Of a stretch of DNA of 64,000 bases, positions 1-64,000 are shown piece by piece (positions within the stretch are counted from its first letter, which is position 1; every line of letters starts with the position of its first letter). This DNA is from Mycobacterium decipiens. GTDB taxonomy: Bacteria > Actinomycetota > Actinomycetes > Mycobacteriales > Mycobacteriaceae. The stretch is from assembly GCF_963853665.1 (NCBI RefSeq), contig NZ_OY970459.1, positions 558,001-622,000 on the forward strand, given 5' to 3'. Position numbers and translations under genes: made by a program. The notes beneath the pieces were generated by a model. That model was not told the DNA's origin and did not search any database. It saw nothing but the letters and a program-made list of their open reading frames with translations.

Positions 1-132
1 CGGGCGGGCGCGGCGATCACGGTGTCTATCGCCCAGTTCGGCTCGACGCGCAGCATCAACGCCGGCGTCGCCGCCGGAATCGCGATGCATGCCTGGATCA
101 GCCAGCACGCGGACCTGGGCTGCGCCTGGTGA
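1..132 (+). CDS. TrmH/SpoU-family RNA 2'-O-methyltransferase, C-terminal end (partial)
   Basis: Only the last 43 codons are in the window, reading in frame from base 1 to the TGA at 130-132. The visible peptide contains SIAQFGSTRSINAGVAAGIA, which matches the C-terminal SAM-binding trefoil-knot motif of SPOUT/TrmH methyltransferases (the S-x-N-x-x-x-A-A-G-I pattern). The family transfers a methyl group from S-adenosylmethionine to a ribose 2'-OH in tRNA or rRNA. Position and orientation next to the dodecin gene match Rv0380c of M. tuberculosis. The 5' part lies outside the window, so the substrate cannot be judged. Confidence 0.8.
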   Translation, partial: RAGAAITVSIAQFGSTRSINAGVAAGIAMHAWISQHADLGCAW

Positions 133-140
133 AGCCGGGG

Positions 141-356
141 CTAGCGCGGTTGCGCCGGCCTCATCTTGAACGAGACCTCGAGTTTGATGCGGTAGGTGAT
201 CTTGCCCGCGGCGTCCACGGACATGTCCTGCTCGATGACTCGAGCGACCCGGATGTCGTCGACGCTTTCCCGCGCCCGCTGTACCGCCTCCGCGGCGGCC
301 TGCTCCCAGGACGTGGGGCTGGTCCCGATGATGTCGATCACCTTGTACACGCTCAT
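141..356 (-). CDS. secE2: Dodecin family flavin-binding protein (Rv0379 orthologue, historically SecE2)
   Basis: This 71-residue protein begins MSVYKVIDIIGTSPTSWEQA and has the SWExAAxxAVxxA helix and RVARVIEQDM strand typical of dodecins. These are small dodecameric proteins that store riboflavin, FMN or related flavins. The length equals the usual family size. The old name SecE2 is a misannotation, because there is no transmembrane helix as in true SecE. It converges with the methyltransferase gene and lies downstream of the LysR gene on the same strand. No good ribosome-binding site precedes the ATG, so it may be translated from a leaderless or coupled message. Confidence 0.88.
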   Translation of the reverse strand: MSVYKVIDIIGTSPTSWEQAAAEAVQRARESVDDIRVARVIEQDMSVDAAGKITYRIKLEVSFKMRPAQPR

Positions 357-377
357 GGGGGTAAAGCGTATAGCTAG

Positions 378-1343
378 CTAACTCCAGAGCGTGACGTGGA
401 CCTTCGGGCGGAACCTCGTCACTCCGACCCCGCTGCCCCGGATCATGGCCTGGATGCACCTCGGGGTGGTGATGAAGCGAACGAGCTCGGAGACGGCGGG
501 TTGGCGGGCCGACGGCGCGAGTGTCGCCGCGCACCACTCGCCGGCCTGATCCAACCCGGGGCCGGTCACGTGCACCAACCGTCCGGCGGCAAGATCCTTG
601 GCGACCGCGAAGCCGATGGTCAGCGTGGCACCGCCGACGCGCATGACCTCCTCCAGTGCCGCGGCGTCGCTCTGGAAGATTCGCTGTTGCGACTCCGGAA
701 TTGCCATGCCGCGCAACATGGTTGCGATCTCGCCGTCTACGCTGCCGGCCGACGGACCCAGCATCCACTGTTGGTGGCGCAACAGCGCGTGCGTCGGAAT
801 GCCCACGGCCATTGGGCTGTTCGGTGCGACGACGGTAATGATCTGATACTTCAGAAAGGGCCGCATGAAGATCGAGCCGTCGGAACCGGTCGCACTCTCA
901 CTTGCAGGGCCGATCGCGATGTCGACGGCGCGCGAGCAGATCAGTTCGTGGAACCGGCTAGTCGGATGCACGCTCAACTCGACGGAGAGGTCGTCGGCGC
1001 GAGACGAGAAGAGCTCGATCAGGCCCGGCGCGGCGTGTTCGGCGAAGGTGGATGACGCGGCGATGCGCAGCAACCGGCGTCCGTGCGCGGCCTCGGTGAC
1101 CTCGATTGCGGTTTGCTGCTGCAGGCCTAGGATTTCGACCGCGCGGCTGGCCAGCCGCAGCCCACCGGGCGTGAACGCCAGCCCGGCACCGGTCCTGGTG
1201 AACAACGGGTCGTCGAGCTCCTTGCGTAGCGCTGCGACATGCATCGACACGCCCGCGTCGGAAACACCCAGTTCTGCGGCGGCCGCCCGGACCGAACCCA
1301 AACGCACCACCGCCGAATAGGCCCGAAGTTGAGCCGGAGTCAT
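378..1343 (-). CDS. LysR-type transcriptional regulator of the CO dehydrogenase cluster (Rv0377/CutR-like)
   Basis: A 321-residue protein with an N-terminal winged helix-turn-helix (about residues 3-62, with the recognition-helix region SDAGVSMHVAALRKEL) and a C-terminal periplasmic-binding-protein-like effector domain (about 90-300). It is divergently placed from the cox/cut cluster, with only 35 bp between the two start codons, so the shared promoter must overlap one or both coding ends. In Mycobacterium sp. JC1 a LysR protein, CutR, in the same position controls CO dehydrogenase expression. By inference this gene does the same. The ligand is unknown. The ATG at 1341-1343 gives the same length as Rv0377. 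Confidence 0.88.
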   Translation of the reverse strand: MTPAQLRAYSAVVRLGSVRAAAAELGVSDAGVSMHVAALRKELDDPLFTRTGAGLAFTPGGLRLASRAVEILGLQQQTAIEVTEAAHGRRLLRIAASSTFAEHAAPGLIELFSSRADDLSVELSVHPTSRFHELICSRAVDIAIGPASESATGSDGSIFMRPFLKYQIITVVAPNSPMAVGIPTHALLRHQQWMLGPSAGSVDGEIATMLRGMAIPESQQRIFQSDAAALEEVMRVGGATLTIGFAVAKDLAAGRLVHVTGPGLDQAGEWCAATLAPSARQPAVSELVRFITTPRCIQAMIRGSGVGVTRFRPKVHVTLWS

Positions 1344-1378
1344 GTGTCTCAGCCTACGTCTGGGCCTAACTTGGAAGG

Positions 1379-2548
1379 GTGCGTGAAGTGCTTGCCGAGC
1401 TGATGTCTATCTGGCGTGTCGATGACACCGCAGGGGTTGCGACGGTTGTCCGAACGCTGCGGTCGGCTCCCCGGCCGCCAGGGGCGGCGATGGTGGTGGC
1501 CCCCGACGGCTCGGTGAGTGGGTCGGTGTCGGGTGGTTGCGTGGAGGGGGCGGTGTACGAGCTGGCGACCGAGGTGGCCCAAAGCGGGATACCGCGGCTG
1601 CAACGCTATGGCGTAAGCGACGACGATGCGTTCGCCGTGGGCCTAACCTGTGGCGGCATCATCGACATTTTCGTCGAGTCCATGTCGCGGGCCACGTTTC
1701 CCGAACTTGGCGAGGTCGCTGACGACATCGGCGCCCAGCGCCCGGTCGCGATCGCGACCGTCATCGCCCATCCGGACGAGCAGCGGGTCGGCCGCCGGCT
1801 CGTGGTCCGGCCCGACCCGAGCCGACCGGTGCGGGGATCGACCGGTTCGGCACGTGCCGACTCCGCCGTCGTCGACGACGCGCGGGGTTTGCTCGCGGTG
1901 GGCCGCAGCGAGATCCTCGAATATGGGCCCGATGGGCAGCGTCGCGGCGCGGGCATGGAGGTCTTCGTGTCCAGTTACGCGCCGCGCCCGCGGATGCTGG
2001 TGTTCGGTGCCATCGACTTCGCCGCCGCGCTGGCGCAGCAGGGCTCGTTCCTCGGCTACCGCGTCACCGTCTGCGACGCCCGCGCGGTGTTCGCCACGCC
2101 GGTACGGTTCCCGACGGCCGACGAGGTGGTCGTCGATTGGCCCAACCGCTACCTGGCCGCGCAGGCGGCGGCGGGTGCGGTCGACGAGCGCACGGTGATC
2201 TGCGTGCTCACCCACGATCCGAAGTTCGATGTCCCGGTCCTTGAGGTGGCGCTGCGCCTACCCCGGGTGGGATATGTGGGGGCGATGGGATCGCGCAAAA
2301 CGCATGATGACCGGATGGACCGGCTACGCGCGGCGGGCCTGACCGACGCCGAGCTGAACCGGTTGTCCAGTCCGATCGGCCTGGACCTCGGTGCCCGGAC
2401 CCCCGAGGAGACCGCGGTCTCGATCGCCGCCGACATCATCGCCCGGCGCTGGGGTGGTGGGGGACGCCCACTGGCCGACGTGGCCGGACGGATCCACCAT
2501 GACGCGCAGGTAGACGGCGAGTTCAGGGATCCCTTAACTCGATATTGA
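1379..2548 (+). CDS. XdhC/CoxI-family molybdenum hydroxylase maturation factor (Rv0376c orthologue)
   Basis: The 389-residue product has an XdhC/CoxI N-terminal domain (about 10-80, containing GSVSGGCVEGAVYELA) and a C-terminal Rossmann-like XdhC_C domain (about 200-350) ending in VGAMGSRKTHDDR and ARTPEETAVSIAADIIARR. XdhC-type proteins bind molybdopterin cofactor, and some help form the equatorial sulfido ligand, before insertion into hydroxylases. It is the first gene of the CO dehydrogenase operon. The start is uncertain: GTG 1379 has GGAAGG almost abutting it, GTG 1388 is better spaced, and ATG 1403 gives 381 residues, close to Rv0376c (380). Confidence 0.85.
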   Translation: MREVLAELMSIWRVDDTAGVATVVRTLRSAPRPPGAAMVVAPDGSVSGSVSGGCVEGAVYELATEVAQSGIPRLQRYGVSDDDAFAVGLTCGGIIDIFVESMSRATFPELGEVADDIGAQRPVAIATVIAHPDEQRVGRRLVVRPDPSRPVRGSTGSARADSAVVDDARGLLAVGRSEILEYGPDGQRRGAGMEVFVSSYAPRPRMLVFGAIDFAAALAQQGSFLGYRVTVCDARAVFATPVRFPTADEVVVDWPNRYLAAQAAAGAVDERTVICVLTHDPKFDVPVLEVALRLPRVGYVGAMGSRKTHDDRMDRLRAAGLTDAELNRLSSPIGLDLGARTPEETAVSIAADIIARRWGGGGRPLADVAGRIHHDAQVDGEFRDPLTRY

Positions 2549-2565
2549 CGCCCGTTTCGCGGGCG
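2549..2565 (+). promoter_or_regulatory. Intercistronic hairpin between the XdhC gene and coxM
   Basis: Immediately after the TGA of the XdhC-like gene the sequence forms a perfect 6-bp stem, CGCCCG (2549-2554) with CGGGCG (2560-2565), and a TTTCG loop. No T-run follows, so it is not a clear intrinsic terminator. It may set the ratio of factor to enzyme message or protect a 3' end. Function is inferred only. Confidence 0.35.
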
Positions 2566-2612
2566 ACCGACACTGGGATTTCCTTCCCTAGTGATCCTGG
2601 TGAGGTGGTCAC

Positions 2613-3515
2613 ATGCAAGTACCTGGGCCCTTCGAATACGAACGTGCCACCAGCGTCGACCACGCCATCGGACTCCTGGACCGGTTGGGTGAGGGGGCGC
2701 GGGTGGTCGCCGGCGGGCACAGCCTGCTGCCGATGATGAAACTGCGTATCGCCAACCCCGAGTACCTCGTCGACATCAACGACCTAGCGCCCGAACTTGG
2801 GTACATCGTGGTTGGCGGGGTCAACAATCCCAACCTGGTTCGGATGGGTGCGATGACCCGCCATCGCGAGATTCTCGAATCCGATGCGCTGGCAGCGGTG
2901 TGCCCGATCTTCCGCGATGCCGAGCGGGTGATTGCCGACCCGGTGGTCCGCAATCGCGGCACCCTCGGCGGTTCGCTATGCCAGGCGGATCCGGCCGAGG
3001 ACCTGTCGACCGTGTGCACGGTGCTGGATGCGGTATGCCTGGCGAAGGGGCCCTCCGGTGAACGTGAGATAGCGATGGACGCCTTCCTGGCCGGGCCGTA
3101 CGAGACCGCGCTTGCTCACAATGAGGTCCTGATTGAGGTCCGAATCCCGCTGCGGCACAACACCTCCAGCGCGTACGCCAAAGTAGAACGGCGGGTCGGT
3201 GACTGGGCGGTCACGGCTGCCGGTGCGGCGGTCACCCTCGATGGCAACACCATTGCCGCCGCGCGGGTGGGCCTGACCGCGGTGAATCCCGACCCGGCCG
3301 CGCTGGCTGAGCTGTCCGCCGCCCTGGTCGGCCAGCCCGCCACCGAGGAGGTTTTCGCCGAGGCGGGCCGCCGCGCCGGGCAAGCCTGCGATCCGGTGAC
3401 CGACGTCCGCGGCACCGTCGAGTACAAGAGGCACCTGGCCGCCGAACTGACCGTGCGCACGCTGCGCACCGCCGCCGAGCGCGTGCTCGGTGTCTCACAC
3501 GCCCCCCGGGCCTGA
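2613..3515 (+). CDS. coxM: Carbon monoxide dehydrogenase medium (FAD) subunit
   Basis: A 300-residue FAD-binding subunit of the aerobic molybdenum CO dehydrogenase. It carries the two FAD-binding signatures of the family, AGGHSLLPMMKLR near residue 33 and NRGTLGGSLCQADPAED near residue 115, followed by the CO_deh_flav C-terminal domain. The flavoprotein passes electrons from the iron-sulfur subunit to the respiratory chain. The ATG at 2613 is preceded by GAGGTGG. The order medium-small-large is the standard coxMSL (cutBCA) arrangement. Orthologue of Rv0375c. Confidence 0.95.
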   Translation: MQVPGPFEYERATSVDHAIGLLDRLGEGARVVAGGHSLLPMMKLRIANPEYLVDINDLAPELGYIVVGGVNNPNLVRMGAMTRHREILESDALAAVCPIFRDAERVIADPVVRNRGTLGGSLCQADPAEDLSTVCTVLDAVCLAKGPSGEREIAMDAFLAGPYETALAHNEVLIEVRIPLRHNTSSAYAKVERRVGDWAVTAAGAAVTLDGNTIAAARVGLTAVNPDPAALAELSAALVGQPATEEVFAEAGRRAGQACDPVTDVRGTVEYKRHLAAELTVRTLRTAAERVLGVSHAPRA

Positions 3516-3529
3516 GAAGGGAATTAACC

Positions 3530-4021
3530 ATGCAGGTGAACATGACCGTCAACGGTGAGCCGGTCACTGCCGACATCGAAGCCCGGATGCTGCTGGTCCA
3601 CTTCCTGCGGGATCAGCTGCGGCTCACCGGGACGCACTGGGGCTGCGACACCAGCAACTGCGGGACATGCGTGGTCGAGGTCGACGGCGTGCCGGTGAAG
3701 TCCTGCACGATGCTCGCGGTGATGGCATCCGGTCACAGCATCCGGACCGTAGAGGGACTAGCGGGTCCCGACGGCTCGCTCGACCCGGTGCAGGAAGGGT
3801 TCATGCGCTGCCACGGGCTGCAATGCGGCTTCTGCACGCCGGGAATGATGATCACGGCCCGCGCCCTGCTGGACCGCAACCCGGACCCCGACGAGGACAC
3901 CATCCGCGAGGCGATCTCCGGGCAGATCTGCCGGTGCACCGGCTACACCACGATCGTGCGCTCCATTCAATGGGCGGCGCGGAACTCACAGGAAGCTCAG
4001 GCAGAGGTGGCCAGCTCATGA
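3530..4021 (+). CDS. coxS: Carbon monoxide dehydrogenase small (2Fe-2S) subunit
   Basis: A 163-residue two-cluster ferredoxin-like subunit. The N-terminal plant-type 2Fe-2S cluster ligands are C39, C44, C47 and C59 (GCDTSNCGTC and SC). The C-terminal helical cluster ligands are C99, C102, C134 and C136 (CGFCTPG and CRCTGY). It relays electrons from the molybdenum site in CoxL to the FAD in CoxM. The gene starts 14 bp after coxM, and its TGA overlaps the coxL ATG as ATGA, indicating translational coupling. Orthologue of Rv0374c. Confidence 0.95.
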   Translation: MQVNMTVNGEPVTADIEARMLLVHFLRDQLRLTGTHWGCDTSNCGTCVVEVDGVPVKSCTMLAVMASGHSIRTVEGLAGPDGSLDPVQEGFMRCHGLQCGFCTPGMMITARALLDRNPDPDEDTIREAISGQICRCTGYTTIVRSIQWAARNSQEAQAEVASS

Positions 4022-6417
4022 CGACAATCGAGTCACGCCCTCCGTCACCGGAAGACACAGCCGACAACGCTCAGAAGCCGTGTGGGCATGGCCGCATGAT
4101 GCGCAAGGAGGATCCGCGATTCATCCGCGGCCGCGGCACCTACGTCGACGACGTCGCGCTGCCGGGCATGTTGCATCTGGCCATATTGCGTTCGCCGTAT
4201 GCGCACGCCCGCATCGTCAGCATCGATGTGACTGCCGCGCAGGCACATCCGAAAGTCAAGGCTGTGGTGACCGGCTCCGACCTGGCCGACAAGGGCCTGG
4301 CCTGGATGCCGACGCTGTCCAACGACGTGCAAGCCGTGCTGGCCACCGACAAGACACGCTTCCAAGGCCAGGAGGTGGCGTTCGTCGTTGCCGAAGACCG
4401 GTACTCGGCCCGGGACGCGCTGGAACTGATCGACGTGGAGTACGAACCGCTGGACCCCGTCGTGGATGTTCGCCGGGCGCTGGACCCGTCGACGCCGGTG
4501 ATTCGCACCGATCTTGAGGGAAAGACGGACAATCACATTTTCGACTGGGAAACCGGCGATGCGGCGGCGACCGACGCGGTGATCGCGACGGCCGACGTCG
4601 TTGTCAAGCAGGAGATCGTCTACCCCCGGGTGCACCCGGCGCCAATGGAAACCTGTGGCGCAGTGGCCGATCTGGATCCGGTCACCGGCAAGCTGACGCT
4701 GTGGACTACCTCGCAGGCGCCGCACGCCCACCGCACTCTGTACGCGTTGGTCGCCGGTCTGCCCGAACACAAGATCCGGGTGATCTCACCCGACATCGGC
4801 GGCGGATTCGGCAACAAGGTGCCGATCTATCCGGGTTACGTGTGCGCGATCGTCGGTTCGCTCCTATTGGGCAAGCCGGTCAAGTGGGTGGAGGACCGCA
4901 GCGAGAACCTGACGTCCACCGGCTTCGCCCGCGACTACATCATGGTCGGCGAGATCGCCGCCACCCAGGACGGCAAGATTCTGGCGATCCGTTCGAATGT
5001 GCTTGCCGACCATGGCGCATTCAACGCCCAGGCCGCGCCGGCGAAGTATCCAGCCGGGTTCTTCGGGGTGTTCACCGGCAGCTACGACATCGAGGCAGCC
5101 TACTGCCACATGACCGCGGTGTACACCAACAAGGCGCCCGGCGGGGTTGCCTACGCGTGTTCGTTCCGCATCACCGAAGCGGTCTACTTCGTCGAGCGAC
5201 TGGTGGATTGTCTGGCCTACCAGCTGAAGATGGATCCAGCCAAGCTACGCCTGCAAAATCTGTTGCGGCCCAAGCAGTTCCCTTACCAAAGCAAAACTGG
5301 CTGGGTGTATGACTCGGGTGACTACGAGACCACGATGCGCAAGGCGATGGGCATGATCGGCTACGACGCACTGCGCGCCGAGCAGATCGAGCGGCGAGCG
5401 CGTGGCGAGCTGATGGGCATCGGGATGTCGTTCTTCACCGAAGCTGTTGGTGCCGGCCCGCGTAAGGACATGGACATTCTCGGCCTCGGCATGGCCGACG
5501 GCTGTGAGCTGCGCGTGCACCCGACGGGCAAAGCCGTTGTGCGGCTTTCGGTCCAGACCCAGGGCCAGGGCCACGAGACGACGTTTGCCCAGATCGTCGC
5601 CGAGGAGCTGGGAATCCCGCCCGACGATATCGAGGTGGTGCACGGCGACACCGACCAGACGCCATTCGGGCTGGGTACCTACGGCAGCCGGTCCACGCCG
5701 GTCTCGGGCGGCGCGGCGGCACTGGTCGCCCGCAAGGTGCGCGACAAGGCGAAGATCATCGCGTCGGGCATGCTCGAGGTTTCGGTCGCCGACTTGGAAT
5801 GGGAGAAGGGCTCGTTCCACGTGAAGGGTGACCCGTCCGCGTCGGTGACGATCGCCGACATCGCGATGCGCGCGCACGGCGCCGGGGATCTGCCCGAGGG
5901 GATCGAGGGCGGACTGGACGCGGAGGTCTGCTACAACCCGGACAACCTGACCTACCCGTACGGCGCGTACTTCTGTGTGGTTGACGTGGATCCGGGCACC
6001 GCAGTGGTCAAGGTGCGCCGCTTTCTGGCCGTCGATGACTGCGGCACCCGGATCAACCCGATGATCATCGAGGGCCAGGTGCACGGCGGCATCGTCGACG
6101 GCATCGGCATGGCGCTGATGGAGATGATCGCCTTCGACGACGACGGCAACTGCCTGGGCGGCTCGCTGATGGATTATCTGATTCCGACCGCGCTCGAGGT
6201 GCCGCACCTGGAGACCGGGCATACCGTGACGCCGTCGCCGCATCACCCGATCGGCGCGAAGGGCGTTGGCGAGTCGGCCACCGTGGGATCGCCACCGGCG
6301 GTGGTGAACGCGGTGGTGGATGCGTTGGCGCCGTTCGGGGTTCGCCACGTCGATATGCCGCTAACACCGTCCCGGGTCTGGGAGGCCATGCAGGGCCGCG
6401 CCAGACCGCCGATCTAG
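4018..6417 (+). CDS. coxL: Aerobic carbon monoxide dehydrogenase large (Mo-Cu) subunit, form I
   Basis: A 799-residue catalytic subunit of the xanthine oxidase family, the same length as Rv0373c. The decisive motif is A378-Y-A-C-S-F-R384, the AYxCSFR active-site loop of form I (true CO-oxidising) enzymes. C381 would ligate the copper of the Mo-Cu centre. The C-terminal GAKGVGESA segment supplies the conserved glutamate (about E752) near molybdenum. The ATG at 4018 overlaps the coxS stop. An open frame reaches upstream to 3667 but only by reading through coxS, so that longer start is rejected. The complex oxidises CO to CO2 and feeds electrons to respiration, which supports survival on trace CO. 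Confidence 0.96.
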   Translation: MTTIESRPPSPEDTADNAQKPCGHGRMMRKEDPRFIRGRGTYVDDVALPGMLHLAILRSPYAHARIVSIDVTAAQAHPKVKAVVTGSDLADKGLAWMPTLSNDVQAVLATDKTRFQGQEVAFVVAEDRYSARDALELIDVEYEPLDPVVDVRRALDPSTPVIRTDLEGKTDNHIFDWETGDAAATDAVIATADVVVKQEIVYPRVHPAPMETCGAVADLDPVTGKLTLWTTSQAPHAHRTLYALVAGLPEHKIRVISPDIGGGFGNKVPIYPGYVCAIVGSLLLGKPVKWVEDRSENLTSTGFARDYIMVGEIAATQDGKILAIRSNVLADHGAFNAQAAPAKYPAGFFGVFTGSYDIEAAYCHMTAVYTNKAPGGVAYACSFRITEAVYFVERLVDCLAYQLKMDPAKLRLQNLLRPKQFPYQSKTGWVYDSGDYETTMRKAMGMIGYDALRAEQIERRARGELMGIGMSFFTEAVGAGPRKDMDILGLGMADGCELRVHPTGKAVVRLSVQTQGQGHETTFAQIVAEELGIPPDDIEVVHGDTDQTPFGLGTYGSRSTPVSGGAAALVARKVRDKAKIIASGMLEVSVADLEWEKGSFHVKGDPSASVTIADIAMRAHGAGDLPEGIEGGLDAEVCYNPDNLTYPYGAYFCVVDVDPGTAVVKVRRFLAVDDCGTRINPMIIEGQVHGGIVDGIGMALMEMIAFDDDGNCLGGSLMDYLIPTALEVPHLETGHTVTPSPHHPIGAKGVGESATVGSPPAVVNAVVDALAPFGVRHVDMPLTPSRVWEAMQGRARPPI

Positions 6418-6422
6418 TCCGC

Positions 6423-7328
6423 GTGGCGACGATGCGGGAGCCGATGTGGATTGGTGAGCGGGCGGCGCAGCTGGTGGCTGCGCGGACGCCGTTTGTCCGC
6501 GCGACGGTGGTGCGGGCCCAGCCGCCGGTCTCCGCGTATCCGGGCGACGAAGCAATCCTGTTGGCAGACGGCACAATCGAGGGATTCGTCGGTGGCCAGT
6601 GCGCGCTGAATTCCATCCGCAAAGCGGCACTGGGAGCGTTGCAGGCAGGTGAAAGCGTGCTGCTGCGAGTCCTTCCCGACGGAGACGTGCACTTCCCGGA
6701 GGCGCCCGGTGCCTGCGTGGTGGTCAACCCGTGCCTGTCCGGTGGCTCGATGGAGATCTTTCTGACGCCGCAGCTGCCGGCCCCGCTGATCCGGGTCTAT
6801 GGAGCCACCCCGATCGCCGGTGCGCTGGTCCGGGTGTGTGAAGTACTGGGGTATGAGGCGCGATTAGAAGTCCGAAGCGAAACCGATCTGGCCGACACCG
6901 CCGCCGTGGTGATCGCCAGCCACGGGGGGCCGGAAGCCGACATCATCCGCACCGCGTTGGACAACGGCGTCAACTACATCGGCTTGGTGGCCAGCAAGGT
7001 TCGCGGCGCGGCGATTCTGAACTCGCTGGAACTCTCCGAGGCCGAGCGGGCCTGCGTGTACACCCCGGTCGGATTGGCCATCGGCGCCAAGACACCCGCG
7101 GAGATCGCGGTGTCGATCGCCGCGGAACTCATCGCCACGCTGCGCAGCCGCGACCTGACCCGGCCCGCACGGGCGAGCGGTGGTTGCGCGGACGCGGTCG
7201 ACCCGGTGTGCGGCATGACGGTCACCGTTAGCCCCGCCACCGAGCACCTTCGGTCCGCGGGCGTGGACTACTGGTTCTGCGGCCCGGGATGCCGCACCGC
7301 GTTCGCGGGCAGAAAAAACGGGGCATGA
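6423..7328 (+). CDS. XdhC-family protein with C-terminal YHS metal-binding domain (Rv0372c-like)
   Basis: The 301-residue product has an XdhC N-terminal domain (GFVGGQCALNSIRKAAL near residue 56) and a Rossmann-like XdhC_C domain ending in GAKTPAEIAVSIAAELIATLR near 235. A linker leads to a C-terminal YHS-type segment (about 255-298) with DPVCGMTV and YWFCGPGCRTAF, three or four cysteines that could bind a metal. It lies in the cox operon just after coxL and is therefore probably a CO dehydrogenase maturation factor. A role of the YHS domain in copper or molybdenum handling is inference. GTG 6423 and ATG 6432 are both possible starts. Confidence 0.82.
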   Translation: MATMREPMWIGERAAQLVAARTPFVRATVVRAQPPVSAYPGDEAILLADGTIEGFVGGQCALNSIRKAALGALQAGESVLLRVLPDGDVHFPEAPGACVVVNPCLSGGSMEIFLTPQLPAPLIRVYGATPIAGALVRVCEVLGYEARLEVRSETDLADTAAVVIASHGGPEADIIRTALDNGVNYIGLVASKVRGAAILNSLELSEAERACVYTPVGLAIGAKTPAEIAVSIAAELIATLRSRDLTRPARASGGCADAVDPVCGMTVTVSPATEHLRSAGVDYWFCGPGCRTAFAGRKNGA

Positions 7329-7918
7329 CACCGCGATGGGTTGCCGGTGTCGTGCTGGCAGCCGGCGGCTCCAGCCGCCTGGGCGAGCCCAAACAGCTAC
7401 TTCCGTACCGGGGTACCACCCTGCTCGGGGCGACCCTCGCTGTCGCTCGCGGCGCCGGGTTCGACCAGCTGATCGTCACATTGGGCGGTGCCGCCCAGAC
7501 GGTGCGCGACGCGGTGGGGCTGGGTGGGGCCGACGTGGTCGTCGTCGAGGATTTCGGGACCGGGTGTTCGGCATCGCTGCGTGTGGCGTTGGAGCGGGTG
7601 CACCCGCGAGCCGCCGGGATCGTGCTGATGCTTGGTGATCAGCCCGGTGTCGACCCCGCGACGCTGCGCCGGATGGTCGCCGGCGCACCGGCCGAAGGGG
7701 TCATGGTGTGCCGCTACGCGGACGGCATCGGGCATCCATTCTGGTTCAGCGGCGATGTGTTTGGCGATCTTTCCCGACTACACGGCGACAAGGGTGTTTG
7801 GAAGCTCGTGGCGGCGGGTCGGCACCCGGTGCGCGAACTCGCGGTAGACGCTCCGGTGCCACTGGACGTGGACACTTGGGACGACTACCAACGGCTGCTG
7901 GAATCGGTGCCCTCGTGA
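7325..7918 (+). CDS. MocA/MobA-like molybdenum cofactor nucleotidyltransferase (Rv0371c orthologue)
   Basis: A 197-residue NTP_transf_3 protein with the nucleotide-binding signature LAAGGSSRLGEPKQLLPY at residues 10-27 and the LGDQPGV metal-binding motif near 107. The family attaches CMP (MocA) or GMP (MobA) to molybdopterin. CO dehydrogenase uses the cytosine dinucleotide form, so CTP:molybdopterin cytidylyltransferase activity is the likely role here. ATG 7325 overlaps the preceding stop (ATGA) and gives the same length as Rv0371c. An earlier in-frame start at 7289 would lie inside the upstream gene. Confidence 0.88.
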   Translation: MTPRWVAGVVLAAGGSSRLGEPKQLLPYRGTTLLGATLAVARGAGFDQLIVTLGGAAQTVRDAVGLGGADVVVVEDFGTGCSASLRVALERVHPRAAGIVLMLGDQPGVDPATLRRMVAGAPAEGVMVCRYADGIGHPFWFSGDVFGDLSRLHGDKGVWKLVAAGRHPVRELAVDAPVPLDVDTWDDYQRLLESVPS

Positions 7919-8793
7919 CCTTCACCGGCCCCGGCGATGTGATCCGGCTTTTCGACAAGCAGGACTACCTGTTGGATACCGGGACGGCGTCCGCGATCTA
8001 TCTGGCGGTGACGCTGGGCAGGCCGCTGTTGCTGGAAGGTGAGCCCGGTGTCGGCAAGACGACGGCGGCGAAAACCCTTGCAGTGGTGCTAGATACCACC
8101 CTGGTCCGACTGCAGTGCTACGAGGGGTTGACCGCGAACGAGGCACTCTACGACTGGAACTACCAGCGTCAGCTACTGTCGATCCGGCTGGCCGAAGCGC
8201 GCGGCAAGGGTATGTCTGAAATCTCTGAAGCGGACCTCTATACCGAGGACTATCTTGTGGACCGGCCCATCCTACGGTGTGTGCGGCATCGCGGGCCAAC
8301 CCCGCCGGTGCTGCTGATCGACGAAATCGACCGGGCCGACGACGAATTCGAGGCGCTGCTGCTGGAGTTCCTCGGCGAATCCACGGTCACCGTTCCCGAG
8401 CTGGGCACCTTCCTGGCCGAGCGCCCGCCGATCGCGGTGCTCACCTCGAACCGCAGCCGCGACCTGCACGATGCACTGCGGCGGCGCTGCTTGTACCACT
8501 GGATCGATTACCCGGACCCGGCCCGGGCGGCCGCGATTGTCCGCCGGACGGTGCCAGGGGCAACCGCGCCGTTGATCGAGCACGCTACTCAATTCGTCGG
8601 CAGCGCACGCGATCTCGATCTGGACAAGCCGCCCGGCGTGGCCGAAACCATCGACTGGGTCGCGGCTTTGGTGTCGCTTGGGGTCGCGGACTTGGTGGAT
8701 CCGTCTGCACTGGTCAGCCTCGGGGCACTGGCCAAGACACCCGACGACCGTACGCTACTTCGAGATGCGTTCATCGCTTACAGCCGCTCATGA
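7915..8793 (+). CDS. MoxR-family AAA+ ATPase, CoxD-like (Rv0370c orthologue)
   Basis: A 292-residue AAA+ protein. Walker A is GEPGVGKTTAAK at about residues 43-54 and Walker B is VLLIDEID near 131, followed by an arginine-finger region. In Oligotropha carboxidovorans CoxD, a MoxR-type ATPase, is needed to build the Cu-S-Mo centre together with the VWA protein CoxE. Both partners are present here. The GTG at 7915 overlaps the previous TGA (GTGA). Confidence 0.9.
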   Translation: MTFTGPGDVIRLFDKQDYLLDTGTASAIYLAVTLGRPLLLEGEPGVGKTTAAKTLAVVLDTTLVRLQCYEGLTANEALYDWNYQRQLLSIRLAEARGKGMSEISEADLYTEDYLVDRPILRCVRHRGPTPPVLLIDEIDRADDEFEALLLEFLGESTVTVPELGTFLAERPPIAVLTSNRSRDLHDALRRRCLYHWIDYPDPARAAAIVRRTVPGATAPLIEHATQFVGSARDLDLDKPPGVAETIDWVAALVSLGVADLVDPSALVSLGALAKTPDDRTLLRDAFIAYSRS

Positions 8794-8806
8794 GAGGACG
8801 CAAAGG

Positions 8807-9412
8807 ATGAAGATCGCCAACGAGTTCACCGTCAGCGCGCCGATCGAGCGGGCCTGGGACGTGCTATGCGACTTGGAGCAGGTGATCCCGCTGATGCCAG
8901 GGGCGCAGTTGATCGGCCACGAGGGCGACGACTATCTCGGCAAGGTCAAGGTCAAGGTTGGGCCGGTCACCAGTGAATTCAGCGGCAAGGTTCGCTTCGT
9001 CGAACAGGACCGCGACCAGCACCGCGCGGTCATCGACGGCAAGGGCAAGGAGGCGCGTGGCACCGGCAACGCGGCCGCCACGGTAACCGCCCAGCTGCAC
9101 GAGGCCGGAGAGCATACCCACGTCACGGTCGACACCGATCTGAGGATCGTGGGCAAGCTGGCGCAGTTCGGCAGCGGCATGCTGCAACAGGTGTCGGAGA
9201 AGCTGCTGGGCCAGTTCGTGGACTCGCTGGAGGCCGAGCTCGCGGCCCGGAGCTCGGGAAGCACGGAAAGCGCCCCCGCCGCTCCGGAAGCGGCGCCCAT
9301 CGACCTGTTGGAGCTTGCCGGTGGCGGCCAGCTCAGAAAGTACGGTTCAGCGGTGCTGGCCGTGCTGGCCGTGCTGTTGTTGCTGGGCTGGGTGCTACAC
9401 CGGCGGCGCTGA
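8807..9412 (+). CDS. CoxG-like SRPBCC protein with C-terminal membrane anchor (Rv0369c orthologue)
   Basis: A 201-residue protein. Residues 1-150 form a CoxG/SRPBCC fold with the typical start MKIANEFTVSAPIERAWDVL and DLEQVIPLMPGAQL. An alanine/proline-rich linker follows, then a single C-terminal helix (GSAVLAVLAVLLLLGWVL) ending in basic residues, so the fold faces the cytoplasm as a tail-anchored protein. CoxG proteins have been proposed to attach CO dehydrogenase to the membrane or to quinone. The ATG at 8807 follows a purine-rich GAGAGGA element. Confidence 0.87.
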   Translation: MKIANEFTVSAPIERAWDVLCDLEQVIPLMPGAQLIGHEGDDYLGKVKVKVGPVTSEFSGKVRFVEQDRDQHRAVIDGKGKEARGTGNAAATVTAQLHEAGEHTHVTVDTDLRIVGKLAQFGSGMLQQVSEKLLGQFVDSLEAELAARSSGSTESAPAAPEAAPIDLLELAGGGQLRKYGSAVLAVLAVLLLLGWVLHRRR

Positions 9413-9417
9413 ACGCG

Positions 9418-10692
9418 ATGGCTACCCCCGCGCTGTTACGGGGCGTCGATCTCGCGGCGTTCGCGGCTGCGCTGGTCGCACGCCTGCGCGGCGCCGGGAT
9501 AGGAGTGTCCGCTAGCGGCCAAGCGAGTTTGGTGCGGGCGCTGCAGCAGTTGGCGCCGCAGACGCCCGCGGCGCTGTACTGGGCCGCGCGGTTGACCCTG
9601 GTCAACCGTCTGGAGGAGTTGGCCGCCTTCGACGCGGTGTTCGCTGCCCTGTTCGGGACGCTGGGCCGGGCCGGGCCCGACGGCGCCAGCCGCCCGCCAC
9701 TGCCGAGTCCGGGCTCGCGCACACCCGCGGCCGGCGTCGTGCACCGCGCGGACGGCCGATCCAGCGGCTCCCAGGCCCAGGCGTTGCCCTGGGCGACTCG
9801 TCCGCCGGCAACGACCGCCGATGATCAGGACGGCCCCACCGTCGCACTGCCCGATGTCCTGCCCAGCCGCATCGCTGCCCGGGCCGATGAGTCGTTCGAC
9901 CGGTTCGATCCCGACGATCTGCGGCTGCTCGGCACCTGGCTGGAGGCCACGGTGGCGCGCTGGCCGCGGCGGCGCAGCCTGCGATTCGAGTCCAGCCCGC
10001 ATGGCAAGCGCATTGACCTGCGGGCGACGATGAATGCCTCGCGGTCGACCGGCTGGGAATCGGTGCTGTTGGCACGGACCCGGCCCCGCCGCCGCCCCAG
10101 GCGGGTGGTCCTGGTCTGCGACGTGAGCCGCTCGATGCAGCCCTACGCCGCGATCTATCTGCATCTAATGCGGGCGGCGGTGCTGCGCCGGGCGGGGGTC
10201 CACCCGGAAGTCTTCGCGTTCTCGACGTCGCTGACCCGGCTCACCTCGGTGCTGTCTCATCGCTCGGCGGAGGTTGCGTTGGAACGGGCCAACGCCAGGG
10301 TGACCGACCGCTACGGCGGCACGTTCATCGGCCGCAGCATCGCTGCCCTGCTGGCCCCGCCGCACGGCAACGCGCTGCGCGGTGCGGTGGTGATCATCGC
10401 CTCCGACGGCTGGGACAGCGATCCTCCCGACGTGTTGGTGCACGCGCTGGCCAGGGTGCGTCGCCGCGCCGAGTTGCTGGTCTGGCTCAACCCTCGCGCG
10501 GCACACCCCGAGTTTGCGCCGCGGGCCGGCTCGATGGCGGCGGCGCTGCCCTATTGCGACCTGTTTCTGCCGGCGCACTCGCTGACCGGCCTGCACCAGT
10601 TGCTGCTGGCGTTGGCCGATGCCCGCGCTGGCTTACCAGGTCAGAACGGCGGTGGGTCGTCGTCGGTGTGGGGTGGGGCGGGGCCGGTGTAG
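9418..10692 (+). CDS. VWA domain protein, CoxE-like (Rv0368c orthologue)
   Basis: A 424-residue protein with a helical N-terminal region and a von Willebrand A domain in the C-terminal half. The MIDAS metal site is VCDVSRSM (D-x-S-x-S) near residue 240, followed by downstream GGTFIGRS and ASDGWDS motifs. CoxE-type VWA proteins pair with MoxR ATPases as chaperones, here for the CO dehydrogenase metal centre. It is the last gene of the cox cluster, and its final 52 bp overlap the 3' end of the convergent 13E12-type gene, so the two stop regions interlock. Confidence 0.88.
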   Translation: MATPALLRGVDLAAFAAALVARLRGAGIGVSASGQASLVRALQQLAPQTPAALYWAARLTLVNRLEELAAFDAVFAALFGTLGRAGPDGASRPPLPSPGSRTPAAGVVHRADGRSSGSQAQALPWATRPPATTADDQDGPTVALPDVLPSRIAARADESFDRFDPDDLRLLGTWLEATVARWPRRRSLRFESSPHGKRIDLRATMNASRSTGWESVLLARTRPRRRPRRVVLVCDVSRSMQPYAAIYLHLMRAAVLRRAGVHPEVFAFSTSLTRLTSVLSHRSAEVALERANARVTDRYGGTFIGRSIAALLAPPHGNALRGAVVIIASDGWDSDPPDVLVHALARVRRRAELLVWLNPRAAHPEFAPRAGSMAAALPYCDLFLPAHSLTGLHQLLLALADARAGLPGQNGGGSSSVWGGAGPV

Positions 10693-12173
10693 CTGGGGCA
10701 CTCGGCTTGTGGGGCGGTGCGGGCAACCGTGCGGGCGTGGTGGTTGTGGCGGCGTTCGGTGGCGATGCGGTGGGCGCGGTCTTGGGTGCGGGTGCGGCGC
10801 CGCCTGGGCATCATGGCGGTGCGTTCGGGGCAGTAGCCCGGTGGTGGGTCGGCTTCGGGTGACGGGATGGCGCCGGTGGCTCGGCACAGGCTGGGGAATA
10901 GCAGCGCGCTGGCGGGGGTGGTGACGTAGGTGTGGCCGGCGGGGGAGGTCAGGATCAGGGTGCCGTCGGGTAGTTGCTTGTCCTGCCAGCCCCAGAAGGT
11001 TTTGATCAGGTGGTGGGTTCGGCAGTAGCACTTGAGGTTTGCCGCATGGGTGGGTCCGCCGTCGGCGTAGGGGATCGTGTGGTCGAGATCGCAGTGCACC
11101 GCGGGTTGGTCGCAGCCCGGCCAGCGACAGGTCAGATCCCGGCAGCGCACGAAATCGGCCAGCGCCTTGGACGGCGCGTAGCCGGGTTCGGGTGCGGCGT
11201 CGCCGGGGTGGATCAGCGGCACCAGCTTGGCCGAGGCGGCCAACTCCGCCACGAGGTCGGCGGTGATGAGCCCCTCGGCACCGACCTGGGAGGCCGGGGT
11301 GGTGCCGCGCCCGTCGATGCTGGCCTGTTCGGCGATCACGTGGATCACCACCGGCGTGGCGGGCGGGCGTGTGCCGGCGGCGCAGTCGGTGCGCCCGCAG
11401 CGACAGCCCAGCCGGTCGGCCCCGGCGGCCAGCGCCCCCAACGCGTCGGCGCGGCGCTGCTCACGGCTGCGCGGATCATGCTCACACACGGTGGCCGCCA
11501 GCGCGGTCAACCGCTTGTCGAGGGCGGTGGCGTCGGGGGTGAACAGGCTGCCATGAATCTCCGACATCCCGCCCTCGTTCTCCCCGATCCAAATCTCGCG
11601 GTCGGTCTGATTCTTGGTGTGCCGGCGCACCGCGTCCGCATCAGCTTTCGCCACGATCTTGTCGATCTGCCCAGCTAGCCGGGCGCGGGTCATCGAGGGC
11701 CAGCGCGCCACCTTGACGGCCAGTTCGGCGTCCACGGCGGCCAGCACGTCGCGGTCGGTGATCAAATCGGTGCGGTACACGATGGTTTGGAACATCCGGA
11801 AGTCGATGTCACCCGCTTGGAACACCGCGGCCACCTTCGGCAGCCGCTCACGCATGGCCCGGGCATAGCGCAGCCGGCTGGCCGCCAGCCCCTGGCTGAT
11901 CCGCAACGCCGCGCCCACCTCGGCGGCCACCGCCTCCTCGGTATCGATCGCCCAGTCCTCGGTGTCGGTGCAGCGCGAGAGCCGGTAGCCGAACAACTCC
12001 CCGATCGAGACCAGCTGCGCGGCCGCGGCCCGGTTCTCCACCCGAGCGAACGCACAAATTTCCTCCACCAACTCCGCGGACCGCGCCGTGGTCGAGGGAT
12101 AGTGTCGTTCGAAGAGCTCGTCGAAGAAGGCGATCACCGCCGCCCGGGATCGAGGACCCGTTGCGTCGAACAT
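10641..12173 (-). CDS. 13E12-type DUF222/HNH endonuclease-domain protein
   Basis: A 510-residue protein with an N-terminal DUF222 helical region (about 35-330) and a C-terminal HNH domain (about 355-415). The latter has paired cysteines in CRWPGCDQP, the LDHTIPYADGG core and CRTHHLIK. This is the REP13E12 family, which is multicopy in mycobacteria and associated with mobile insertions. Activity is unproven. The copy looks full length and unbroken. M. tuberculosis has no 13E12 gene between Rv0365c and Rv0368c, so this is a lineage-specific insertion. Its 3' end overlaps the VWA gene by 52 bp. Confidence 0.88.
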   Translation of the reverse strand: MFDATGPRSRAAVIAFFDELFERHYPSTTARSAELVEEICAFARVENRAAAAQLVSIGELFGYRLSRCTDTEDWAIDTEEAVAAEVGAALRISQGLAASRLRYARAMRERLPKVAAVFQAGDIDFRMFQTIVYRTDLITDRDVLAAVDAELAVKVARWPSMTRARLAGQIDKIVAKADADAVRRHTKNQTDREIWIGENEGGMSEIHGSLFTPDATALDKRLTALAATVCEHDPRSREQRRADALGALAAGADRLGCRCGRTDCAAGTRPPATPVVIHVIAEQASIDGRGTTPASQVGAEGLITADLVAELAASAKLVPLIHPGDAAPEPGYAPSKALADFVRCRDLTCRWPGCDQPAVHCDLDHTIPYADGGPTHAANLKCYCRTHHLIKTFWGWQDKQLPDGTLILTSPAGHTYVTTPASALLFPSLCRATGAIPSPEADPPPGYCPERTAMMPRRRRTRTQDRAHRIATERRHNHHARTVARTAPQAECPSYTGPAPPHTDDDPPPF

Positions 12174-12273
12174 ACGTTCGATACTACCAGACTCCGCGGA
12201 CGCCGCAGCGGGCCGAAGTAGTCGGCCTCAACGGCCTGTGGTCTAGCTGGTTTATAGGGCAGGATCGGCCGGT

Positions 12274-13389
12274 ATGGATCAGGTATGGGCGAACCGGGCA
12301 GCCAGCGCCGAAGCCGCCGTCACGCAACGTCACCTGAAACGACTCTGGGCGTTGCCGGGGACCCAGTTGGGCGTGGTGGCCTGGCCCTCGTCCAGGCGCG
12401 ATCGGTTGTTCGGCACCTGGCACTACTGGTGGCAGGCGCATCTGCTGGATTGCCTGGTCGATGCGCAGCTGCGGGACCCGCAACCGCACCGGCGCACCAG
12501 GATCAACCGGCAGGTCCGCTCGCATCGGCTGCGCAACAACTTCTCGTGGATCAACAGCTATTACGACGACATGGCCTGGCTCGCGCTGGCGCTGGAACGT
12601 GCGGCCCGGGTCGTCGGCGTGCAGCGCCGGCGCGCGCTGCCGAAGCTCACCGACCAGTTCGTCAAAGCGTGGGTGCCTGAGGACGGCGGCGGAATCCCGT
12701 GGCGCAAGCAAGACCAGTTCTTCAACGCCCCCGCCAACGGCCCGGCCGGGATATTCCTGGCTCGCTATGGGGATCGGCTCAAGCGCGCGGAGCAGATGGC
12801 CGACTGGATCGACCGCACCCTGATCGACCCGGAGACACACCTGGTGTTCGACGGCATCAAGGCAGGGTCGCTGGTCCGCGCGCAGTACACCTACTGCCAG
12901 GGGGTGGTGCTTGGGCTGGAAACCGAACTCGCGGCACGCACCAGCGACGACAGGCATGCACCACGGGTGCACCGCCTGGTTGCGGCCGTCAACGAACACA
13001 TGGCGCCATCGGGTGTGCTGCGCGGCGCCGGCGGCGGGGATGGCGGCCTGTTCGCCGGGATCACCGCCCGCTACCTCGCGCTGGTCGCCACCACGTTGCC
13101 GGGCTATACCGCCGCGGACGTCACCGCCCGCGACACCGCCCGCGCGGTGGTGCTGTCCTCGGCCAAGTCGGCGTGGGACCGTCGGCAAACGGTCGATGGG
13201 TTGCCGGTATTCGCGGCGTTCTGGGACCGAGATGCCGAGTTGCCCACCGCGACGGGTCGGCCGGCGCAGTTTGTCGAGGGCGCGGTGACTAGCTCCGAGG
13301 CGGCCGAGCGGGACCTGTCGGTGCAGCTGTCGGGTTGGATGCTGATGGAGGCCGCCCACCGCGCCGCAGCGGTGAGTTCACTCGGGTAG
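12274..13389 (+). CDS. Glycoside hydrolase family 76 protein (Rv0365c orthologue)
   Basis: A 371-residue (alpha/alpha)6-barrel type protein. It resembles GH76 endo-alpha-1,6-mannanases and contains the double aspartate SWINSYYDDMAWLALAL at D98-D99, matching the catalytic pair of bacterial GH76 enzymes. No signal peptide is visible, so the protein appears cytosolic. A role in turning over alpha-1,6-mannan cores of lipomannan-type glycans is inferred. The 3' end overlaps the convergent DedA gene by 12 bp. Confidence 0.83.
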   Translation: MDQVWANRAASAEAAVTQRHLKRLWALPGTQLGVVAWPSSRRDRLFGTWHYWWQAHLLDCLVDAQLRDPQPHRRTRINRQVRSHRLRNNFSWINSYYDDMAWLALALERAARVVGVQRRRALPKLTDQFVKAWVPEDGGGIPWRKQDQFFNAPANGPAGIFLARYGDRLKRAEQMADWIDRTLIDPETHLVFDGIKAGSLVRAQYTYCQGVVLGLETELAARTSDDRHAPRVHRLVAAVNEHMAPSGVLRGAGGGDGGLFAGITARYLALVATTLPGYTAADVTARDTARAVVLSSAKSAWDRRQTVDGLPVFAAFWDRDAELPTATGRPAQFVEGAVTSSEAAERDLSVQLSGWMLMEAAHRAAAVSSLG

Positions 13390-14061
13390 CACCACCGGGT
13401 CCGGGTCGCCCTTGGGTGCGCTGCGCCGCGCCCGGTAGACTCGCGCCGCCGAGATCAGGGCGGGCAACAGTGAGACGAACAGGATGCCCATGATGATGAG
13501 CTGAAAGTTCTTATGCACGAACGGAACACTGCCCAGGAAGTAGCCCGCGAGCGTCACACCGGCACCCCAGGCGACACCGCCGACGATGTCGAACCCAAGA
13601 AACACCGGATACCGCATGTAGGACACCCCGGCGATCGGCGGCACGAAGGTTCGCGCGATCGGCACGAAACGGGCCAGAATGATCGTCCACGGCCCGTACT
13701 TCTCAAAGAACGCGTGTGACTCGGTCACGTAATGCTTTTTGAAGAACCGGGAGTCTTCCTTCTTGAACAGCGCTGGGCCGATCCGTCGCCCGATGAAATA
13801 GGAGGTCTGATCGCCCAGCACCGCGACCAGCGCGACGCACGGGGCGAGCACCCCGATGGTGACCGGCGGGTCGGCGCTCGCGGCCAGCAGCCCGCCGGTG
13901 AACAACAGCGACTCGCCCGGCAACAGCGGAAACAGCAGGCCGGTCTCGATGTAGACGATGATCAGGATCCCGGGCAACACCGCGGAGCCAAAGACGCCGT
14001 TGGCGCCCAACCAGTACATCGGGTCGAGGATGTCCGGCAGGGCCATCACGTCGGCATTCAT
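13378..14061 (-). CDS. DedA-family membrane protein (Rv0364 orthologue)
   Basis: A 227-residue polytopic protein with the family signature IETGLLFPLLPGESLL near residue 37 and LARFVPIARTFVPPIAG near 130, including the conserved arginines. About four to five membrane segments are visible. DedA (SNARE-associated/VTT) proteins act as lipid scramblases or flippases and affect envelope homeostasis; the substrate here is unknown. The length equals Rv0364. The gene is divergent from fba. Confidence 0.9.
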   Translation of the reverse strand: MNADVMALPDILDPMYWLGANGVFGSAVLPGILIIVYIETGLLFPLLPGESLLFTGGLLAASADPPVTIGVLAPCVALVAVLGDQTSYFIGRRIGPALFKKEDSRFFKKHYVTESHAFFEKYGPWTIILARFVPIARTFVPPIAGVSYMRYPVFLGFDIVGGVAWGAGVTLAGYFLGSVPFVHKNFQLIIMGILFVSLLPALISAARVYRARRSAPKGDPDPVVLPE

Positions 14062-14181
14062 GGTGCCTACAACATACCGGCGTCACCGACCGGGCTCGAC
14101 CAAGACGCCGCCGGACTGGCTGCCGCGCTCAATTGTGTTGTTGCGATACTGGGTGGATCTGAGTCGTCAGGAGGAAGTTTC

Positions 14182-15213
14182 ATGCCTATCGCAACGCCCG
14201 AGGTCTACGCGGAGATGCTGGGTCGGGCCAAGGAGAACTCGTACGCCTTTCCGGCCATCAACTGCACCTCCTCGGAAACCGTTAACGCCGCGATCAAAGG
14301 TTTCGCCGACGCCGGCAGTGACGGAATCATCCAGTTCTCCACCGGTGGCGCAGAATTCGGCTCGGGCCTCGGGGTCAAGGACATGGTGACCGGTGCGGTA
14401 GCGCTAGCCGAGTTCACCCACATCATCGCCGCCAAGTACCCGGTCAACGTCGCGCTGCACACCGACCACTGCCCCAAGGACAAGTTGGACAGCTACGTCC
14501 GGCCGTTGCTGGCGATCTCGTCGGAACGGGTGGCCAAGGGTGGCAATCCGTTGTTCCAGTCGCACATGTGGGACGGCTCGGCGGTGCCGCTCGATGAGAA
14601 CCTGGTCATCGCCCAGGAGCTGCTGAAGGTTGCGGCGGCCGCCAAGATCATCCTGGAGATCGAGATCGGCGTTGTGGGCGGCGAAGAAGACGGCGTCGCG
14701 AACGAGATCAACGAAAAGCTGTACACGACACCGGATGACTTCGAGAAAACCATCGAGGCGCTGGGCGCCGGTGAGCACGGCAAGTACCTGCTGGCCGCGA
14801 CGTTCGGCAACGTGCACGGCGTCTACAAGCCCGGCAACGTCAAGCTGCGCCCCGACATCCTTGCCCAAGGCCAAAAGGTGGCGGCGGCCAAGCTTGGACT
14901 GCCCGCCGACGCCAAGCCGTTCGACTTCGTGTTCCACGGCGGTTCAGGCTCGCTGAAGTCGGAGATCGAGGAGGCGCTGCGGTACGGCGTGGTGAAGATG
15001 AACGTCGACACCGACACCCAGTACGCGTTCACCCGCCCGATCGCCGGCCACATGTTCACCAACTACGACGGCGTGCTGAAGGTCGATGGCGAGGTGGGTG
15101 TGAAGAAGGTATACGACCCGCGCAGCTACCTCAAGAAGGCCGAAGCTTCGATGACCGAGCGGATCATCGAGGCCTGCAACGACCTGCACTGCGCCGGCAA
15201 GTCGCTCAGCTGA
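14182..15213 (+). CDS. fba: Fructose-bisphosphate aldolase, class II
   Basis: A 343-residue zinc-dependent aldolase of glycolysis and gluconeogenesis, cleaving fructose 1,6-bisphosphate to glyceraldehyde 3-phosphate and dihydroxyacetone phosphate. The motifs HTDHCPKD (zinc histidine and catalytic aspartate near 95), FGNVHGVYKPGN and FVFHGGSGS are all present. ATG 14182 is chosen because AGGAGGA at 14169-14175 precedes it and the length matches Rv0363c. The frame stays open upstream to 13732 but overlaps the DedA gene. Likely an essential central-metabolism gene. Confidence 0.97.
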   Translation: MPIATPEVYAEMLGRAKENSYAFPAINCTSSETVNAAIKGFADAGSDGIIQFSTGGAEFGSGLGVKDMVTGAVALAEFTHIIAAKYPVNVALHTDHCPKDKLDSYVRPLLAISSERVAKGGNPLFQSHMWDGSAVPLDENLVIAQELLKVAAAAKIILEIEIGVVGGEEDGVANEINEKLYTTPDDFEKTIEALGAGEHGKYLLAATFGNVHGVYKPGNVKLRPDILAQGQKVAAAKLGLPADAKPFDFVFHGGSGSLKSEIEEALRYGVVKMNVDTDTQYAFTRPIAGHMFTNYDGVLKVDGEVGVKKVYDPRSYLKKAEASMTERIIEACNDLHCAGKSLS

Positions 15214-15216
15214 GCT

Positions 15217-15238
15217 CGGCCGGTCGGCCGGCGGACCG
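15217..15238. terminator. Possible GC-rich stem-loop between convergent fba and mgtE
   Basis: In the 26-bp gap between the two stop codons CGGCC (15217-15221) can pair with GGCCG (15226-15230), and CGGTC (15221-15225) with GACCG (15234-15238) as an alternative. There is no T-run on either side. A bidirectional termination role is a guess from position. Confidence 0.25.
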
Positions 15239-15239
15239 C

Positions 15240-16622
15240 TCACAGCCCCTGCAGCTCCGCCAGCGTCAGGTGCGCGATCATAAAGTAGATGAGCAGGCCC
15301 GTGCCGTCGACGATGGTCGCGATCATCGGCCCCGAAACGATCGCCGGGTCGATCCGCAGCTTCTTCAGCAGCGGCGGAAGGACGGCGGCCACCAACGACG
15401 ACCACACCACGATGGCTCCCACCGTGAGCGCGACCGTCACTGTCACCTGCGGGCCCACGCTCAACGTCCAGGCGCGCACCACCGCGGCGGCCGCCATGGT
15501 GAGGCCGACCAGCGCACCGGTCGACAGTTCCTTGGCCAACACGGCCGGAACGTCGCGAAACCGGACCTGACCGGTGGCCATCGCGCGTACCAGCGTGGTG
15601 GCGATCTGGGTGCCGGTGTTGCCGCCGGTGCCGATCAGCAGCGGGATGAAGAACGCGAGCGAAATCACCGCCTCCATTTCATCGGAGAAGGCCCGCAGGA
15701 CGCTGCCGGTGTACGCCTCGGCGGCGAATAGCACGAGGAGCCAGACAACCCGCTTGCGCCATAGCAGCCACGGCGACGCCCTCAGGTACGGCAACTCGAG
15801 TGGGGCGGAGCCACCCTGGCGCTCGGCGTCCTCGGTTGCTTCCTCCTCGGCAATGTCGATGGCTTCGTCTTCGGCAATGATGCCGAGCAGCCGGTTGTCG
15901 GCGTCGATGACGGGCACCGCCATCAAGTTGTGGCCCATGAGCGTCTGGGCCGCAAGCTCCTTGTCGGTCAAGGGCGAAACGACGATGAGGTCGTCGCTCA
16001 TCAGCTCGGACACCCGCTGTTCGGGGTCGGCCAGCACCAGGGCGCGAAAGGCGATCACACCGCGCAGATGTGCGTCGGGGTCGGTCACATAGACGTAGGC
16101 GGTGGTTCGTGAATCGCTACGCAGGCCCGAGGCGCGTTCCCGCACGCTGGCGACGGCCTCCGAAACCGTCATGCTCGGGCGCACGGTCAGCGTTTCGGGC
16201 ACCATGTGCGCCGCGGCGGAATCTTCCGGCCAGCTCAACAATCCACGCAGCACCATCGCCCGCTCCAGCGGTAGCAACGTCAGCAGCGCCTCCCGCCTGT
16301 GCTCCTTGAATTCGCGCAGGATGTTGGCGGCGTGGTCGGAATCGAGGACGTCGAGGAAGGTGGCGGCCAGCGACTGGTCCATCGCTTGAAGTGCGTCCGC
16401 GGCCAGCTTGTCGTCGATCGACTCGAACAGCTCGGTGGCTCTGGTGCCGTCGAGCAGGGGGCCGAGTTTCCCGAATTCGGCCTTGGATAACGTGCCGAGT
16501 TCGCGGGCGCGATCCGGCAGCTCGGTGACGACGTCGAGCCACAAATCGACGGCTTTCGGAGTGCCGATACCGATTGCGTGTCGGATGTCGATTGTTGAGT
16601 TCTCGACGGCGCGGATGCTCAT
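15240..16622 (-). CDS. mgtE: MgtE-type magnesium transporter
   Basis: A 460-residue protein, the same length as Rv0362, with an N-terminal MgtE_N superhelix (about 20-140), two CBS domains (about 150-270) that sense cytosolic Mg2+, and five C-terminal membrane segments that include PLLIGTGGNTGTQIATTLVRA, the conserved pore signature. ATG at 16620-16622 is preferred; the frame extends to 16703 without homology. The 219-bp leader upstream contains a 6-bp hairpin (CAGCCG 16714-16719 with CGGCTG 16725-16730) but nothing I can recognise as a magnesium riboswitch. Confidence 0.95.
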   Translation of the reverse strand: MSIRAVENSTIDIRHAIGIGTPKAVDLWLDVVTELPDRARELGTLSKAEFGKLGPLLDGTRATELFESIDDKLAADALQAMDQSLAATFLDVLDSDHAANILREFKEHRREALLTLLPLERAMVLRGLLSWPEDSAAAHMVPETLTVRPSMTVSEAVASVRERASGLRSDSRTTAYVYVTDPDAHLRGVIAFRALVLADPEQRVSELMSDDLIVVSPLTDKELAAQTLMGHNLMAVPVIDADNRLLGIIAEDEAIDIAEEEATEDAERQGGSAPLELPYLRASPWLLWRKRVVWLLVLFAAEAYTGSVLRAFSDEMEAVISLAFFIPLLIGTGGNTGTQIATTLVRAMATGQVRFRDVPAVLAKELSTGALVGLTMAAAAVVRAWTLSVGPQVTVTVALTVGAIVVWSSLVAAVLPPLLKKLRIDPAIVSGPMIATIVDGTGLLIYFMIAHLTLAELQGL

Positions 16623-16841
16623 GTGGCGTTCACCTGCCTCTGCTGGACGATTGAGACGACATGCCGCAGTCTCTGGGGGAACAGGCCGCCAGTACATTGC
16701 CACAGACGGGATCCAGCCGCATTTCGGCTGCGGTCGATCTTTTCTGTGTTGGGACTAGTCGGTCCTCGTGACGCGCCGGTGATGCGGGCCGGTACTAGCG
16801 TTTACGAGCGGTGAAATTGCGGGCAAATCAGCGAATCCCGG

Positions 16842-17680
16842 CTAATTGCTGGGGGACTGGCAGATCTTCCACTGATCGTCGCGGAACTGAAGGTCAAGGC
16901 TGCGGGTCGAGCGGACCTGAGGGTCGAAAGCCATGAATGTGGTGACATTGGCCTCGGCGTGTTGACCGTTGACGACGACCTGGTCGATGCTGGCGATGAC
17001 CGGATACTGTTTGGCCGCCGACACCCGGCGATAAGTTTCGGCCCAATCCCGCTCGTCATAATCCACGTAGCCATCGCGGGTGGAACCACAGGTGATGGAG
17101 CGCAGCGCGGTCAGGTCGCCGGTCTGGATGGCTATGTCAAAGCTCTGGATGGTGTGGCGCACCTGATCTTCCTGCGACACCTTCAGATGCTTGGTGCGGG
17201 TCAGCAGCACGGTGCCCAGGATGGCGATCGCCGCCAACGCCAGGACGATCACCACCACCGCCAGCACCCAGCCCCAGTTGCGTTGCCTGGACGGCGGTGG
17301 TGTCGCCCCCATCCGGGGAGGGATTGCCTGTGGCACAGCAGTTTTCGGGGCAGGCCGGTCGGCTGCTGCTGTGCACCGGCCGGCGCCGAGTGGGTTTGGA
17401 AGACCTCGGTGGTCGCCTCCGGAGCGGTGACGATGACTTGGGTCTCCTTTGCGTCGAAGCCGGGTGCGGTGAAGCGGCGTTCGCGCTGCCCTTCCGGTTT
17501 CGCGGCCGATGGATCGTTCTCCGGTTCGGGCGTGTTGATCACCACGGTCTCGGTTTCGGCGTCGTGGGGCACCAGGGGGTAGCTTTCGGTGCCTACTTCG
17601 CTGGGATCGGCGGTCCGCTCACCGGCCGATTCGGCCGTGGATTCACCGGCGGCGCGGTCTGGCTCGGGTGCGTTGGGCAT
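16842..17680 (-). pseudogene. Membrane-anchored conserved protein (Rv0361 orthologue), split by a frameshift
   Basis: Two overlapping frames together encode one Rv0361-like protein of about 279 residues. The 5' part (from 17680) is a charged, proline-rich cytosolic region running to QQQPTGLP. The 3' part (from about 17336, 164 residues) contains a transmembrane helix (WVLAVVVIVLALAAIAILGTVLL) and an extracellular NTF2-like domain. The frame is lost at a CCCC run on the coding strand (17347-17350). Adding one C would give QQQPTGLPPKTAVPQAIPPRMG and restore a continuous reading frame. This is a one-base deletion, or a sequencing error in a homopolymer. A separate GTG start at 17336 could still make the membrane part alone. 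Confidence 0.75.
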
Positions 17681-17746
17681 ATTTGGAGCTTAGCGATCCA
17701 GCCCTCGGTTGGCCCTATCGTCGAGCTAGTGCGACCCGCGCGCACA

Positions 17747-18181
17747 ATGGACCCCATGACGCCGATGGGTGACCTCCTGGGACCTGAGCCAATCCTGCTG
17801 CCCCGCGACGGCGAAGCCGAAGCAAAATTGCTTGCCAACGAGAGTCCGGGCATCGTCGCGGCCGCCCATCCGTCGGCGGCGGTGGCCTGGGCGGCGCTCG
17901 CCGAAGCCGTGTTGGCGTCCAACGAGGCTAGTGACAGGGCCGTCACGGCCTACGCATACGCCCGTACCGGCTACCACCGCGGCCTGGACCAGCTACGGCG
18001 CCACGGCTGGAAGGGCTTCGGCCCGGTGCCGTATTCGCACGAGCCCAATCGGGGCTTTCTGCGGTGCGTGGCGGCGCTGGCGCGGGCCGCGGACGCCATT
18101 GGCGAGTCCGACGAGTATGGACGCTGCTTGGATCTGCTCGACGATTGTGACCCGGCGGCCCGCCCGGCGCTCGGCCTCTAA
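17747..18181 (+). CDS. DUF3151 family protein (Rv0360c orthologue)
   Basis: A 144-residue soluble protein of unknown function, matching Rv0360c in length and in position upstream of the fba region. It is alanine-rich and helical, with the conserved YAYARTGYHRGLDQLRRHGW segment around residue 75. ATG 17747 is favoured over ATG 17756. The frame is open far upstream (to 17297), but that part is antisense to the Rv0361 gene and unlike any family member. It converges with the CDF exporter and overlaps its stop by 4 bp. Confidence 0.85.
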   Translation: MDPMTPMGDLLGPEPILLPRDGEAEAKLLANESPGIVAAAHPSAAVAWAALAEAVLASNEASDRAVTAYAYARTGYHRGLDQLRRHGWKGFGPVPYSHEPNRGFLRCVAALARAADAIGESDEYGRCLDLLDDCDPAARPALGL

Positions 18182-19077
18182 ACGCTGCTGACGCATTCCG
18201 CGATGCCGCGCGGGCACTCGATCTGCACGGTGGCGTGGTCCAGGCTGCGAGCGGACAACACCGCACGCGCGTCGTGCAGCACCCGGGCGGAATCGCCGTG
18301 GCCAGTCAGGTGGGCGGTGACCATGTCCTTGCCGGGCGACAGTGTCCACACATGCAGGTCGTGCACGTCGGTCACGCCGTCAACGGAGTGCAGGGCCGAA
18401 CGCAGCTCCGCCACGTTGATGTGTTTCGGGGACGATTCGGCAAGGATCCGTAGCGCGGTGCGGGCCAGCGAGATCGCCCGCGGCAGTACCCAGAGCGCGA
18501 CCAGCCCCGCGACCACGACGTCGGCGTAGGGCCAGTGTGTGGTGATGGTTACCATGCCGGCGATCAACACGGCCAGGCTGCCGACGGTATCGGCGACGAC
18601 TTCCAGGTAGGCGCCTTTGACCGCGAGGCTCTCCGTCGAGTGGGCGCGCAGCAAAACCGCGACCGCGGCGTTGGCCGCCAGCCCGGCCAGCGCCACCACG
18701 ATCATCGGTACGCCGGGAATGGACGGGGCCGCGCTGAGCCGCTCGACAGCTTCGTCGAGGATGAACAGCGCGACACCGATCAGCAATACCGCGTTGCCTA
18801 CCGCCGTGAACACCTCGGCGCGATGCCAGCCGTAGGTGCGCTCGGGTGAGGAGCTGCCCCGCCGAGCCAGCATGACCGCGACCAGCCCCATGAACACGGC
18901 GACCACATCGGTGAGCATGTGGCCGGCATCGGCCAGCAGCGCGATCGAGTCGATCAGCAATCCCGTGGTCAGTTCCACGACGAAGAAGGTCGCCAGGATC
19001 GCCGCGGCGATGATCATCCGGCGGCGCACCCGAGAATCCCGGGTATCGGTGGGAGTGTGATTGTGACCGGCGCCCAT
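18178..19077 (-). CDS. zitA: Cation diffusion facilitator (zinc-type, ZitA/ZitB-like exporter)
   Basis: A 299-residue CDF exporter with about six membrane segments, a histidine-bearing N-terminus (GAGHNHT) and a C-terminal cytosolic ferredoxin-like domain (DVHDLHVWTLSPGKD). Membrane metal-site residues are H53-x3-D57 in TM2 (ADAGHMLTD) and E159-x3-D163 in TM5 (YLEVVADTVGS); the usual TM5 histidine is glutamate. It is predicted to expel Zn2+ or a similar ion using the proton gradient. M. smegmatis has a zitA at the same locus, whereas M. tuberculosis lacks it between Rv0360c and Rv0359. A strong palindrome lies directly upstream. Confidence 0.85.
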   Translation of the reverse strand: MGAGHNHTPTDTRDSRVRRRMIIAAAILATFFVVELTTGLLIDSIALLADAGHMLTDVVAVFMGLVAVMLARRGSSSPERTYGWHRAEVFTAVGNAVLLIGVALFILDEAVERLSAAPSIPGVPMIVVALAGLAANAAVAVLLRAHSTESLAVKGAYLEVVADTVGSLAVLIAGMVTITTHWPYADVVVAGLVALWVLPRAISLARTALRILAESSPKHINVAELRSALHSVDGVTDVHDLHVWTLSPGKDMVTAHLTGHGDSARVLHDARAVLSARSLDHATVQIECPRGIAECVSSV

Positions 19078-19086
19078 GGCGCCATA

Positions 19087-19110
19087 ATATATGCGTACTT
19101 TCGCATATAT
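19087..19110 (-). promoter_or_regulatory. Palindromic operator upstream of the CDF exporter
   Basis: ATATATGCG (19087-19095) and CGCATATAT (19102-19110) form a perfect 9-bp inverted repeat with a 6-nt spacer, ending 10 bp before the exporter start. The size and spacing suit a dimeric metal sensor of the ArsR/SmtB class (SmtB, NmtR or KmtR type). KmtR is known to control a CDF exporter (Rv2025c) in M. tuberculosis. No such regulator is encoded nearby, so the binding protein would act in trans. The AT-rich stretch stands out in this GC-rich DNA. Confidence 0.65.
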
Positions 19111-19119
19111 CGCAAGGCG

Positions 19120-19899
19120 TCAGAGCCAGATGCTCCAGAAGCGGGTCAGCGCGCCACCCGCGGCGGCCAGCTGGTGCGGCACACCGGACAGGTCGAAGAG
19201 CCAGTACACCATCCCGAAGAACCACCGGTTGAGCGTCGGCGCCAGGAACAGGAACAGCAGAAACACCAGCGCGAACTGCTTGGCCGGTGCCAGGGCGCGC
19301 TGCGTCTCCGGTCGTAGATGCGGCTCCAGCGCGGCATAGCCGTCCAGGCCCGGGATTGGTAGCAGGTTCAGCACCAGCGCGGTGAGCTGAAGGAATGCCA
19401 GGAACGCCACCCCCGCCCACAACACCGCGTGGGCCGGGTCGAAGAAGAATTGGGTTGCTGTCAACAGCAGCACGGCCAGCACAAGGTTGACCGTCGGCCC
19501 GGCCAAGCTGACCATGGTGCGGCGCAGGGTCGTCATGAACCAGGTCTGTACGTACACCGCGGCACCAGGCAGGCCGATCCCGCCCAGCGCGATGAACAGC
19601 ATCGGCAGACCGAGCGAGAGCATGGGATGGCTGTAGCGCCGCGGATCCAGCGTCAGGTAGCCGCGCACCGCGACATCGTGGTCGCCGAAACGCCAGGCGG
19701 TGAACGCATGCCCAAACTCGTGCAAGCACAGCGACACCAGCCAGCCGGCGATCACGAAGACAAACACTCCGGCGTAGGCCAGCGGCCGCACGCTCGCTCC
19801 GGCCAGCCAGGCCAGCGCGCCCCCGACGGCCGTCAATCCGAGCAGGCCCAGAAAGAGCGGGCTGGGTCGCACCGACTCGTGCAGGCCCATGTCGCTCAC
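19120..19899 (-). CDS. M50-family intramembrane-type metalloprotease (Rv0359 orthologue)
   Basis: A 259-residue membrane protein with the zinc-protease motif LHEFGHAF near residue 60 and the second-site signature LNLLPIPGLDGY near 200, as in site-2 protease relatives. Six or so hydrophobic segments are visible. The substrate is unknown. GTG at 19897-19899 gives exactly the length of Rv0359; ATG at 19888-19890 would give 256 residues. Longer upstream reading to 20064 runs into the Rv0358-like gene and is rejected. Confidence 0.85.
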   Translation of the reverse strand: MSDMGLHESVRPSPLFLGLLGLTAVGGALAWLAGASVRPLAYAGVFVFVIAGWLVSLCLHEFGHAFTAWRFGDHDVAVRGYLTLDPRRYSHPMLSLGLPMLFIALGGIGLPGAAVYVQTWFMTTLRRTMVSLAGPTVNLVLAVLLLTATQFFFDPAHAVLWAGVAFLAFLQLTALVLNLLPIPGLDGYAALEPHLRPETQRALAPAKQFALVFLLFLFLAPTLNRWFFGMVYWLFDLSGVPHQLAAAGGALTRFWSIWL

Positions 19900-19909
19900 C
19901 GGTCGAAAA

Positions 19910-20596
19910 CTACCGGACCAGCAGCCAACCCTCGACATTGCGGTAGAACGTCGATCGTCGCACCGCGCGAGGGGCCGGCACCCCGTCACGCACCACCGCC
20001 GCGCCGGTGGTACCCAGCTGGGCCGCGCGGCCGCCAACCCAGCGGCGCCACGTTCGGCCGGCACCCACCCTGCTCCTTGCCGAGGCCCGCAGGCCCGGAA
20101 GGGTCAGCGTCGGCTCGATGCGCACCTCGGCGACGTCGCCGTCGAACAGTGGGGTGTCGTCGACAACCGCCTCGCCGTGGATCAAGTGCCGGTCACCGGT
20201 CGGCTGCCACCTGGCCCGGCCCACGATCACCGACCCGTTCTCGTCGCGGATCAGCGGCACCCGATGGGCGATCCCGCGTCGCGCGCGCCATGCCGCGCGC
20301 CGCCCGGCCGGCAACCGATAGACCCGGGTCGCGGCGGTGCGCTTGGGTGGGGCATAACCCACCTCGACGTCGAGCCGGTCGACGCGCAACAACCGGGTTA
20401 GCACCGCGGCCAGGTCAGCGTCGGCGCCCACCACGACCAATCGCTGGTACGGCCCGACTAGGACGTCTATGCCGGCCGGACCGTCGGCCCGGTGGGTGGG
20501 CAGCCCGGCAAGACCCGGGCCGGGTGGCCGGGCATCGCCGAACAGCAACACCGCCGCGCCGGGCGTTTCCATGCCGGTTTCTGGGCAGGTTTTCAT
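19910..20596 (-). CDS. Conserved hypothetical protein (Rv0358 orthologue)
   Basis: A 228-residue soluble protein from ATG 20594-20596. I recognise no catalytic motif. It is rich in arginine, with conserved-looking segments VLLFGDARPPGPG, VGPYQRLVVVGADAD and FYRNVEGWLLVR at the C-terminus. It is divergent from purA and 10 bp upstream of the M50 protease gene, so the two are probably co-transcribed. The start is uncertain: the frame opens at 20668, and ATG 20570-20572 is also possible (Rv0358 is about 215 residues). Confidence 0.72.
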   Translation of the reverse strand: MKTCPETGMETPGAAVLLFGDARPPGPGLAGLPTHRADGPAGIDVLVGPYQRLVVVGADADLAAVLTRLLRVDRLDVEVGYAPPKRTAATRVYRLPAGRRAAWRARRGIAHRVPLIRDENGSVIVGRARWQPTGDRHLIHGEAVVDDTPLFDGDVAEVRIEPTLTLPGLRASARSRVGAGRTWRRWVGGRAAQLGTTGAAVVRDGVPAPRAVRRSTFYRNVEGWLLVR

Positions 20597-20658
20597 GGCA
20601 TTTTCGAGGCTCCTCGCAACCTGCTGAGTAGGGTAGGTCACCGGCTGGACCACAATAA

Positions 20659-22643
<1,985 letters not shown>

Positions 22644-22665
22644 CTAAGCCCGGTGCCGCTGCACG

Positions 22666-22725
22666 CTAGCCAGTGACCTTGCGGAAGTACTCCCCGATCT
22701 GGCGCAGGGAGCGGGTCTCCGGGTC
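22666..22725 (-). pseudogene. Possible 3' fragment of an unidentified gene
   Basis: On the minus strand the 19 codons before a TAG at 22666-22668 read [19 protein letters not shown], which looks like a natural protein C-terminus. Upstream of it the frame becomes arginine- and proline-rich noise that overlaps the MFS remnant. I do not recognise the family. It may be the tail of a gene cut at the rearrangement junction. Confidence 0.25.
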
Positions 22726-23209
22726 CGAGGCGCTGTTGCAACGACGCCGGTTTGGCGGTTGGTAGTGCCGATCGCTTCCCTCGGGGTTGGAATGGTGGCC
22801 GTCTGGCCGACGCTGGCGGTCACCGCGACCCGCAACCTGGACTCGCACCTGGCCGGTGCGAGTTCGGGGGTGTACAACGCAGTTCGGGCGCTGGGCGCTG
22901 GGCGCTGTGCTCGGCAGCGCCGGGATGGCAGCGTTCATGACCTCGCGCATTTATGCCCAGACACCGCCGAGTGACCGCGGCGGACAGCGCTGGGCGGTCG
23001 AGGCAAGCAGCGACGCCGCGCTGCAACTGCCCGAGGTTGTGCGCGAACCGTTTTCGGCCGCGATGTCGCAGTCGATGCTGTTGCCCGCGTTCATGGCACT
23101 GTGCGGTGTCGGCGCCGCACTGTTCATGGTCCGATTTGCCGGTGCGAGGACCGAGCGGATTTCGATCTCGGTAGCCGAGGACCTATGCCAGACCGCTCGC
23201 CGTCGATGA
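22715..23209 (+). pseudogene. Remnant of a DHA2/EmrB-type MFS drug efflux gene
   Basis: Only the C-terminal region remains. One frame reads [18 protein letters not shown] and on to [13 protein letters not shown]; after a frame change the next reads [12 protein letters not shown] and ends at TGA 23207-23209 after a final membrane helix. The frame break falls in three tandem copies of GGGCGCT (22886-22906). Two copies would restore [12 protein letters not shown]. The first ten or so membrane helices of the family are absent. The end overlaps the convergent TetR gene by 27 bp, an arrangement typical of regulator-pump pairs. Confidence 0.72.
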
Positions 23210-23878
23210 CCCCGGCAAACCCGGCCCCCAGGTCGGCATTGACTGCGTTGCCGCGGCTGACGTCGCACAGCACCAGGCCAATGGGTGGCTCAGCACGAGT
23301 CGAGTCATCTCGGCAACGAACACATCCTTGGCGATGGGCGGTTCATCGACGACATATCGGACCGTCGTCCCGAGGAGTCCGACGACGATCCAGGTCGCGG
23401 CGTCGAGATCCATGTCGACGGCCGGAGCTTGCTGGGCGATGGTGTACCCCTTGATCGTCGCGGTCATCAGCTCTTCGAGGGGCTTAAGCAGTTCCGAAGT
23501 GGTGCGTCCGGGCAACTGGCCGCACACCATCCGCAGAATTTCCGGCCGTTCGAGCATGGTGTCGACCTGGGCATCAATCGCGGCGGCCACCAGAACTCCC
23601 AGATCGGCTTGGAGCAGCTCGGAGAGCCTGCTCGCCGTTCGGTTCAGCAGGTCCTGGGCGTACTCCTCTACGACGGTATGCAGGATCGCGTCCTTATTTG
23701 GAAAGTACTGGTACAGCGAACCAGGGCTGATACCAGCGGCGGCAGCGATCCGATTTGTCGAGGTGCCGTCGTAGCCGCGTTCTTTGAGAATTGTCGTGGC
23801 GGCGTCGAGGATGCGTCGCACCGTATCCTTCGACCGATCTTGCACGGGCCTCTTGCGTGCCGTGCTGCTTCGGGTCAT
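23183..23878 (-). CDS. TetR/AcrR-family transcriptional regulator
   Basis: A 231-residue repressor-type protein with an N-terminal TetR helix-turn-helix (about 18-65: [20 protein letters not shown], then [15 protein letters not shown]) and a helical C-terminal ligand domain. The adjoining MFS remnant suggests that it once controlled a multidrug pump that is now broken. The last 25 residues are low in order and may be an extension caused by loss of the original stop. No clear palindromic operator was found upstream. Confidence 0.88.
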
Positions 23879-24283
23879 TCGTTTCCTTTCGAATTCGTCG
23901 CGTCCCGTGCGGTGGCGCGATCCGATTCGCCCAACGTGTCGAGCAGGCGAGGGCGGTTTCGGATAGGTAGCGGTTTTCCGCGAAACTGCAATTCGTCGTG
24001 GCGATCGACAAGGACCGAAAGGACAGTGCGGCAGCGGCCTAGATATTGGTCATTTTGTTAGGCCGGTCGATCGGGTTGTTGCTCCAAATCTTTTTAGTGC
24101 GGCACCCGGAACTCGGCGACCATCCCGGCCGAGCCCTTGGGAACCTGTGGCAAATACTTTGCGTAGGACATCCTTTGCATCATTACAGACCGGTGACGCC
24201 TCGTGTTTGGAAATCCGAGAATCTGTCCGCAAAGGTTCTACCGGGCCGTCGATCCTGGGAAAGATCCCCGCCGTGGGCCCGAG
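23879..24283. other. Intergenic stretch between TetR and PPE genes
   Basis: This 405-bp stretch holds the upstream region of the TetR gene and the downstream region of the PPE gene. It is somewhat less GC-rich near 24040-24240 (for example TTTTTAG, TTGCATCATTACAG). I see no open frame with coding character, no RNA gene and no convincing terminator. Confidence 0.5.
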
Positions 24284-25624
24284 CTATTGGTTGGTGTTCG
24301 GGGACGGCGGTACCACGATGATGGTCGCCCCGGGGATGGCCGCCAGGGTCGCCGCAAGGTTGGCAACCACGCCGGGCGGCAAGCCCGGCGGTAGGCCGGG
24401 TATGCCTACCCCGGCGGCCGCCGCTGGGACGGCGGGCGTGTTCTCAGCGGCGGGCCTGGTTGCCGCCGCGCCTGTCCCACCCCCTGCCGCCGGGGCGGCC
24501 GCGGCGGGGGTCGGCGAGGAGCCGCCGCGGGCGGCAAGACCGGCCAGAGCGGTTCCGGCCAAACCCGCCGCCGCCAGGCCGGCGTAGGAGCCGTCCGAAC
24601 CGCCCGTCATGTACATCGGAGTCGCGCCGGGGAACATCGCGGCGACTTGGCGCACCGCCGGGGGAAGATTCCAGCTGTGCGGCACGGAGAGCCCGCCGAT
24701 ATTGGCGGAGTAGCCCGAAAGCGCAGCGATCGGTGGCTGGGGCGGGGTAATCAGCCGTCCGCCACCCGGATTTGAAGGCCCGGCCCGGCCCGGGGCCGGA
24801 CGGCTTCCCTGGCCCTCAGGGGGATTCTCGTCCGATTCCGTCATGGAGTTCGGAGCCTTCTCGGCCTCGTCGATCAGGTCATGGCGATAGACCTCGCCCA
24901 GTTGCACCCCCGATAACCCCAAGGCGCCAGCCGAGACCGCCACGGCTGCTGCCACCAGAAGGTCAAGATCCTCGAACGGGTTTGGTATCTGGTTCAGGGG
25001 CGGCGGTAGGAACGATTGCAGCGTCGGTAGCACGCTCGTTTCTGCCGGTGCGGCGGCCAACGCCGCGGACGCCACGGCTTCGCCCGGCAACCCGGCCCCG
25101 GTGGTGGTCGCCGGTGGCGGGGTGAACGGCGTCAACTCCGATGCGGCCGCCGAGGTGCCCGCGTAACCCTCCATCGCCACGATGTCCTGGGCCCACATTT
25201 CGCCGTATTGCGCTTCACTGGTTGCGATCGCCGGTGTGTTTTGGCCAAAGATGTTGGTCTGGATCAGAGACATCATGGTGCTCCGGTTGGCGGCGATCAC
25301 CGCAGGAGGCACGGTCGCCGCGTACGCCGACTCGTAGGCGTACGCCGCGGCGACGGCCTGTGCCGCGGCCTGCTCGGCCGAAGCGGCGGTTGCCCTCATC
25401 CACGCCACGTAGGGGACGGCGGCGGCCGCCATCGACAGCGCCGAAGGGCCCAACCATTCATCGCCGGTGAGCCCGGAAACCACCAAGGAGTAGGAAGCGG
25501 CCGTCGAGTTCAGTTCGTTGGCCAGCCGCTCCCAGGCCGCAGCCGCTTGCATCAGCGGCGCGGAGCCGGGACCGGAATAGATTCTGGCGGAATTGACCTC
25601 TGGTGGTAGCGCACCGAAGTCCAT
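24284..25624 (-). CDS. PPE family protein, SVP subfamily
   Basis: A 446-residue protein starting [16 protein letters not shown]. The PPE helical domain (1-180) has the WLGPS turn equivalent to WxG. The C-terminal half contains the subfamily signature [15 protein letters not shown], followed by an alanine/glycine/proline-rich tail. PPE proteins are secreted by ESX type VII systems, normally as dimers with a PE protein, but no PE gene precedes this one. Its place beside purT on the minus strand suggests an intact counterpart of M. tuberculosis Rv0388c/Rv0387c (PPE9 region). Starts further upstream (to 25762) add a non-PPE sequence and are rejected. Confidence 0.9.
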
Positions 25625-26019
25625 GGCTAGCCACCCCCCACGCGGACCGTGACCGCCTGCGTAGTCACGAAAGACATGGACTCTCCTGGGACCGAAGTTG
25701 TCCGGTCCGGGACGGGTTCTCCGCTGCCGCGGAGCCAGGCGACTGGGCGCATATCGATTCAAGTGGCGACAACCGTGCCAGGGCCGGATCGGATAGCTAA
25801 CCGGTCATCGACTTCGGATGGCTCGGGTGATCACGTCGGTCACTTGCCCCCACCTCCTCATAGCAAAAGTACACAGGCAGATGTGAGCAGAGTTGCGAAA
25901 ATAGACAAATAGTGAGCCGAGGAGCGGGTTTCTTGTGGGGTGGCCCGGGCGATAGCGTCTGTGTCGATGGTTCGTCGCTCGGGTACCCACCAATCGACCG
26001 GGCGAGACCGAGCGAGGGG
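25625..26019. other. Divergent intergenic region between PPE and purT, with a short leader ORF
   Basis: No full gene is present in these 395 bp. On the minus strand a perfect AGGAGG (25853-25858) sits 9 nt before GTG 25841-25843, which opens a 12-codon ORF (VTDVITRAIRSR) ending at 25805. An in-frame ATG at 25859-25861 would make 18 codons (MRRWGQVTDVITRAIRSR). Three of the codons are CGA. This may be a leader peptide for the PPE gene about 180 bp downstream, or the relic of a lost PE gene. Confidence 0.35.
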
Positions 26020-27360
26020 ATGAGCTGGTTGACCGAAGGACAGCACGAGCCCACCGCCCGGCATGCCCGCCCAACGGCTCCCGAAGACGACAAGACGACC
26101 GCGTTCAACGTGGCGCCTGTCATGAAGCCCATCCCGCCGCGGCCCGAACCCGAAGTCGAATCCGAAGTCGTTCCGCGGGTGATGCTGCTGGGTGGGGGCG
26201 AGTCCAGCCGGGAGCTGGCGATCGCGTTGCAGGGCCTTGGTGCGGAGGTGATCGCCGTCGACGGGTATGCGGGCGCGCCCGCGCACCGGGTAGCCGACCA
26301 GTCGGTGGTGGTCGCGATGACCGACGCCGAAGAGCTGACGGCGGTGATCCGGCGGCTGCGACCGGATTTCGCGGTGACGGTCGACGATGCGGTTTCCCCG
26401 GCCGCTCTCGCGGGTGTCGGCAGCCAAGCCGACAGCGAGTTCACCGAGCTGGTGCCGAACGCGCGCAGTGTCCGGCTCGTGGCCGACCGGGAGGGTCTGC
26501 GCCGACTGGCCGCCGACCAGCTCGGCCTGCCCACCGCGCCGTTCTGGTTCGTTGGATCCCTCGGCGAACTCGAGGCAGTGGCCGCCCATGCCGGGTTCCC
26601 GTTGCTGGTGAAACCGGTGGCCGGCGGCCAAGGCGGCCAGGGCAGCTCGGTGGTCGCCGGGCCCGGCGAGGTCGAGGCGGCCTGGCAGCGCGCGGTGGCG
26701 CCGCAGGCAGAGCCTGAGGCGGGGGGAGCGGGCCCACGGGTGTGGGCGGAGTCGGTGGTTGAGGTCGAGTTTTTGGTCACCATGATCGTTGTGTGCCGGG
26801 ACGGGCCGACCGGGCCGGTCATGGAGTTTTGTGCACCCATCGGTCATCGCGACGCCGACGCCGGCGGGTTGGAATCCTGGCAACCGCAGCAGATGAGCAC
26901 GGCGGCGCGCGACGCGGCCAGGTCGATCGCCGCACGCATCGTCAAGGCACTCGGCGGGCGCGGCGTTTACTGCGTCGAATTGATGATCAACGGCGATGAG
27001 GTGTATTTCGCCGACGTCACTGTGTGCCCAGCTGAGAGTGCCTGGGTTACGGTGCGCAGTCAGCGGCTTTCGGTGTTCGAGCTGCAGGCCCGGGCGACCC
27101 TGGGTTTGGCGGTGGACACCATGATGATCTCGCCGGGTGCCGCGCGCATGATGAATCCGAGTCGCACGGCGGGCCGGGCGTCGATCGGCGTACCGGATGC
27201 GGAAGCGCTGACCCATGCACTCGGTGTCCCGGAAAGCGATGTCCGGGTGTTCGGGCGCGGGCTTGGGGTGGCGCTGGCCACCGCGCCCGAGCTGGCGACG
27301 GCACGCGACCGCGCCCGTGAAGTCGCGTCCCGGCTAAATGTGCGAGACTCACGCGGGTGA
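26020..27360 (+). CDS. purT: Formate-dependent phosphoribosylglycinamide formyltransferase 2
   Basis: An ATP-grasp enzyme that formylates glycinamide ribonucleotide with formate and ATP, the third step of purine synthesis. Residues after about 70 match the family: VMLLGGGESSRELAIALQGLG (N-terminal Rossmann-like), then the ATP-grasp core FPLLVKPVAGGQGGQGSSVV and later GVYCVELMINGDEVYFADV. The 5' end is unclear. ATG 26020 gives 446 residues with GAGGGG directly abutting it; ATG 26122 (412 residues) and codons between are possible, against 419 for Rv0389. First gene of a purT-rhodanese-metZ operon. Confidence 0.9.
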   Translation: MSWLTEGQHEPTARHARPTAPEDDKTTAFNVAPVMKPIPPRPEPEVESEVVPRVMLLGGGESSRELAIALQGLGAEVIAVDGYAGAPAHRVADQSVVVAMTDAEELTAVIRRLRPDFAVTVDDAVSPAALAGVGSQADSEFTELVPNARSVRLVADREGLRRLAADQLGLPTAPFWFVGSLGELEAVAAHAGFPLLVKPVAGGQGGQGSSVVAGPGEVEAAWQRAVAPQAEPEAGGAGPRVWAESVVEVEFLVTMIVVCRDGPTGPVMEFCAPIGHRDADAGGLESWQPQQMSTAARDAARSIAARIVKALGGRGVYCVELMINGDEVYFADVTVCPAESAWVTVRSQRLSVFELQARATLGLAVDTMMISPGAARMMNPSRTAGRASIGVPDAEALTHALGVPESDVRVFGRGLGVALATAPELATARDRAREVASRLNVRDSRG

Positions 27361-27782
27361 GCTACGCAGGAGATATCACGCCAATTCAGGCCTTCAGGAT
27401 GCTCAGCGAGAACCCGCAGGCGATCCTGGTCGACGTGCGCAGCGACGCGGAATGGCGCTTTGTCGGCGTGCCCGATTTGTCGAGCCTTGATCGTGAAGTG
27501 GTCTACGTCGAGTGGGCGACGTCCGACGGAGCGCGCAACGACAATTTCCTTACCGAACTGCGCGACCGGATCCCGGCGGCACCCGCTGGCCAGCAAGAGC
27601 GGCCGGTCATTTTCCTGTGTCGCTCGGGTAACCGCTCCATCGGCGCCGCCGAGGTCGCGACCGCGGCGGGTATCGTGCCGGCCTACAACATGCTGGACGG
27701 CTTCGAAGGGCACCTAGACGCCACGGGTCACCGAGGTGTAGCCGGCTGGCGGGCGATGGGTTTGCCCTGGAAGCAGGGATGA
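27357..27782 (+). CDS. Rhodanese-domain sulfurtransferase (Rv0390 orthologue)
   Basis: A 141-residue single-domain rhodanese with active-site cysteine C88 in the loop FLCRSGNRSIGAA and the D-V-R motif near residue 26. It can carry persulfide sulfur. Its GTG start overlaps the purT stop (GTGA), and metZ starts 8 bp after its end. The tight coupling to the homocysteine-forming enzyme suggests that it handles sulfide or persulfide for that step, which is inference. Confidence 0.9.
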   Translation: MSYAGDITPIQAFRMLSENPQAILVDVRSDAEWRFVGVPDLSSLDREVVYVEWATSDGARNDNFLTELRDRIPAAPAGQQERPVIFLCRSGNRSIGAAEVATAAGIVPAYNMLDGFEGHLDATGHRGVAGWRAMGLPWKQG

Positions 27783-27789
27783 GACGGCG

Positions 27790-29016
27790 ATGACCGATGC
27801 CGACGAGGGGTCGGTCCGCATCCCGCAGGCACTGCCCGACGGCGTCAGCCAGGCGACCGTCGGCGTGCGCGGCGGGCTGCTGCGGTCGGGGTTCGAAGAG
27901 ACCGCCGAGGCGATGTACCTGACGTCTGGCTATGTCTACGGCTCGGCCGCCACCGCGGAGCGGTCGTTCGCCGGAGAGTCGGACCACTATGTCTACTCCC
28001 GATATGGCAACCCGACCGTGTCCATGTTCGAGGAGCGGCTGCGGTTGATCGAAGGAGCCCCGGCGGCGTTCGCCGCGGCAAGTGGCATGGCCGCGGTGTT
28101 CACCTCGCTGGGCGCGCTGCTGGGTGCCGGGGACCGGCTGGTCGCCGCGCGCAGCCTGTTTGGGTCGTGTTTTGTGGTGTGCAGCGAAATCCTGCCGCGG
28201 TGGGGGGTTCAGACCGTCTTCGTCGACGGCGACGACATTTCGCAATGGGAGCGGGCGCTGTCGGTGCCCACCGCGGCGGTATTCTTCGAGACGCCGTCGA
28301 ATCCCATGCAGTCGCTGGTGGATATCGCCGCGGTGACCGAGCTGGCGCATGCTGCGGGCGCAAAGGTGGTGCTGGATAACGTATTTGCGACACCGCTGCT
28401 GCAGCAGGGCTTTCCGCTCGGGGTCGACGTGGTGGTGTACTCGGGCACCAAGCACATCGACGGACAGGGCCGGGTGCTGGGTGGAGCCATCCTCGGGGAC
28501 AAGGAGTACATCGACGGTCCGGTGCAGAAGCTGATGCGGCACACCGGTCCGGCGATGAGTGCGTTCAATGCCTGGGTATTGCTGAAGGGACTTGAGACAC
28601 TGGCTATTCGGGTGGAGCACAGCAACTCCTCAGCACAACGAATTGCTGAGTTTCTTGCCGACCACCCGGCGGTGCGGTGGGTGCGTTACCCGTATTTGGT
28701 GTCGCATCCGCAGTACGACCTGGCCAAGCGTCAGATGTCGGGTGGCGGCACGGTGGTCACCTTCGCCCTCGAGTCCCCGGAGAGCACAGCCAAGCAGCGG
28801 GCGTTCGAGGTACTGGACAAGTTCCGGTTGATCGACATTTCCAACAACCTCGGCGACGCCAAATCCCTTGTCACCCATCCCGCCACGACGACGCACCGCG
28901 CGATGGGTCCGGAGGGCCGTGCTGCAATCGGGCTGGGCGACGGCGTGGTCCGCATCTCCGTCGGCTTGGAAGGCACTGCCGACCTGATCGCCGATATCGA
29001 CCAGGCGCTGAGCTAG
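27790..29016 (+). CDS. metZ: O-succinylhomoserine sulfhydrylase
   Basis: A 408-residue PLP-dependent enzyme of the Cys/Met-metabolism fold that makes homocysteine from O-succinylhomoserine and sulfide. The cofactor lysine is K221 in YSGTKHIDGQG. The PLP-phosphate and ring-contacting segments SRYGNPTVSMFEERL, ASGMAAVF and ETPSNP are present. Third gene of the purT operon. Orthologue of Rv0391 (406 residues). Confidence 0.95.
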   Translation: MTDADEGSVRIPQALPDGVSQATVGVRGGLLRSGFEETAEAMYLTSGYVYGSAATAERSFAGESDHYVYSRYGNPTVSMFEERLRLIEGAPAAFAAASGMAAVFTSLGALLGAGDRLVAARSLFGSCFVVCSEILPRWGVQTVFVDGDDISQWERALSVPTAAVFFETPSNPMQSLVDIAAVTELAHAAGAKVVLDNVFATPLLQQGFPLGVDVVVYSGTKHIDGQGRVLGGAILGDKEYIDGPVQKLMRHTGPAMSAFNAWVLLKGLETLAIRVEHSNSSAQRIAEFLADHPAVRWVRYPYLVSHPQYDLAKRQMSGGGTVVTFALESPESTAKQRAFEVLDKFRLIDISNNLGDAKSLVTHPATTTHRAMGPEGRAAIGLGDGVVRISVGLEGTADLIADIDQALS

Positions 29017-29020
29017 CGAG

Positions 29021-30433
29021 CTAACCGGCCGCCGTTCGCTCGGCTTGCTCGGCCCGTTCGGCGGCCGCCAGCGCTCCTTGCGTCTGCTGCTCCATCAGAT
29101 TCATCACCAACCGGGCGTAGATCATCTGGCTGGTGATGGCCATCTGGCCGCGCGTGCGACCCATGAAGGAGATCCCCCAGGCGAACAGAGCGGCGACGCG
29201 GTTCCGGTGGCCGACCAGGTAGACCAGATGCAGCACCAGCCACGCCAGCCAGGCGAAGTACCCGGCGAACTCCAGCTTGCCGACCTGCGCGACCGCGCTG
29301 TGCCGGGAGATCGTCGCCATGCTGCCCTTGTCGAAGTAGTGGAACGGCTTGCGATTGGCCGGGTCGTCATGGCCCTTGACCATGTGCTTGATCACCGTGG
29401 TGGCGTAGCGGGCCCCCTGGATCGCGCCCTGCGCCACCCCTGGTACGCCGGGCACGAACATCAAATCGCCAATGGCGAAGACGTTCGGGTGTCCTTTGAC
29501 GGTGAGGTCGGGCTCGACGATGACTCGTCCGGCGCGGTCGGTTTCGGTTCCGTCGGACTGTTCGGCGAGCATCCTGCCCAGCGGGCTTGCCTGGACGCCG
29601 GCCGCCCACACCTTGCATGCGCATTCGATGCGGCGTTGTGCGCCGTCCTTCTCCTTGATCGTGATGCCCTTGTAGTCGACGGCAGTCACCATGGCGTTGA
29701 GCTGGACCTCGACATCCATCTTTTCCAGCCGCCGTTGCGCCTTGAGACCCAACTTGGGACCCATCGGCGGCAACACCGCCGGTGCGGCGTCGAGCAGGAT
29801 CACCCGGCACTCGCTGGGCGTGATGGTTCGGAATGCCCCGGCCAAGGTGCGCTCGGCAAGTTCGACGATCTGTCCGGCCACCTCGACGCCGGTGGGTCCG
29901 GCCCCGACCACGACGAACGTCAGTCGGCGTTCCCGTTCGGCCGGGTCGGTGCTGACCTCGGCGGCCTCGAACGCGCCGAGGATGCGACCGCGCAGCTCCA
30001 ATGCGTCGTCGATGGTTTTCATGCCGGGGGCGAAGGTGGCGAACTCGTCGTTGCCGAAGTAGGACTGTTGCGCCCCGGCGGCCACGATGAGACTGTCGTA
30101 CGGTGTCACGGTCGTCATGTCCATCAACTTCGACGTGACTGTCTGCGCGGTCAGATCGATCGCGTTGACCTCACCCAGCAGAACCCGGACATTCTTCTGC
30201 CTGCGCAGCACCAGCCTGGTCGTCGGTGCGATGTCACCTTCGGACAAGATCCCGGTGGCCACTTGATAGAGCAGCGGCTGGAACAGGTGCGTGGTCGTCT
30301 TCGAGATCAGGGTGATGTCGACGTCGGCCCGCTTGAGCGCCTTGGCCGCATTCAGGCCGCCGAACCCGCTTCCGATGATGACGACGTGGTGGCGCTTGGC
30401 GACGGCCGACGGTTCGGTTGATGGCGTCGTCAT
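29021..30433 (-). CDS. ndhA: Type II NADH:quinone oxidoreductase
   Basis: A 470-residue single-subunit, non-proton-pumping NADH dehydrogenase, the same length as Rv0392c. The FAD-binding GSGFGGLNAAKAL near residue 21, the NAD-binding VVGAGPTGVEVAGQ near 175 and the GDLMFVPG flavin motif near 320 are visible. Amphipathic C-terminal helices attach it to the inner face of the membrane. ATG at 30431-30433 is preceded on the coding strand by AGGAGG (30437-30443). It converges with metZ. Confidence 0.95.
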   Translation of the reverse strand: MTTPSTEPSAVAKRHHVVIIGSGFGGLNAAKALKRADVDITLISKTTTHLFQPLLYQVATGILSEGDIAPTTRLVLRRQKNVRVLLGEVNAIDLTAQTVTSKLMDMTTVTPYDSLIVAAGAQQSYFGNDEFATFAPGMKTIDDALELRGRILGAFEAAEVSTDPAERERRLTFVVVGAGPTGVEVAGQIVELAERTLAGAFRTITPSECRVILLDAAPAVLPPMGPKLGLKAQRRLEKMDVEVQLNAMVTAVDYKGITIKEKDGAQRRIECACKVWAAGVQASPLGRMLAEQSDGTETDRAGRVIVEPDLTVKGHPNVFAIGDLMFVPGVPGVAQGAIQGARYATTVIKHMVKGHDDPANRKPFHYFDKGSMATISRHSAVAQVGKLEFAGYFAWLAWLVLHLVYLVGHRNRVAALFAWGISFMGRTRGQMAITSQMIYARLVMNLMEQQTQGALAAAERAEQAERTAAG

Positions 30434-30661
30434 GGTCCTCCTTGGAGTCTGGTCATTGCAGCGCATCTACACCGTACGACTCCGGCTAATGGCGTGTCTT
30501 TCTCCGTTTGGCCATTGGATAGGCCGGCGGCAAAACCGCCGCGGTGACTGAAGCGGCCAAGAACTTCGTCGAACTCCGGTTCAAACAGGTCAATCAGCCG
30601 GCCTTTGCCCCAATAGCCTTGTGGTCAGCGCGTATCGCGTTCAGGGGCTAGACTGCGGCCG

Positions 30662-31462
30662 GTGAGACCTGGCGAGGTATACCGGCCCAAGCGAGTTGAC
30701 AATTTCGCGAGCTTTCAATTGGAACGAGCGGTCCGTGACATTGACGTGCGGGACCAGCACCTCGGGGATCTGCGAGCACTGGCTATGCAGGAGGATAAGC
30801 GGATCCTTGAACTAAACGAGCAGCTGAGCAGGTCACGGGCCGACTTGGAGTCAACGTCGGCGCGTTTCAAGCGGTTGGCCGACCAAATCCCCGCCGACGT
30901 AACGGGTCTGAGTGATCGACTCTCGAATATCTTAGTAGCGGCCGCGCAGGAGGCCGAAGACATTCACGCCGAGGCGCTTCGGTTCGCCGAAACCGTTCGG
31001 GCCGAGGCCGAGGGGGATGCTGCCCGAATCATCACCGAGGCAAAGCTAGAGTACCAATCGGCAATAGAGCTGCGAGTTGCTCTAGAAGCGGCGACTAGGC
31101 AGACCGAAGCCGATATTGCCCACCTGCGAAAGAAGGCCGCCCTGAATGCCGCCGAGATTTTGGCCGAAGCCAAGAAGGAGGCCGAAGACACGTTGGCCAG
31201 GGTGCAAAGGGATGTCGACGCGCAGATTTCACGGGCGCAGGCCAGGTTGGATGAGCTTAGTCAGGTGCGGGCGAACATTGTCGCTCAAGTGAATGGTTTC
31301 TATGAAAGGTTCAACAGGTTAGACGTGCAGCAGGATCAACCGATCGGGCCCGGCATGCTGCCAATACACGTGCGCTACGCCATCGGCTCCGGGCCGCAAC
31401 CAACAAACTCCGGACAAATTCTTCGACAAGCTGGGTGCCCAGAGGACCAGGATTCTGGCTGA
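30662..31462 (+). CDS. Coiled-coil cytoskeletal-type protein A (Scy/FilP/DivIVA-like)
   Basis: A 266-residue protein that is almost wholly alpha-helical coiled coil between residues 15 and 215, rich in Ala, Glu, Arg and Leu heptads, with LSDRLSNILVAAAQEAEDIH near 85. It resembles actinobacterial FilP/Scy proteins, often mislabelled cellulose-binding, but lacks an obvious DivIVA N-terminal membrane-binding segment. The last 50 residues lose coiled-coil character, and another frame there reads FFDKLGAQRTRILADVA, so the 3' end may be frameshifted. It starts at a GTG. The partner gene follows 145 bp later. A role in polar growth or cell shape is inferred. Confidence 0.65.
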   Translation: MRPGEVYRPKRVDNFASFQLERAVRDIDVRDQHLGDLRALAMQEDKRILELNEQLSRSRADLESTSARFKRLADQIPADVTGLSDRLSNILVAAAQEAEDIHAEALRFAETVRAEAEGDAARIITEAKLEYQSAIELRVALEAATRQTEADIAHLRKKAALNAAEILAEAKKEAEDTLARVQRDVDAQISRAQARLDELSQVRANIVAQVNGFYERFNRLDVQQDQPIGPGMLPIHVRYAIGSGPQPTNSGQILRQAGCPEDQDSG

Positions 31463-31607
31463 CGTCGCCATGGCGACGCGCAATGGAGTCATTCCTGGGT
31501 CGGTGAGCGCGTCCCGGCAACAGTGATCTGCCCGGACCGTGGCTATCCCCACGGAAACATCAATAGGTTCGCGAAACAAACATCAGTAGATTCAGGAGAA
31601 AAAGCAG

Positions 31608-32528
31608 GTGGCAACGGAAGTCCCCAACTTCGAGACGCAGCTGCGCGGTTACGACCGTGCCCAGGTAACCGAATACATCCGATGTATTCACAGCGAAGTC
31701 GAATCCCGGCGGGAACACATCCGCATCCTCGAGACAGATCGCGAACGCGCCGCCGCCGAGGTCAGTCAGCTGCGCGGCGAGATCGAACGCCTCTCGGGCC
31801 CGATCGATTCGGTCGAGGGAATGTCGGACCGCATCGCTCGGATGATGCACGTCGCCTCCGACGAGGCCCGTCGCATCAAGTCGATCGCTCGCGAAGAGGC
31901 TGACGCGCTGACCCATGAGCTGCGCGATGAGATTGAGGCGGCCCGTCAGAATCGGGCCGCCGCTAACGCGGCACTGGACGAGTTCCAACGTGACAGCGCC
32001 GCCCGCCGCGAGCAGATCCTGGCCGAGGCCAAGGCCGAGGCCAGCGAATTGCTAACCGAGGCCCGCCGGGATCGGGCCGCCGCTAGCGCGGCGCTGGAAG
32101 AGTTCCAACGTGGCACCGCCGCTCGCCGCGACCAGATCCTGGCCGACGCGAAGGCCGAGGCCGAGGAGCTACTGCGGACCGCCACCAACGAGCGCGACCG
32201 CCTGGCCGAGGAATTTGAGCGTCGCCGCAGCGAGGAGCAGAGTCGTCTGGACCAGCAGATCAAGTCGAACTGGGAACAGGCCGAGGCGCACATCGCGAAT
32301 CTCAAGAAGGACAGCCGTCTCAAGGCGGCCGAGTTGATCACTACTGCCGAGCGCAATGCGCAATTGATCAGCGAGCGCACCGAAGCTCAGGTCAAAGAGC
32401 TAATCAGGGTGCGCGGGGAGGTCCTCGCCGCACTGAGCGAAATCCAGAGTCGGATTGAGACTGCCGTCCGCCGCGATCGGATCAGCATCATCAAGACTCC
32501 GGCGGAGAGCGAAGAGGCGCAAGCTTAA
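31608..32528 (+). CDS. Coiled-coil cytoskeletal-type protein B (DivIVA/FilP-like) with internal repeats
   Basis: A 306-residue protein. The N-terminus FETQLRGYDRAQVTEYI resembles the DivIVA/Wag31 start, and the rest is a long coiled coil. Residues 113-152 and 153-192 are a near-identical 40-residue tandem repeat (NRAAANAALDEFQRDSAARR against DRAAASAALEEFQRGTAARR), encoded by 120-bp units at 31944-32063 and 32064-32183. GTG 31608 follows AGGAGA. With protein A it forms a probable pair of filament-forming cytoskeletal proteins. Neither is in the M. tuberculosis Rv0392c-Rv0398c interval as I recall it. Confidence 0.72.
   Translation: MATEVPNFETQLRGYDRAQVTEYIRCIHSEVESRREHIRILETDRERAAAEVSQLRGEIERLSGPIDSVEGMSDRIARMMHVASDEARRIKSIAREEADALTHELRDEIEAARQNRAAANAALDEFQRDSAARREQILAEAKAEASELLTEARRDRAAASAALEEFQRGTAARRDQILADAKAEAEELLRTATNERDRLAEEFERRRSEEQSRLDQQIKSNWEQAEAHIANLKKDSRLKAAELITTAERNAQLISERTEAQVKELIRVRGEVLAALSEIQSRIETAVRRDRISIIKTPAESEEAQA
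31944..32183 (+). repeat. Two 120-bp tandem repeats inside the coiled-coil gene
   Basis: Units 31944-32063 and 32064-32183 align without gaps and share most bases, for example ATCGGGCCGCCGCTA in each. The period of 40 codons is not a multiple of 7, but it keeps the reading frame. This is a recent internal duplication lengthening the rod. Confidence 0.8.
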
Positions 32529-32591
32529 ACGCATGCTCGGCACCGGCGCCGCCCAGGACCGCCCACCCGATCCCGACGAGCCACCGTCCTT

Positions 32592-33233
32592 CTAGCGCGG
32601 CCACCCGCTCGCGGTGTTTCGGTAGTTCGCGTTGGGCGCACTGCAGAAGTCCGAGGCCGTGCCGGCCAGCAGCACGAAATAGCCCTCCTCGCCGCGGCGG
32701 GTATCGGCGAACGGGGGATAGGTCCAGCCGCTGTTGCACATCGAATTTGGCCCGCCCGCGGTGGCCCGACGCCAACCGGACTTGACGCAGGCGTTGAGCG
32801 CGTCGACGTCGGCGATGACGCTCTTGGCGATGACCAGCATTGCGCCACCCCATTGTCCGTCGGTCCGGCGGTAGGCGCGCGCTCCGAATCCGGTCCCGGG
32901 TCCAGCGGTGTTCTGTTGGCATCCCAACGCCCGCTGCAACGGCAGAAAGACGGAGGCGAGGTCGCGGTTCGCGACGGCGGCTGCAGCCGTGATGAATCGA
33001 GCCGCGTCCGAGCCGTTGACCTCTTGGATGTCGGGATTGCCGAAGCTAAAGAGCTGCTGTGAGATCCGCTGCTGTCCTGCGGCATCGCCGCCGCCGATGA
33101 TTGGTCCGCTGTCGGTGGATGTCATCGGGGGCAGCGTGACGGTGGGATCGGCGGCTGCGTTGGGCGTCGCAGCCAACGCGCTCAGCGACAGACCGCACGC
33201 TGCGATGGCGATAGCGTGTGTTGTGGCTCCCAT
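32592..33233 (-). CDS. Secreted conserved protein (Rv0398c orthologue)
   Basis: A 213-residue protein, the same length as Rv0398c. A Sec-type signal peptide (MGATTHAIAIAACGLSLSAL, then ending near AANAAA before DPTV) precedes a mature domain with five cysteines (in ALGCQQN, LNACVKS, SMCNSG and SDFCSAP), suitable for extracytoplasmic disulfides. I do not recognise a catalytic motif. The start lies 4 bp after the lpqK stop, so it is the second gene of an lpqK-Rv0398c unit. Confidence 0.8.
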   Translation of the reverse strand: MGATTHAIAIAACGLSLSALAATPNAAADPTVTLPPMTSTDSGPIIGGGDAAGQQRISQQLFSFGNPDIQEVNGSDAARFITAAAAVANRDLASVFLPLQRALGCQQNTAGPGTGFGARAYRRTDGQWGGAMLVIAKSVIADVDALNACVKSGWRRATAGGPNSMCNSGWTYPPFADTRRGEEGYFVLLAGTASDFCSAPNANYRNTASGWPR

Positions 33234-33236
33234 TGG

Positions 33237-34469
33237 TTATCTCCCGGGCCGCATGGGTGGGGCGTCGTTCGGGGCCACTTCGGCACCGATCTTGCGAAAT
33301 AGTATGTCCGCCTCGTTGCGGTAGTCGCCCTGGTCGTCAAAGGCCTCGGGGGCATAGGTGACCGCGACCGCGATCGCGACCTTCTGGGACGGTAGATACG
33401 CCTCCACGGCCGCATACCCGGCGAACATGGGATTCTGCAGCAGCCAGTGGCCGGAGGTGATGATCCCGAGGCCATAGGTGTAGCCGTCGCTCTGCTCGAA
33501 GCAGGTCGGGCAACCCGGTTGGGCGTGCGTCTTGCCGCGCAGATCGGTCGACACCATCGCCTTATACGACTCCGCCGAGAGCAGCTTGCCCGAGCCGATA
33601 CCGACCGCGGTCGCCTCCATGTCATAGATGTTGGTGGTCTGAATGGCGCCGTGCGTGATGGTCCAGGACGGGTTCCAGAACGTCGATTCTTCGTAGAACG
33701 GTATCGCAGCAGGGATTTTTAGGGCCGCGCGGCGCTCGGAGCTGAATGCGTGCAGCACGGGTTGGGGAATATCGGGCGTGTCGGAGTTGGCGGTGGCCGT
33801 CAGGCCCAGCGGTCCCAGGACCTTGTTCCTCAGCAGCGTCGGGATGTCGTGACCGGTGGCCTTCTCGAGCGCCAGTCCCAACAGGATGTAATTGGTGTGC
33901 GCGTAATTCCAGTTTGTGCCGGGTTCGTAAAGTAATGGGCGCGAGGATATTTGACCCAGTAGATCTTGAGTTGTCCACTGTCGGAAGGGGTTAGCATAGT
34001 ACTCGTTGTCGAACGCATCATTGCCGATTACATAGTCGGGATATCCCGAAGTCATCTGGGCCAATTGAGCCAACGTGACGCGATCGGCGTGCGGGAAGTC
34101 GGGTAACCACTTGGACAACTTGTCGTCGAGGCTGACCTTCTTCTCGTCAACCAGCTTGAGTAGCAACGTCGACACGTAGGAGATCGCGACCGCGCCGTTG
34201 CGAAAGTGCATGTTGGTGGTGGCCGGCACGCCGGTCATCGAGTCGCCGACGGCCTGCGTGACCACCTCCTTGCCGGCCATAGTGACCCGGACGAGCGCGG
34301 ACTTCAGGTGAGCCTGCGCCATGAAGTCGCGGACGACCCGCATCACCGCTTCGGCCTTGGCCGTGGAGTTGGCCGGCGACGAGGTCGGTGCCGCACTGTA
34401 GGGCGCGCCGCAGCCAGCCACGATTCCGAGAGCGAAGACCACGCCTCCGATTCGTCGCAAGTTGGGCAT
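33237..34469 (-). CDS. lpqK: Lipoprotein LpqK, serine beta-lactamase/penicillin-binding fold with a missing nucleophile
   Basis: A 410-residue lipoprotein. Signal peptide and lipobox LGIVAGC place the lipidated cysteine at C20. The remainder is a class C beta-lactamase/esterase-like fold with MHFRNGAVAISYVSTLLLKL, VSLDDKLSKWLPDFP and NYAHTNYILLGLALE (the tyrosine motif). The catalytic S-x-x-K, normally in FRIGSVTK, reads A93-V-A-I96, so serine and lysine are both gone. It is probably a non-hydrolytic, cell-wall-facing protein. Orthologue of Rv0399c. Confidence 0.88.
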   Translation of the reverse strand: MPNLRRIGGVVFALGIVAGCGAPYSAAPTSSPANSTAKAEAVMRVVRDFMAQAHLKSALVRVTMAGKEVVTQAVGDSMTGVPATTNMHFRNGAVAISYVSTLLLKLVDEKKVSLDDKLSKWLPDFPHADRVTLAQLAQMTSGYPDYVIGNDAFDNEYYANPFRQWTTQDLLGQISSRPLLYEPGTNWNYAHTNYILLGLALEKATGHDIPTLLRNKVLGPLGLTATANSDTPDIPQPVLHAFSSERRAALKIPAAIPFYEESTFWNPSWTITHGAIQTTNIYDMEATAVGIGSGKLLSAESYKAMVSTDLRGKTHAQPGCPTCFEQSDGYTYGLGIITSGHWLLQNPMFAGYAAVEAYLPSQKVAIAVAVTYAPEAFDDQGDYRNEADILFRKIGAEVAPNDAPPMRPGR

Positions 34470-34588
34470 GATTGAGTTTGGCAGGCCCGGACCGTCGAGG
34501 TCGGCCCGGTGCCGTCGGCGGGGCAGTCGCAGGGCGATCGGGCGTGCCGCGCTAGCGGATCGAGGCAGCTGGGCTCGGCGCCGGCCCT

Positions 34589-37500
34589 TCAGAGCAGTCC
34601 GAGCCGTTGCAAGTTGGTGGCGTACTTGATGATGACCGGTGCAGAGATCTGCGGGATGTCACTGTCCGGGCCGATTTTCGCTTCTCGCACCGCCGCGTGG
34701 AATCGCTCGGCCGACGCGACCGACCCGCAGATCGGCTCTGTGGGCTTTCGGTGTTGGTCTAGCAACCGCAGCAGCGAGTATTGTCGCTGCTGCTCCGGCA
34801 GGCCCACCAGGCGGGCCTCGAACTGCTGCAGCCAGTCCCCATAGTCGGGAATGCGCTGGATCGGGTAGCCGGCGTCGATCAGCCAGTCGACGTACTCGTC
34901 GAGTCCGATGCCGTCGTCGTGCGGGTTCATCACGTGATACGTCCGCAACCCGTCGGCGACTTGCGCACCTAGGGTGGTGATCGCTTCGGCGACAAACTCC
35001 ACCGGAAGACCGTCGTAGTGGGCACGTTTCCGCGAGCCGTTCTCGTCGAGCTGGTAGAACGAGCCTGGTGCGATGCCGGTGGCCACCAGGCTCAGAATCA
35101 GCCGGGTAAACACATCCGGCAGGTTGAGCTGTCCGGAATATGTGGTGTCGGCCAAGATCATGTCGCAGCGGAAAACCGTGACTGGTAGGTCAAACTGGTC
35201 GGTGGCCTCCCGTAGCAGGACCTCGCCGGCCCACTTGCTGTTCGCATAGCCATTTCCGTAGCTGTCATCGACCCTACGGGTGGGGCTGATGAGCCGAATG
35301 TCGGCGTCCTCGGTGAACACTGACGGATAAACCTGGTCGCCGACGCTGCCGGATGACACGTATGCGTAGGGCTTGAGCCTGGTGGTCAGCGCAAGGCGAA
35401 TCAGTTCGGCTGTGCCCACTACATTGGGGCCAAACAGTTGGCTGTAGGGCAGCACATGGTGGACCAGGGCTGCGGGGTCGACGATCAGATCGACTGACTC
35501 CGCCAGCCGCTGCCAGGTTTGCTGATTCATGCCGAGGGTGGGTTCGCCCTTGTCGCCGGCGATCACCTCGAGATGGTCCGTGGCCAATTCCTGGTAGTGG
35601 TGCAACAGCTCTAGATCCCCGCCGTCGAATGTGTTGTCAAGCCGTCGCCGCGCATCCTGATCGGACTTGCCGCGGACAAGGCAGATCAACGTGCCCTCGA
35701 CCGCGTCCATCCGCCGTAGCCATTCCAAAGCCAGATACCGGCCGAGGAAGCCGGTCGCCCCCGTTAGCAGGACCGTGCGCGCCTTGCCCCAAGACCGGGG
35801 CAGATCGCGTGCGGCGACAAGGGTCGGGGCGTCGATGAACTTGTCCAGTGTGAGGTCACTTGCGTGCAGCTTGGTGTGGTTGCCGTGCACGGACGCAAAA
35901 CCGGGCCTTCCAGCGCCGGGCTTGCGCCGTCCCTCGATATAGCCGGCCAGTGTCTGCAGATCGCTGCTCGGGCTCGCGATCACGCTCAACGGCACATCTA
36001 CCCCAAATGTCTCGTGCAGCAGGGTGGATAGTGACAGGACCGACGGCAATTCTCCACCTGAGTCGGCGGCGCTGGCATTGGGCTGTGTCGTGAGTCGAGC
36101 CGCACCAGCCACGGTTGGCTCGGCAAGAATGTCGCGCTGGGTAAGGGTGACCCCGGCAGCACGAGCGCGCTCCTGCACCTGAATCGACAACATGCTGTCG
36201 CCTCCCAGGTCGAAGAACGACTCGTCGACACCGACGCGGCCTACACCCAACACTTGGGCGTAGATGCCGGCCAAGATTTCCTCGGTCGGGGTGGTCGGAG
36301 CCCGATACTGACCGGTGTCGGCGTACTGCGGAGCCGGTAGCGCGTCGGTGTCGAGTTTGCCGTTGACCGTCATCGGCATCGCATGCAGCTGCACCACCGC
36401 CACTGGAACCATATGCGGCGGCAGCCGGTCCGCTAACTGGGCGCGTAATCCGGCGACGTCGGCGGACCCGGTCACGTAGGCCACCAGGCGTGTGTCACCG
36501 GTGGTACCCGCGCGGGCGGTGACCACCGCCCGATCCACGCCGGGAATCCCGGCCAACAGCGCCTCGATCTCGGCGGGTTCGATGCGGTACCCGCGGATCT
36601 TGACCTGCTGATCGGCACGGCCCACATAGTCCAGCTGTCCATCAGGGCCCCAACACACCACATCCCCGGTGCGATACATCCGCGCCCCGAACCCGCCGAA
36701 TGGGCAGGCCACAAACCGTGCCGCGGTGAGCCCGGCTCGACGCACATACCCATACCCCACCCCAGCCCCGGCCGCATACAACTCCCCGGCCACACCGGCC
36801 GGCACCGGCTGCAATTTCGCGTCCAACACAAACAACGCCGCCCCCGCCACCGGCGAGCCGATCGGGGGGATCCCCGACTGGGGTGCCAACGGGGCGCTCA
36901 TGGAAACACACATCATGGTTTCGGTGGGGCCGTAGGCGTTGATCATTACCCGCCCGGGTGCCCACCGATCCACAAGGTCAGCCGGGCACGCCTCACCGCC
37001 AACCACCAACGTCACCGACTCCAAGCCATCCGGTGGCAAAACCGCGGCCGCTGTGGGGGTTTGACTTAACACGTTGACGTGTTCGGCCACCAATAGCTGG
37101 TGCAGGTCTGCCGGGCAGCGGGTGACCGTTTCGGGCACCACCACCAGCCGTCCGCCGTGCAGCAGTGCTGCCCAGATCTCCCACACCGAGAAATCGAAGC
37201 TATGGGAGTGGCACTGACTCCACACCTTTCCCCGGGTACCTGCCAGATCGTCTCCTAGGGACGCCAGGAGCTGGGTGACGTTTTGGTGGGTGATCGCCAC
37301 ACCCTTGGGGGTGCCGGTGGTGCCTGAGGTGTAGATGATGTAAGCGATATCCTCGGCGGTCGGTGGGGTGGGGTGTGTTGGGGTGGTGATGGCGGGGCCG
37401 TTGATATCGATGACTGTTAGGTCGTAGTGGTCCAGCTGTGGGCGTAGGTCGGTGGTGGTGAGTGCCACGGCCGGGTCGGCGTCGGCGATCATGAACCCGA

Positions 37501-38068
37501 TGCGGGTGTCGGGGTGTGCCGGGTCGATGGGTAGGTAGGCGGCTCCTGTCTTGAGTACCGCCAGGATCGCGACGACTGCGTGGGCTGATCGTGCAAAGAG
37601 CAGCGCTACCACCTGGCCGGGGCCTACCCCCTGAGCTGCCAACAAGTGAGCGAGCCGGTCGGCCGCTTGCTCGAGTTGGTGGTAGGTCAAGGTGGTGTCG
37701 GTGTAGGTCAGCGCGGGGGCGTGGGGGGTGCGGGCTACTTGTGCGCTAAACAGTTGCGGGATGGTCGCCCTAGGTACCGCGCCGGCCAGCACGGCGGCGT
37801 TACCCCACTGCCGCAAGTACGAATGTGCAGCCCCATCAAGCGAACTCGCCGACGACAACCGCCGTGCAGCGTCACTTCGCACCGGCTGCTCCGCGGCGCT
37901 GCGAACGCCATGCGTTTGAGCTGTCTGAACGTCGACGCAAACGCCGTTCGCCGACATCTGCCTGGTACCGCCCGTGGGTGCCTTACCCGGGCACAGAACG
38001 TGCTGTTCTTCGGCGTTGGCCAAAACATGGAAACTGTCGTTGTCGTCGTCAAGTGAATTGACGCTCAT
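34589..38068 (-). CDS. NRPS adenylation-carrier protein fused to a CAR-type reductase domain
   Basis: A 1159-residue protein. Residues 1-30 copy the start of the neighbouring MbtH protein and 30-70 look decayed. An NRPS adenylation domain spans about 100-575 ([60 protein letters not shown]). A carrier domain follows with S625 in [11 protein letters not shown]. Then a second carrier-like segment ([12 protein letters not shown], residues 669-680) has leucine where the phosphopantetheine serine should be. A reductase (745-1159) has [18 protein letters not shown] and [11 protein letters not shown]. The 660-1159 part closely resembles carboxylic acid reductases such as FadD9. Read by position, the specificity pocket is about D-F-W-S-V-G-A-M-C-K, threonine-like only in its first three residues. 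The likely product is an amino-acid aldehyde. Confidence 0.85.
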
Positions 38069-38180
38069 TAATTGGACTCCTACCGGATAAGAATCCCGCC
38101 TACAAAAACTCTGGTCGGTCCTGAATTATGTCCACGCTGAATCTCAACCATTCGCAGCAGGGGCGTGGTTCGATTGATGA
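38048..38180 (-). repeat. Second copy of the mbtH leader and start, now leading the NRPS gene
   Basis: The NRPS start and leader repeat those of mbtH. AGGAGTCCAATT precedes both start codons, both proteins begin MSVNS and continue with a run of aspartates, and the element TTCGATTGATGAA with a following CATGAAAAAT or CATAAAAAAT motif occurs upstream of both (about 38168-38195 and 38549-38582). This is direct evidence of a tandem duplication of mbtH with its promoter region. Confidence 0.75.
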
Positions 38181-38272
38181 ATGGCGCGTGTGCATGAAAA
38201 ATCGACACACAAGGTGAGGCGGGTAACGCGTGCGCCGACTGTTCTAGGCCCATCGCGCGTTGGCCTGCGAGA

Positions 38273-38530
38273 TCAACTGAAATCAGTATCAATCACCACC
38301 TGGCTCCAAAGCCAGGTGGACCGACTATCGGGGGCCTGCCGCAAGGTCCTTGGCCGCATATCGGTCACGTGCCGCTCGACATAGTCCAAACATGCAGCGC
38401 GCTCGGCTACGCCGTAAACCGCTCGCCAACCCTGCGGGACCTCGGCGAAGGCCGGCCACAGACTGTATTGTTCTTCGGCGTTGACCAAAACATAGAAGCC
38501 GCCATTGTCGTCGTCCGAATTGACGCTCAC
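38273..38530 (-). CDS. MbtH-family NRPS chaperone
   Basis: An 85-residue MbtH-like protein, which normally binds adenylation domains and makes them soluble and active. The core [19 protein letters not shown] and the TDMRPRTL segment match, but the tryptophan usually found before TDxRP is valine (RHVTDMRP). The last 18 residues, after TLRQ, are an unusual tail. GTG 38528-38530 follows AGGAGT. It is the first gene of the NRPS operon, with a 204-bp gap before the NRPS start. The sequence around its start is duplicated at the NRPS start. Confidence 0.88.
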
Positions 38531-38910
38531 TAAATTGGACTCCTGGTTTTCGATTGATGAACGGCCTATTGCGCATAAAAAATCACCTCATGGCGTAAGG
38601 CGACGAACCGGTACGACGACTGTCGTAGGCGAATCACCGGCTAGGCGTGCCATCGGAACGGTATCGGATTGCAATAGATGCTGAAGGCAACTATGGGTGT
38701 CGAACGTTGCATTTGGATGATAATGATGTTATCAACACATTACTGAGCCCGAGGCTGTAGATAAGATTTACGTCTACTCTGTATATCGAGGAATTCAAGC
38801 GCCGGCGTAAACTTGATGTACAGAGCGCGAGTTATCCGCAATGGTCGCCGGGAACGTGCACTATCTTTACACCAACATTGTTGGACAGGGTTGCGGTAGG
38901 TGGCCCTCGT
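38531..38910. other. AT-rich region upstream of mbtH with palindromes
   Basis: No gene is seen in these 380 bp between fadE7 and mbtH. The part near 38700-38880 is much poorer in GC than its surroundings. Two perfect palindromes stand out: TGATAA (38718-38723) with TTATCA (38729-38734), 5-nt spacer; and CCAACA (38872-38877) with TGTTGG (38879-38884), 1-nt centre. They could be operators for the mbtH-NRPS operon. The low GC suggests horizontal origin. Confidence 0.5.
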
Positions 38911-40098
38911 TCAGCGGAATGCGGCCAGGCCGGTAAAGGCCTGGCCTAGGACCAGCTGATGCATTTCGGGTGTGCCCTCATAGGTCAGTACCGATTCCAG
39001 GTTGACCATGTGCCGGATGACCGGGTATTCGAGTGATATCCCGTTGCCGCCCAGGATTGTTCGAGCGGTACGGCAGATTTTGATCGCTTCCCGGGTGTTG
39101 TTGAGCTTGCCGAAGCTGACCTGCTCCGGCCGCAGGCCCACACCATCTTTGCGGCGCCCCAGGTGTAGCGACAGCAATAGGCCCTTGTGCAGCTCGACCG
39201 CCATGTCGACGAGTTTTGCCTGCGTCAGTTGAAAACCCGCGATCGGACGGCCGAATTGGGTGCGCTGCGTTGCGTAATCGAGCGCGGACTGCCAGGCCGA
39301 CCGCGCCGCACCCATCGCGCCCCAGACGATGCCGTAGCGTGCTTCCGACAGGCACGCCAGCGGCGCTTTGAGGCCGGTCGCGCTGGGCAGCATCGCTTCG
39401 GCGGGTAGCCGAACATCGTCGAGGACCAGCTCGCTGGTAATCGACGCGCGCAGCGACAGCTTGTGGTGGATGGTGTTGGCGGAAAAGCCGGGCGCATCGG
39501 TGGGGACGATGAATCCGCGGATCCCGTGGTCGGTGGCCGCCCACACGATGGCGACGTCGGCGACCGAGCCGTTGGTGATCCACATCTTGCGGCCGTTGAT
39601 CACCCAATCCGAACCATCGCGCCGCGCCCGGGTTTTCATCGCCGCGGGGTCGGATCCGACGTCGGGTTCGGTCAATCCGAAGCAGCCGACCAACTCACCG
39701 CTCGCCATACCGGGAAGCCACTGCTGCTTGTGCTCTTCGGAACCGAAGTTCGCGATCGCGAACATCGCCAGCGAACCCTGCACCGACACCAGCGACCGGA
39801 TGCCTGAGTCGGCGGCTTCGAGTTCCAGGCAAGCCAGGCCGTAGTGGACGGCGGACGCGCCGCCGCATCCGTAGCCGTGCAAATGCATTCCGAGCAGGCC
39901 GAGGTCGCCGAACTGCTTTGCCAGTTCGCGCGCAACCGGCAGGTCACCGGCCTCGAACCAGCCGGCGACGTATGGGGTGATGTGCTCGGTGCAGAACTGT
40001 CTGACGGTGTCACGCACCGCGATCTCGTCGTTGGACAGCGACGCGTCAAGCCCAAGCGGGTCGTACGGGTCGAACGCGGGCGGTGTGTCGGTGCTCAT
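38911..40098 (-). CDS. fadE7: Acyl-CoA dehydrogenase FadE7
   Basis: A 395-residue flavoprotein, the same length as Rv0400c. The acyl-CoA dehydrogenase signatures CFGLTEPDVGSDPAAMKT and RKMWITNGSVAD are present, and the catalytic base is E374 in LTYEGTPEMHQL. The sequence style, with the glutamate in YEGT, is like glutaryl-CoA dehydrogenases, which oxidise and can decarboxylate glutaryl-CoA. The natural substrate is not known. It is divergent from the DUF3054 gene and upstream of, but probably separate from, the mbtH-NRPS operon. Confidence 0.92.
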   Translation of the reverse strand: MSTDTPPAFDPYDPLGLDASLSNDEIAVRDTVRQFCTEHITPYVAGWFEAGDLPVARELAKQFGDLGLLGMHLHGYGCGGASAVHYGLACLELEAADSGIRSLVSVQGSLAMFAIANFGSEEHKQQWLPGMASGELVGCFGLTEPDVGSDPAAMKTRARRDGSDWVINGRKMWITNGSVADVAIVWAATDHGIRGFIVPTDAPGFSANTIHHKLSLRASITSELVLDDVRLPAEAMLPSATGLKAPLACLSEARYGIVWGAMGAARSAWQSALDYATQRTQFGRPIAGFQLTQAKLVDMAVELHKGLLLSLHLGRRKDGVGLRPEQVSFGKLNNTREAIKICRTARTILGGNGISLEYPVIRHMVNLESVLTYEGTPEMHQLVLGQAFTGLAAFR

Positions 40099-40135
40099 GA
40101 CTCAATATCCTGCCCGGGCCCGGTACTCTCGCTGC

Positions 40136-40516
40136 ATGCGACCGCGGCGCGGGCTGAAGTGGCTGGTCTGGCTAGCTGCGGACGTCGTGGCCGTACTGGT
40201 TTTCTGTGCAGTTGGCCGCCGCAGTCACGACGAAGCCCTCAATGTCACCGGCGTCGCGGCCACGGCATGGCCGTTTCTTACCGGCGCAGTCATCGGCTGG
40301 CTGGTGTCGCGGGGTTGGCGGCAGCCCACGGCCGTGGTCCCCACCGGCGTGGTTGTCTGGCTGTGCACGGTTGTGGTCGGCATGCTGCTACGCAAGGCCG
40401 GTTCGGCGGGCGTGGCGGCCAGTTTCGTCGTGGTTGCGGCGACGGTCACCGCGGTGCTGTTGCTGGGTTGGCGAGCGGTCGTCGGGCTGATGCTGCGGCG
40501 CCGCACGGACGCCTGA
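40136..40516 (+). CDS. DUF3054 integral membrane protein (Rv0401 orthologue)
   Basis: A 126-residue protein with four predicted membrane helices (LVWLAADVVAVLVFCAVG, AWPFLTGAVIGWLVS, VVWLCTVVVGMLL, SFVVVAATVTAVLLLGW) and an arginine-rich C-terminus. The family has no known function. ATG 40136 lies 37 bp from the fadE7 start. A longer frame to 39977 overlaps fadE7 antisense and is rejected. Confidence 0.85.
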   Translation: MRPRRGLKWLVWLAADVVAVLVFCAVGRRSHDEALNVTGVAATAWPFLTGAVIGWLVSRGWRQPTAVVPTGVVVWLCTVVVGMLLRKAGSAGVAASFVVVAATVTAVLLLGWRAVVGLMLRRRTDA

Positions 40517-40540
40517 CGAGGCACCTGACGAGGCAAGGTC

Positions 40541-41467
40541 ATGGGGCGCACCGACGACGACACCTGGGACCCGGCGACCGGCGTTGGTGTGACCGCGACG
40601 TTCGGTGCGCTCGCCAGGGCGGTGGCCACCACGAAAGGGCTGATCAACGATCCTTTCGCCGAGCCGTTGGTGCGCGCCGCGGGCGTGGACTACTTCATCC
40701 GGGTGTTCGAGGGCGATCTGGATACGGCAGGCGGCGCCGACAACGCCGTCATGACCGGGCTGATGGACATTCTTGCGACACACAGCCGGTTTCTGGACGG
40801 TTTCCTCGCCGACGCTGGGCGGGCAGGCATTCGTCAGGTGGTGGTGCTGGGGTCGGGTCTGGACACTCGGCCATATCGCCTGTGGTGGCCGCCCGGCACA
40901 ACGCTGTATGAGATCGACCAGCCGAGCGTGATCGAGTTCAAGACACGTGTGTTGCGAGAGCTGGGCGCGACGCCGACCGCCCACCGCCGCGCTTTGGGTA
41001 TCGATCTTCGACAGGATTGGCTGACGGCGCTGCTGCGGGCGGGTTTCGACGCTGCCCAACCGACCGTTTGGATCGCCGAGGGGCTGCTCGTGGGGTATCT
41101 TCCTCCGGACGCACAGAATCGGCTACTGCAAGATGTCACAACCGCGAGCGCCCCCGGTAGCCGGTTCGCCGCCGATCATATGCCCACCTGGACGCCAGCG
41201 CAGCTAGAAGCGGGGCGGGCGTTCATCGACCGCTGGCGCCAGGTCGGCCTGGACGTCGACCTGGCCGGACTGACCTACTCGGGCGAATACCGTTATCTCC
41301 CAGAACATCTGGCGTCCCACGGATGGGAGACAGTCGAGCGCAACGTTGTCGAGTTGTTCGCCGTCATGGGGATACCGGGGCGCCGGCGGCTGCGCCCCCG
41401 CGACTTGGCGATCACCCCTCGATATGTCACCGCAACGCTGGGAATGCGTCCGGTCGGTGGGCGTTAG
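40541..41467 (+). CDS. LCMT-type SAM-dependent methyltransferase (UPF0677 family)
   Basis: A 308-residue member of the large mycobacterial family of putative methyltransferases. The marks are WDPATGVGVTATFGALARA at the N-terminus, NDPFAEPLVRAAG, the SAM-binding VVVLGSGLDTRPYRL, and IAEGLLVGYLPPDAQ. The substrate is unknown. It starts 24 bp after the DUF3054 gene and 8 bp before the first flavin monooxygenase gene, so it may belong to that operon. It sits where M. tuberculosis carries mmpS1-mmpL1-fadD30-pks6. Confidence 0.85.
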   Translation: MGRTDDDTWDPATGVGVTATFGALARAVATTKGLINDPFAEPLVRAAGVDYFIRVFEGDLDTAGGADNAVMTGLMDILATHSRFLDGFLADAGRAGIRQVVVLGSGLDTRPYRLWWPPGTTLYEIDQPSVIEFKTRVLRELGATPTAHRRALGIDLRQDWLTALLRAGFDAAQPTVWIAEGLLVGYLPPDAQNRLLQDVTTASAPGSRFAADHMPTWTPAQLEAGRAFIDRWRQVGLDVDLAGLTYSGEYRYLPEHLASHGWETVERNVVELFAVMGIPGRRRLRPRDLAITPRYVTATLGMRPVGGR

Positions 41468-41475
41468 ACAGTGAG

Positions 41476-42615
41476 GTGAGGCCAATAGCTAGCCAGTCGG
41501 CCCCAGCGGGCCCCACCGATCAGTTGCACCTGGCCGTCGCTCTCGACGGGTATGGCTGGCACCCGCAGGCGTGGCGGGCCACGCCCGCGTCGGGCTCCGC
41601 CGCCCGGTCGGTGCTCAGCGGTGGCTACTGGGCCGACCTGGCGGTGAGCGCCGAGCGGGGTCTGCTCGACTTCCTGACCATCGATGACACCTTGATGCCG
41701 CAACCGGGGCGGCGCGAGCGGATCGATCCCCGGCGCCTGGCCGGCCGCGCTGACGCCGTGCTGGTCGCGGCCCGGATCGCCCCGGGGACCCGTCACATCG
41801 GGCTGATACCGGTGGCTACGGTCACCCACACCGAGCCGTTCAACGTTTCCAAATCCATTGCCACCCTTGACTATGTATCTCATGGCCGCGCGGGCTGGCA
41901 GGCACGGGTCAGCGTAACCACACATGAGGCGGCCCTGTTCGGCCGTCGGGACGGATCTCTGGCGCCCGACACCCTGTTCGGTGAGGCAGCGGAGTACGTC
42001 GAGGTGGTACGCAGGCTGTGGGACAGTTGGGAGGATGACGCGGTGATCCGTGACGTAGCCACCGGGCGCTACATCGACACGGAAAAGCTGCATTACGTCG
42101 ACTTCACCGGAAGGCATTTCTCGGTCAGGGGTCCCTCGATCACGCCGCGCCCGCCGCAGGGCCAACCGGTGGTGGCGGCGTTGGCGCACGCCGTACCCGG
42201 TTATGAATTCGCGGCTGCCAGCGCCGACATCGTCTTCATCACGCCCACCGACCAGGCGGCGGTGTGTGCCATTCTCGACGAGGTGCGCGCGGCCGGCGGC
42301 GCCCGACTGAAAGTGTTTTCCGACGTGCTGGTGTCGTTCGGCGGCGACAGCGACTTCAGATCCGATGCGCTGGTATTCAGCGGCTGCGCAACGGAGTTAG
42401 TGGACATGCTGCTGGATTGGCAGCGCCTCGGCATCGACGGTGCCCGGCTACGACCGGCTGTGAACGCCACCGATCTTCCGGTGATTGTCGGCGAGGTGGT
42501 GCCGCTGTTGCAGCGTGCGGGGCGGTTCCGGACTCGCTATCGGGACGGCGAAACACTGCGCGAACGGCTCGGGCTGCCGGTGGCGCCCAACCGTTATGCG
42601 GCGGTTCAGCGGTGA
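41476..42615 (+). CDS. NtaA/SnaA/DszA-family FMN-dependent monooxygenase
   Basis: A 379-residue luciferase-like protein. HLAVALDGYGWHPQAWR, the ATLDYVSHGRAGWQARVSVT segment and the HFSVRGPSITPRPPQGQPVV segment match nitrilotriacetate/dibenzothiophene-sulfone type monooxygenases, which use reduced FMN from a separate reductase. It is somewhat shorter than typical members (about 430-450). GTG 41476 is chosen; a frame open upstream to 41323 is antisense or overlaps the methyltransferase. It is coupled by a GTGA overlap to the next gene. Confidence 0.82.
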   Translation: MRPIASQSAPAGPTDQLHLAVALDGYGWHPQAWRATPASGSAARSVLSGGYWADLAVSAERGLLDFLTIDDTLMPQPGRRERIDPRRLAGRADAVLVAARIAPGTRHIGLIPVATVTHTEPFNVSKSIATLDYVSHGRAGWQARVSVTTHEAALFGRRDGSLAPDTLFGEAAEYVEVVRRLWDSWEDDAVIRDVATGRYIDTEKLHYVDFTGRHFSVRGPSITPRPPQGQPVVAALAHAVPGYEFAAASADIVFITPTDQAAVCAILDEVRAAGGARLKVFSDVLVSFGGDSDFRSDALVFSGCATELVDMLLDWQRLGIDGARLRPAVNATDLPVIVGEVVPLLQRAGRFRTRYRDGETLRERLGLPVAPNRYAAVQR

Positions 42616-43686
42616 CCGTTCCGCTTTCGATTCTGGATCTGGCGCCGATCCCCGCCGGCAGTGACGCCGCGACGGCCTTGCACAACACCATTGACCTGGC
42701 CCAGCGCGGCCGTCGCCAGTTCGTCACCGGCCGTGCTCATCGGCCAAATCGCGGCCGCCACCAAGCGGATTCGAGTTGGGTCGGCCGCCGTTCAGCTGAG
42801 TCACACCACGGCCGCGGCGGTGGTCGAGAGTTTCGGAATGCTCGACGCCTTCTATCCCGGCCGCATCGATCTGGGCTTGGGCCGGTCCGGACAACGACGG
42901 GTCGTGCGGACGAAAGATCCCACCAGAGAGGCCAGAAAGCCGCAGCCGCCGCGCGACTGGCGCGAGGTCGACGGTGTGGTCATCCCGCCGCCCTTCGACC
43001 TGCGGGCTCTGCTCGACAGCGACAGGTTGCGAGCGACCATGTCGATCCTGCAGCAGCCCGAAGCGGTGGCCCCCGACTTCGCCGAGCAGGTAGGCGACAT
43101 CATCGCCATGCTGGCCGGTACCTATCAGGTGGACGGCTTCGACGTGCACGCGGTGCCCGGCGCCGGCGCCGCCCTGACACCGTGGGTCTTCGGCAGCAGC
43201 AAAGGGCCCAGCGCTCGGCTGGCCGGAGCGCTGGGGCTGCCGTTCGTCGCCAGCTATCACCTGACGCCGGCCACCGCGTTGGAGGCCATCGACACGTACC
43301 GCGACGCGTTCGTCCCTTCGGCGGCCTTGTCGCGGCCCTATGTCGTGGTGTCGGCCGACATTGTGGTCGCCGACGACACCGCCACCGCCAGACACCTGGC
43401 GGCCAGTTACGGCCACTGGGTGTACTCGATCCGCGTCGGTGGCGGTGCCATGCCCTATCCCGGTCCCAAGGATTGCGGTCCGCTATCCGCTGAGCAGCTG
43501 GCTGTGGTAAACGACCGGATAGCAACACAATTCGTCGGCAACCCGGACGAGGTCGCCGAGCGGTTACACGCGCTGCAGCGGGCCACCGGTGCCCACGAAC
43601 TCGTCGTCACCTCGGTGACCTACCGGCACTCCGACCGGCTGCGGTCACACGAGCTGATCGCCAAGCGCTGGGGGCTGACGCCGTGA
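42612..43686 (+). pseudogene. Luciferase-like (MsnO8-type) monooxygenase, broken by an out-of-frame deletion
   Basis: The start VTVPLSILDLAPIPAGSD to NTIDLAQR (42612 to about 42706) is normal for the family, as is VASSSPAVLIGQIAAATKRI onward in another frame to 43686. Between them, about 20 residues that usually contain the WVAEHH motif are missing, and the frame shifts. The junction is at about 42706-42714. The rest of the protein, including SFGMLDAFYPGRIDLGLGR, is intact. The GTG overlaps the previous stop and the TGA overlaps the next GTG. The product is probably inactive. Confidence 0.78.
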
Positions 43687-45023
43687 ACCGCAAGCCGATT
43701 CATCTGGCCGCGCACTTTCCGGGGGTCAACAACACCACCGTGTGGACCGACCCCAGCGCCGGCAGTCAGGTCGAGTTCGAATCGTTCGTGCACCTCGCTC
43801 GCACCGCCGAGCGGGGGTTATTCGACTTCTTTTTCCTGGCCGAAGGTCTGCGGCTACGGGAGCACCGCGGCCGGATACACGACCTCGACGTGGTCGGCCG
43901 GCCGGACACCTTCACCGTGCTGGCCGCACTCGCGGCGGTCACCGACCGGATCGGCCTGACCGGCACCATCAATACCACCTTCAACGAACCATTCGAAGTG
44001 GCAAGGCAATTCGCCACGCTCGATCATCTGTCCGGCGGCCGAGCCGGCTGGAACGTGGTCACCTCGTCGGACGCTTTCACCGGCGCCAATTTCCGGAGGG
44101 GCGGCTTTCTCGACCATGGCGACCGCTATCGGCGCGCCGAGGAGTTCCTCGCCGTGGCCCGCCAGTTCTGGAACAGCTGGGCCCCGGACGCGGTGATTGC
44201 CGATATCGATGCCGGGGTCTATGTCGATGCGGACCGAATCCGGGGCGTCGAACACCGCGGTCCCCAGTTCGACGTGCGCGGGTTCGCGACGCTGCCCGCG
44301 GGGCCGCAGGGCCATCCGGTGCTGCTGCAGGCCGGCGACTCCGCGGAAGGCCGGGCGTTCGGTGCCCGGCAGGCCGATGCCGTGTTCACCCGGCACTCGT
44401 CGCTGGCGGACGGACAGCGTTACTACGCCGACGTGAAGGGCCGCGCCCGGTCATACGGTCGAGATCCGGACCGGCTCAAGGTATTTCCGGCGGCGACGTT
44501 CGTCATCGGTGACACTGACGCCGAGGCGGAGGACAAGGCGCGCCACATCCGCTACCAGCAGGTCAGCGGCGCGACCGCGATCGCGATGCTGGAACAGGTG
44601 TGGGGGCGCGACCTATCGGGCTACGACCCGGACGGGCCGCTGCCCGACCTCGACGTCACCGGCGATGCCGGGATCACCCAGGGTCTCCTACGCCACGCCG
44701 ATCCGGTCGCGATGGCGCGTCGTTACCGTGAACGAGCCCAGGCGGAGAATCTGTCGATCCGTGAGCTGGTCATCGCCCTCACCAGCCGCCAGCAATTCGT
44801 CGGCACCGCCGCGCACATCGCGGCGGAGATCGACCGGTATGTCCAGGCCGATGCGTGCGACGGGTTCATCTTGGTGCCGCACCTGACACCGCACGGCCTG
44901 GACGAATTCGTCGACCTGGTGGTGCCGCTGTTGCAGGAGCGCGGCGCGTTCCGTACCGCCTACACCGGTGCGACGCTGCGCGAGCACCTGGGGCTGGCAG
45001 GGTCAGGCCGACGCGCCGGCTAG
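43683..45023 (+). CDS. NtaA/DszA-family FMN-dependent monooxygenase
   Basis: A 446-residue protein of the nitrilotriacetate monooxygenase component A family, full length. Typical segments are KPIHLAAHFPGVNN, GLFDFFFLAEGLRLRE, FATLDHLSGGRAGWNVVTS and HPVLLQAGDSAEGRAFGAR. Such enzymes oxidise sulfonates, sulfones or aminopolycarboxylates with FMNH2 from a partner reductase, which is not encoded here. The gene ends 21 bp inside the convergent metallo-hydrolase gene. GTG start overlaps the previous stop. Confidence 0.9.
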   Translation: MNRKPIHLAAHFPGVNNTTVWTDPSAGSQVEFESFVHLARTAERGLFDFFFLAEGLRLREHRGRIHDLDVVGRPDTFTVLAALAAVTDRIGLTGTINTTFNEPFEVARQFATLDHLSGGRAGWNVVTSSDAFTGANFRRGGFLDHGDRYRRAEEFLAVARQFWNSWAPDAVIADIDAGVYVDADRIRGVEHRGPQFDVRGFATLPAGPQGHPVLLQAGDSAEGRAFGARQADAVFTRHSSLADGQRYYADVKGRARSYGRDPDRLKVFPAATFVIGDTDAEAEDKARHIRYQQVSGATAIAMLEQVWGRDLSGYDPDGPLPDLDVTGDAGITQGLLRHADPVAMARRYRERAQAENLSIRELVIALTSRQQFVGTAAHIAAEIDRYVQADACDGFILVPHLTPHGLDEFVDLVVPLLQERGAFRTAYTGATLREHLGLAGSGRRAG

Positions 45024-45836
45024 CTTCAGGGCCGCCTCGGTCGCCTCGCGGATCGGGCCGCGCCACAGATCGCCATGGCCGGGTGCCAGGATCTCAGTTT
45101 CCAGCAGGGCCAGCGCGGACAGGCTGCGGATGCAGTTCTGCTGGCTGTGGCTGAACACCGCGGGCAGCAGTTGCGGGCCGCGGTGACGCAACAGGGGATG
45201 GCCGGTGATCAAGGCGTCGCCGCTGGCCAGCACCCCGTCGACGAGATACGAGCAGTGCCCGTTGGTGTGCCCCGGGGTGAAGATCGCCATCGGGCGACCG
45301 GGCAGCTCGGCGGCCGCTTCGGCGGTCAACGGCCGGGCGGTCGGGATACCGTCGCGGATCAGGCCGCCGCTGCGGACGACGTGCACACCCCACACCGCCC
45401 AGCGCGGCTGCCAGAGGCGCAGCGCGACGTTCAAAATCGACACCTGCTCCAGGTATTCCCGTTTGGCGTGGCCGACCTCGTCGGCGTGGCAGTAGACCGG
45501 CGTGCCGTGCTCGCTGGCGAACCAGATCGCCGAGCCCAGGTGGTCGATGTGCGCGTGGGTCAGCAGGATGGCGCGCACGTCGCCGGGCGTGTAACCCAGC
45601 TTGTTCAGCGAGGCCAGCACCTCCTCCCGGTCGCCGGGGTAGCCGGCATCGATCAGCATGACGCCGGTGTCATCGGTGACCAGCACCCAGTTGACCGCGT
45701 GGCCCCGGGCGAGGTGCACGATGTCGGTGACCTGAACAAGCTCAGTCGACGTCTTCAACTGTTGGGCCATGCCCGCGAGTGTAGGAGCGATCGCGAGCGT
45801 GGCGAAGCCGGGCGTGGCGGGTCGCGACCGTGTCAT
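45003..45836 (-). CDS. Metallo-beta-lactamase-fold hydrolase (Rv0406c orthologue)
   Basis: A 277-residue protein with the zinc motif LTHAHIDHLG near residue 117, a later FTPGHTNGHCSY histidine motif, GDALITGHP and the final APGHGD. The fold is that of glyoxalase II/quorum-lactonase type hydrolases; the substrate is unknown. ATG 45834-45836 leaves only 17 bp to the divergent fgd1 start. ATG 45768-45770 (MAQQLKTSTELVQ, 255 residues) would leave room for promoters and may be the true start. Rv0406c is annotated at 272. Confidence 0.85.
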   Translation of the reverse strand: MTRSRPATPGFATLAIAPTLAGMAQQLKTSTELVQVTDIVHLARGHAVNWVLVTDDTGVMLIDAGYPGDREEVLASLNKLGYTPGDVRAILLTHAHIDHLGSAIWFASEHGTPVYCHADEVGHAKREYLEQVSILNVALRLWQPRWAVWGVHVVRSGGLIRDGIPTARPLTAEAAAELPGRPMAIFTPGHTNGHCSYLVDGVLASGDALITGHPLLRHRGPQLLPAVFSHSQQNCIRSLSALALLETEILAPGHGDLWRGPIREATEAALKLAGASA

Positions 45837-45853
45837 AGGAGTAGAAAGAACTG

Positions 45854-46864
45854 GTGGCTGAACTGAAACTCGGATACAAGGCGTCCGCTGAACAATTCGC
45901 ACCGCGCGAGCTTGTCGAGTTGGCCGTCGCGGCCGAAGCCCACGGCATGGATAGCGCCACCGTCAGCGACCATTTTCAGCCGTGGCGCCACCAGGGCGGG
46001 CATGCCCCGTTCTCGCTGTCCTGGATGACCGCTGTCGGCGAACGTACCAACCGGCTGCTGCTGGGCACGTCGGTGCTCACTCCCACCTTCCGCTACAACC
46101 CGGCCGTCATCGCTCAGGCCTTCGCCACCATGGGCTGCCTGTACCCGAACCGTGTCTTTCTCGGAGTGGGCACCGGTGAGGCGCTGAACGAGATCGCCAC
46201 CGGATACGAAGGTGTCTGGCCGGAGTTCAAGGAGCGGTTCGCTCGGCTGCGCGAATCGGTGCGGCTGATGCGGGAGCTGTGGCGTGGTGACCGGGTCGAT
46301 TTCGACGGCGAGTACTACCGGCTCAAGGGCGCCTCGATCTACGACGTGCCCGAGCGGGGCGTACCGGTCTACATCGCTGCCGGCGGTCCGGCGGTTGCCA
46401 AGTACGCCGGCCGCGCCGGCGACGGCTTCATCTGCACGTCCGGCAAGGGCGAGGAGCTCTACACCGAGAAGTTGATGCCCGCCGTGTTGGCGGGTGCCGC
46501 GGCGGCCGACCGCGACCCCGACGGCATCGACAAGATGATCGAAATCAAGATCTCCTACGACCCCGACCCCGAGCTGGCCCTGCACAACACCCGATTCTGG
46601 GCGCCGCTGTCGTTGACAGCCGAGCAAAAGCACAGCATCGACGACCCGATCGAAATGGAGAAGGCCGCCGACGCGCTGCCGATCGAGCAGATCGCCAAGC
46701 GCTGGATCGTGGCGTCGGACCCCGACGAAGCCGTCGACAAGGTCGGTCAGTATGTGACATGGGGCCTCAACCATTTGGTGTTCCACGCGCCCGGTCATGA
46801 CCAGCGCCGGTTCCTCGAGCTGTTTCAGAAGGATCTCGCGCCCCGGCTGCGGCGACTGGGCTGA
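45854..46864 (+). CDS. fgd1: F420-dependent glucose-6-phosphate dehydrogenase
   Basis: A 336-residue luciferase-fold enzyme, the same length as Rv0407. The start [20 protein letters not shown], the [20 protein letters not shown] loop and the [20 protein letters not shown] segment are characteristic. It oxidises glucose 6-phosphate while reducing coenzyme F420. This is the main F420H2 source in mycobacteria and is needed for activation of nitroimidazole prodrugs. Start is GTG 45854 after AGAAAG. Confidence 0.96.
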
Positions 46865-46874
46865 AGGGCGGGTT

Positions 46875-48972
46875 GTGCCCAGCCCGTCAGGCGCGAACGC
46901 CGCCGTCCGGTCGATCTACATCGCCGCGCCCGAACCGGAGACCGGCAAGTCGACCATCGCGCTCGGGATGCTGCACCGCCTGACCGCGACGGTCGCCAGC
47001 GTCGGTGTGTTCCGGCCGATTACCCGGCTGAACGAGGACCGCGACTACATCCTGGAGCTGTTGCTGGAGCACACCACCGCAGGCCTGGACTACGAGCAGT
47101 GTGTCGGAATCACATACCACCAGTTGCACGACGACCGAGACGCGGCGATCGCCAACATCGTCGAGGCGTACCACGCGATGGCGCAGACGTGTGACGCCGT
47201 GGTGATCGTCGGCAGCGACTACTCCGACGTCGCCAATCCCGCTGAACTCGGGGTCAACGCCCGGATCGCGGCCAACCTCGGTGTACCGGTGCTGCTGACG
47301 GTGCGCGCCAAGGGCCGCACCCCCGATGAGGTCGTCAGCGTCGTCGAGGTCTGTTTGGCCGAGCTGGCCACCCAGCGCGCTCATACCGCGGCGATAGTGG
47401 CCAATCGGTGTGATCCGGCTCAGCGGACAGCACTGCGCGAAAGAATGGCCGAGGCGCTGCCGGCGGCCGCGCCGCGCAGCTATGTGCTGCCCGAAGAGCC
47501 GCTGTTGTCGGCGCCGACGGTGGCCGAGCTGAACGAGGCGGTGGGCGGAACGCTAATCAGCGGTGACATCGCGCTGCGCGGACGCGAGGTGATGGGTGTG
47601 CTGGCCGCCGGGATGACCGCCGACCATGTGCTGGAGCGGCTCCGCGACGGCATGGCGGTGATTACCCCCGGTGACCGCTCCGACGTGGTGCTTGCCGTCG
47701 CCAGCGCCCATGCGGCCGAGGGATTTCCGTCATTGTCGTGCATCGTCCTCAACGGCGGGTTCGAGCTGCATCCGTCGATCGCGGCCCTGGTTTCTGGCCT
47801 GCGACTGCGGTTACCCATTATCGCCACTCCGCTGGGCACCTACGACACCGCCAGCGCCGCCGCGTCGGCCCGGGGTCGGGTCACGGCAGGTTCGCAGCGC
47901 AAGATCGACACCGCACTGGAGCTGATGGACCGTCACGTCGATGTCGCGGACCTGCTGACGCAGCTGGCCCTCCCAATCCCGACCGTCACCACGCCACAGA
48001 TGTTCGCCTATCGTCTGCTGCAGCAGGCTCGTTCGAACCGCGTACGCATCGTCCTCCCCGAAGGAGACGACGATCGCATCCTCAGATCTGCCGGCCGCCT
48101 ACTTCAGCGGGGCGTCGCCGATCTGACCATCCTGGGCGAGGAATCCCAAATTCGCTTGCGTGCAGCCGAACTCGGCGTCGGCTTGGACGACGCCGAGGTG
48201 ATCGACCCTCGCGCCAGCGACTTGTCTGAACGGTTCGCCGACCAGTACGCCCAGCTGCGCAAGGCGAAGGGCATCACCGTCGAGCACGCTCGCGAAATCA
48301 TGAACGACGCGACGTATTTCGGTACCATGCTGGTGTACAACGGTACGGTTGACGGCATGGTTTCGGGTGCTGTCCACACCACAGCGCACACCGTTCGTCC
48401 GGCGCTGGAGATCATCAGAACCGTTCCCGGGATATCGACCGTTTCCAGCATTTTCCTGATGTGCCTGCCGGATCGGGTGCTGGCGTATGGCGACTGCGCG
48501 ATCATCCCGAATCCGACTGTGCAACAGCTCGCCGATATCGCCATCTGCTCGGCACGCACCGCGGCTCAGTTCGGCATCGAGCCGCGAGTAGCGATGCTGT
48601 CCTACTCGACCGGTGAATCGGGGAAGGGTGTTGACGTCGAAAACGTAAGGGCGGCAACGGAGTTAGTGCGTGCCCGGGATCCGCAGCTGCCGGTCGAGGG
48701 TCCAATCCAATACGACGCGGCGATTGAACCATCGGTCGCCGCGACCAAGTTGGGTGATTCTCCGGTGGCGGGCCACGCCACGGTGCTGATCTTCCCCGAC
48801 CTCAACACCGGCAACAACACCTACAAGGCGGTGCAGCGATCCGCGGGGGCGATCGCGATCGGCCCAGTGCTCCAAGGTTTGCGCAAGCCGGTCAACGACC
48901 TATCTCGGGGTGCGCTGGTCGAAGACATCGTCAACACCGTTGCCATCACAGCGATCCAGGCGCAGGGAGTCC

Positions 48973-48980
<8 letters not shown>
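46875..48980 (+). CDS. pta: Phosphate acetyltransferase
   Basis: About 701 residues. The N-terminal part has a P-loop, dethiobiotin-synthetase-like domain ([20 protein letters not shown]), then a DRTGG domain (about 210-330), then the catalytic PTA_PTB domain from about 380 ([20 protein letters not shown] to [19 protein letters not shown]). It converts acetyl-CoA and phosphate to acetyl phosphate. GTG 46875 is 11 bp after the fgd1 stop. The gene overlaps ackA by 8 bp. Confidence 0.95.
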
Positions 48981-50124
<1,144 letters not shown>

Positions 50125-50501
50125 GATGCCGCTGATTTGCGCCGCGGTTTCGTTGTGGCTGAGCGGGTTTGGCGTGGGTGGGTCGCGAGGATCGGTGTGT
50201 GGTGTTGGGACGTGAGAATCGGCAGCCTCGACGCCCTGCGGTACTGATCGCGCACTTTGTTGGCTACCTGCCGCCCGGCAGCCATATCGTTTTGCCCTCC
50301 ACAGCGGGCAAGCCTTGTGAGCCACGCGCTCACAACAGCTGAGGCACTACCACCCGCCACGCGCTCAAACTTGGTGGGGCACGTCGGCGGCTTGTCGGGA
50401 CATGGCGCCCGACCAACATGCCTATGCACATAGTATGTATGTGCATTAGTTTGTTCCTAGGCGGGTCGCTCCGATTTTGAGGCGCATGGGCAGGAGGGCA
50501 T
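50125..50501. other. Region between ackA and the PE gene
   Basis: No gene is seen in these 377 bp. It holds the palindrome at 50424-50446, described separately, and an otherwise featureless stretch with no clear terminator for ackA. It marks the left edge of the DNA inserted between ackA and pknG. Confidence 0.5.
50424..50446 (+). promoter_or_regulatory. Palindromic operator upstream of the PE/PPE operon
   Basis: ATGCACATA (50424-50432) and TATGTGCAT (50438-50446) form a perfect 9-bp inverted repeat with a 5-nt spacer, 56 bp before the PE start codon. It is AT-rich in GC-rich DNA and the right size for a dimeric repressor such as an ArsR- or TetR-family protein. The regulator is not identifiable here. 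Confidence 0.6.
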
Positions 50502-50813
50502 GTGGTGGCGTTGCAGGTGGTTCCTGAGGGCTTGGCGAGCACTAGTGCAGCAGTGGACGGGGCGACGGCTCAGCTTGCTGTCGCGCATACTGCGCTGGCA
50601 CCAGCGGTCGCGGCGACGGTGTCACCCGGAGTTGCGTCGGTGTCATTACTAACCGCGGGCGGGTTGGGCACGTCGGATATTGAGCACCCGTGTGCGGGGG
50701 GTGAGGGAATCGGAAATCCCGCTCGCGCAGGGATCGCGGTCGGTGAGTGCGATATCAGCTATTCGGTTGGTGATCGCACCGCGGCGTCATATTCGATTGT
50801 GGCCATGCGATGA
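50502..50813 (+). CDS. PE family protein
   Basis: A 102-103-residue PE protein. The N-terminal [21 protein letters not shown] and the following helix are typical, and the C-terminal SYSVGD supplies the YxxxD/E type VII secretion signal. There is no C-terminal extension. AGGAGG at 50492-50497 favours GTG 50505 over GTG 50502. Its TGA overlaps the PPE start (ATGA), and the pair is expected to form a PE-PPE dimer exported by an ESX system. Confidence 0.85.
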
Positions 50814-52231
50814 CTGCGCCCGTCTGGGAGGCCATGCCGCCGGAAGTGCATTCGGCGTCGTTAATGGGTCCAGGTCCGGGTCCGTTGTTGTCGTCGGCGG
50901 TGGCCTGGCAGTCGGTGAGCTTCGAATGTGTTTTGGTGGCCAGCGAGCTCACCGCATTGCTAGCTACGGTGCAAGTCGGCGCGTGGCAGGGGCCCAGTGT
51001 TGAAAGTTACGTGGCAGCGAATATGTTGTACGTAGCGTGGCTCACTCAGGTCGGCGCGGACAGTGCGGGGGTGGCTGATCAGCTTGAAGCCGTCGCCGCG
51101 GCGTATTGCACCGCGTCCGCGGGGATGCCGACATTGGCTGAGTTGGCGATCAATCATGCCATTCATGGGGCGTTAACAGTGACAAATTTCTTTGGGATCA
51201 ACACGATCCCAATTGCTCTTAACGAGGCTGATTATCAACGGATGTGGGTCCAGGCCGCTATCGTGATGAGCGCTTATGACGTGGCGTCGAGTGCGGCGCT
51301 GGCGTCGGCGCCACGCTGGACGCCAGCGCCGGCGATACGCAAAGCCGATGCCAGCCAACTCGTCCACGCACCTCCACCCGTAGGTCTACCCATATGGAAG
51401 ATTATCTGGGAGCTTCTCGAAACGCTGGGCCAAGTGCTAAGCCAGGCGGTAGTCGAACTGGCGCATGACCTGGTCAATTTCGGCGAAGGATTGCTCTACA
51501 GTTTGCTCGAAGTCCTGGTGAGATACGTGCTCTTGGCATTCTTTTCTATCAATATAATGCTGCAGATGCTGTCTCACCTGACCCTGGACCACCTGGTCCG
51601 GGGACTACTTGCTGTGTGGTTGTTTCAGCTTGATGTGGCAATTCTATATCTAAAAGTAACATTGCAGGCGATCGACAAAATGCTTGCGCAGTTGGCCGTA
51701 TTCCAGGGCAAGGTGCTAGGAACGCTGATTGGAGCGCTACAAAAGGCAGGGTTTGCGTTACTCCGCGCAATCAATGAGTTGACAGCGGGTTTGAGCACTT
51801 CGGTGGAAATGGTGGGTGTTTCGCCCGTACTGCCGCAGGTCGGAGGTGGCGGCTCTTTGCCGATCGGCGAATTTGTTACTGCACCAGTCGCGGTCCCCGC
51901 CAGTATTACTCCGGCTACCGGTACCGGAGCGAACACAGCAATTGCAGTAAACGCTGTCACGCCACAAACTGGTGGTGCTTCCGTCGTGCTGCCGCACGCG
52001 AATTTGGTTTCTGGGGTCGGCCCGGCCTCAGGCGGGTCGACGGTCGGAGCCTGTGGGCCAGGAGCTGACGCGCCGGGATTTGCCGGGACTGCGCCCAAAG
52101 CGACGTTTGGGCAGTCGTCCGGACTGTCGGTATTGACTTGCGGCGAATTGGCGAACAATCCGCCGGTGCCCATGTTGCCCAGTAGTTGGAACCCAAGCTC
52201 GGACCTTGAGACGGGGGTTGCGCTCAGATAG
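50810..52231 (+). CDS. PPE family protein, PPW subfamily
   Basis: A 473-residue protein. The PPE domain starts [15 protein letters not shown] and has the [13 protein letters not shown] turn (WxG equivalent) near residue 59. The middle (about 200-320) is unusually hydrophobic, with segments such as [16 protein letters not shown]. The C-terminus carries PGFAGTAPK and PVPMLPSSW, the GFxGT and PxxPxxW marks of the PPW subgroup. It is the second gene of a PE/PPE operon with a palindrome upstream. The base composition is lower in GC than the flanking housekeeping genes. The hydrophobic centre could insert in the outer membrane, which is inference. Confidence 0.88.
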
Positions 52232-52369
52232 CCCTGGGTTATCCGGGCGGCGGTGTTCCTGTCCGGTGCACTGGTTGGCCCATGCCCACGACGGCACGAT
52301 TTGGGCGAACGGTCTGCTCGTCGTACAGAGACAGTGGGCTGGGTCGTCATTGTTGTTTGGCGCCAATCA

Positions 52370-52644
52370 CTATCGCCTAGAACGTAACGTCGAGCACGGC
52401 ATAAAGTCGGCTTCGAAGATCGGCTCGAGCACGATCTAGCGCGCCAGCTGCACGCTCCGGTCCCGCACTGCAGGAATCGATAGCGGGCGTTGCTCGGTGG
52501 TGCCCGGCTGCGGGATGAACACCCGACGCGTCGGCAACGGCCGATGCCGCCCTTCCCGCAGCTCGGTGGCCAACTCGTCCAGCAGCCGGGTCACCGCGTA
52601 CTGCTCCACGTCGGCCAAGGTGGTCTGTCGATGCCCGGTTCACC
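52370..52644 (-). pseudogene. Group II intron reverse transcriptase, central fragment (copy 1)
   Basis: On the minus strand the segment reads QTTLADVEQYAVTRLLDELA, then RPLPTRRVFIPQPG and LSIPAVRDRSVQLAR, then an in-frame TAG at 52436-52438, and continues IVLEPIFEADFMPCS before a TAG at 52370. This is the start of a group II intron RT/maturase with a nonsense codon, truncated after the first RT block. The IS21 element interrupts it at 52645. Its 5' continuation is at 54806-54893. A one-base frameshift lies between GID and QTTLADVE. Confidence 0.7.
52640..52644 (+). repeat. Target-site duplication of the IS21 element, left copy (TCACC)
   Basis: TCACC at 52640-52644 is repeated at 54806-54810, immediately outside the two inverted repeats. 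A 5-bp direct repeat fits IS21-family insertion. Confidence 0.75.
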
Positions 52645-52706
52645 TGTTGACGACGGTCGAAAACTAGGCCAGAAGCGACGGTGAAAAGTAGGCCACGTGG
52701 TCGTGG

Positions 52707-53495
52707 CTATTGTGCCGTGTTGTCGGCTCTGGCGGAGGGCAAGGTGTCGATTCCGGTGTCCTTGAGTCGGTAGCTGGAGCCTTTGAGGGTCAGGACGTCG
52801 GCGTGGTGGACGATGCGGTCGATCATGGCCGCGGCCACCACTTGGTCTCCGAACACGTCGCCCCAGCGGGCGAAGGGCAGGTTGGAGGTCAGGATCAGCG
52901 AGGCATGTTCGTAGCGGCTGGAGACCAGTTGGAAGAACAGGTTGGCGGCGTCCTGTTCGAAGGGGATGTAGCCGACTTCGTCTACGACGAGAAGGCCGAT
53001 GCGGCGCAGCTTGGCCAGCTCGGCAGGTAGTCGCCCGGCGTTGTGGGCGGCTTTGAGGCGGGCGACCCAGTCCACGGCGGTAGCGAACGCGATGCGGTGC
53101 CCGGCCTGGGTGGCCTTGATCGCCAACCCGATGGCCAGGTGGGTCTTGCCGGTGCCGGGTGGGCCGAGCAGCACCACGTTGCGGGCCTTGGCCAGGAAGG
53201 CGCCGGTGCCCAGGTGGGCGATCATGTCCCGGTTCAGTGCTGGTTGGTGATCGAAGTTGAAGTCCTCCAACGACTTACGCGTCGGGAACCCGGCCGAGCG
53301 GATCCGGGTCGCCGCACCGGAGGCTTCGCGGGCGGCGACCTCCCGCGAGAGCACTGCCGCCAGATACTCTTCGTGAGTCCAACCGCCGTCGCGGGCTTGC
53401 TCAGCCAGCCGGGCGGCGGATTCGCGGATGCGAGGGGCCTTGAGGGCTTGGGCGTAGTGCAGGATTGTCTTGATGGGGTCTTCGGCCATGTTCAT
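52707..53495 (-). CDS. istB: IS21-family helper ATPase IstB
   Basis: A 262-residue AAA+ protein with Walker A GPPGTGKTHLAIGLA near residue 111 and Walker B LLVVDEVGYIPF, and the ILTSNLPFARWGDVFGDQ region typical of IstB/DnaC-like proteins. It loads and positions the IstA transposase on target DNA. Its ATG overlaps the istA stop. It looks full length and intact. Confidence 0.94.
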   Translation of the reverse strand: MNMAEDPIKTILHYAQALKAPRIRESAARLAEQARDGGWTHEEYLAAVLSREVAAREASGAATRIRSAGFPTRKSLEDFNFDHQPALNRDMIAHLGTGAFLAKARNVVLLGPPGTGKTHLAIGLAIKATQAGHRIAFATAVDWVARLKAAHNAGRLPAELAKLRRIGLLVVDEVGYIPFEQDAANLFFQLVSSRYEHASLILTSNLPFARWGDVFGDQVVAAAMIDRIVHHADVLTLKGSSYRLKDTGIDTLPSARADNTAQ

Positions 53496-54736
53496 GCCAC
53501 CTCGCCGTCGGAAGTCACTGCCGCAATGGTGAAGTCGACTCCAAAGGCGCGGTCATAGTCGCTCAGGTCGCGCACCAGTTGATCACCGGCCGTCGCCGGT
53601 GGCGGACCGGCTTGGAACTGTCGACGCAACGCTGCGGCGGCCGCGACGTGCGCGGGGTCGGTGAGGGTTTGTCGCGCCGCCCAGCAGCGGTCATGGGCCG
53701 CCAGAAGGCGACCCGTCCTACTCACCCTCACCTGAGTCAGGGTGGTGCTCACCTCGACGAGTTGGCCGATCGCCGTGGGATCCACCGAGTAGTCGTTGCC
53801 GGCCACCCGCACGTAGTAGTCACGTCCCAACCGAACCGAGGTCACCGCCTGAACCGTCGGCGCCACTGGCGGCAAGGACAGCATCTGGGCACGGTCGGCA
53901 TTCAGGAAGTCCACCGGACGGCCATCGAGCACCCGCACCCGACGGCGGTTGGCTATCGGAAGCCATTGTCCCAGTTGATTGTTGAAGTCCTGCGGTGAGG
54001 TGAAGGTGCGCCCGGGCAGGAACGAGGTCTCCAGATACCAATTGGCGCGCTCCACCATGCCCTTGGATTCGGGGTCATAGGGCTTGAGTTGCACCAGCCG
54101 CGATCCCAGCGTGCCCATCAAGGCGGTGACTGGATCAGTCAACCGACCCCGACGTCCGATCCCGGCCTCGTTGTCCCACCACAACTCATGCGGTATCGCG
54201 GCGAAGCTGCCCGAAAGCAGCTGCCACATCCCGGCCACCAAATCCATCGTCTGGCGTGAGGGCAGCATCACCGCGGCGATGAAGCGGGAGAACGCGGCGA
54301 CCATCACCAATACCGGCAGCATCGACTCCTGACCGAACCCGACCGCAATCCTGGGTGCCGGGAACCACAAGTCGCACTGCACCACCCGCCCCGGCGGATG
54401 ATCGAGGCGGTCGACCGGATCGGCAGGCAAGTACTCCGGACGGATCGCCCGGACCCGCTCCCGGAACCAGGAGATAGAACCCGTCCAGCCGACCCGCTCG
54501 GCGAGCACTGTCGACGGCAGCTGGGGATAGGTCGACAACAAGGCCCGGATCCGCGGCTCCACGGCGTCGATCGCCGACGGCACCGAGGTCCGCTCGTACT
54601 TCGGTGGCCCGTCGCTGGCCACCGCGGCCGCCACGGTGTCACGCGCGATGCCGAGTTGTCGTGCGATGGCCCGCTGCGACAAACCCTCGCTGCGGTGAAG
54701 ATGCCGGATCAAGGCCCAGTCTTCCAAGGAGATCAC
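53492..54736 (-). CDS. istA: IS21-family transposase IstA
   Basis: About 414 residues from a GTG (MISLEDW-like start, ISLEDWALIRHLHRSEGLSQ), with a helix-turn-helix (RAIARQLGIARDTV) and an rve/DDE integrase core. The acidic residues are visible in VVQCDLWFPAP, ELWWDNEAGIG and SKGMVERANWYLETSF. A longer frame begins at TTG 54793 inside the right inverted repeat and is less likely. No disruption is seen. Confidence 0.92.
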   Translation of the reverse strand: MISLEDWALIRHLHRSEGLSQRAIARQLGIARDTVAAAVASDGPPKYERTSVPSAIDAVEPRIRALLSTYPQLPSTVLAERVGWTGSISWFRERVRAIRPEYLPADPVDRLDHPPGRVVQCDLWFPAPRIAVGFGQESMLPVLVMVAAFSRFIAAVMLPSRQTMDLVAGMWQLLSGSFAAIPHELWWDNEAGIGRRGRLTDPVTALMGTLGSRLVQLKPYDPESKGMVERANWYLETSFLPGRTFTSPQDFNNQLGQWLPIANRRRVRVLDGRPVDFLNADRAQMLSLPPVAPTVQAVTSVRLGRDYYVRVAGNDYSVDPTAIGQLVEVSTTLTQVRVSRTGRLLAAHDRCWAARQTLTDPAHVAAAAALRRQFQAGPPPATAGDQLVRDLSDYDRAFGVDFTIAAVTSDGEVA

Positions 54737-54805
54737 CCATCCAATCTGATTGGGTGGCCTACTTTTCACCGTCGCGACTGGCCGGGTCTTCAACCGTCGT
54801 CAACA

Positions 54806-55190
54806 TCACCGTCATTGCGGTACGCCGTTACCCACGCACGCCACAGGACATGTTTGCGAAAGACTTTGTCCCGCAACGCATGAAACCCCCGTCCAGCCGA
54901 CCACTCACCTCCGAGGCTCACTGGCAAATAGAACGCCGCCCTCCACCAACACATTTCGCAGGTTGCTGGGCTGGGGAGGGCCTCATCAGTTCCCGCCGCC
55001 ACTATCTGAGCGTTCCGGGCCCCATACGCCGGGGAGTTCTTCAGCGCGGCCTTCGCCCTGGTTTCGGGGGCTTCGCCAGTCTGCTGTTAGGCCTTTTGAC
55101 AGTTGCCCGGACGGGACTCACACCGGCAAGCGACGACGAGCTTACGAGCACAGACAACCTACATGGTCACCTCCAGTCTGCTGGTCGCAC
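54806..55190 (-). mobile_element. Group II intron 5' part with RT N-terminus (copy 1)
   Basis: On the minus strand the element starts GTGCG (55190-55186), the group II intron 5' consensus GUGYG, directly after TTTTTC. About 300 nt of presumed ribozyme sequence follow (including GTGTGAGTCCCG and CGGGCAA). The RT N-terminus then begins near 54890: FHALRDKVFRKHVLWRAWVT, then AYRNDG, up to the IS21 insertion at 54806. Removing IS21 and one TCACC joins it to EPGID and, after a frameshift, TLADVE at 52644. A sister copy is at 58996-59334. Confidence 0.6.
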
Positions 55191-55191
55191 G

Positions 55192-55222
55192 AAAAATCCA
55201 GCCTGAGGTGTCCTAGCTCAGG
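55192..55222 (-). terminator. Intrinsic terminator of the transporter operon, target of the intron
   Basis: On the minus strand CCTGAG and CTCAGG (55217-55222 and 55202-55207) form a 6-bp stem with a 9-nt loop, followed after five bases by TTTTT (55196-55192). It lies 83 bp beyond the stop of the urea-transporter/cupin gene, which it would terminate. The presumed group II intron starts one base after the T-run, as expected for class IIC introns, which insert downstream of terminators. Confidence 0.6.
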
Positions 55223-55304
55223 TGGCGCAGACGTGCACAGAAAACCTGTAGAGGCGGCGAACGTCTTGCGCGGACGCGGTGGTTGAACAGCGCGTCTGTT
55301 TCGT

Positions 55305-56681
55305 CTACTCCTCGCAGAGAAACCGGACCGCCTTTTCGTAGATCAACAGGGCCACGCAGCCTCCCACGCTGCCCGGCGAGTGCCTGGTGCCGGGGGGGTT
55401 GATGACGAAGCTGCCCTGCGGATACGAGCCGTGCTCATCGAATTGGTCGCCTTCGAGGATCAATAGATGTTCATAGCCCATGTGCTCGTGTTCGGCGACG
55501 CGCGCGCCGGGCGTGTACCGCAAGAACACCGCGGCCGGCCCGCCGTTGCCGTCGTTGTACAGCCAGTGCGCGGTCACGCCCGGGCGAAAAGCCGTCCACT
55601 CACCGGTCGCGTTCAGGTTCTTCACCTGCTCGAGAAGGTTTGAAAAGACAATCGAATCGGGTGGCGAGGACATGTGCGTGTCTCCTTGGGGGTTGTGCTC
55701 GTTGCCGGATGAGCCGCTTGATTTCGCCATGGGGACGCCTTCGGCGGCGAGCGCTGGCACGTCGAACCACTTCTGTTCGATCCAGCCCAAGGCGAGCACG
55801 AACCAAGTGGTGAATACGAAGGGCGCGGACACCGTTTGGAGCCCGATCGCGGCGATTGCCGGTGTGAGGATCGTCGCGACGAGAGCACCCAATAGGGCGA
55901 GCCTGAGCATGCCGCCGCAGATCGTATACACCGCCACGGCGGTGAGCACCCCATTGAAGCCGTAAAGGCCGAAGTTGACGCCCATCGGATGGACATCGCC
56001 GTAGTAATACGAGACCGCGGTGCCGATGGCGGCGCCGAGCAAGGCGAGCACCGCGTGTCGCCAGCTGCTGATCAGGATTCCGGCTAGAAACAGCAGGCCC
56101 GACCAGATGCTTGGTGAGAAGACCGCTTGGCCGAGGCTGAACAGCACCGCCGAAACGGGATGAAACGCTGTGACTTCGGGCGGTCTGGATGCGGCCGGGC
56201 GGAGAACATCGAGATGCGGCGCCAGGGCGTAGAGGCCCCAAAAGATAATCAGGAAGGGCAACGCCAGGATGGGAAAGGGCAGGGCGGCGACAAGCAGCCG
56301 AACCAGCACCACCGCGATCGCGACGCAGACGACGAGCACAACCCACATCCCGACATTGGTCCAGCTTGTTTGGAAAAAGGCGGGCAGCGAAAGCGCGATC
56401 AGACAGGGGTTGAGACCGGGAAGCCCGGTCGCAAGAACGGGCCCCCTTTCGCCGAGCAACATGCGACCGGCCGGAGCGATGATCGCGGCCACCAGAAAAT
56501 AGGTGGCCGCAATGGGTGAGGCGACCACAACGGCGGCCAGAAAGAACAGGCCTGTCAGTGCGTTGCTCTGAAAGCAAAGTTGCGAACAGCCCCGCAGAAC
56601 CAGCCGGTAGTACGGGACAACTTCGCTGGTCTCGACCCGCGAACAGGTGTCATCGAGGGGTGGCTTGACCGGCCGCTCCAC
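55305..56681 (-). CDS. Urea-transporter-like membrane protein fused to a ChrR-type cupin
   Basis: About 458 residues. The first 300 form a ten-helix urea-transporter-like protein, with ALTGLFFLAAVVVASPIAAT, GLPGLNPCLIALSLPAFF and the repeat-half equivalent NFGLYGFNGVLTAVAVY. A polar linker (KSSGSSGNEHNPQGD) leads to a C-terminal cupin (about 345-458) like anti-sigma ChrR cupins: VAEHEHMGYEHLLILEGDQF and NPPGTRHSP, whose histidines and glutamate could bind metal. GTG 56681 with AGGCGGC upstream is chosen because the frame to 56774 overlaps the previous gene. It is probably co-transcribed after the amidohydrolase gene. The cupin may gate or sense for the channel. Confidence 0.75.
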   Translation of the reverse strand: MERPVKPPLDDTCSRVETSEVVPYYRLVLRGCSQLCFQSNALTGLFFLAAVVVASPIAATYFLVAAIIAPAGRMLLGERGPVLATGLPGLNPCLIALSLPAFFQTSWTNVGMWVVLVVCVAIAVVLVRLLVAALPFPILALPFLIIFWGLYALAPHLDVLRPAASRPPEVTAFHPVSAVLFSLGQAVFSPSIWSGLLFLAGILISSWRHAVLALLGAAIGTAVSYYYGDVHPMGVNFGLYGFNGVLTAVAVYTICGGMLRLALLGALVATILTPAIAAIGLQTVSAPFVFTTWFVLALGWIEQKWFDVPALAAEGVPMAKSSGSSGNEHNPQGDTHMSSPPDSIVFSNLLEQVKNLNATGEWTAFRPGVTAHWLYNDGNGGPAAVFLRYTPGARVAEHEHMGYEHLLILEGDQFDEHGSYPQGSFVINPPGTRHSPGSVGGCVALLIYEKAVRFLCEE

Positions 56682-56703
56682 GTTCCGTCTGCCGCCTAGC
56701 GTC

Positions 56704-57372
56704 TCAAGTAGCTGCCAACACTTCCATGATCTTGTCCGACGTGCAGGTCCAGCCGACGATGCCGCCCTGCGCAACCAGAGCGCGCAGCGTCACTTCCTTG
56801 AATTCGGGAAAGTAGCTGTCCGTCCCGTCCTCGACCAGCAGGCAGTCGTAGCCGCGATCGTTTGCACAGCGCATTGTCGTCTGCACGCAGACCTCGGTCG
56901 TAATGCCGGTGATCACCAGGTTGCTGACGTTGCGGGTAATGAGATATTCATGAAGGTTGGTGCGATAGAAGGCGTCTTTTCCGGGCTTGGCGATAACCAA
57001 CTCGCCCGCCGCCGGATGGTTCTCGGCGATGAAATCCGAGCCTCCCTCACCATCGATCAGAATTCGCCCCAACGGGCCAACCGAACCGATCTTCATTTTT
57101 GGGTTGCCGCGATTGAGTTTGGCCGTCGGCAGGTCGGACAGATCCGGCTTGTGGCACTCCTTGGTATGGATGATGGGCACGCCGATGCGGCGGCAAGCAT
57201 CCTGTAGTTCACGGATAACCGGGATGCAGGGCGCGACATTCTTGACGTCGTTACCCAGCGACTCGGCAAAACCACCCGGCATCACAAAATCTCGCTGCAT
57301 GTCGATGCAGACAAGTGCCGCGTGGTTGATGTCGAACTGGTACGGGAACGGACGTGCGTCGATGATCGGCAT
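56704..57372 (-). CDS. Isochorismatase-fold cysteine amidohydrolase, biuret-hydrolase-like
   Basis: A 222-residue cysteine hydrolase. The triad is visible as D in VCIDMQRDF, K in VIAKPGKDAFYRTNL and C in ITGITTEVCVQTTMR. IIHTKECHKPDLSDLP and GPLGRILIDGEGGSDFI match biuret amidohydrolases of the family better, as far as I recall, than true isochorismatases. Biuret hydrolase forms allophanate and ammonia; a ureidoacrylate (RutB-like) substrate is the main alternative. ATG 57370-57372 is chosen. It leads a two-gene unit with the urea-transporter-like gene 22 bp downstream. Confidence 0.8.
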   Translation of the reverse strand: MPIIDARPFPYQFDINHAALVCIDMQRDFVMPGGFAESLGNDVKNVAPCIPVIRELQDACRRIGVPIIHTKECHKPDLSDLPTAKLNRGNPKMKIGSVGPLGRILIDGEGGSDFIAENHPAAGELVIAKPGKDAFYRTNLHEYLITRNVSNLVITGITTEVCVQTTMRCANDRGYDCLLVEDGTDSYFPEFKEVTLRALVAQGGIVGWTCTSDKIMEVLAAT

Positions 57373-57545
57373 GTATTCCTCACTGCCGAGCCGGGGGGCA
57401 CTCAGCGGATGGCCAGGGCCAAACGGCCGTTGCAGATGGTCGCGAACACGCAATTATGCCCTGCCCGGCTGGTTGGGTCTAGCAATTGGGGGCACCTGGA
57501 CCCCGGCCGGCTGTTAGGGTGACACACGCTGGGCGAGAATCTCGC

Positions 57546-57589
57546 GCTCTTTGACATCGCAGCACCGGCTCTTTGACATCGCAGCACCG
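57546..57589 (+). repeat. Perfect 22-bp tandem duplication containing TTGACA
   Basis: Bases 57546-57567 are repeated exactly at 57568-57589, starting GCTCTTTGACATCGCAGC. Each copy contains TTGACA (57552-57557 and 57574-57579), the sigma-70-type -35 hexamer. No matching -10 box is obvious downstream. It lies in the divergent promoter region of the amidohydrolase and RidA genes. Confidence 0.75.
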
Positions 57590-57616
57590 TTGGCGCCAAA
57601 GGGAGGTAAAGGCGAC

Positions 57617-58012
57617 ATGGGTACTCCGACATTCATGATGTTCGACGCGGCCCCCGAGGCATGCGCGCCCTACAGCCATGCCGTCGAGATCGACGGCTGG
57701 TTGTGGATCACCGGGCAGATGCCCAACTATGCCGACGACCACGCGAGGCCATTACCGGAGGGCATCGAGGCCCAAACCCGCAACGTGATGGACAACCTCA
57801 AAATCGTGCTCGGAGAGCTCGGGATCGGGCTGGGCAATGTTGTGCAAACACGCGCCTTCCTCACCGAGTTCAAGCGTGACTATGAGACGTTCAACGGGGT
57901 CTACGAGTCCTACTTCGAGCCGGGAAAGTTGCCCGCCCGCACCTGTATTGGTGTGACCGCACTCGCACTGGATGCTTTGGTCGAGGTCGACTTCGTCGCC
58001 CGCAGGCCGTAG
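57617..58012 (+). CDS. RidA/YjgF family enamine/imine deaminase
   Basis: A 131-residue RidA-family protein with the characteristic ACAPYSHAVEIDGWLWITGQ start region, QTRNVMDNLKIVLGELG and the LPARTCIGV strand that holds the key arginine. RidA proteins hydrolyse reactive enamine and imine intermediates. RutC of pyrimidine catabolism is a relative that works beside an isochorismatase-fold enzyme. GGGAGGT (57601-57607) precedes ATG 57617. It is divergent from the amidohydrolase gene. Confidence 0.85.
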   Translation: MGTPTFMMFDAAPEACAPYSHAVEIDGWLWITGQMPNYADDHARPLPEGIEAQTRNVMDNLKIVLGELGIGLGNVVQTRAFLTEFKRDYETFNGVYESYFEPGKLPARTCIGVTALALDALVEVDFVARRP

Positions 58013-58066
58013 GGAGGTGCTCAGCACCCGGCTGCACCCCGTTCGGCGCTGGTTCAAGACGACCAA

Positions 58067-58995
58067 ATGAGCGCTTCCGGCGGTGATGTTGTTGCGACCG
58101 CCGTCGTGGCGCGCAAGGTACGCCCCGAGCATGTCGAGGCCTATCGGGCCTGGCAATACGAGATAGACGCCGCGACCAGCAAGAGTCCCGGATTCATCGG
58201 AACCGAGACGATCGCCCCCGTAGCGGGTGTCCATGACGACTGGGTCATCATCTTTCGGTTCGATTCCAGGGAAAACTTGTCGCGTTGGATGCAGTCCGAG
58301 CAGCGCCGCGAATTGCTCGAGCGTGGCGATGAGCTTCTCGAAACTCCTGCAGATGAACACACCATGATCGGTGGCCGGCCGGCTGCCCACTCGGTCACCG
58401 TTGTTGTCAATGCGACTCCGCGCCCGGGCCAGGAAACGAAGTTCCTCGCCGCGGAAAAGGCCCTCGAAACAGCGGCGCGGTCTTTCGACGGCTTCACCGG
58501 CTACGAACTGTTCGAACCGACCCAGGACGGGGGCGAGTGGACCAGCCTGTATCGCTTCGCCGAATCGCGCTACGCCGATCAATGGCTCAAGTCCGAAACA
58601 CGCGCAAGGCTTTTGGGCAATCTGCACGAACACTCCGAACGAAACGTCGTACGCAAGGTGCCGAGTTCCTTCGGTAGTTGGTTCAGCTTCAACGAGGTAG
58701 ACGGGGCGAACACCCCGAACTGGAAACAGTCGATGACCGTTTTGTTGATGCTCTACCCCACGATTCCCTCCTGTCCTATCTGCAGGGTCTCGGTACCCCC
58801 CTGTTCCTGCGGACCTTCGCTTCCAACGTCTTGAGCACCATCGCCCTCGGTTTCGCCTTGATGCCGCTCGCCACTCGGGCCCTGAGCTTTTGGCTCAACC
58901 CCGGCGTGCGGACCCGGACCACCATCCGTGGAGCGGTTCTCGTCGTTGTCCTGTACGGAATGCTTTTGGGTTTCTGGGCGCTGGTCACCCTTTGA
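58067..58995 (+). pseudogene. Double ABM-domain membrane protein, frameshifted
   Basis: The first 235 residues contain two antibiotic-biosynthesis-monooxygenase-like ferredoxin folds (about 8-95 and 105-195: VVARKVRPEHVEAYRAWQ and VVVNATPRPGQETKFLAAE). SFGSWFSFNEVDGANTPNWK and the first membrane helix (MTVLLMLYPT) follow. There the frame is lost, and a second frame carries on with SLLSYLQGLGTPLFLRTFAS, two more membrane segments and TGA 58993-58995. One missing base near 58767 explains it. An in-frame stop at 58832-58834 would otherwise truncate it to 255 residues. This is decay or a sequencing error. Confidence 0.75.
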
Positions 58996-59334
58996 GGGTG
59001 GCGCAGGACATCTCTGCGAAAGACCTCGTCCCGCAACGCATGAAACCGTCGTCCGGGATCAACCTTGGCCGCCCGGTAATGCGCATGCTGCACGGCAGAA
59101 CCGGGTCCACGGGCGCCGACCCCTAGCGGCGGGACTAGCCGAAACGGCACTCACCGGGCACCTCCACTACACCTACACGCATCGACGAAGCAGCGGCCCT
59201 TCCCGCTACCGGTGGTTGTGTTGTCGTCCGGCGAGAACCAGTACTACGACCGCCTCCGACGCCCACCCAGTCGACCACTCACTTGCCAGGTTCACTGGTA
59301 ATAGAGCGCCGCGCCTCCAGTCTGCTGGGCGCGC
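58996..59334 (-). mobile_element. Group II intron remnant (copy 2)
   Basis: A shorter, degenerate sister of the element at 54806-55190. On the minus strand it starts after TTTTTC with GCGCG and CCAGCAGACTGGAGG, shares the sequence before the RT (CAGTGAAC...GTGAGTGGTCGACTGG) and encodes RRFHALRDEVFRRDVL before being cut off near 59003. Much of the ribozyme region is replaced by unrelated sequence. It lies on the downstream side of pknG, in the same orientation as copy 1. Confidence 0.55.
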
Positions 59335-59479
59335 GAAAAATCTTAGGCTAGAACCCACCCCCGAATCACCTGCTCAGATTTGGACCGGAACCGGCACTCA
59401 TCGCTTCCAGACGAAAATCGTTGGACCGCTGCAGCCCTGACAACCCTGTCGCGAGTTCGGTGACAGTAGGTTCGGTGTC

Positions 59480-62750
<3,271 letters not shown>

Positions 62751-62751
<1 letters not shown>

Positions 62752-64000
62752 CACCGATACTCTTTCAGCCGGGGCCACAGGCCGAGTGCGACCGCAATGG
62801 CGGCGCTCAGACTGAGCACCACGCCTCCCACCTGGGCGCCGGACAGTCCACGATTCGCGCTTGAGATGTCGTTGCGCAGTTGGGTGCGGCTTTGCTCCAT
62901 GGCCTTGGTCAGTGCTTCGTCGAGCTTGTCGAAGGCGGGGGTGGCGTCGTCCTCGCCCTTGCCCAGTGCCACCTGAGTGGCTGCTCGATAGTTGCCGACG
63001 GAGATGTAGGAGTTGATCCGGTCGTTGGCCTGGCGCCAGCGCACCAGCAGCTGATCGGCGCCCTGCAGGTCGGGCTTGTCGACGGCGTGACGGCGGGACA
63101 TGTAGTCGTTGAGCTGGTGTTGCATCGCGTCGATGCGCTGATAGAAGGCCTGCTTGCGGACCTCTTCGTCGCCGCGCCGGATCAGCGACAGCGTCTCGTC
63201 GGCCCGCGCCTGCTGGGCGGTGATCGCCAGGTTGGTGATGGTCTTGAGGGACTCAGCCGCAGTGTCTTTGGCGCTACGGCTGGCCGTCGTAGAGATCGTT
63301 AGCGCAGTTCCCACCCACACCACCATGACGAGAATACCGAGGGCACCCACCACAAGACCGGGGTTGATCCGCCGCCTGGTGCGCCGAGCCAGCCAGCGAT
63401 GTGCGAACGCGCCGAAGACCACGGTGGTGGCGACGACAAGGATCACCGGAGCCGGGATCTGGGTGGACGCGGTGGTTTCCCTGTCCACCCGCGCCGACGT
63501 CGCCTCGTAGAGCTGCTGTGCGTCGGGCAGGATCGTCGATTGCATCAGCCCCGATGCCTCTGACAGATAGGACGACCCGACCGGGTTGCCCGCCCGGTTG
63601 TTGGTGCGGGCTATCTCGACCAATCCGGCATAGACGGCCATTTCGGCGTTGATCCGACCTAGCAATTGCACCATCGATTCGTCGGTCAGTCCACTTGAGG
63701 CCCTGGTCAGCGCAACCGAGGCGTCGGTGATGGCCTGCTCGTAGCGCAGCCGGACCGCGCGCGGCTCGGCTTGGGCTATGAACGCGGTTGCCGCCGCGGC
63801 GTCGGCCACCGACAGGGTGGTGTACAACCGTCCGGCCGCGAACGAGAGCGGCTCGGTGTGGTCGAGCACGGTGGTCAGCACCTGCTGCCGGTGCTCGATG
63901 GTCGTGGAGGTAGCGAAGGCGCTTGCGACGCCGAGAGCCGCCAAAACAATGCCGATCGTCAGGATGCGGCCGGGTGTCGTCGAGACGAACCACCACCGGG
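62751..64000 (-). CDS. glnX: Transmembrane sensor GlnX (Rv0412c orthologue), 5' end outside window
   Basis: At least 415 codons are present, open to the right edge (RWWFVSTTPGRILTIGIVLA and on). The visible part has an extracytoplasmic helical domain, a central membrane region (VILVVATTVVFGAF and GLVVGALGILVMVVWVGTAL), a second helical sensor-like domain and a C-terminal membrane helix ending in LWPRLKEYR. In M. tuberculosis it links GlnH to PknG activation. It is the first gene of the glnX-glnH-pknG operon, and its stop overlaps the glnH ATG. Confidence 0.9.

Follow-up and report, generated by a model that had tools for sequence, protein, structure and literature searches.

Within the 64-kb window (the whole stretch of DNA that was analysed), a single open frame of 1159 codons runs without interruption over 34589-38068 on the minus strand. 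It raises the question of how an NRPS adenylation (A) and carrier (T) unit came to stand before a reductase (R) domain of carboxylate reductase (CAR) type, with part of a second carrier domain left between them. The first-pass annotation had read the gene as a recent fusion in which an NRPS A-T unit replaced the adenylation domain of a CAR. The reading that we consider fairly probable is another one, namely that a mycobacterial NRPS took its reductase from a CAR in a single, ancient capture, and that this ORF is its terminal module in shrunken form. The ORF is composed of the following parts:

34589..38068, minus strand: complete ORF, 1159 aa, with the order MbtH remnant, C/A linker, A, T, half CAR carrier, R
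37976..38068, minus strand: half MbtH domain, source of the start codon and leader, residues 1-31 (PF03621 on residues 4-31)
37883..37975, minus strand: filler at the junction, residues 32-62, with no homologue among the loci compared
37769..37882, minus strand: C/A linker of NRPS modules, residues 63-100, the C domain being gone (tblastn of residues 61-100 against internal NRPS modules)
36338..37768, minus strand: NRPS adenylation domain, residues 101-577, ten-residue code DFWSVGAMCK
36095..36301, minus strand: NRPS carrier (T) domain, residues 590-658, with Ser625
35924..36076, minus strand: C-terminal half of a CAR carrier, residues 665-715, GGEL replacing GGDS
34592..35923, minus strand: CAR-type linker and thioester reductase, residues 716-1159, with GATGFLG, Ser906, Tyr941 and Lys945

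Domain order and the half-carrier

Pfam matches cover AMP-binding (residues 107-441), AMP-binding_C (500-571), PP-binding (599-658) and NAD_binding_4 (768-1030), and two NCBIfam models score above their cut-offs, namely the amino acid adenylation domain (128-516) and the thioester reductase domain (765-1159). The Pfam scan gave no match to PF00668 (C domain) in the ORF, which is a single module. The composition is that of a minimal A-T-R NRPS: an NRPS A domain, a T domain with its Ser, an R domain with TGxxGxxG and YxxxK, and no C domain. Of the traits of a CAR, only the CAR-type reductase domain is present. Indeed, the A domain is of the amino acid adenylation type and shares 31% identity over 400 residues with the CAR of the same genome, the second carrier has no phosphopantetheine Ser, and the CAR equivalog NF041592 aligns to residues 647-1159 with 912.5 bits, below its curated whole-protein cut-off of 1300 bits. 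Among solved structures, the C-terminal half is closest to CARs (5mso, 767.6 bits, residues 427-1159) and the A-T half to linear gramicidin synthetase; 4dqv, the Nrp reductase, matches residues 713-1159.

Between T and R, a profile made from 63 distinct CAR halves (GGDS position onward, NRPS rows excluded) matches residues 660-725 with 64.5 bits, the best of 5000 shuffles reaching 7.4 bits. The predicted alignment of residues 660-700 with a CAR carrier is thus confirmed, and GGEL does stand at residues 671-674. What had been described as a CAR carrier domain is its C-terminal half, from the GGDS position onward; helix I has no equivalent, and the Ser for attachment is missing. With helix I and the Ser both lost, the half-carrier cannot carry a substrate, which upholds the earlier statement that it cannot be pantetheinylated; two active carriers in the ORF are ruled out on the same grounds. 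Together with Pfam, NCBIfam and the solved relatives, the profile bears out the description of a reductase of CAR origin attached to an NRPS A-T unit, the inactive remnant of the CAR carrier being a scar.

The same profile was applied to other NRPS T-R linkers, (i) in a 5000-shuffle test of six linkers selected by eye, and (ii) in a scan without selection by eye, in which 52 rows yielded 18 scored linkers, the other 34 being passed over (32 with linkers of 1-7 residues, 2 without the motif). In the test, M. simiae reached 67.6 bits, M. ostraviense 15.1 and M. simulans 13.7, and none of 5000 shuffles attained the real score in these three species or in the ORF. In the scan, the ORF (65.4 bits), M. 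simiae (64.8), M. ostraviense (16.0) and M. simulans (14.5) again had no shuffle as high among 1000. Weak traces of 2.1-6.6 bits in M. nebraskense (4/5000 and 1/1000 shuffles as high), P0016 (1/5000 and 1/1000) and L018 (1/1000) are not claimed as half-carriers, 18 linkers having been tested. The remaining 11 scored linkers had at least 100 of 1000 shuffles as high, or no score, and ordinary NRPS T domains gave at most 21.6 bits against the profile (50 scored). The ORF and M. simiae therefore hold the best-preserved half-carriers; those of M. simulans and M. ostraviense are eroded, and most of the other linkers in the scan have none. In M. simiae, GDS is kept but followed by Pro and helix I is also missing, so that this half-carrier is probably inactive too.

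A junction probe spanning T, half-carrier and linker (residues 590-790) found matches in 293 of 396 Mycobacterium genomes (E up to 1e-38). Among the matches listed, only those of the ORF, M. simiae and M. simulans begin at probe residue 1, and these are the three best; the others listed begin at residues 27-74, mostly in open frames of CAR length. The CAR-NRPS join is thus common to the ORF, M. simiae and, in decayed form, M. simulans, where it stands at the end of a multi-module NRPS; the M. simiae NRPS is cut by a contig edge, with any upstream modules beyond it. Changes away from CARs common to the ORF and M. simiae half-carriers were recognised by eye (VPLxVIASP, DLQTLAG), and the two group together against the 63 CAR halves with an SH-aLRT of 91, not starred and, on 55 columns, not decisive. 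Plain identity does not separate the candidates for the nearest relative, since the ORF half-carrier shares 35/55 positions with M. simiae and about 66-67% with the best CAR (P0025, of the same genome). An AlphaFold2 model of residues 590-1159 (mean pLDDT 62.8, pTM 0.57) shows the half-carrier as three short helices at about 677-715; block means there are 55-63, too low to build on.

Start of the ORF, genomic site and state of the gene

The N-terminal 650 residues had been assigned to the NRPS as a whole. This holds for the A and T domains and fails for the first residues: residues 4-31 are half an MbtH domain and residues 32-62 have no match among the loci compared, so that the NRPS sequence begins at about residue 63, from where tblastn matches the linkers between C and A domains of NRPS modules. 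The MbtH portion scores 23.9 bits with PF03621, below the cut-off of 27, and covers model positions 3-30 of 53 only; no complete MbtH domain is present. An intact mbtH gene lies upstream on the same strand, and the RBS AGGAGTCCAA and first codons of the ORF (38081-37987) are a diverged direct repeat of its 5' end (38544-38452). With an mbtH-copy start and NRPS linker from about residue 63, the start of the frame is a captured one, and nothing is left of the C domain or of what preceded it. The surroundings of the ORF are as follows:

38273..38530, minus strand: intact mbtH gene, 85 aa (PF03621, 90 bits)
34470..38910, minus strand: inserted segment, mbtH and ORF, 4441 nt (flanking genes adjoin in relatives)
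38911..40098, minus strand: flank, acyl-CoA dehydrogenase
33237..34469, minus strand: flank, beta-lactamase-family (PF00144) protein

At the cut-offs used, the beta-lactamase-like gene was found in 37 and the dehydrogenase in 86 of the 98 Mycobacterium genomes searched. The two genes lie 11-25 nt apart in five genomes (G023, G026, G029, G047, G064), and in a further one (G076) another dehydrogenase stands between the two matches; in most other genomes with both genes they are apart or on different contigs, according to the listed coordinates, which were not counted singly. M. simiae has the beta-lactamase-like gene directly after the end of a dehydrogenase copy that is disrupted over three frames; its NRPS is on a different contig from this pair. 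The left flank has 49% GC, against 65.7% for the window. A search for repeat or mobile-element ends at the insert yielded no inverted matches between the flanks and just two direct ones, each of 8 nt, and none of the plasmid records covers the segment, the best reaching 18% coverage at 72% identity. The ORF start in a duplicated mbtH 5' end and the insertion between neighbouring genes suggest that the single-module form is secondary, i.e. that it arose later than the CAR-NRPS join. Upstream NRPS modules would have been lost, mbtH and the terminal module would have remained as a 4.4-kb segment between the flank genes, and the duplicated mbtH 5' end would have taken over the supply of RBS and start codon.

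Such a history could have left a broken NRPS end that is out of use and open by chance. The absence of a C domain or upstream module, the change of residue 906 to Ser (Thr in the 48 other rows of 49 aligned) and the lack of tailoring genes among the five neighbouring ORFs scanned would all fit a decaying remnant. However, 1159 codons are open, Ser625, GATGFLG, Tyr941, Lys945 and the adenylation motifs are kept, an intact mbtH adjoins, and GC3 (0.77) is near that of the neighbours (0.81). Purifying selection, averaged over pairs of lineages, is seen in the dN/dS ratios: against M. simiae, 0.22 overall and, in the half-carrier, 0.31; against M. simulans, 0.30 overall. The branch N/S values are higher for the ORF than for M. 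simiae (0.71-1.12 versus 0.24-0.44 in four comparisons), i.e. about twice the nonsynonymous share on the ORF branch, which speaks for decay. With M. simulans C84, the values are 1.06 for the ORF versus 0.84 in A-T, and 0.67 versus 1.60 in R. The ORF-branch range of 0.67-1.12 nevertheless lies below the roughly 2-2.5 that would be expected without constraint (a rough expectation, not a computed one). We consequently regard a decaying remnant as rather unlikely and read the pattern as that of a gene probably under selection, somewhat relaxed in comparison with M. simiae and not freely decaying.

Ancestry of the reductase and of the A-T half

In an unrooted tree of 75 R domains, one branch (100/98) parts 50 NRPS from 25 CAR rows. 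A rooted tree of 71 R domains unites all 40 mycobacterial NRPS rows in a single clade (100/98) that lies within the CAR reductases; the root consisted of 11 distant thioester reductases, whose very long branches were flagged by the program. NRPSs and 16 CARs form a clade (100/99) with four other CARs outside, one of which is the second CAR of the same genome (L131). The first NRPS branch holds the ORF, M. simiae, the genome's own 4828-aa PKS-NRPS (L014) and L144 (100/96), followed by M. simulans (92/52, weak) and then by M. ostraviense together with P0016, which lie within a 98/95 fork. The R domain of the ORF shares 76% identity with M. simiae, 73% with the own PKS-NRPS (its best own-genome R match) and 71% with the own CAR P0025. 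The half-carrier is best kept near the base of this NRPS clade and absent higher up, with the exceptions of L014 and L144, which have a condensation-family stretch before R, read as an E domain, and no half-carrier there; since L014 is early-branching, a loss is needed in it. The simplest reading would be one old CAR-to-NRPS capture, of which the half-carrier is the relic.

A rival of this single capture is that, in the lineage ancestral to the ORF, M. simiae and M. simulans, an NRPS already ending in R recombined with a CAR gene at a later time, so that the half-carrier and the N-terminal part of R were imported and are no relic of the first capture. Indeed, in a tree of R residues 726-880 alone the NRPS clade is not recovered, and a CAR is the neighbour of the ORF, M. 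simiae and M. simulans; residues 801-880 of these three, of L014 and of L144 are closer to CARs (71-77%) than to other NRPSs (65-69%); and identity values for the half-carrier give M. simiae no advantage over the own CAR. However, a single NRPS clade is not rejected for residues 726-880 (AU p 0.71), residues 951-1020 lean to CARs as well, which leaves no clean breakpoint in R, and the early-branching M. ostraviense, with a different T type, keeps a half-carrier trace (0/1000 and 0/5000 shuffles as high). The segments 881-1020 and 1021-1159 recover the NRPS clade (89 each, not starred), and early branching is not rejected in either (p 0.66 and p 0.78). Such a secondary recombination thus seems possible but doubtful.

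The A-T half points to the same NRPS family. In a tree of 232 A domains (FastTree, local support), the A domain of the ORF falls in a 98% set of six rows, beside modules of L014 (the terminal one nearest; L007 repeats one), the terminal A domain of M. simiae and the A domain of a second M. simulans copy (C84); the terminal A domain of M. simulans C3 lies elsewhere. Its relatives thus include terminal modules from this one NRPS family. L014 contains KS, AT, DH and KR domains and two NRPS A domains before its reductase, and likewise has mbtH beside it. T domains were sorted by motifs set by eye into a TE-like type (63 before E, 0 before C) and a TC-like type (96 before C, 0 before E). Among those before R, 26 are TC-like and three TE-like, the latter being the ORF, M. 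simiae and M. simulans. A further 30 T domains could be assigned to neither type (C follows in 12, E in 11 and R in 7), and in 60 the following domain was not recognised. Since the T domain of the ORF is of the type that precedes E domains, an E domain may once have stood there.

That an NRPS A-T unit replaced the CAR adenylation domain in the ORF's own lineage is very improbable, as the overall domain order and the identity to P0025 (66% in the half-carrier, 71% in R) would fit such a fresh fusion, but R lies inside the NRPS clade and is closer to M. simiae (76%), A groups with the same NRPS family, and the join is common to M. simiae and M. simulans. The separate trees of the two halves, which the first-pass annotation had called for, both place with one mycobacterial NRPS terminal-module family, largely the outcome that it had set in advance as counting against its proposal. 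A tempting misreading is thereby corrected: the chimera is not private to the ORF, and its single-module form appears to be secondary.

Proposed function and relation to known enzymes

Under the single capture favoured here, a CAR reductase would have been joined to an NRPS once, with the break inside or next to the CAR carrier domain, and residues 665-715 would be the scar of that event. In the present enzyme, the MbtH protein would aid the A domain in adenylating one amino acid, Ser625 of the T domain would hold it as a thioester, and the R domain would use NADPH to convert the thioester into the amino aldehyde and perhaps further into the amino alcohol. By analogy with related enzymes, the ORF product thus likely loads one amino acid and releases it as the aldehyde or alcohol; the alcohol is included because mycobacterial NRPS reductases reportedly work in two two-electron steps (Chhabra 2012). 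The code DFWSVGAMCK is nearest to those of two other mycobacterial A domains (9/10), which gives no firm substrate prediction; the substrate is perhaps an aromatic amino acid, a weak suggestion. More ambitiously, and only tentatively, the ORF could be a working minimal reductive synthetase that preserves an intermediate of the capture, all mycobacterial NRPS terminal reductases descending from one CAR and helices II-IV being kept for docking the reductase beside its new carrier. If so, evolution used a fusion point inside a carrier fold.

The first-pass annotation knew of no described single-module enzyme with this architecture. Single-module A-T-R enzymes are already described: a passage of PMC7586950 presents A-T-R minimal synthetases including X. 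indica ATRed, lists earlier cases and names CARs as distant relatives, and one of PMC8658869 mentions monomodular NRPSs with a terminal reductase. ATRed is proposed to release phenylalanine as the aldehyde, which dimerises to a pyrazine (PMC7586950), and a likeness between CAR and NRPS reductases is noted in passages of PMC5826065 and PMC5396282. The titles, abstract openings and passages searched, among them few subscription papers, mention neither a descent of mycobacterial NRPS reductases from CARs nor a half-carrier, and a report elsewhere is possible. The half-carrier and its graded erosion are therefore the new part. They would offer a readable record, with its stages of erosion spread over extant species, of the move of a reductase from a stand-alone carboxylate reductase to peptide assembly lines. 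Moreover, reductase-domain grafting often fails (the majority of the engineered NRPSs in the passage of PMC7586950 were nonfunctional), and a natural fusion point with a retained half-carrier could be a testable guide for engineers.

Compared with known systems, the ORF shares with A-T-R synthetases of the ATRed type one NRPS A, one T and one R domain without a C domain, and differs from A-T-R synthetases in its CAR-derived R, in the half CAR carrier between T and R and in its start from mbtH. Its R domain, linker and second carrier half are homologous to those of type I CARs (FadD9 and Nocardia CAR; 5mso, 5msc), whereas its A domain is NRPS-type, one carrier half is deleted with the Ser, and the score lies below the CAR family cut-off. 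Its R domain falls in the same NRPS clade as the mycobacterial NRPS terminal reductases (the solved 4dqv, from Nrp, is not among the rows of the R-domain trees), except with residues 726-880 alone; the ORF is not a multi-module synthetase with C domains, and the T-R gap of these terminal reductases is only 1-7 residues in 32 of the 52 rows scanned. MbtH-NRPS fusions carry an MbtH sequence at the N terminus of the NRPS; in contrast, the ORF keeps only about 28-31 MbtH residues, beside an intact mbtH gene.

Apparent full-size relative in the same genome

The genome of M. decipiens also encodes a 4828-aa PKS-NRPS (locus L014, 2337-16823), which is apparently the full-size relative of the window gene. 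In this protein a condensation-family stretch, read as an epimerization (E) domain, is directly joined to the reductase (R) domain, with no carrier between them. An mbtH gene lies downstream (17000-17197). MbtH proteins usually carry a Trp at one position of their signature; the intact MbtH beside the window gene (window 38273-38530) reads HVTDMRP there.

Copies and flanking gene in M. simulans and M. simiae

Two copies of the family are encoded in the genome of M. simulans: (i) a multi-module synthetase of this NRPS type (L012 6757-15921, contig G023:C3), interrupted within its terminal A domain by an in-frame TAG that leaves ORFs of 2115 and 910 aa, and adjoined by a PKS-like ORF whose 2082 aa include FabA-like domains, and (ii) a second copy (L160, contig G023:C84), in which the T domain is followed by a short linker and the R domain, without an intervening E domain. 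In M. simiae (L174, 1-737), a dehydrogenase copy broken across three frames directly precedes the beta-lactamase-like gene.

Other reductase-ended NRPSs

A single locus of M. nebraskense (L038) encodes two reductase-ended NRPSs, one of which has an SPATDL scrap reminiscent of the CAR carrier. Finally, another actinobacterial family has A-T-R proteins (L126, L127 and L128) whose open frames span 1020-1107 aa and whose reductase is of quite a different kind.
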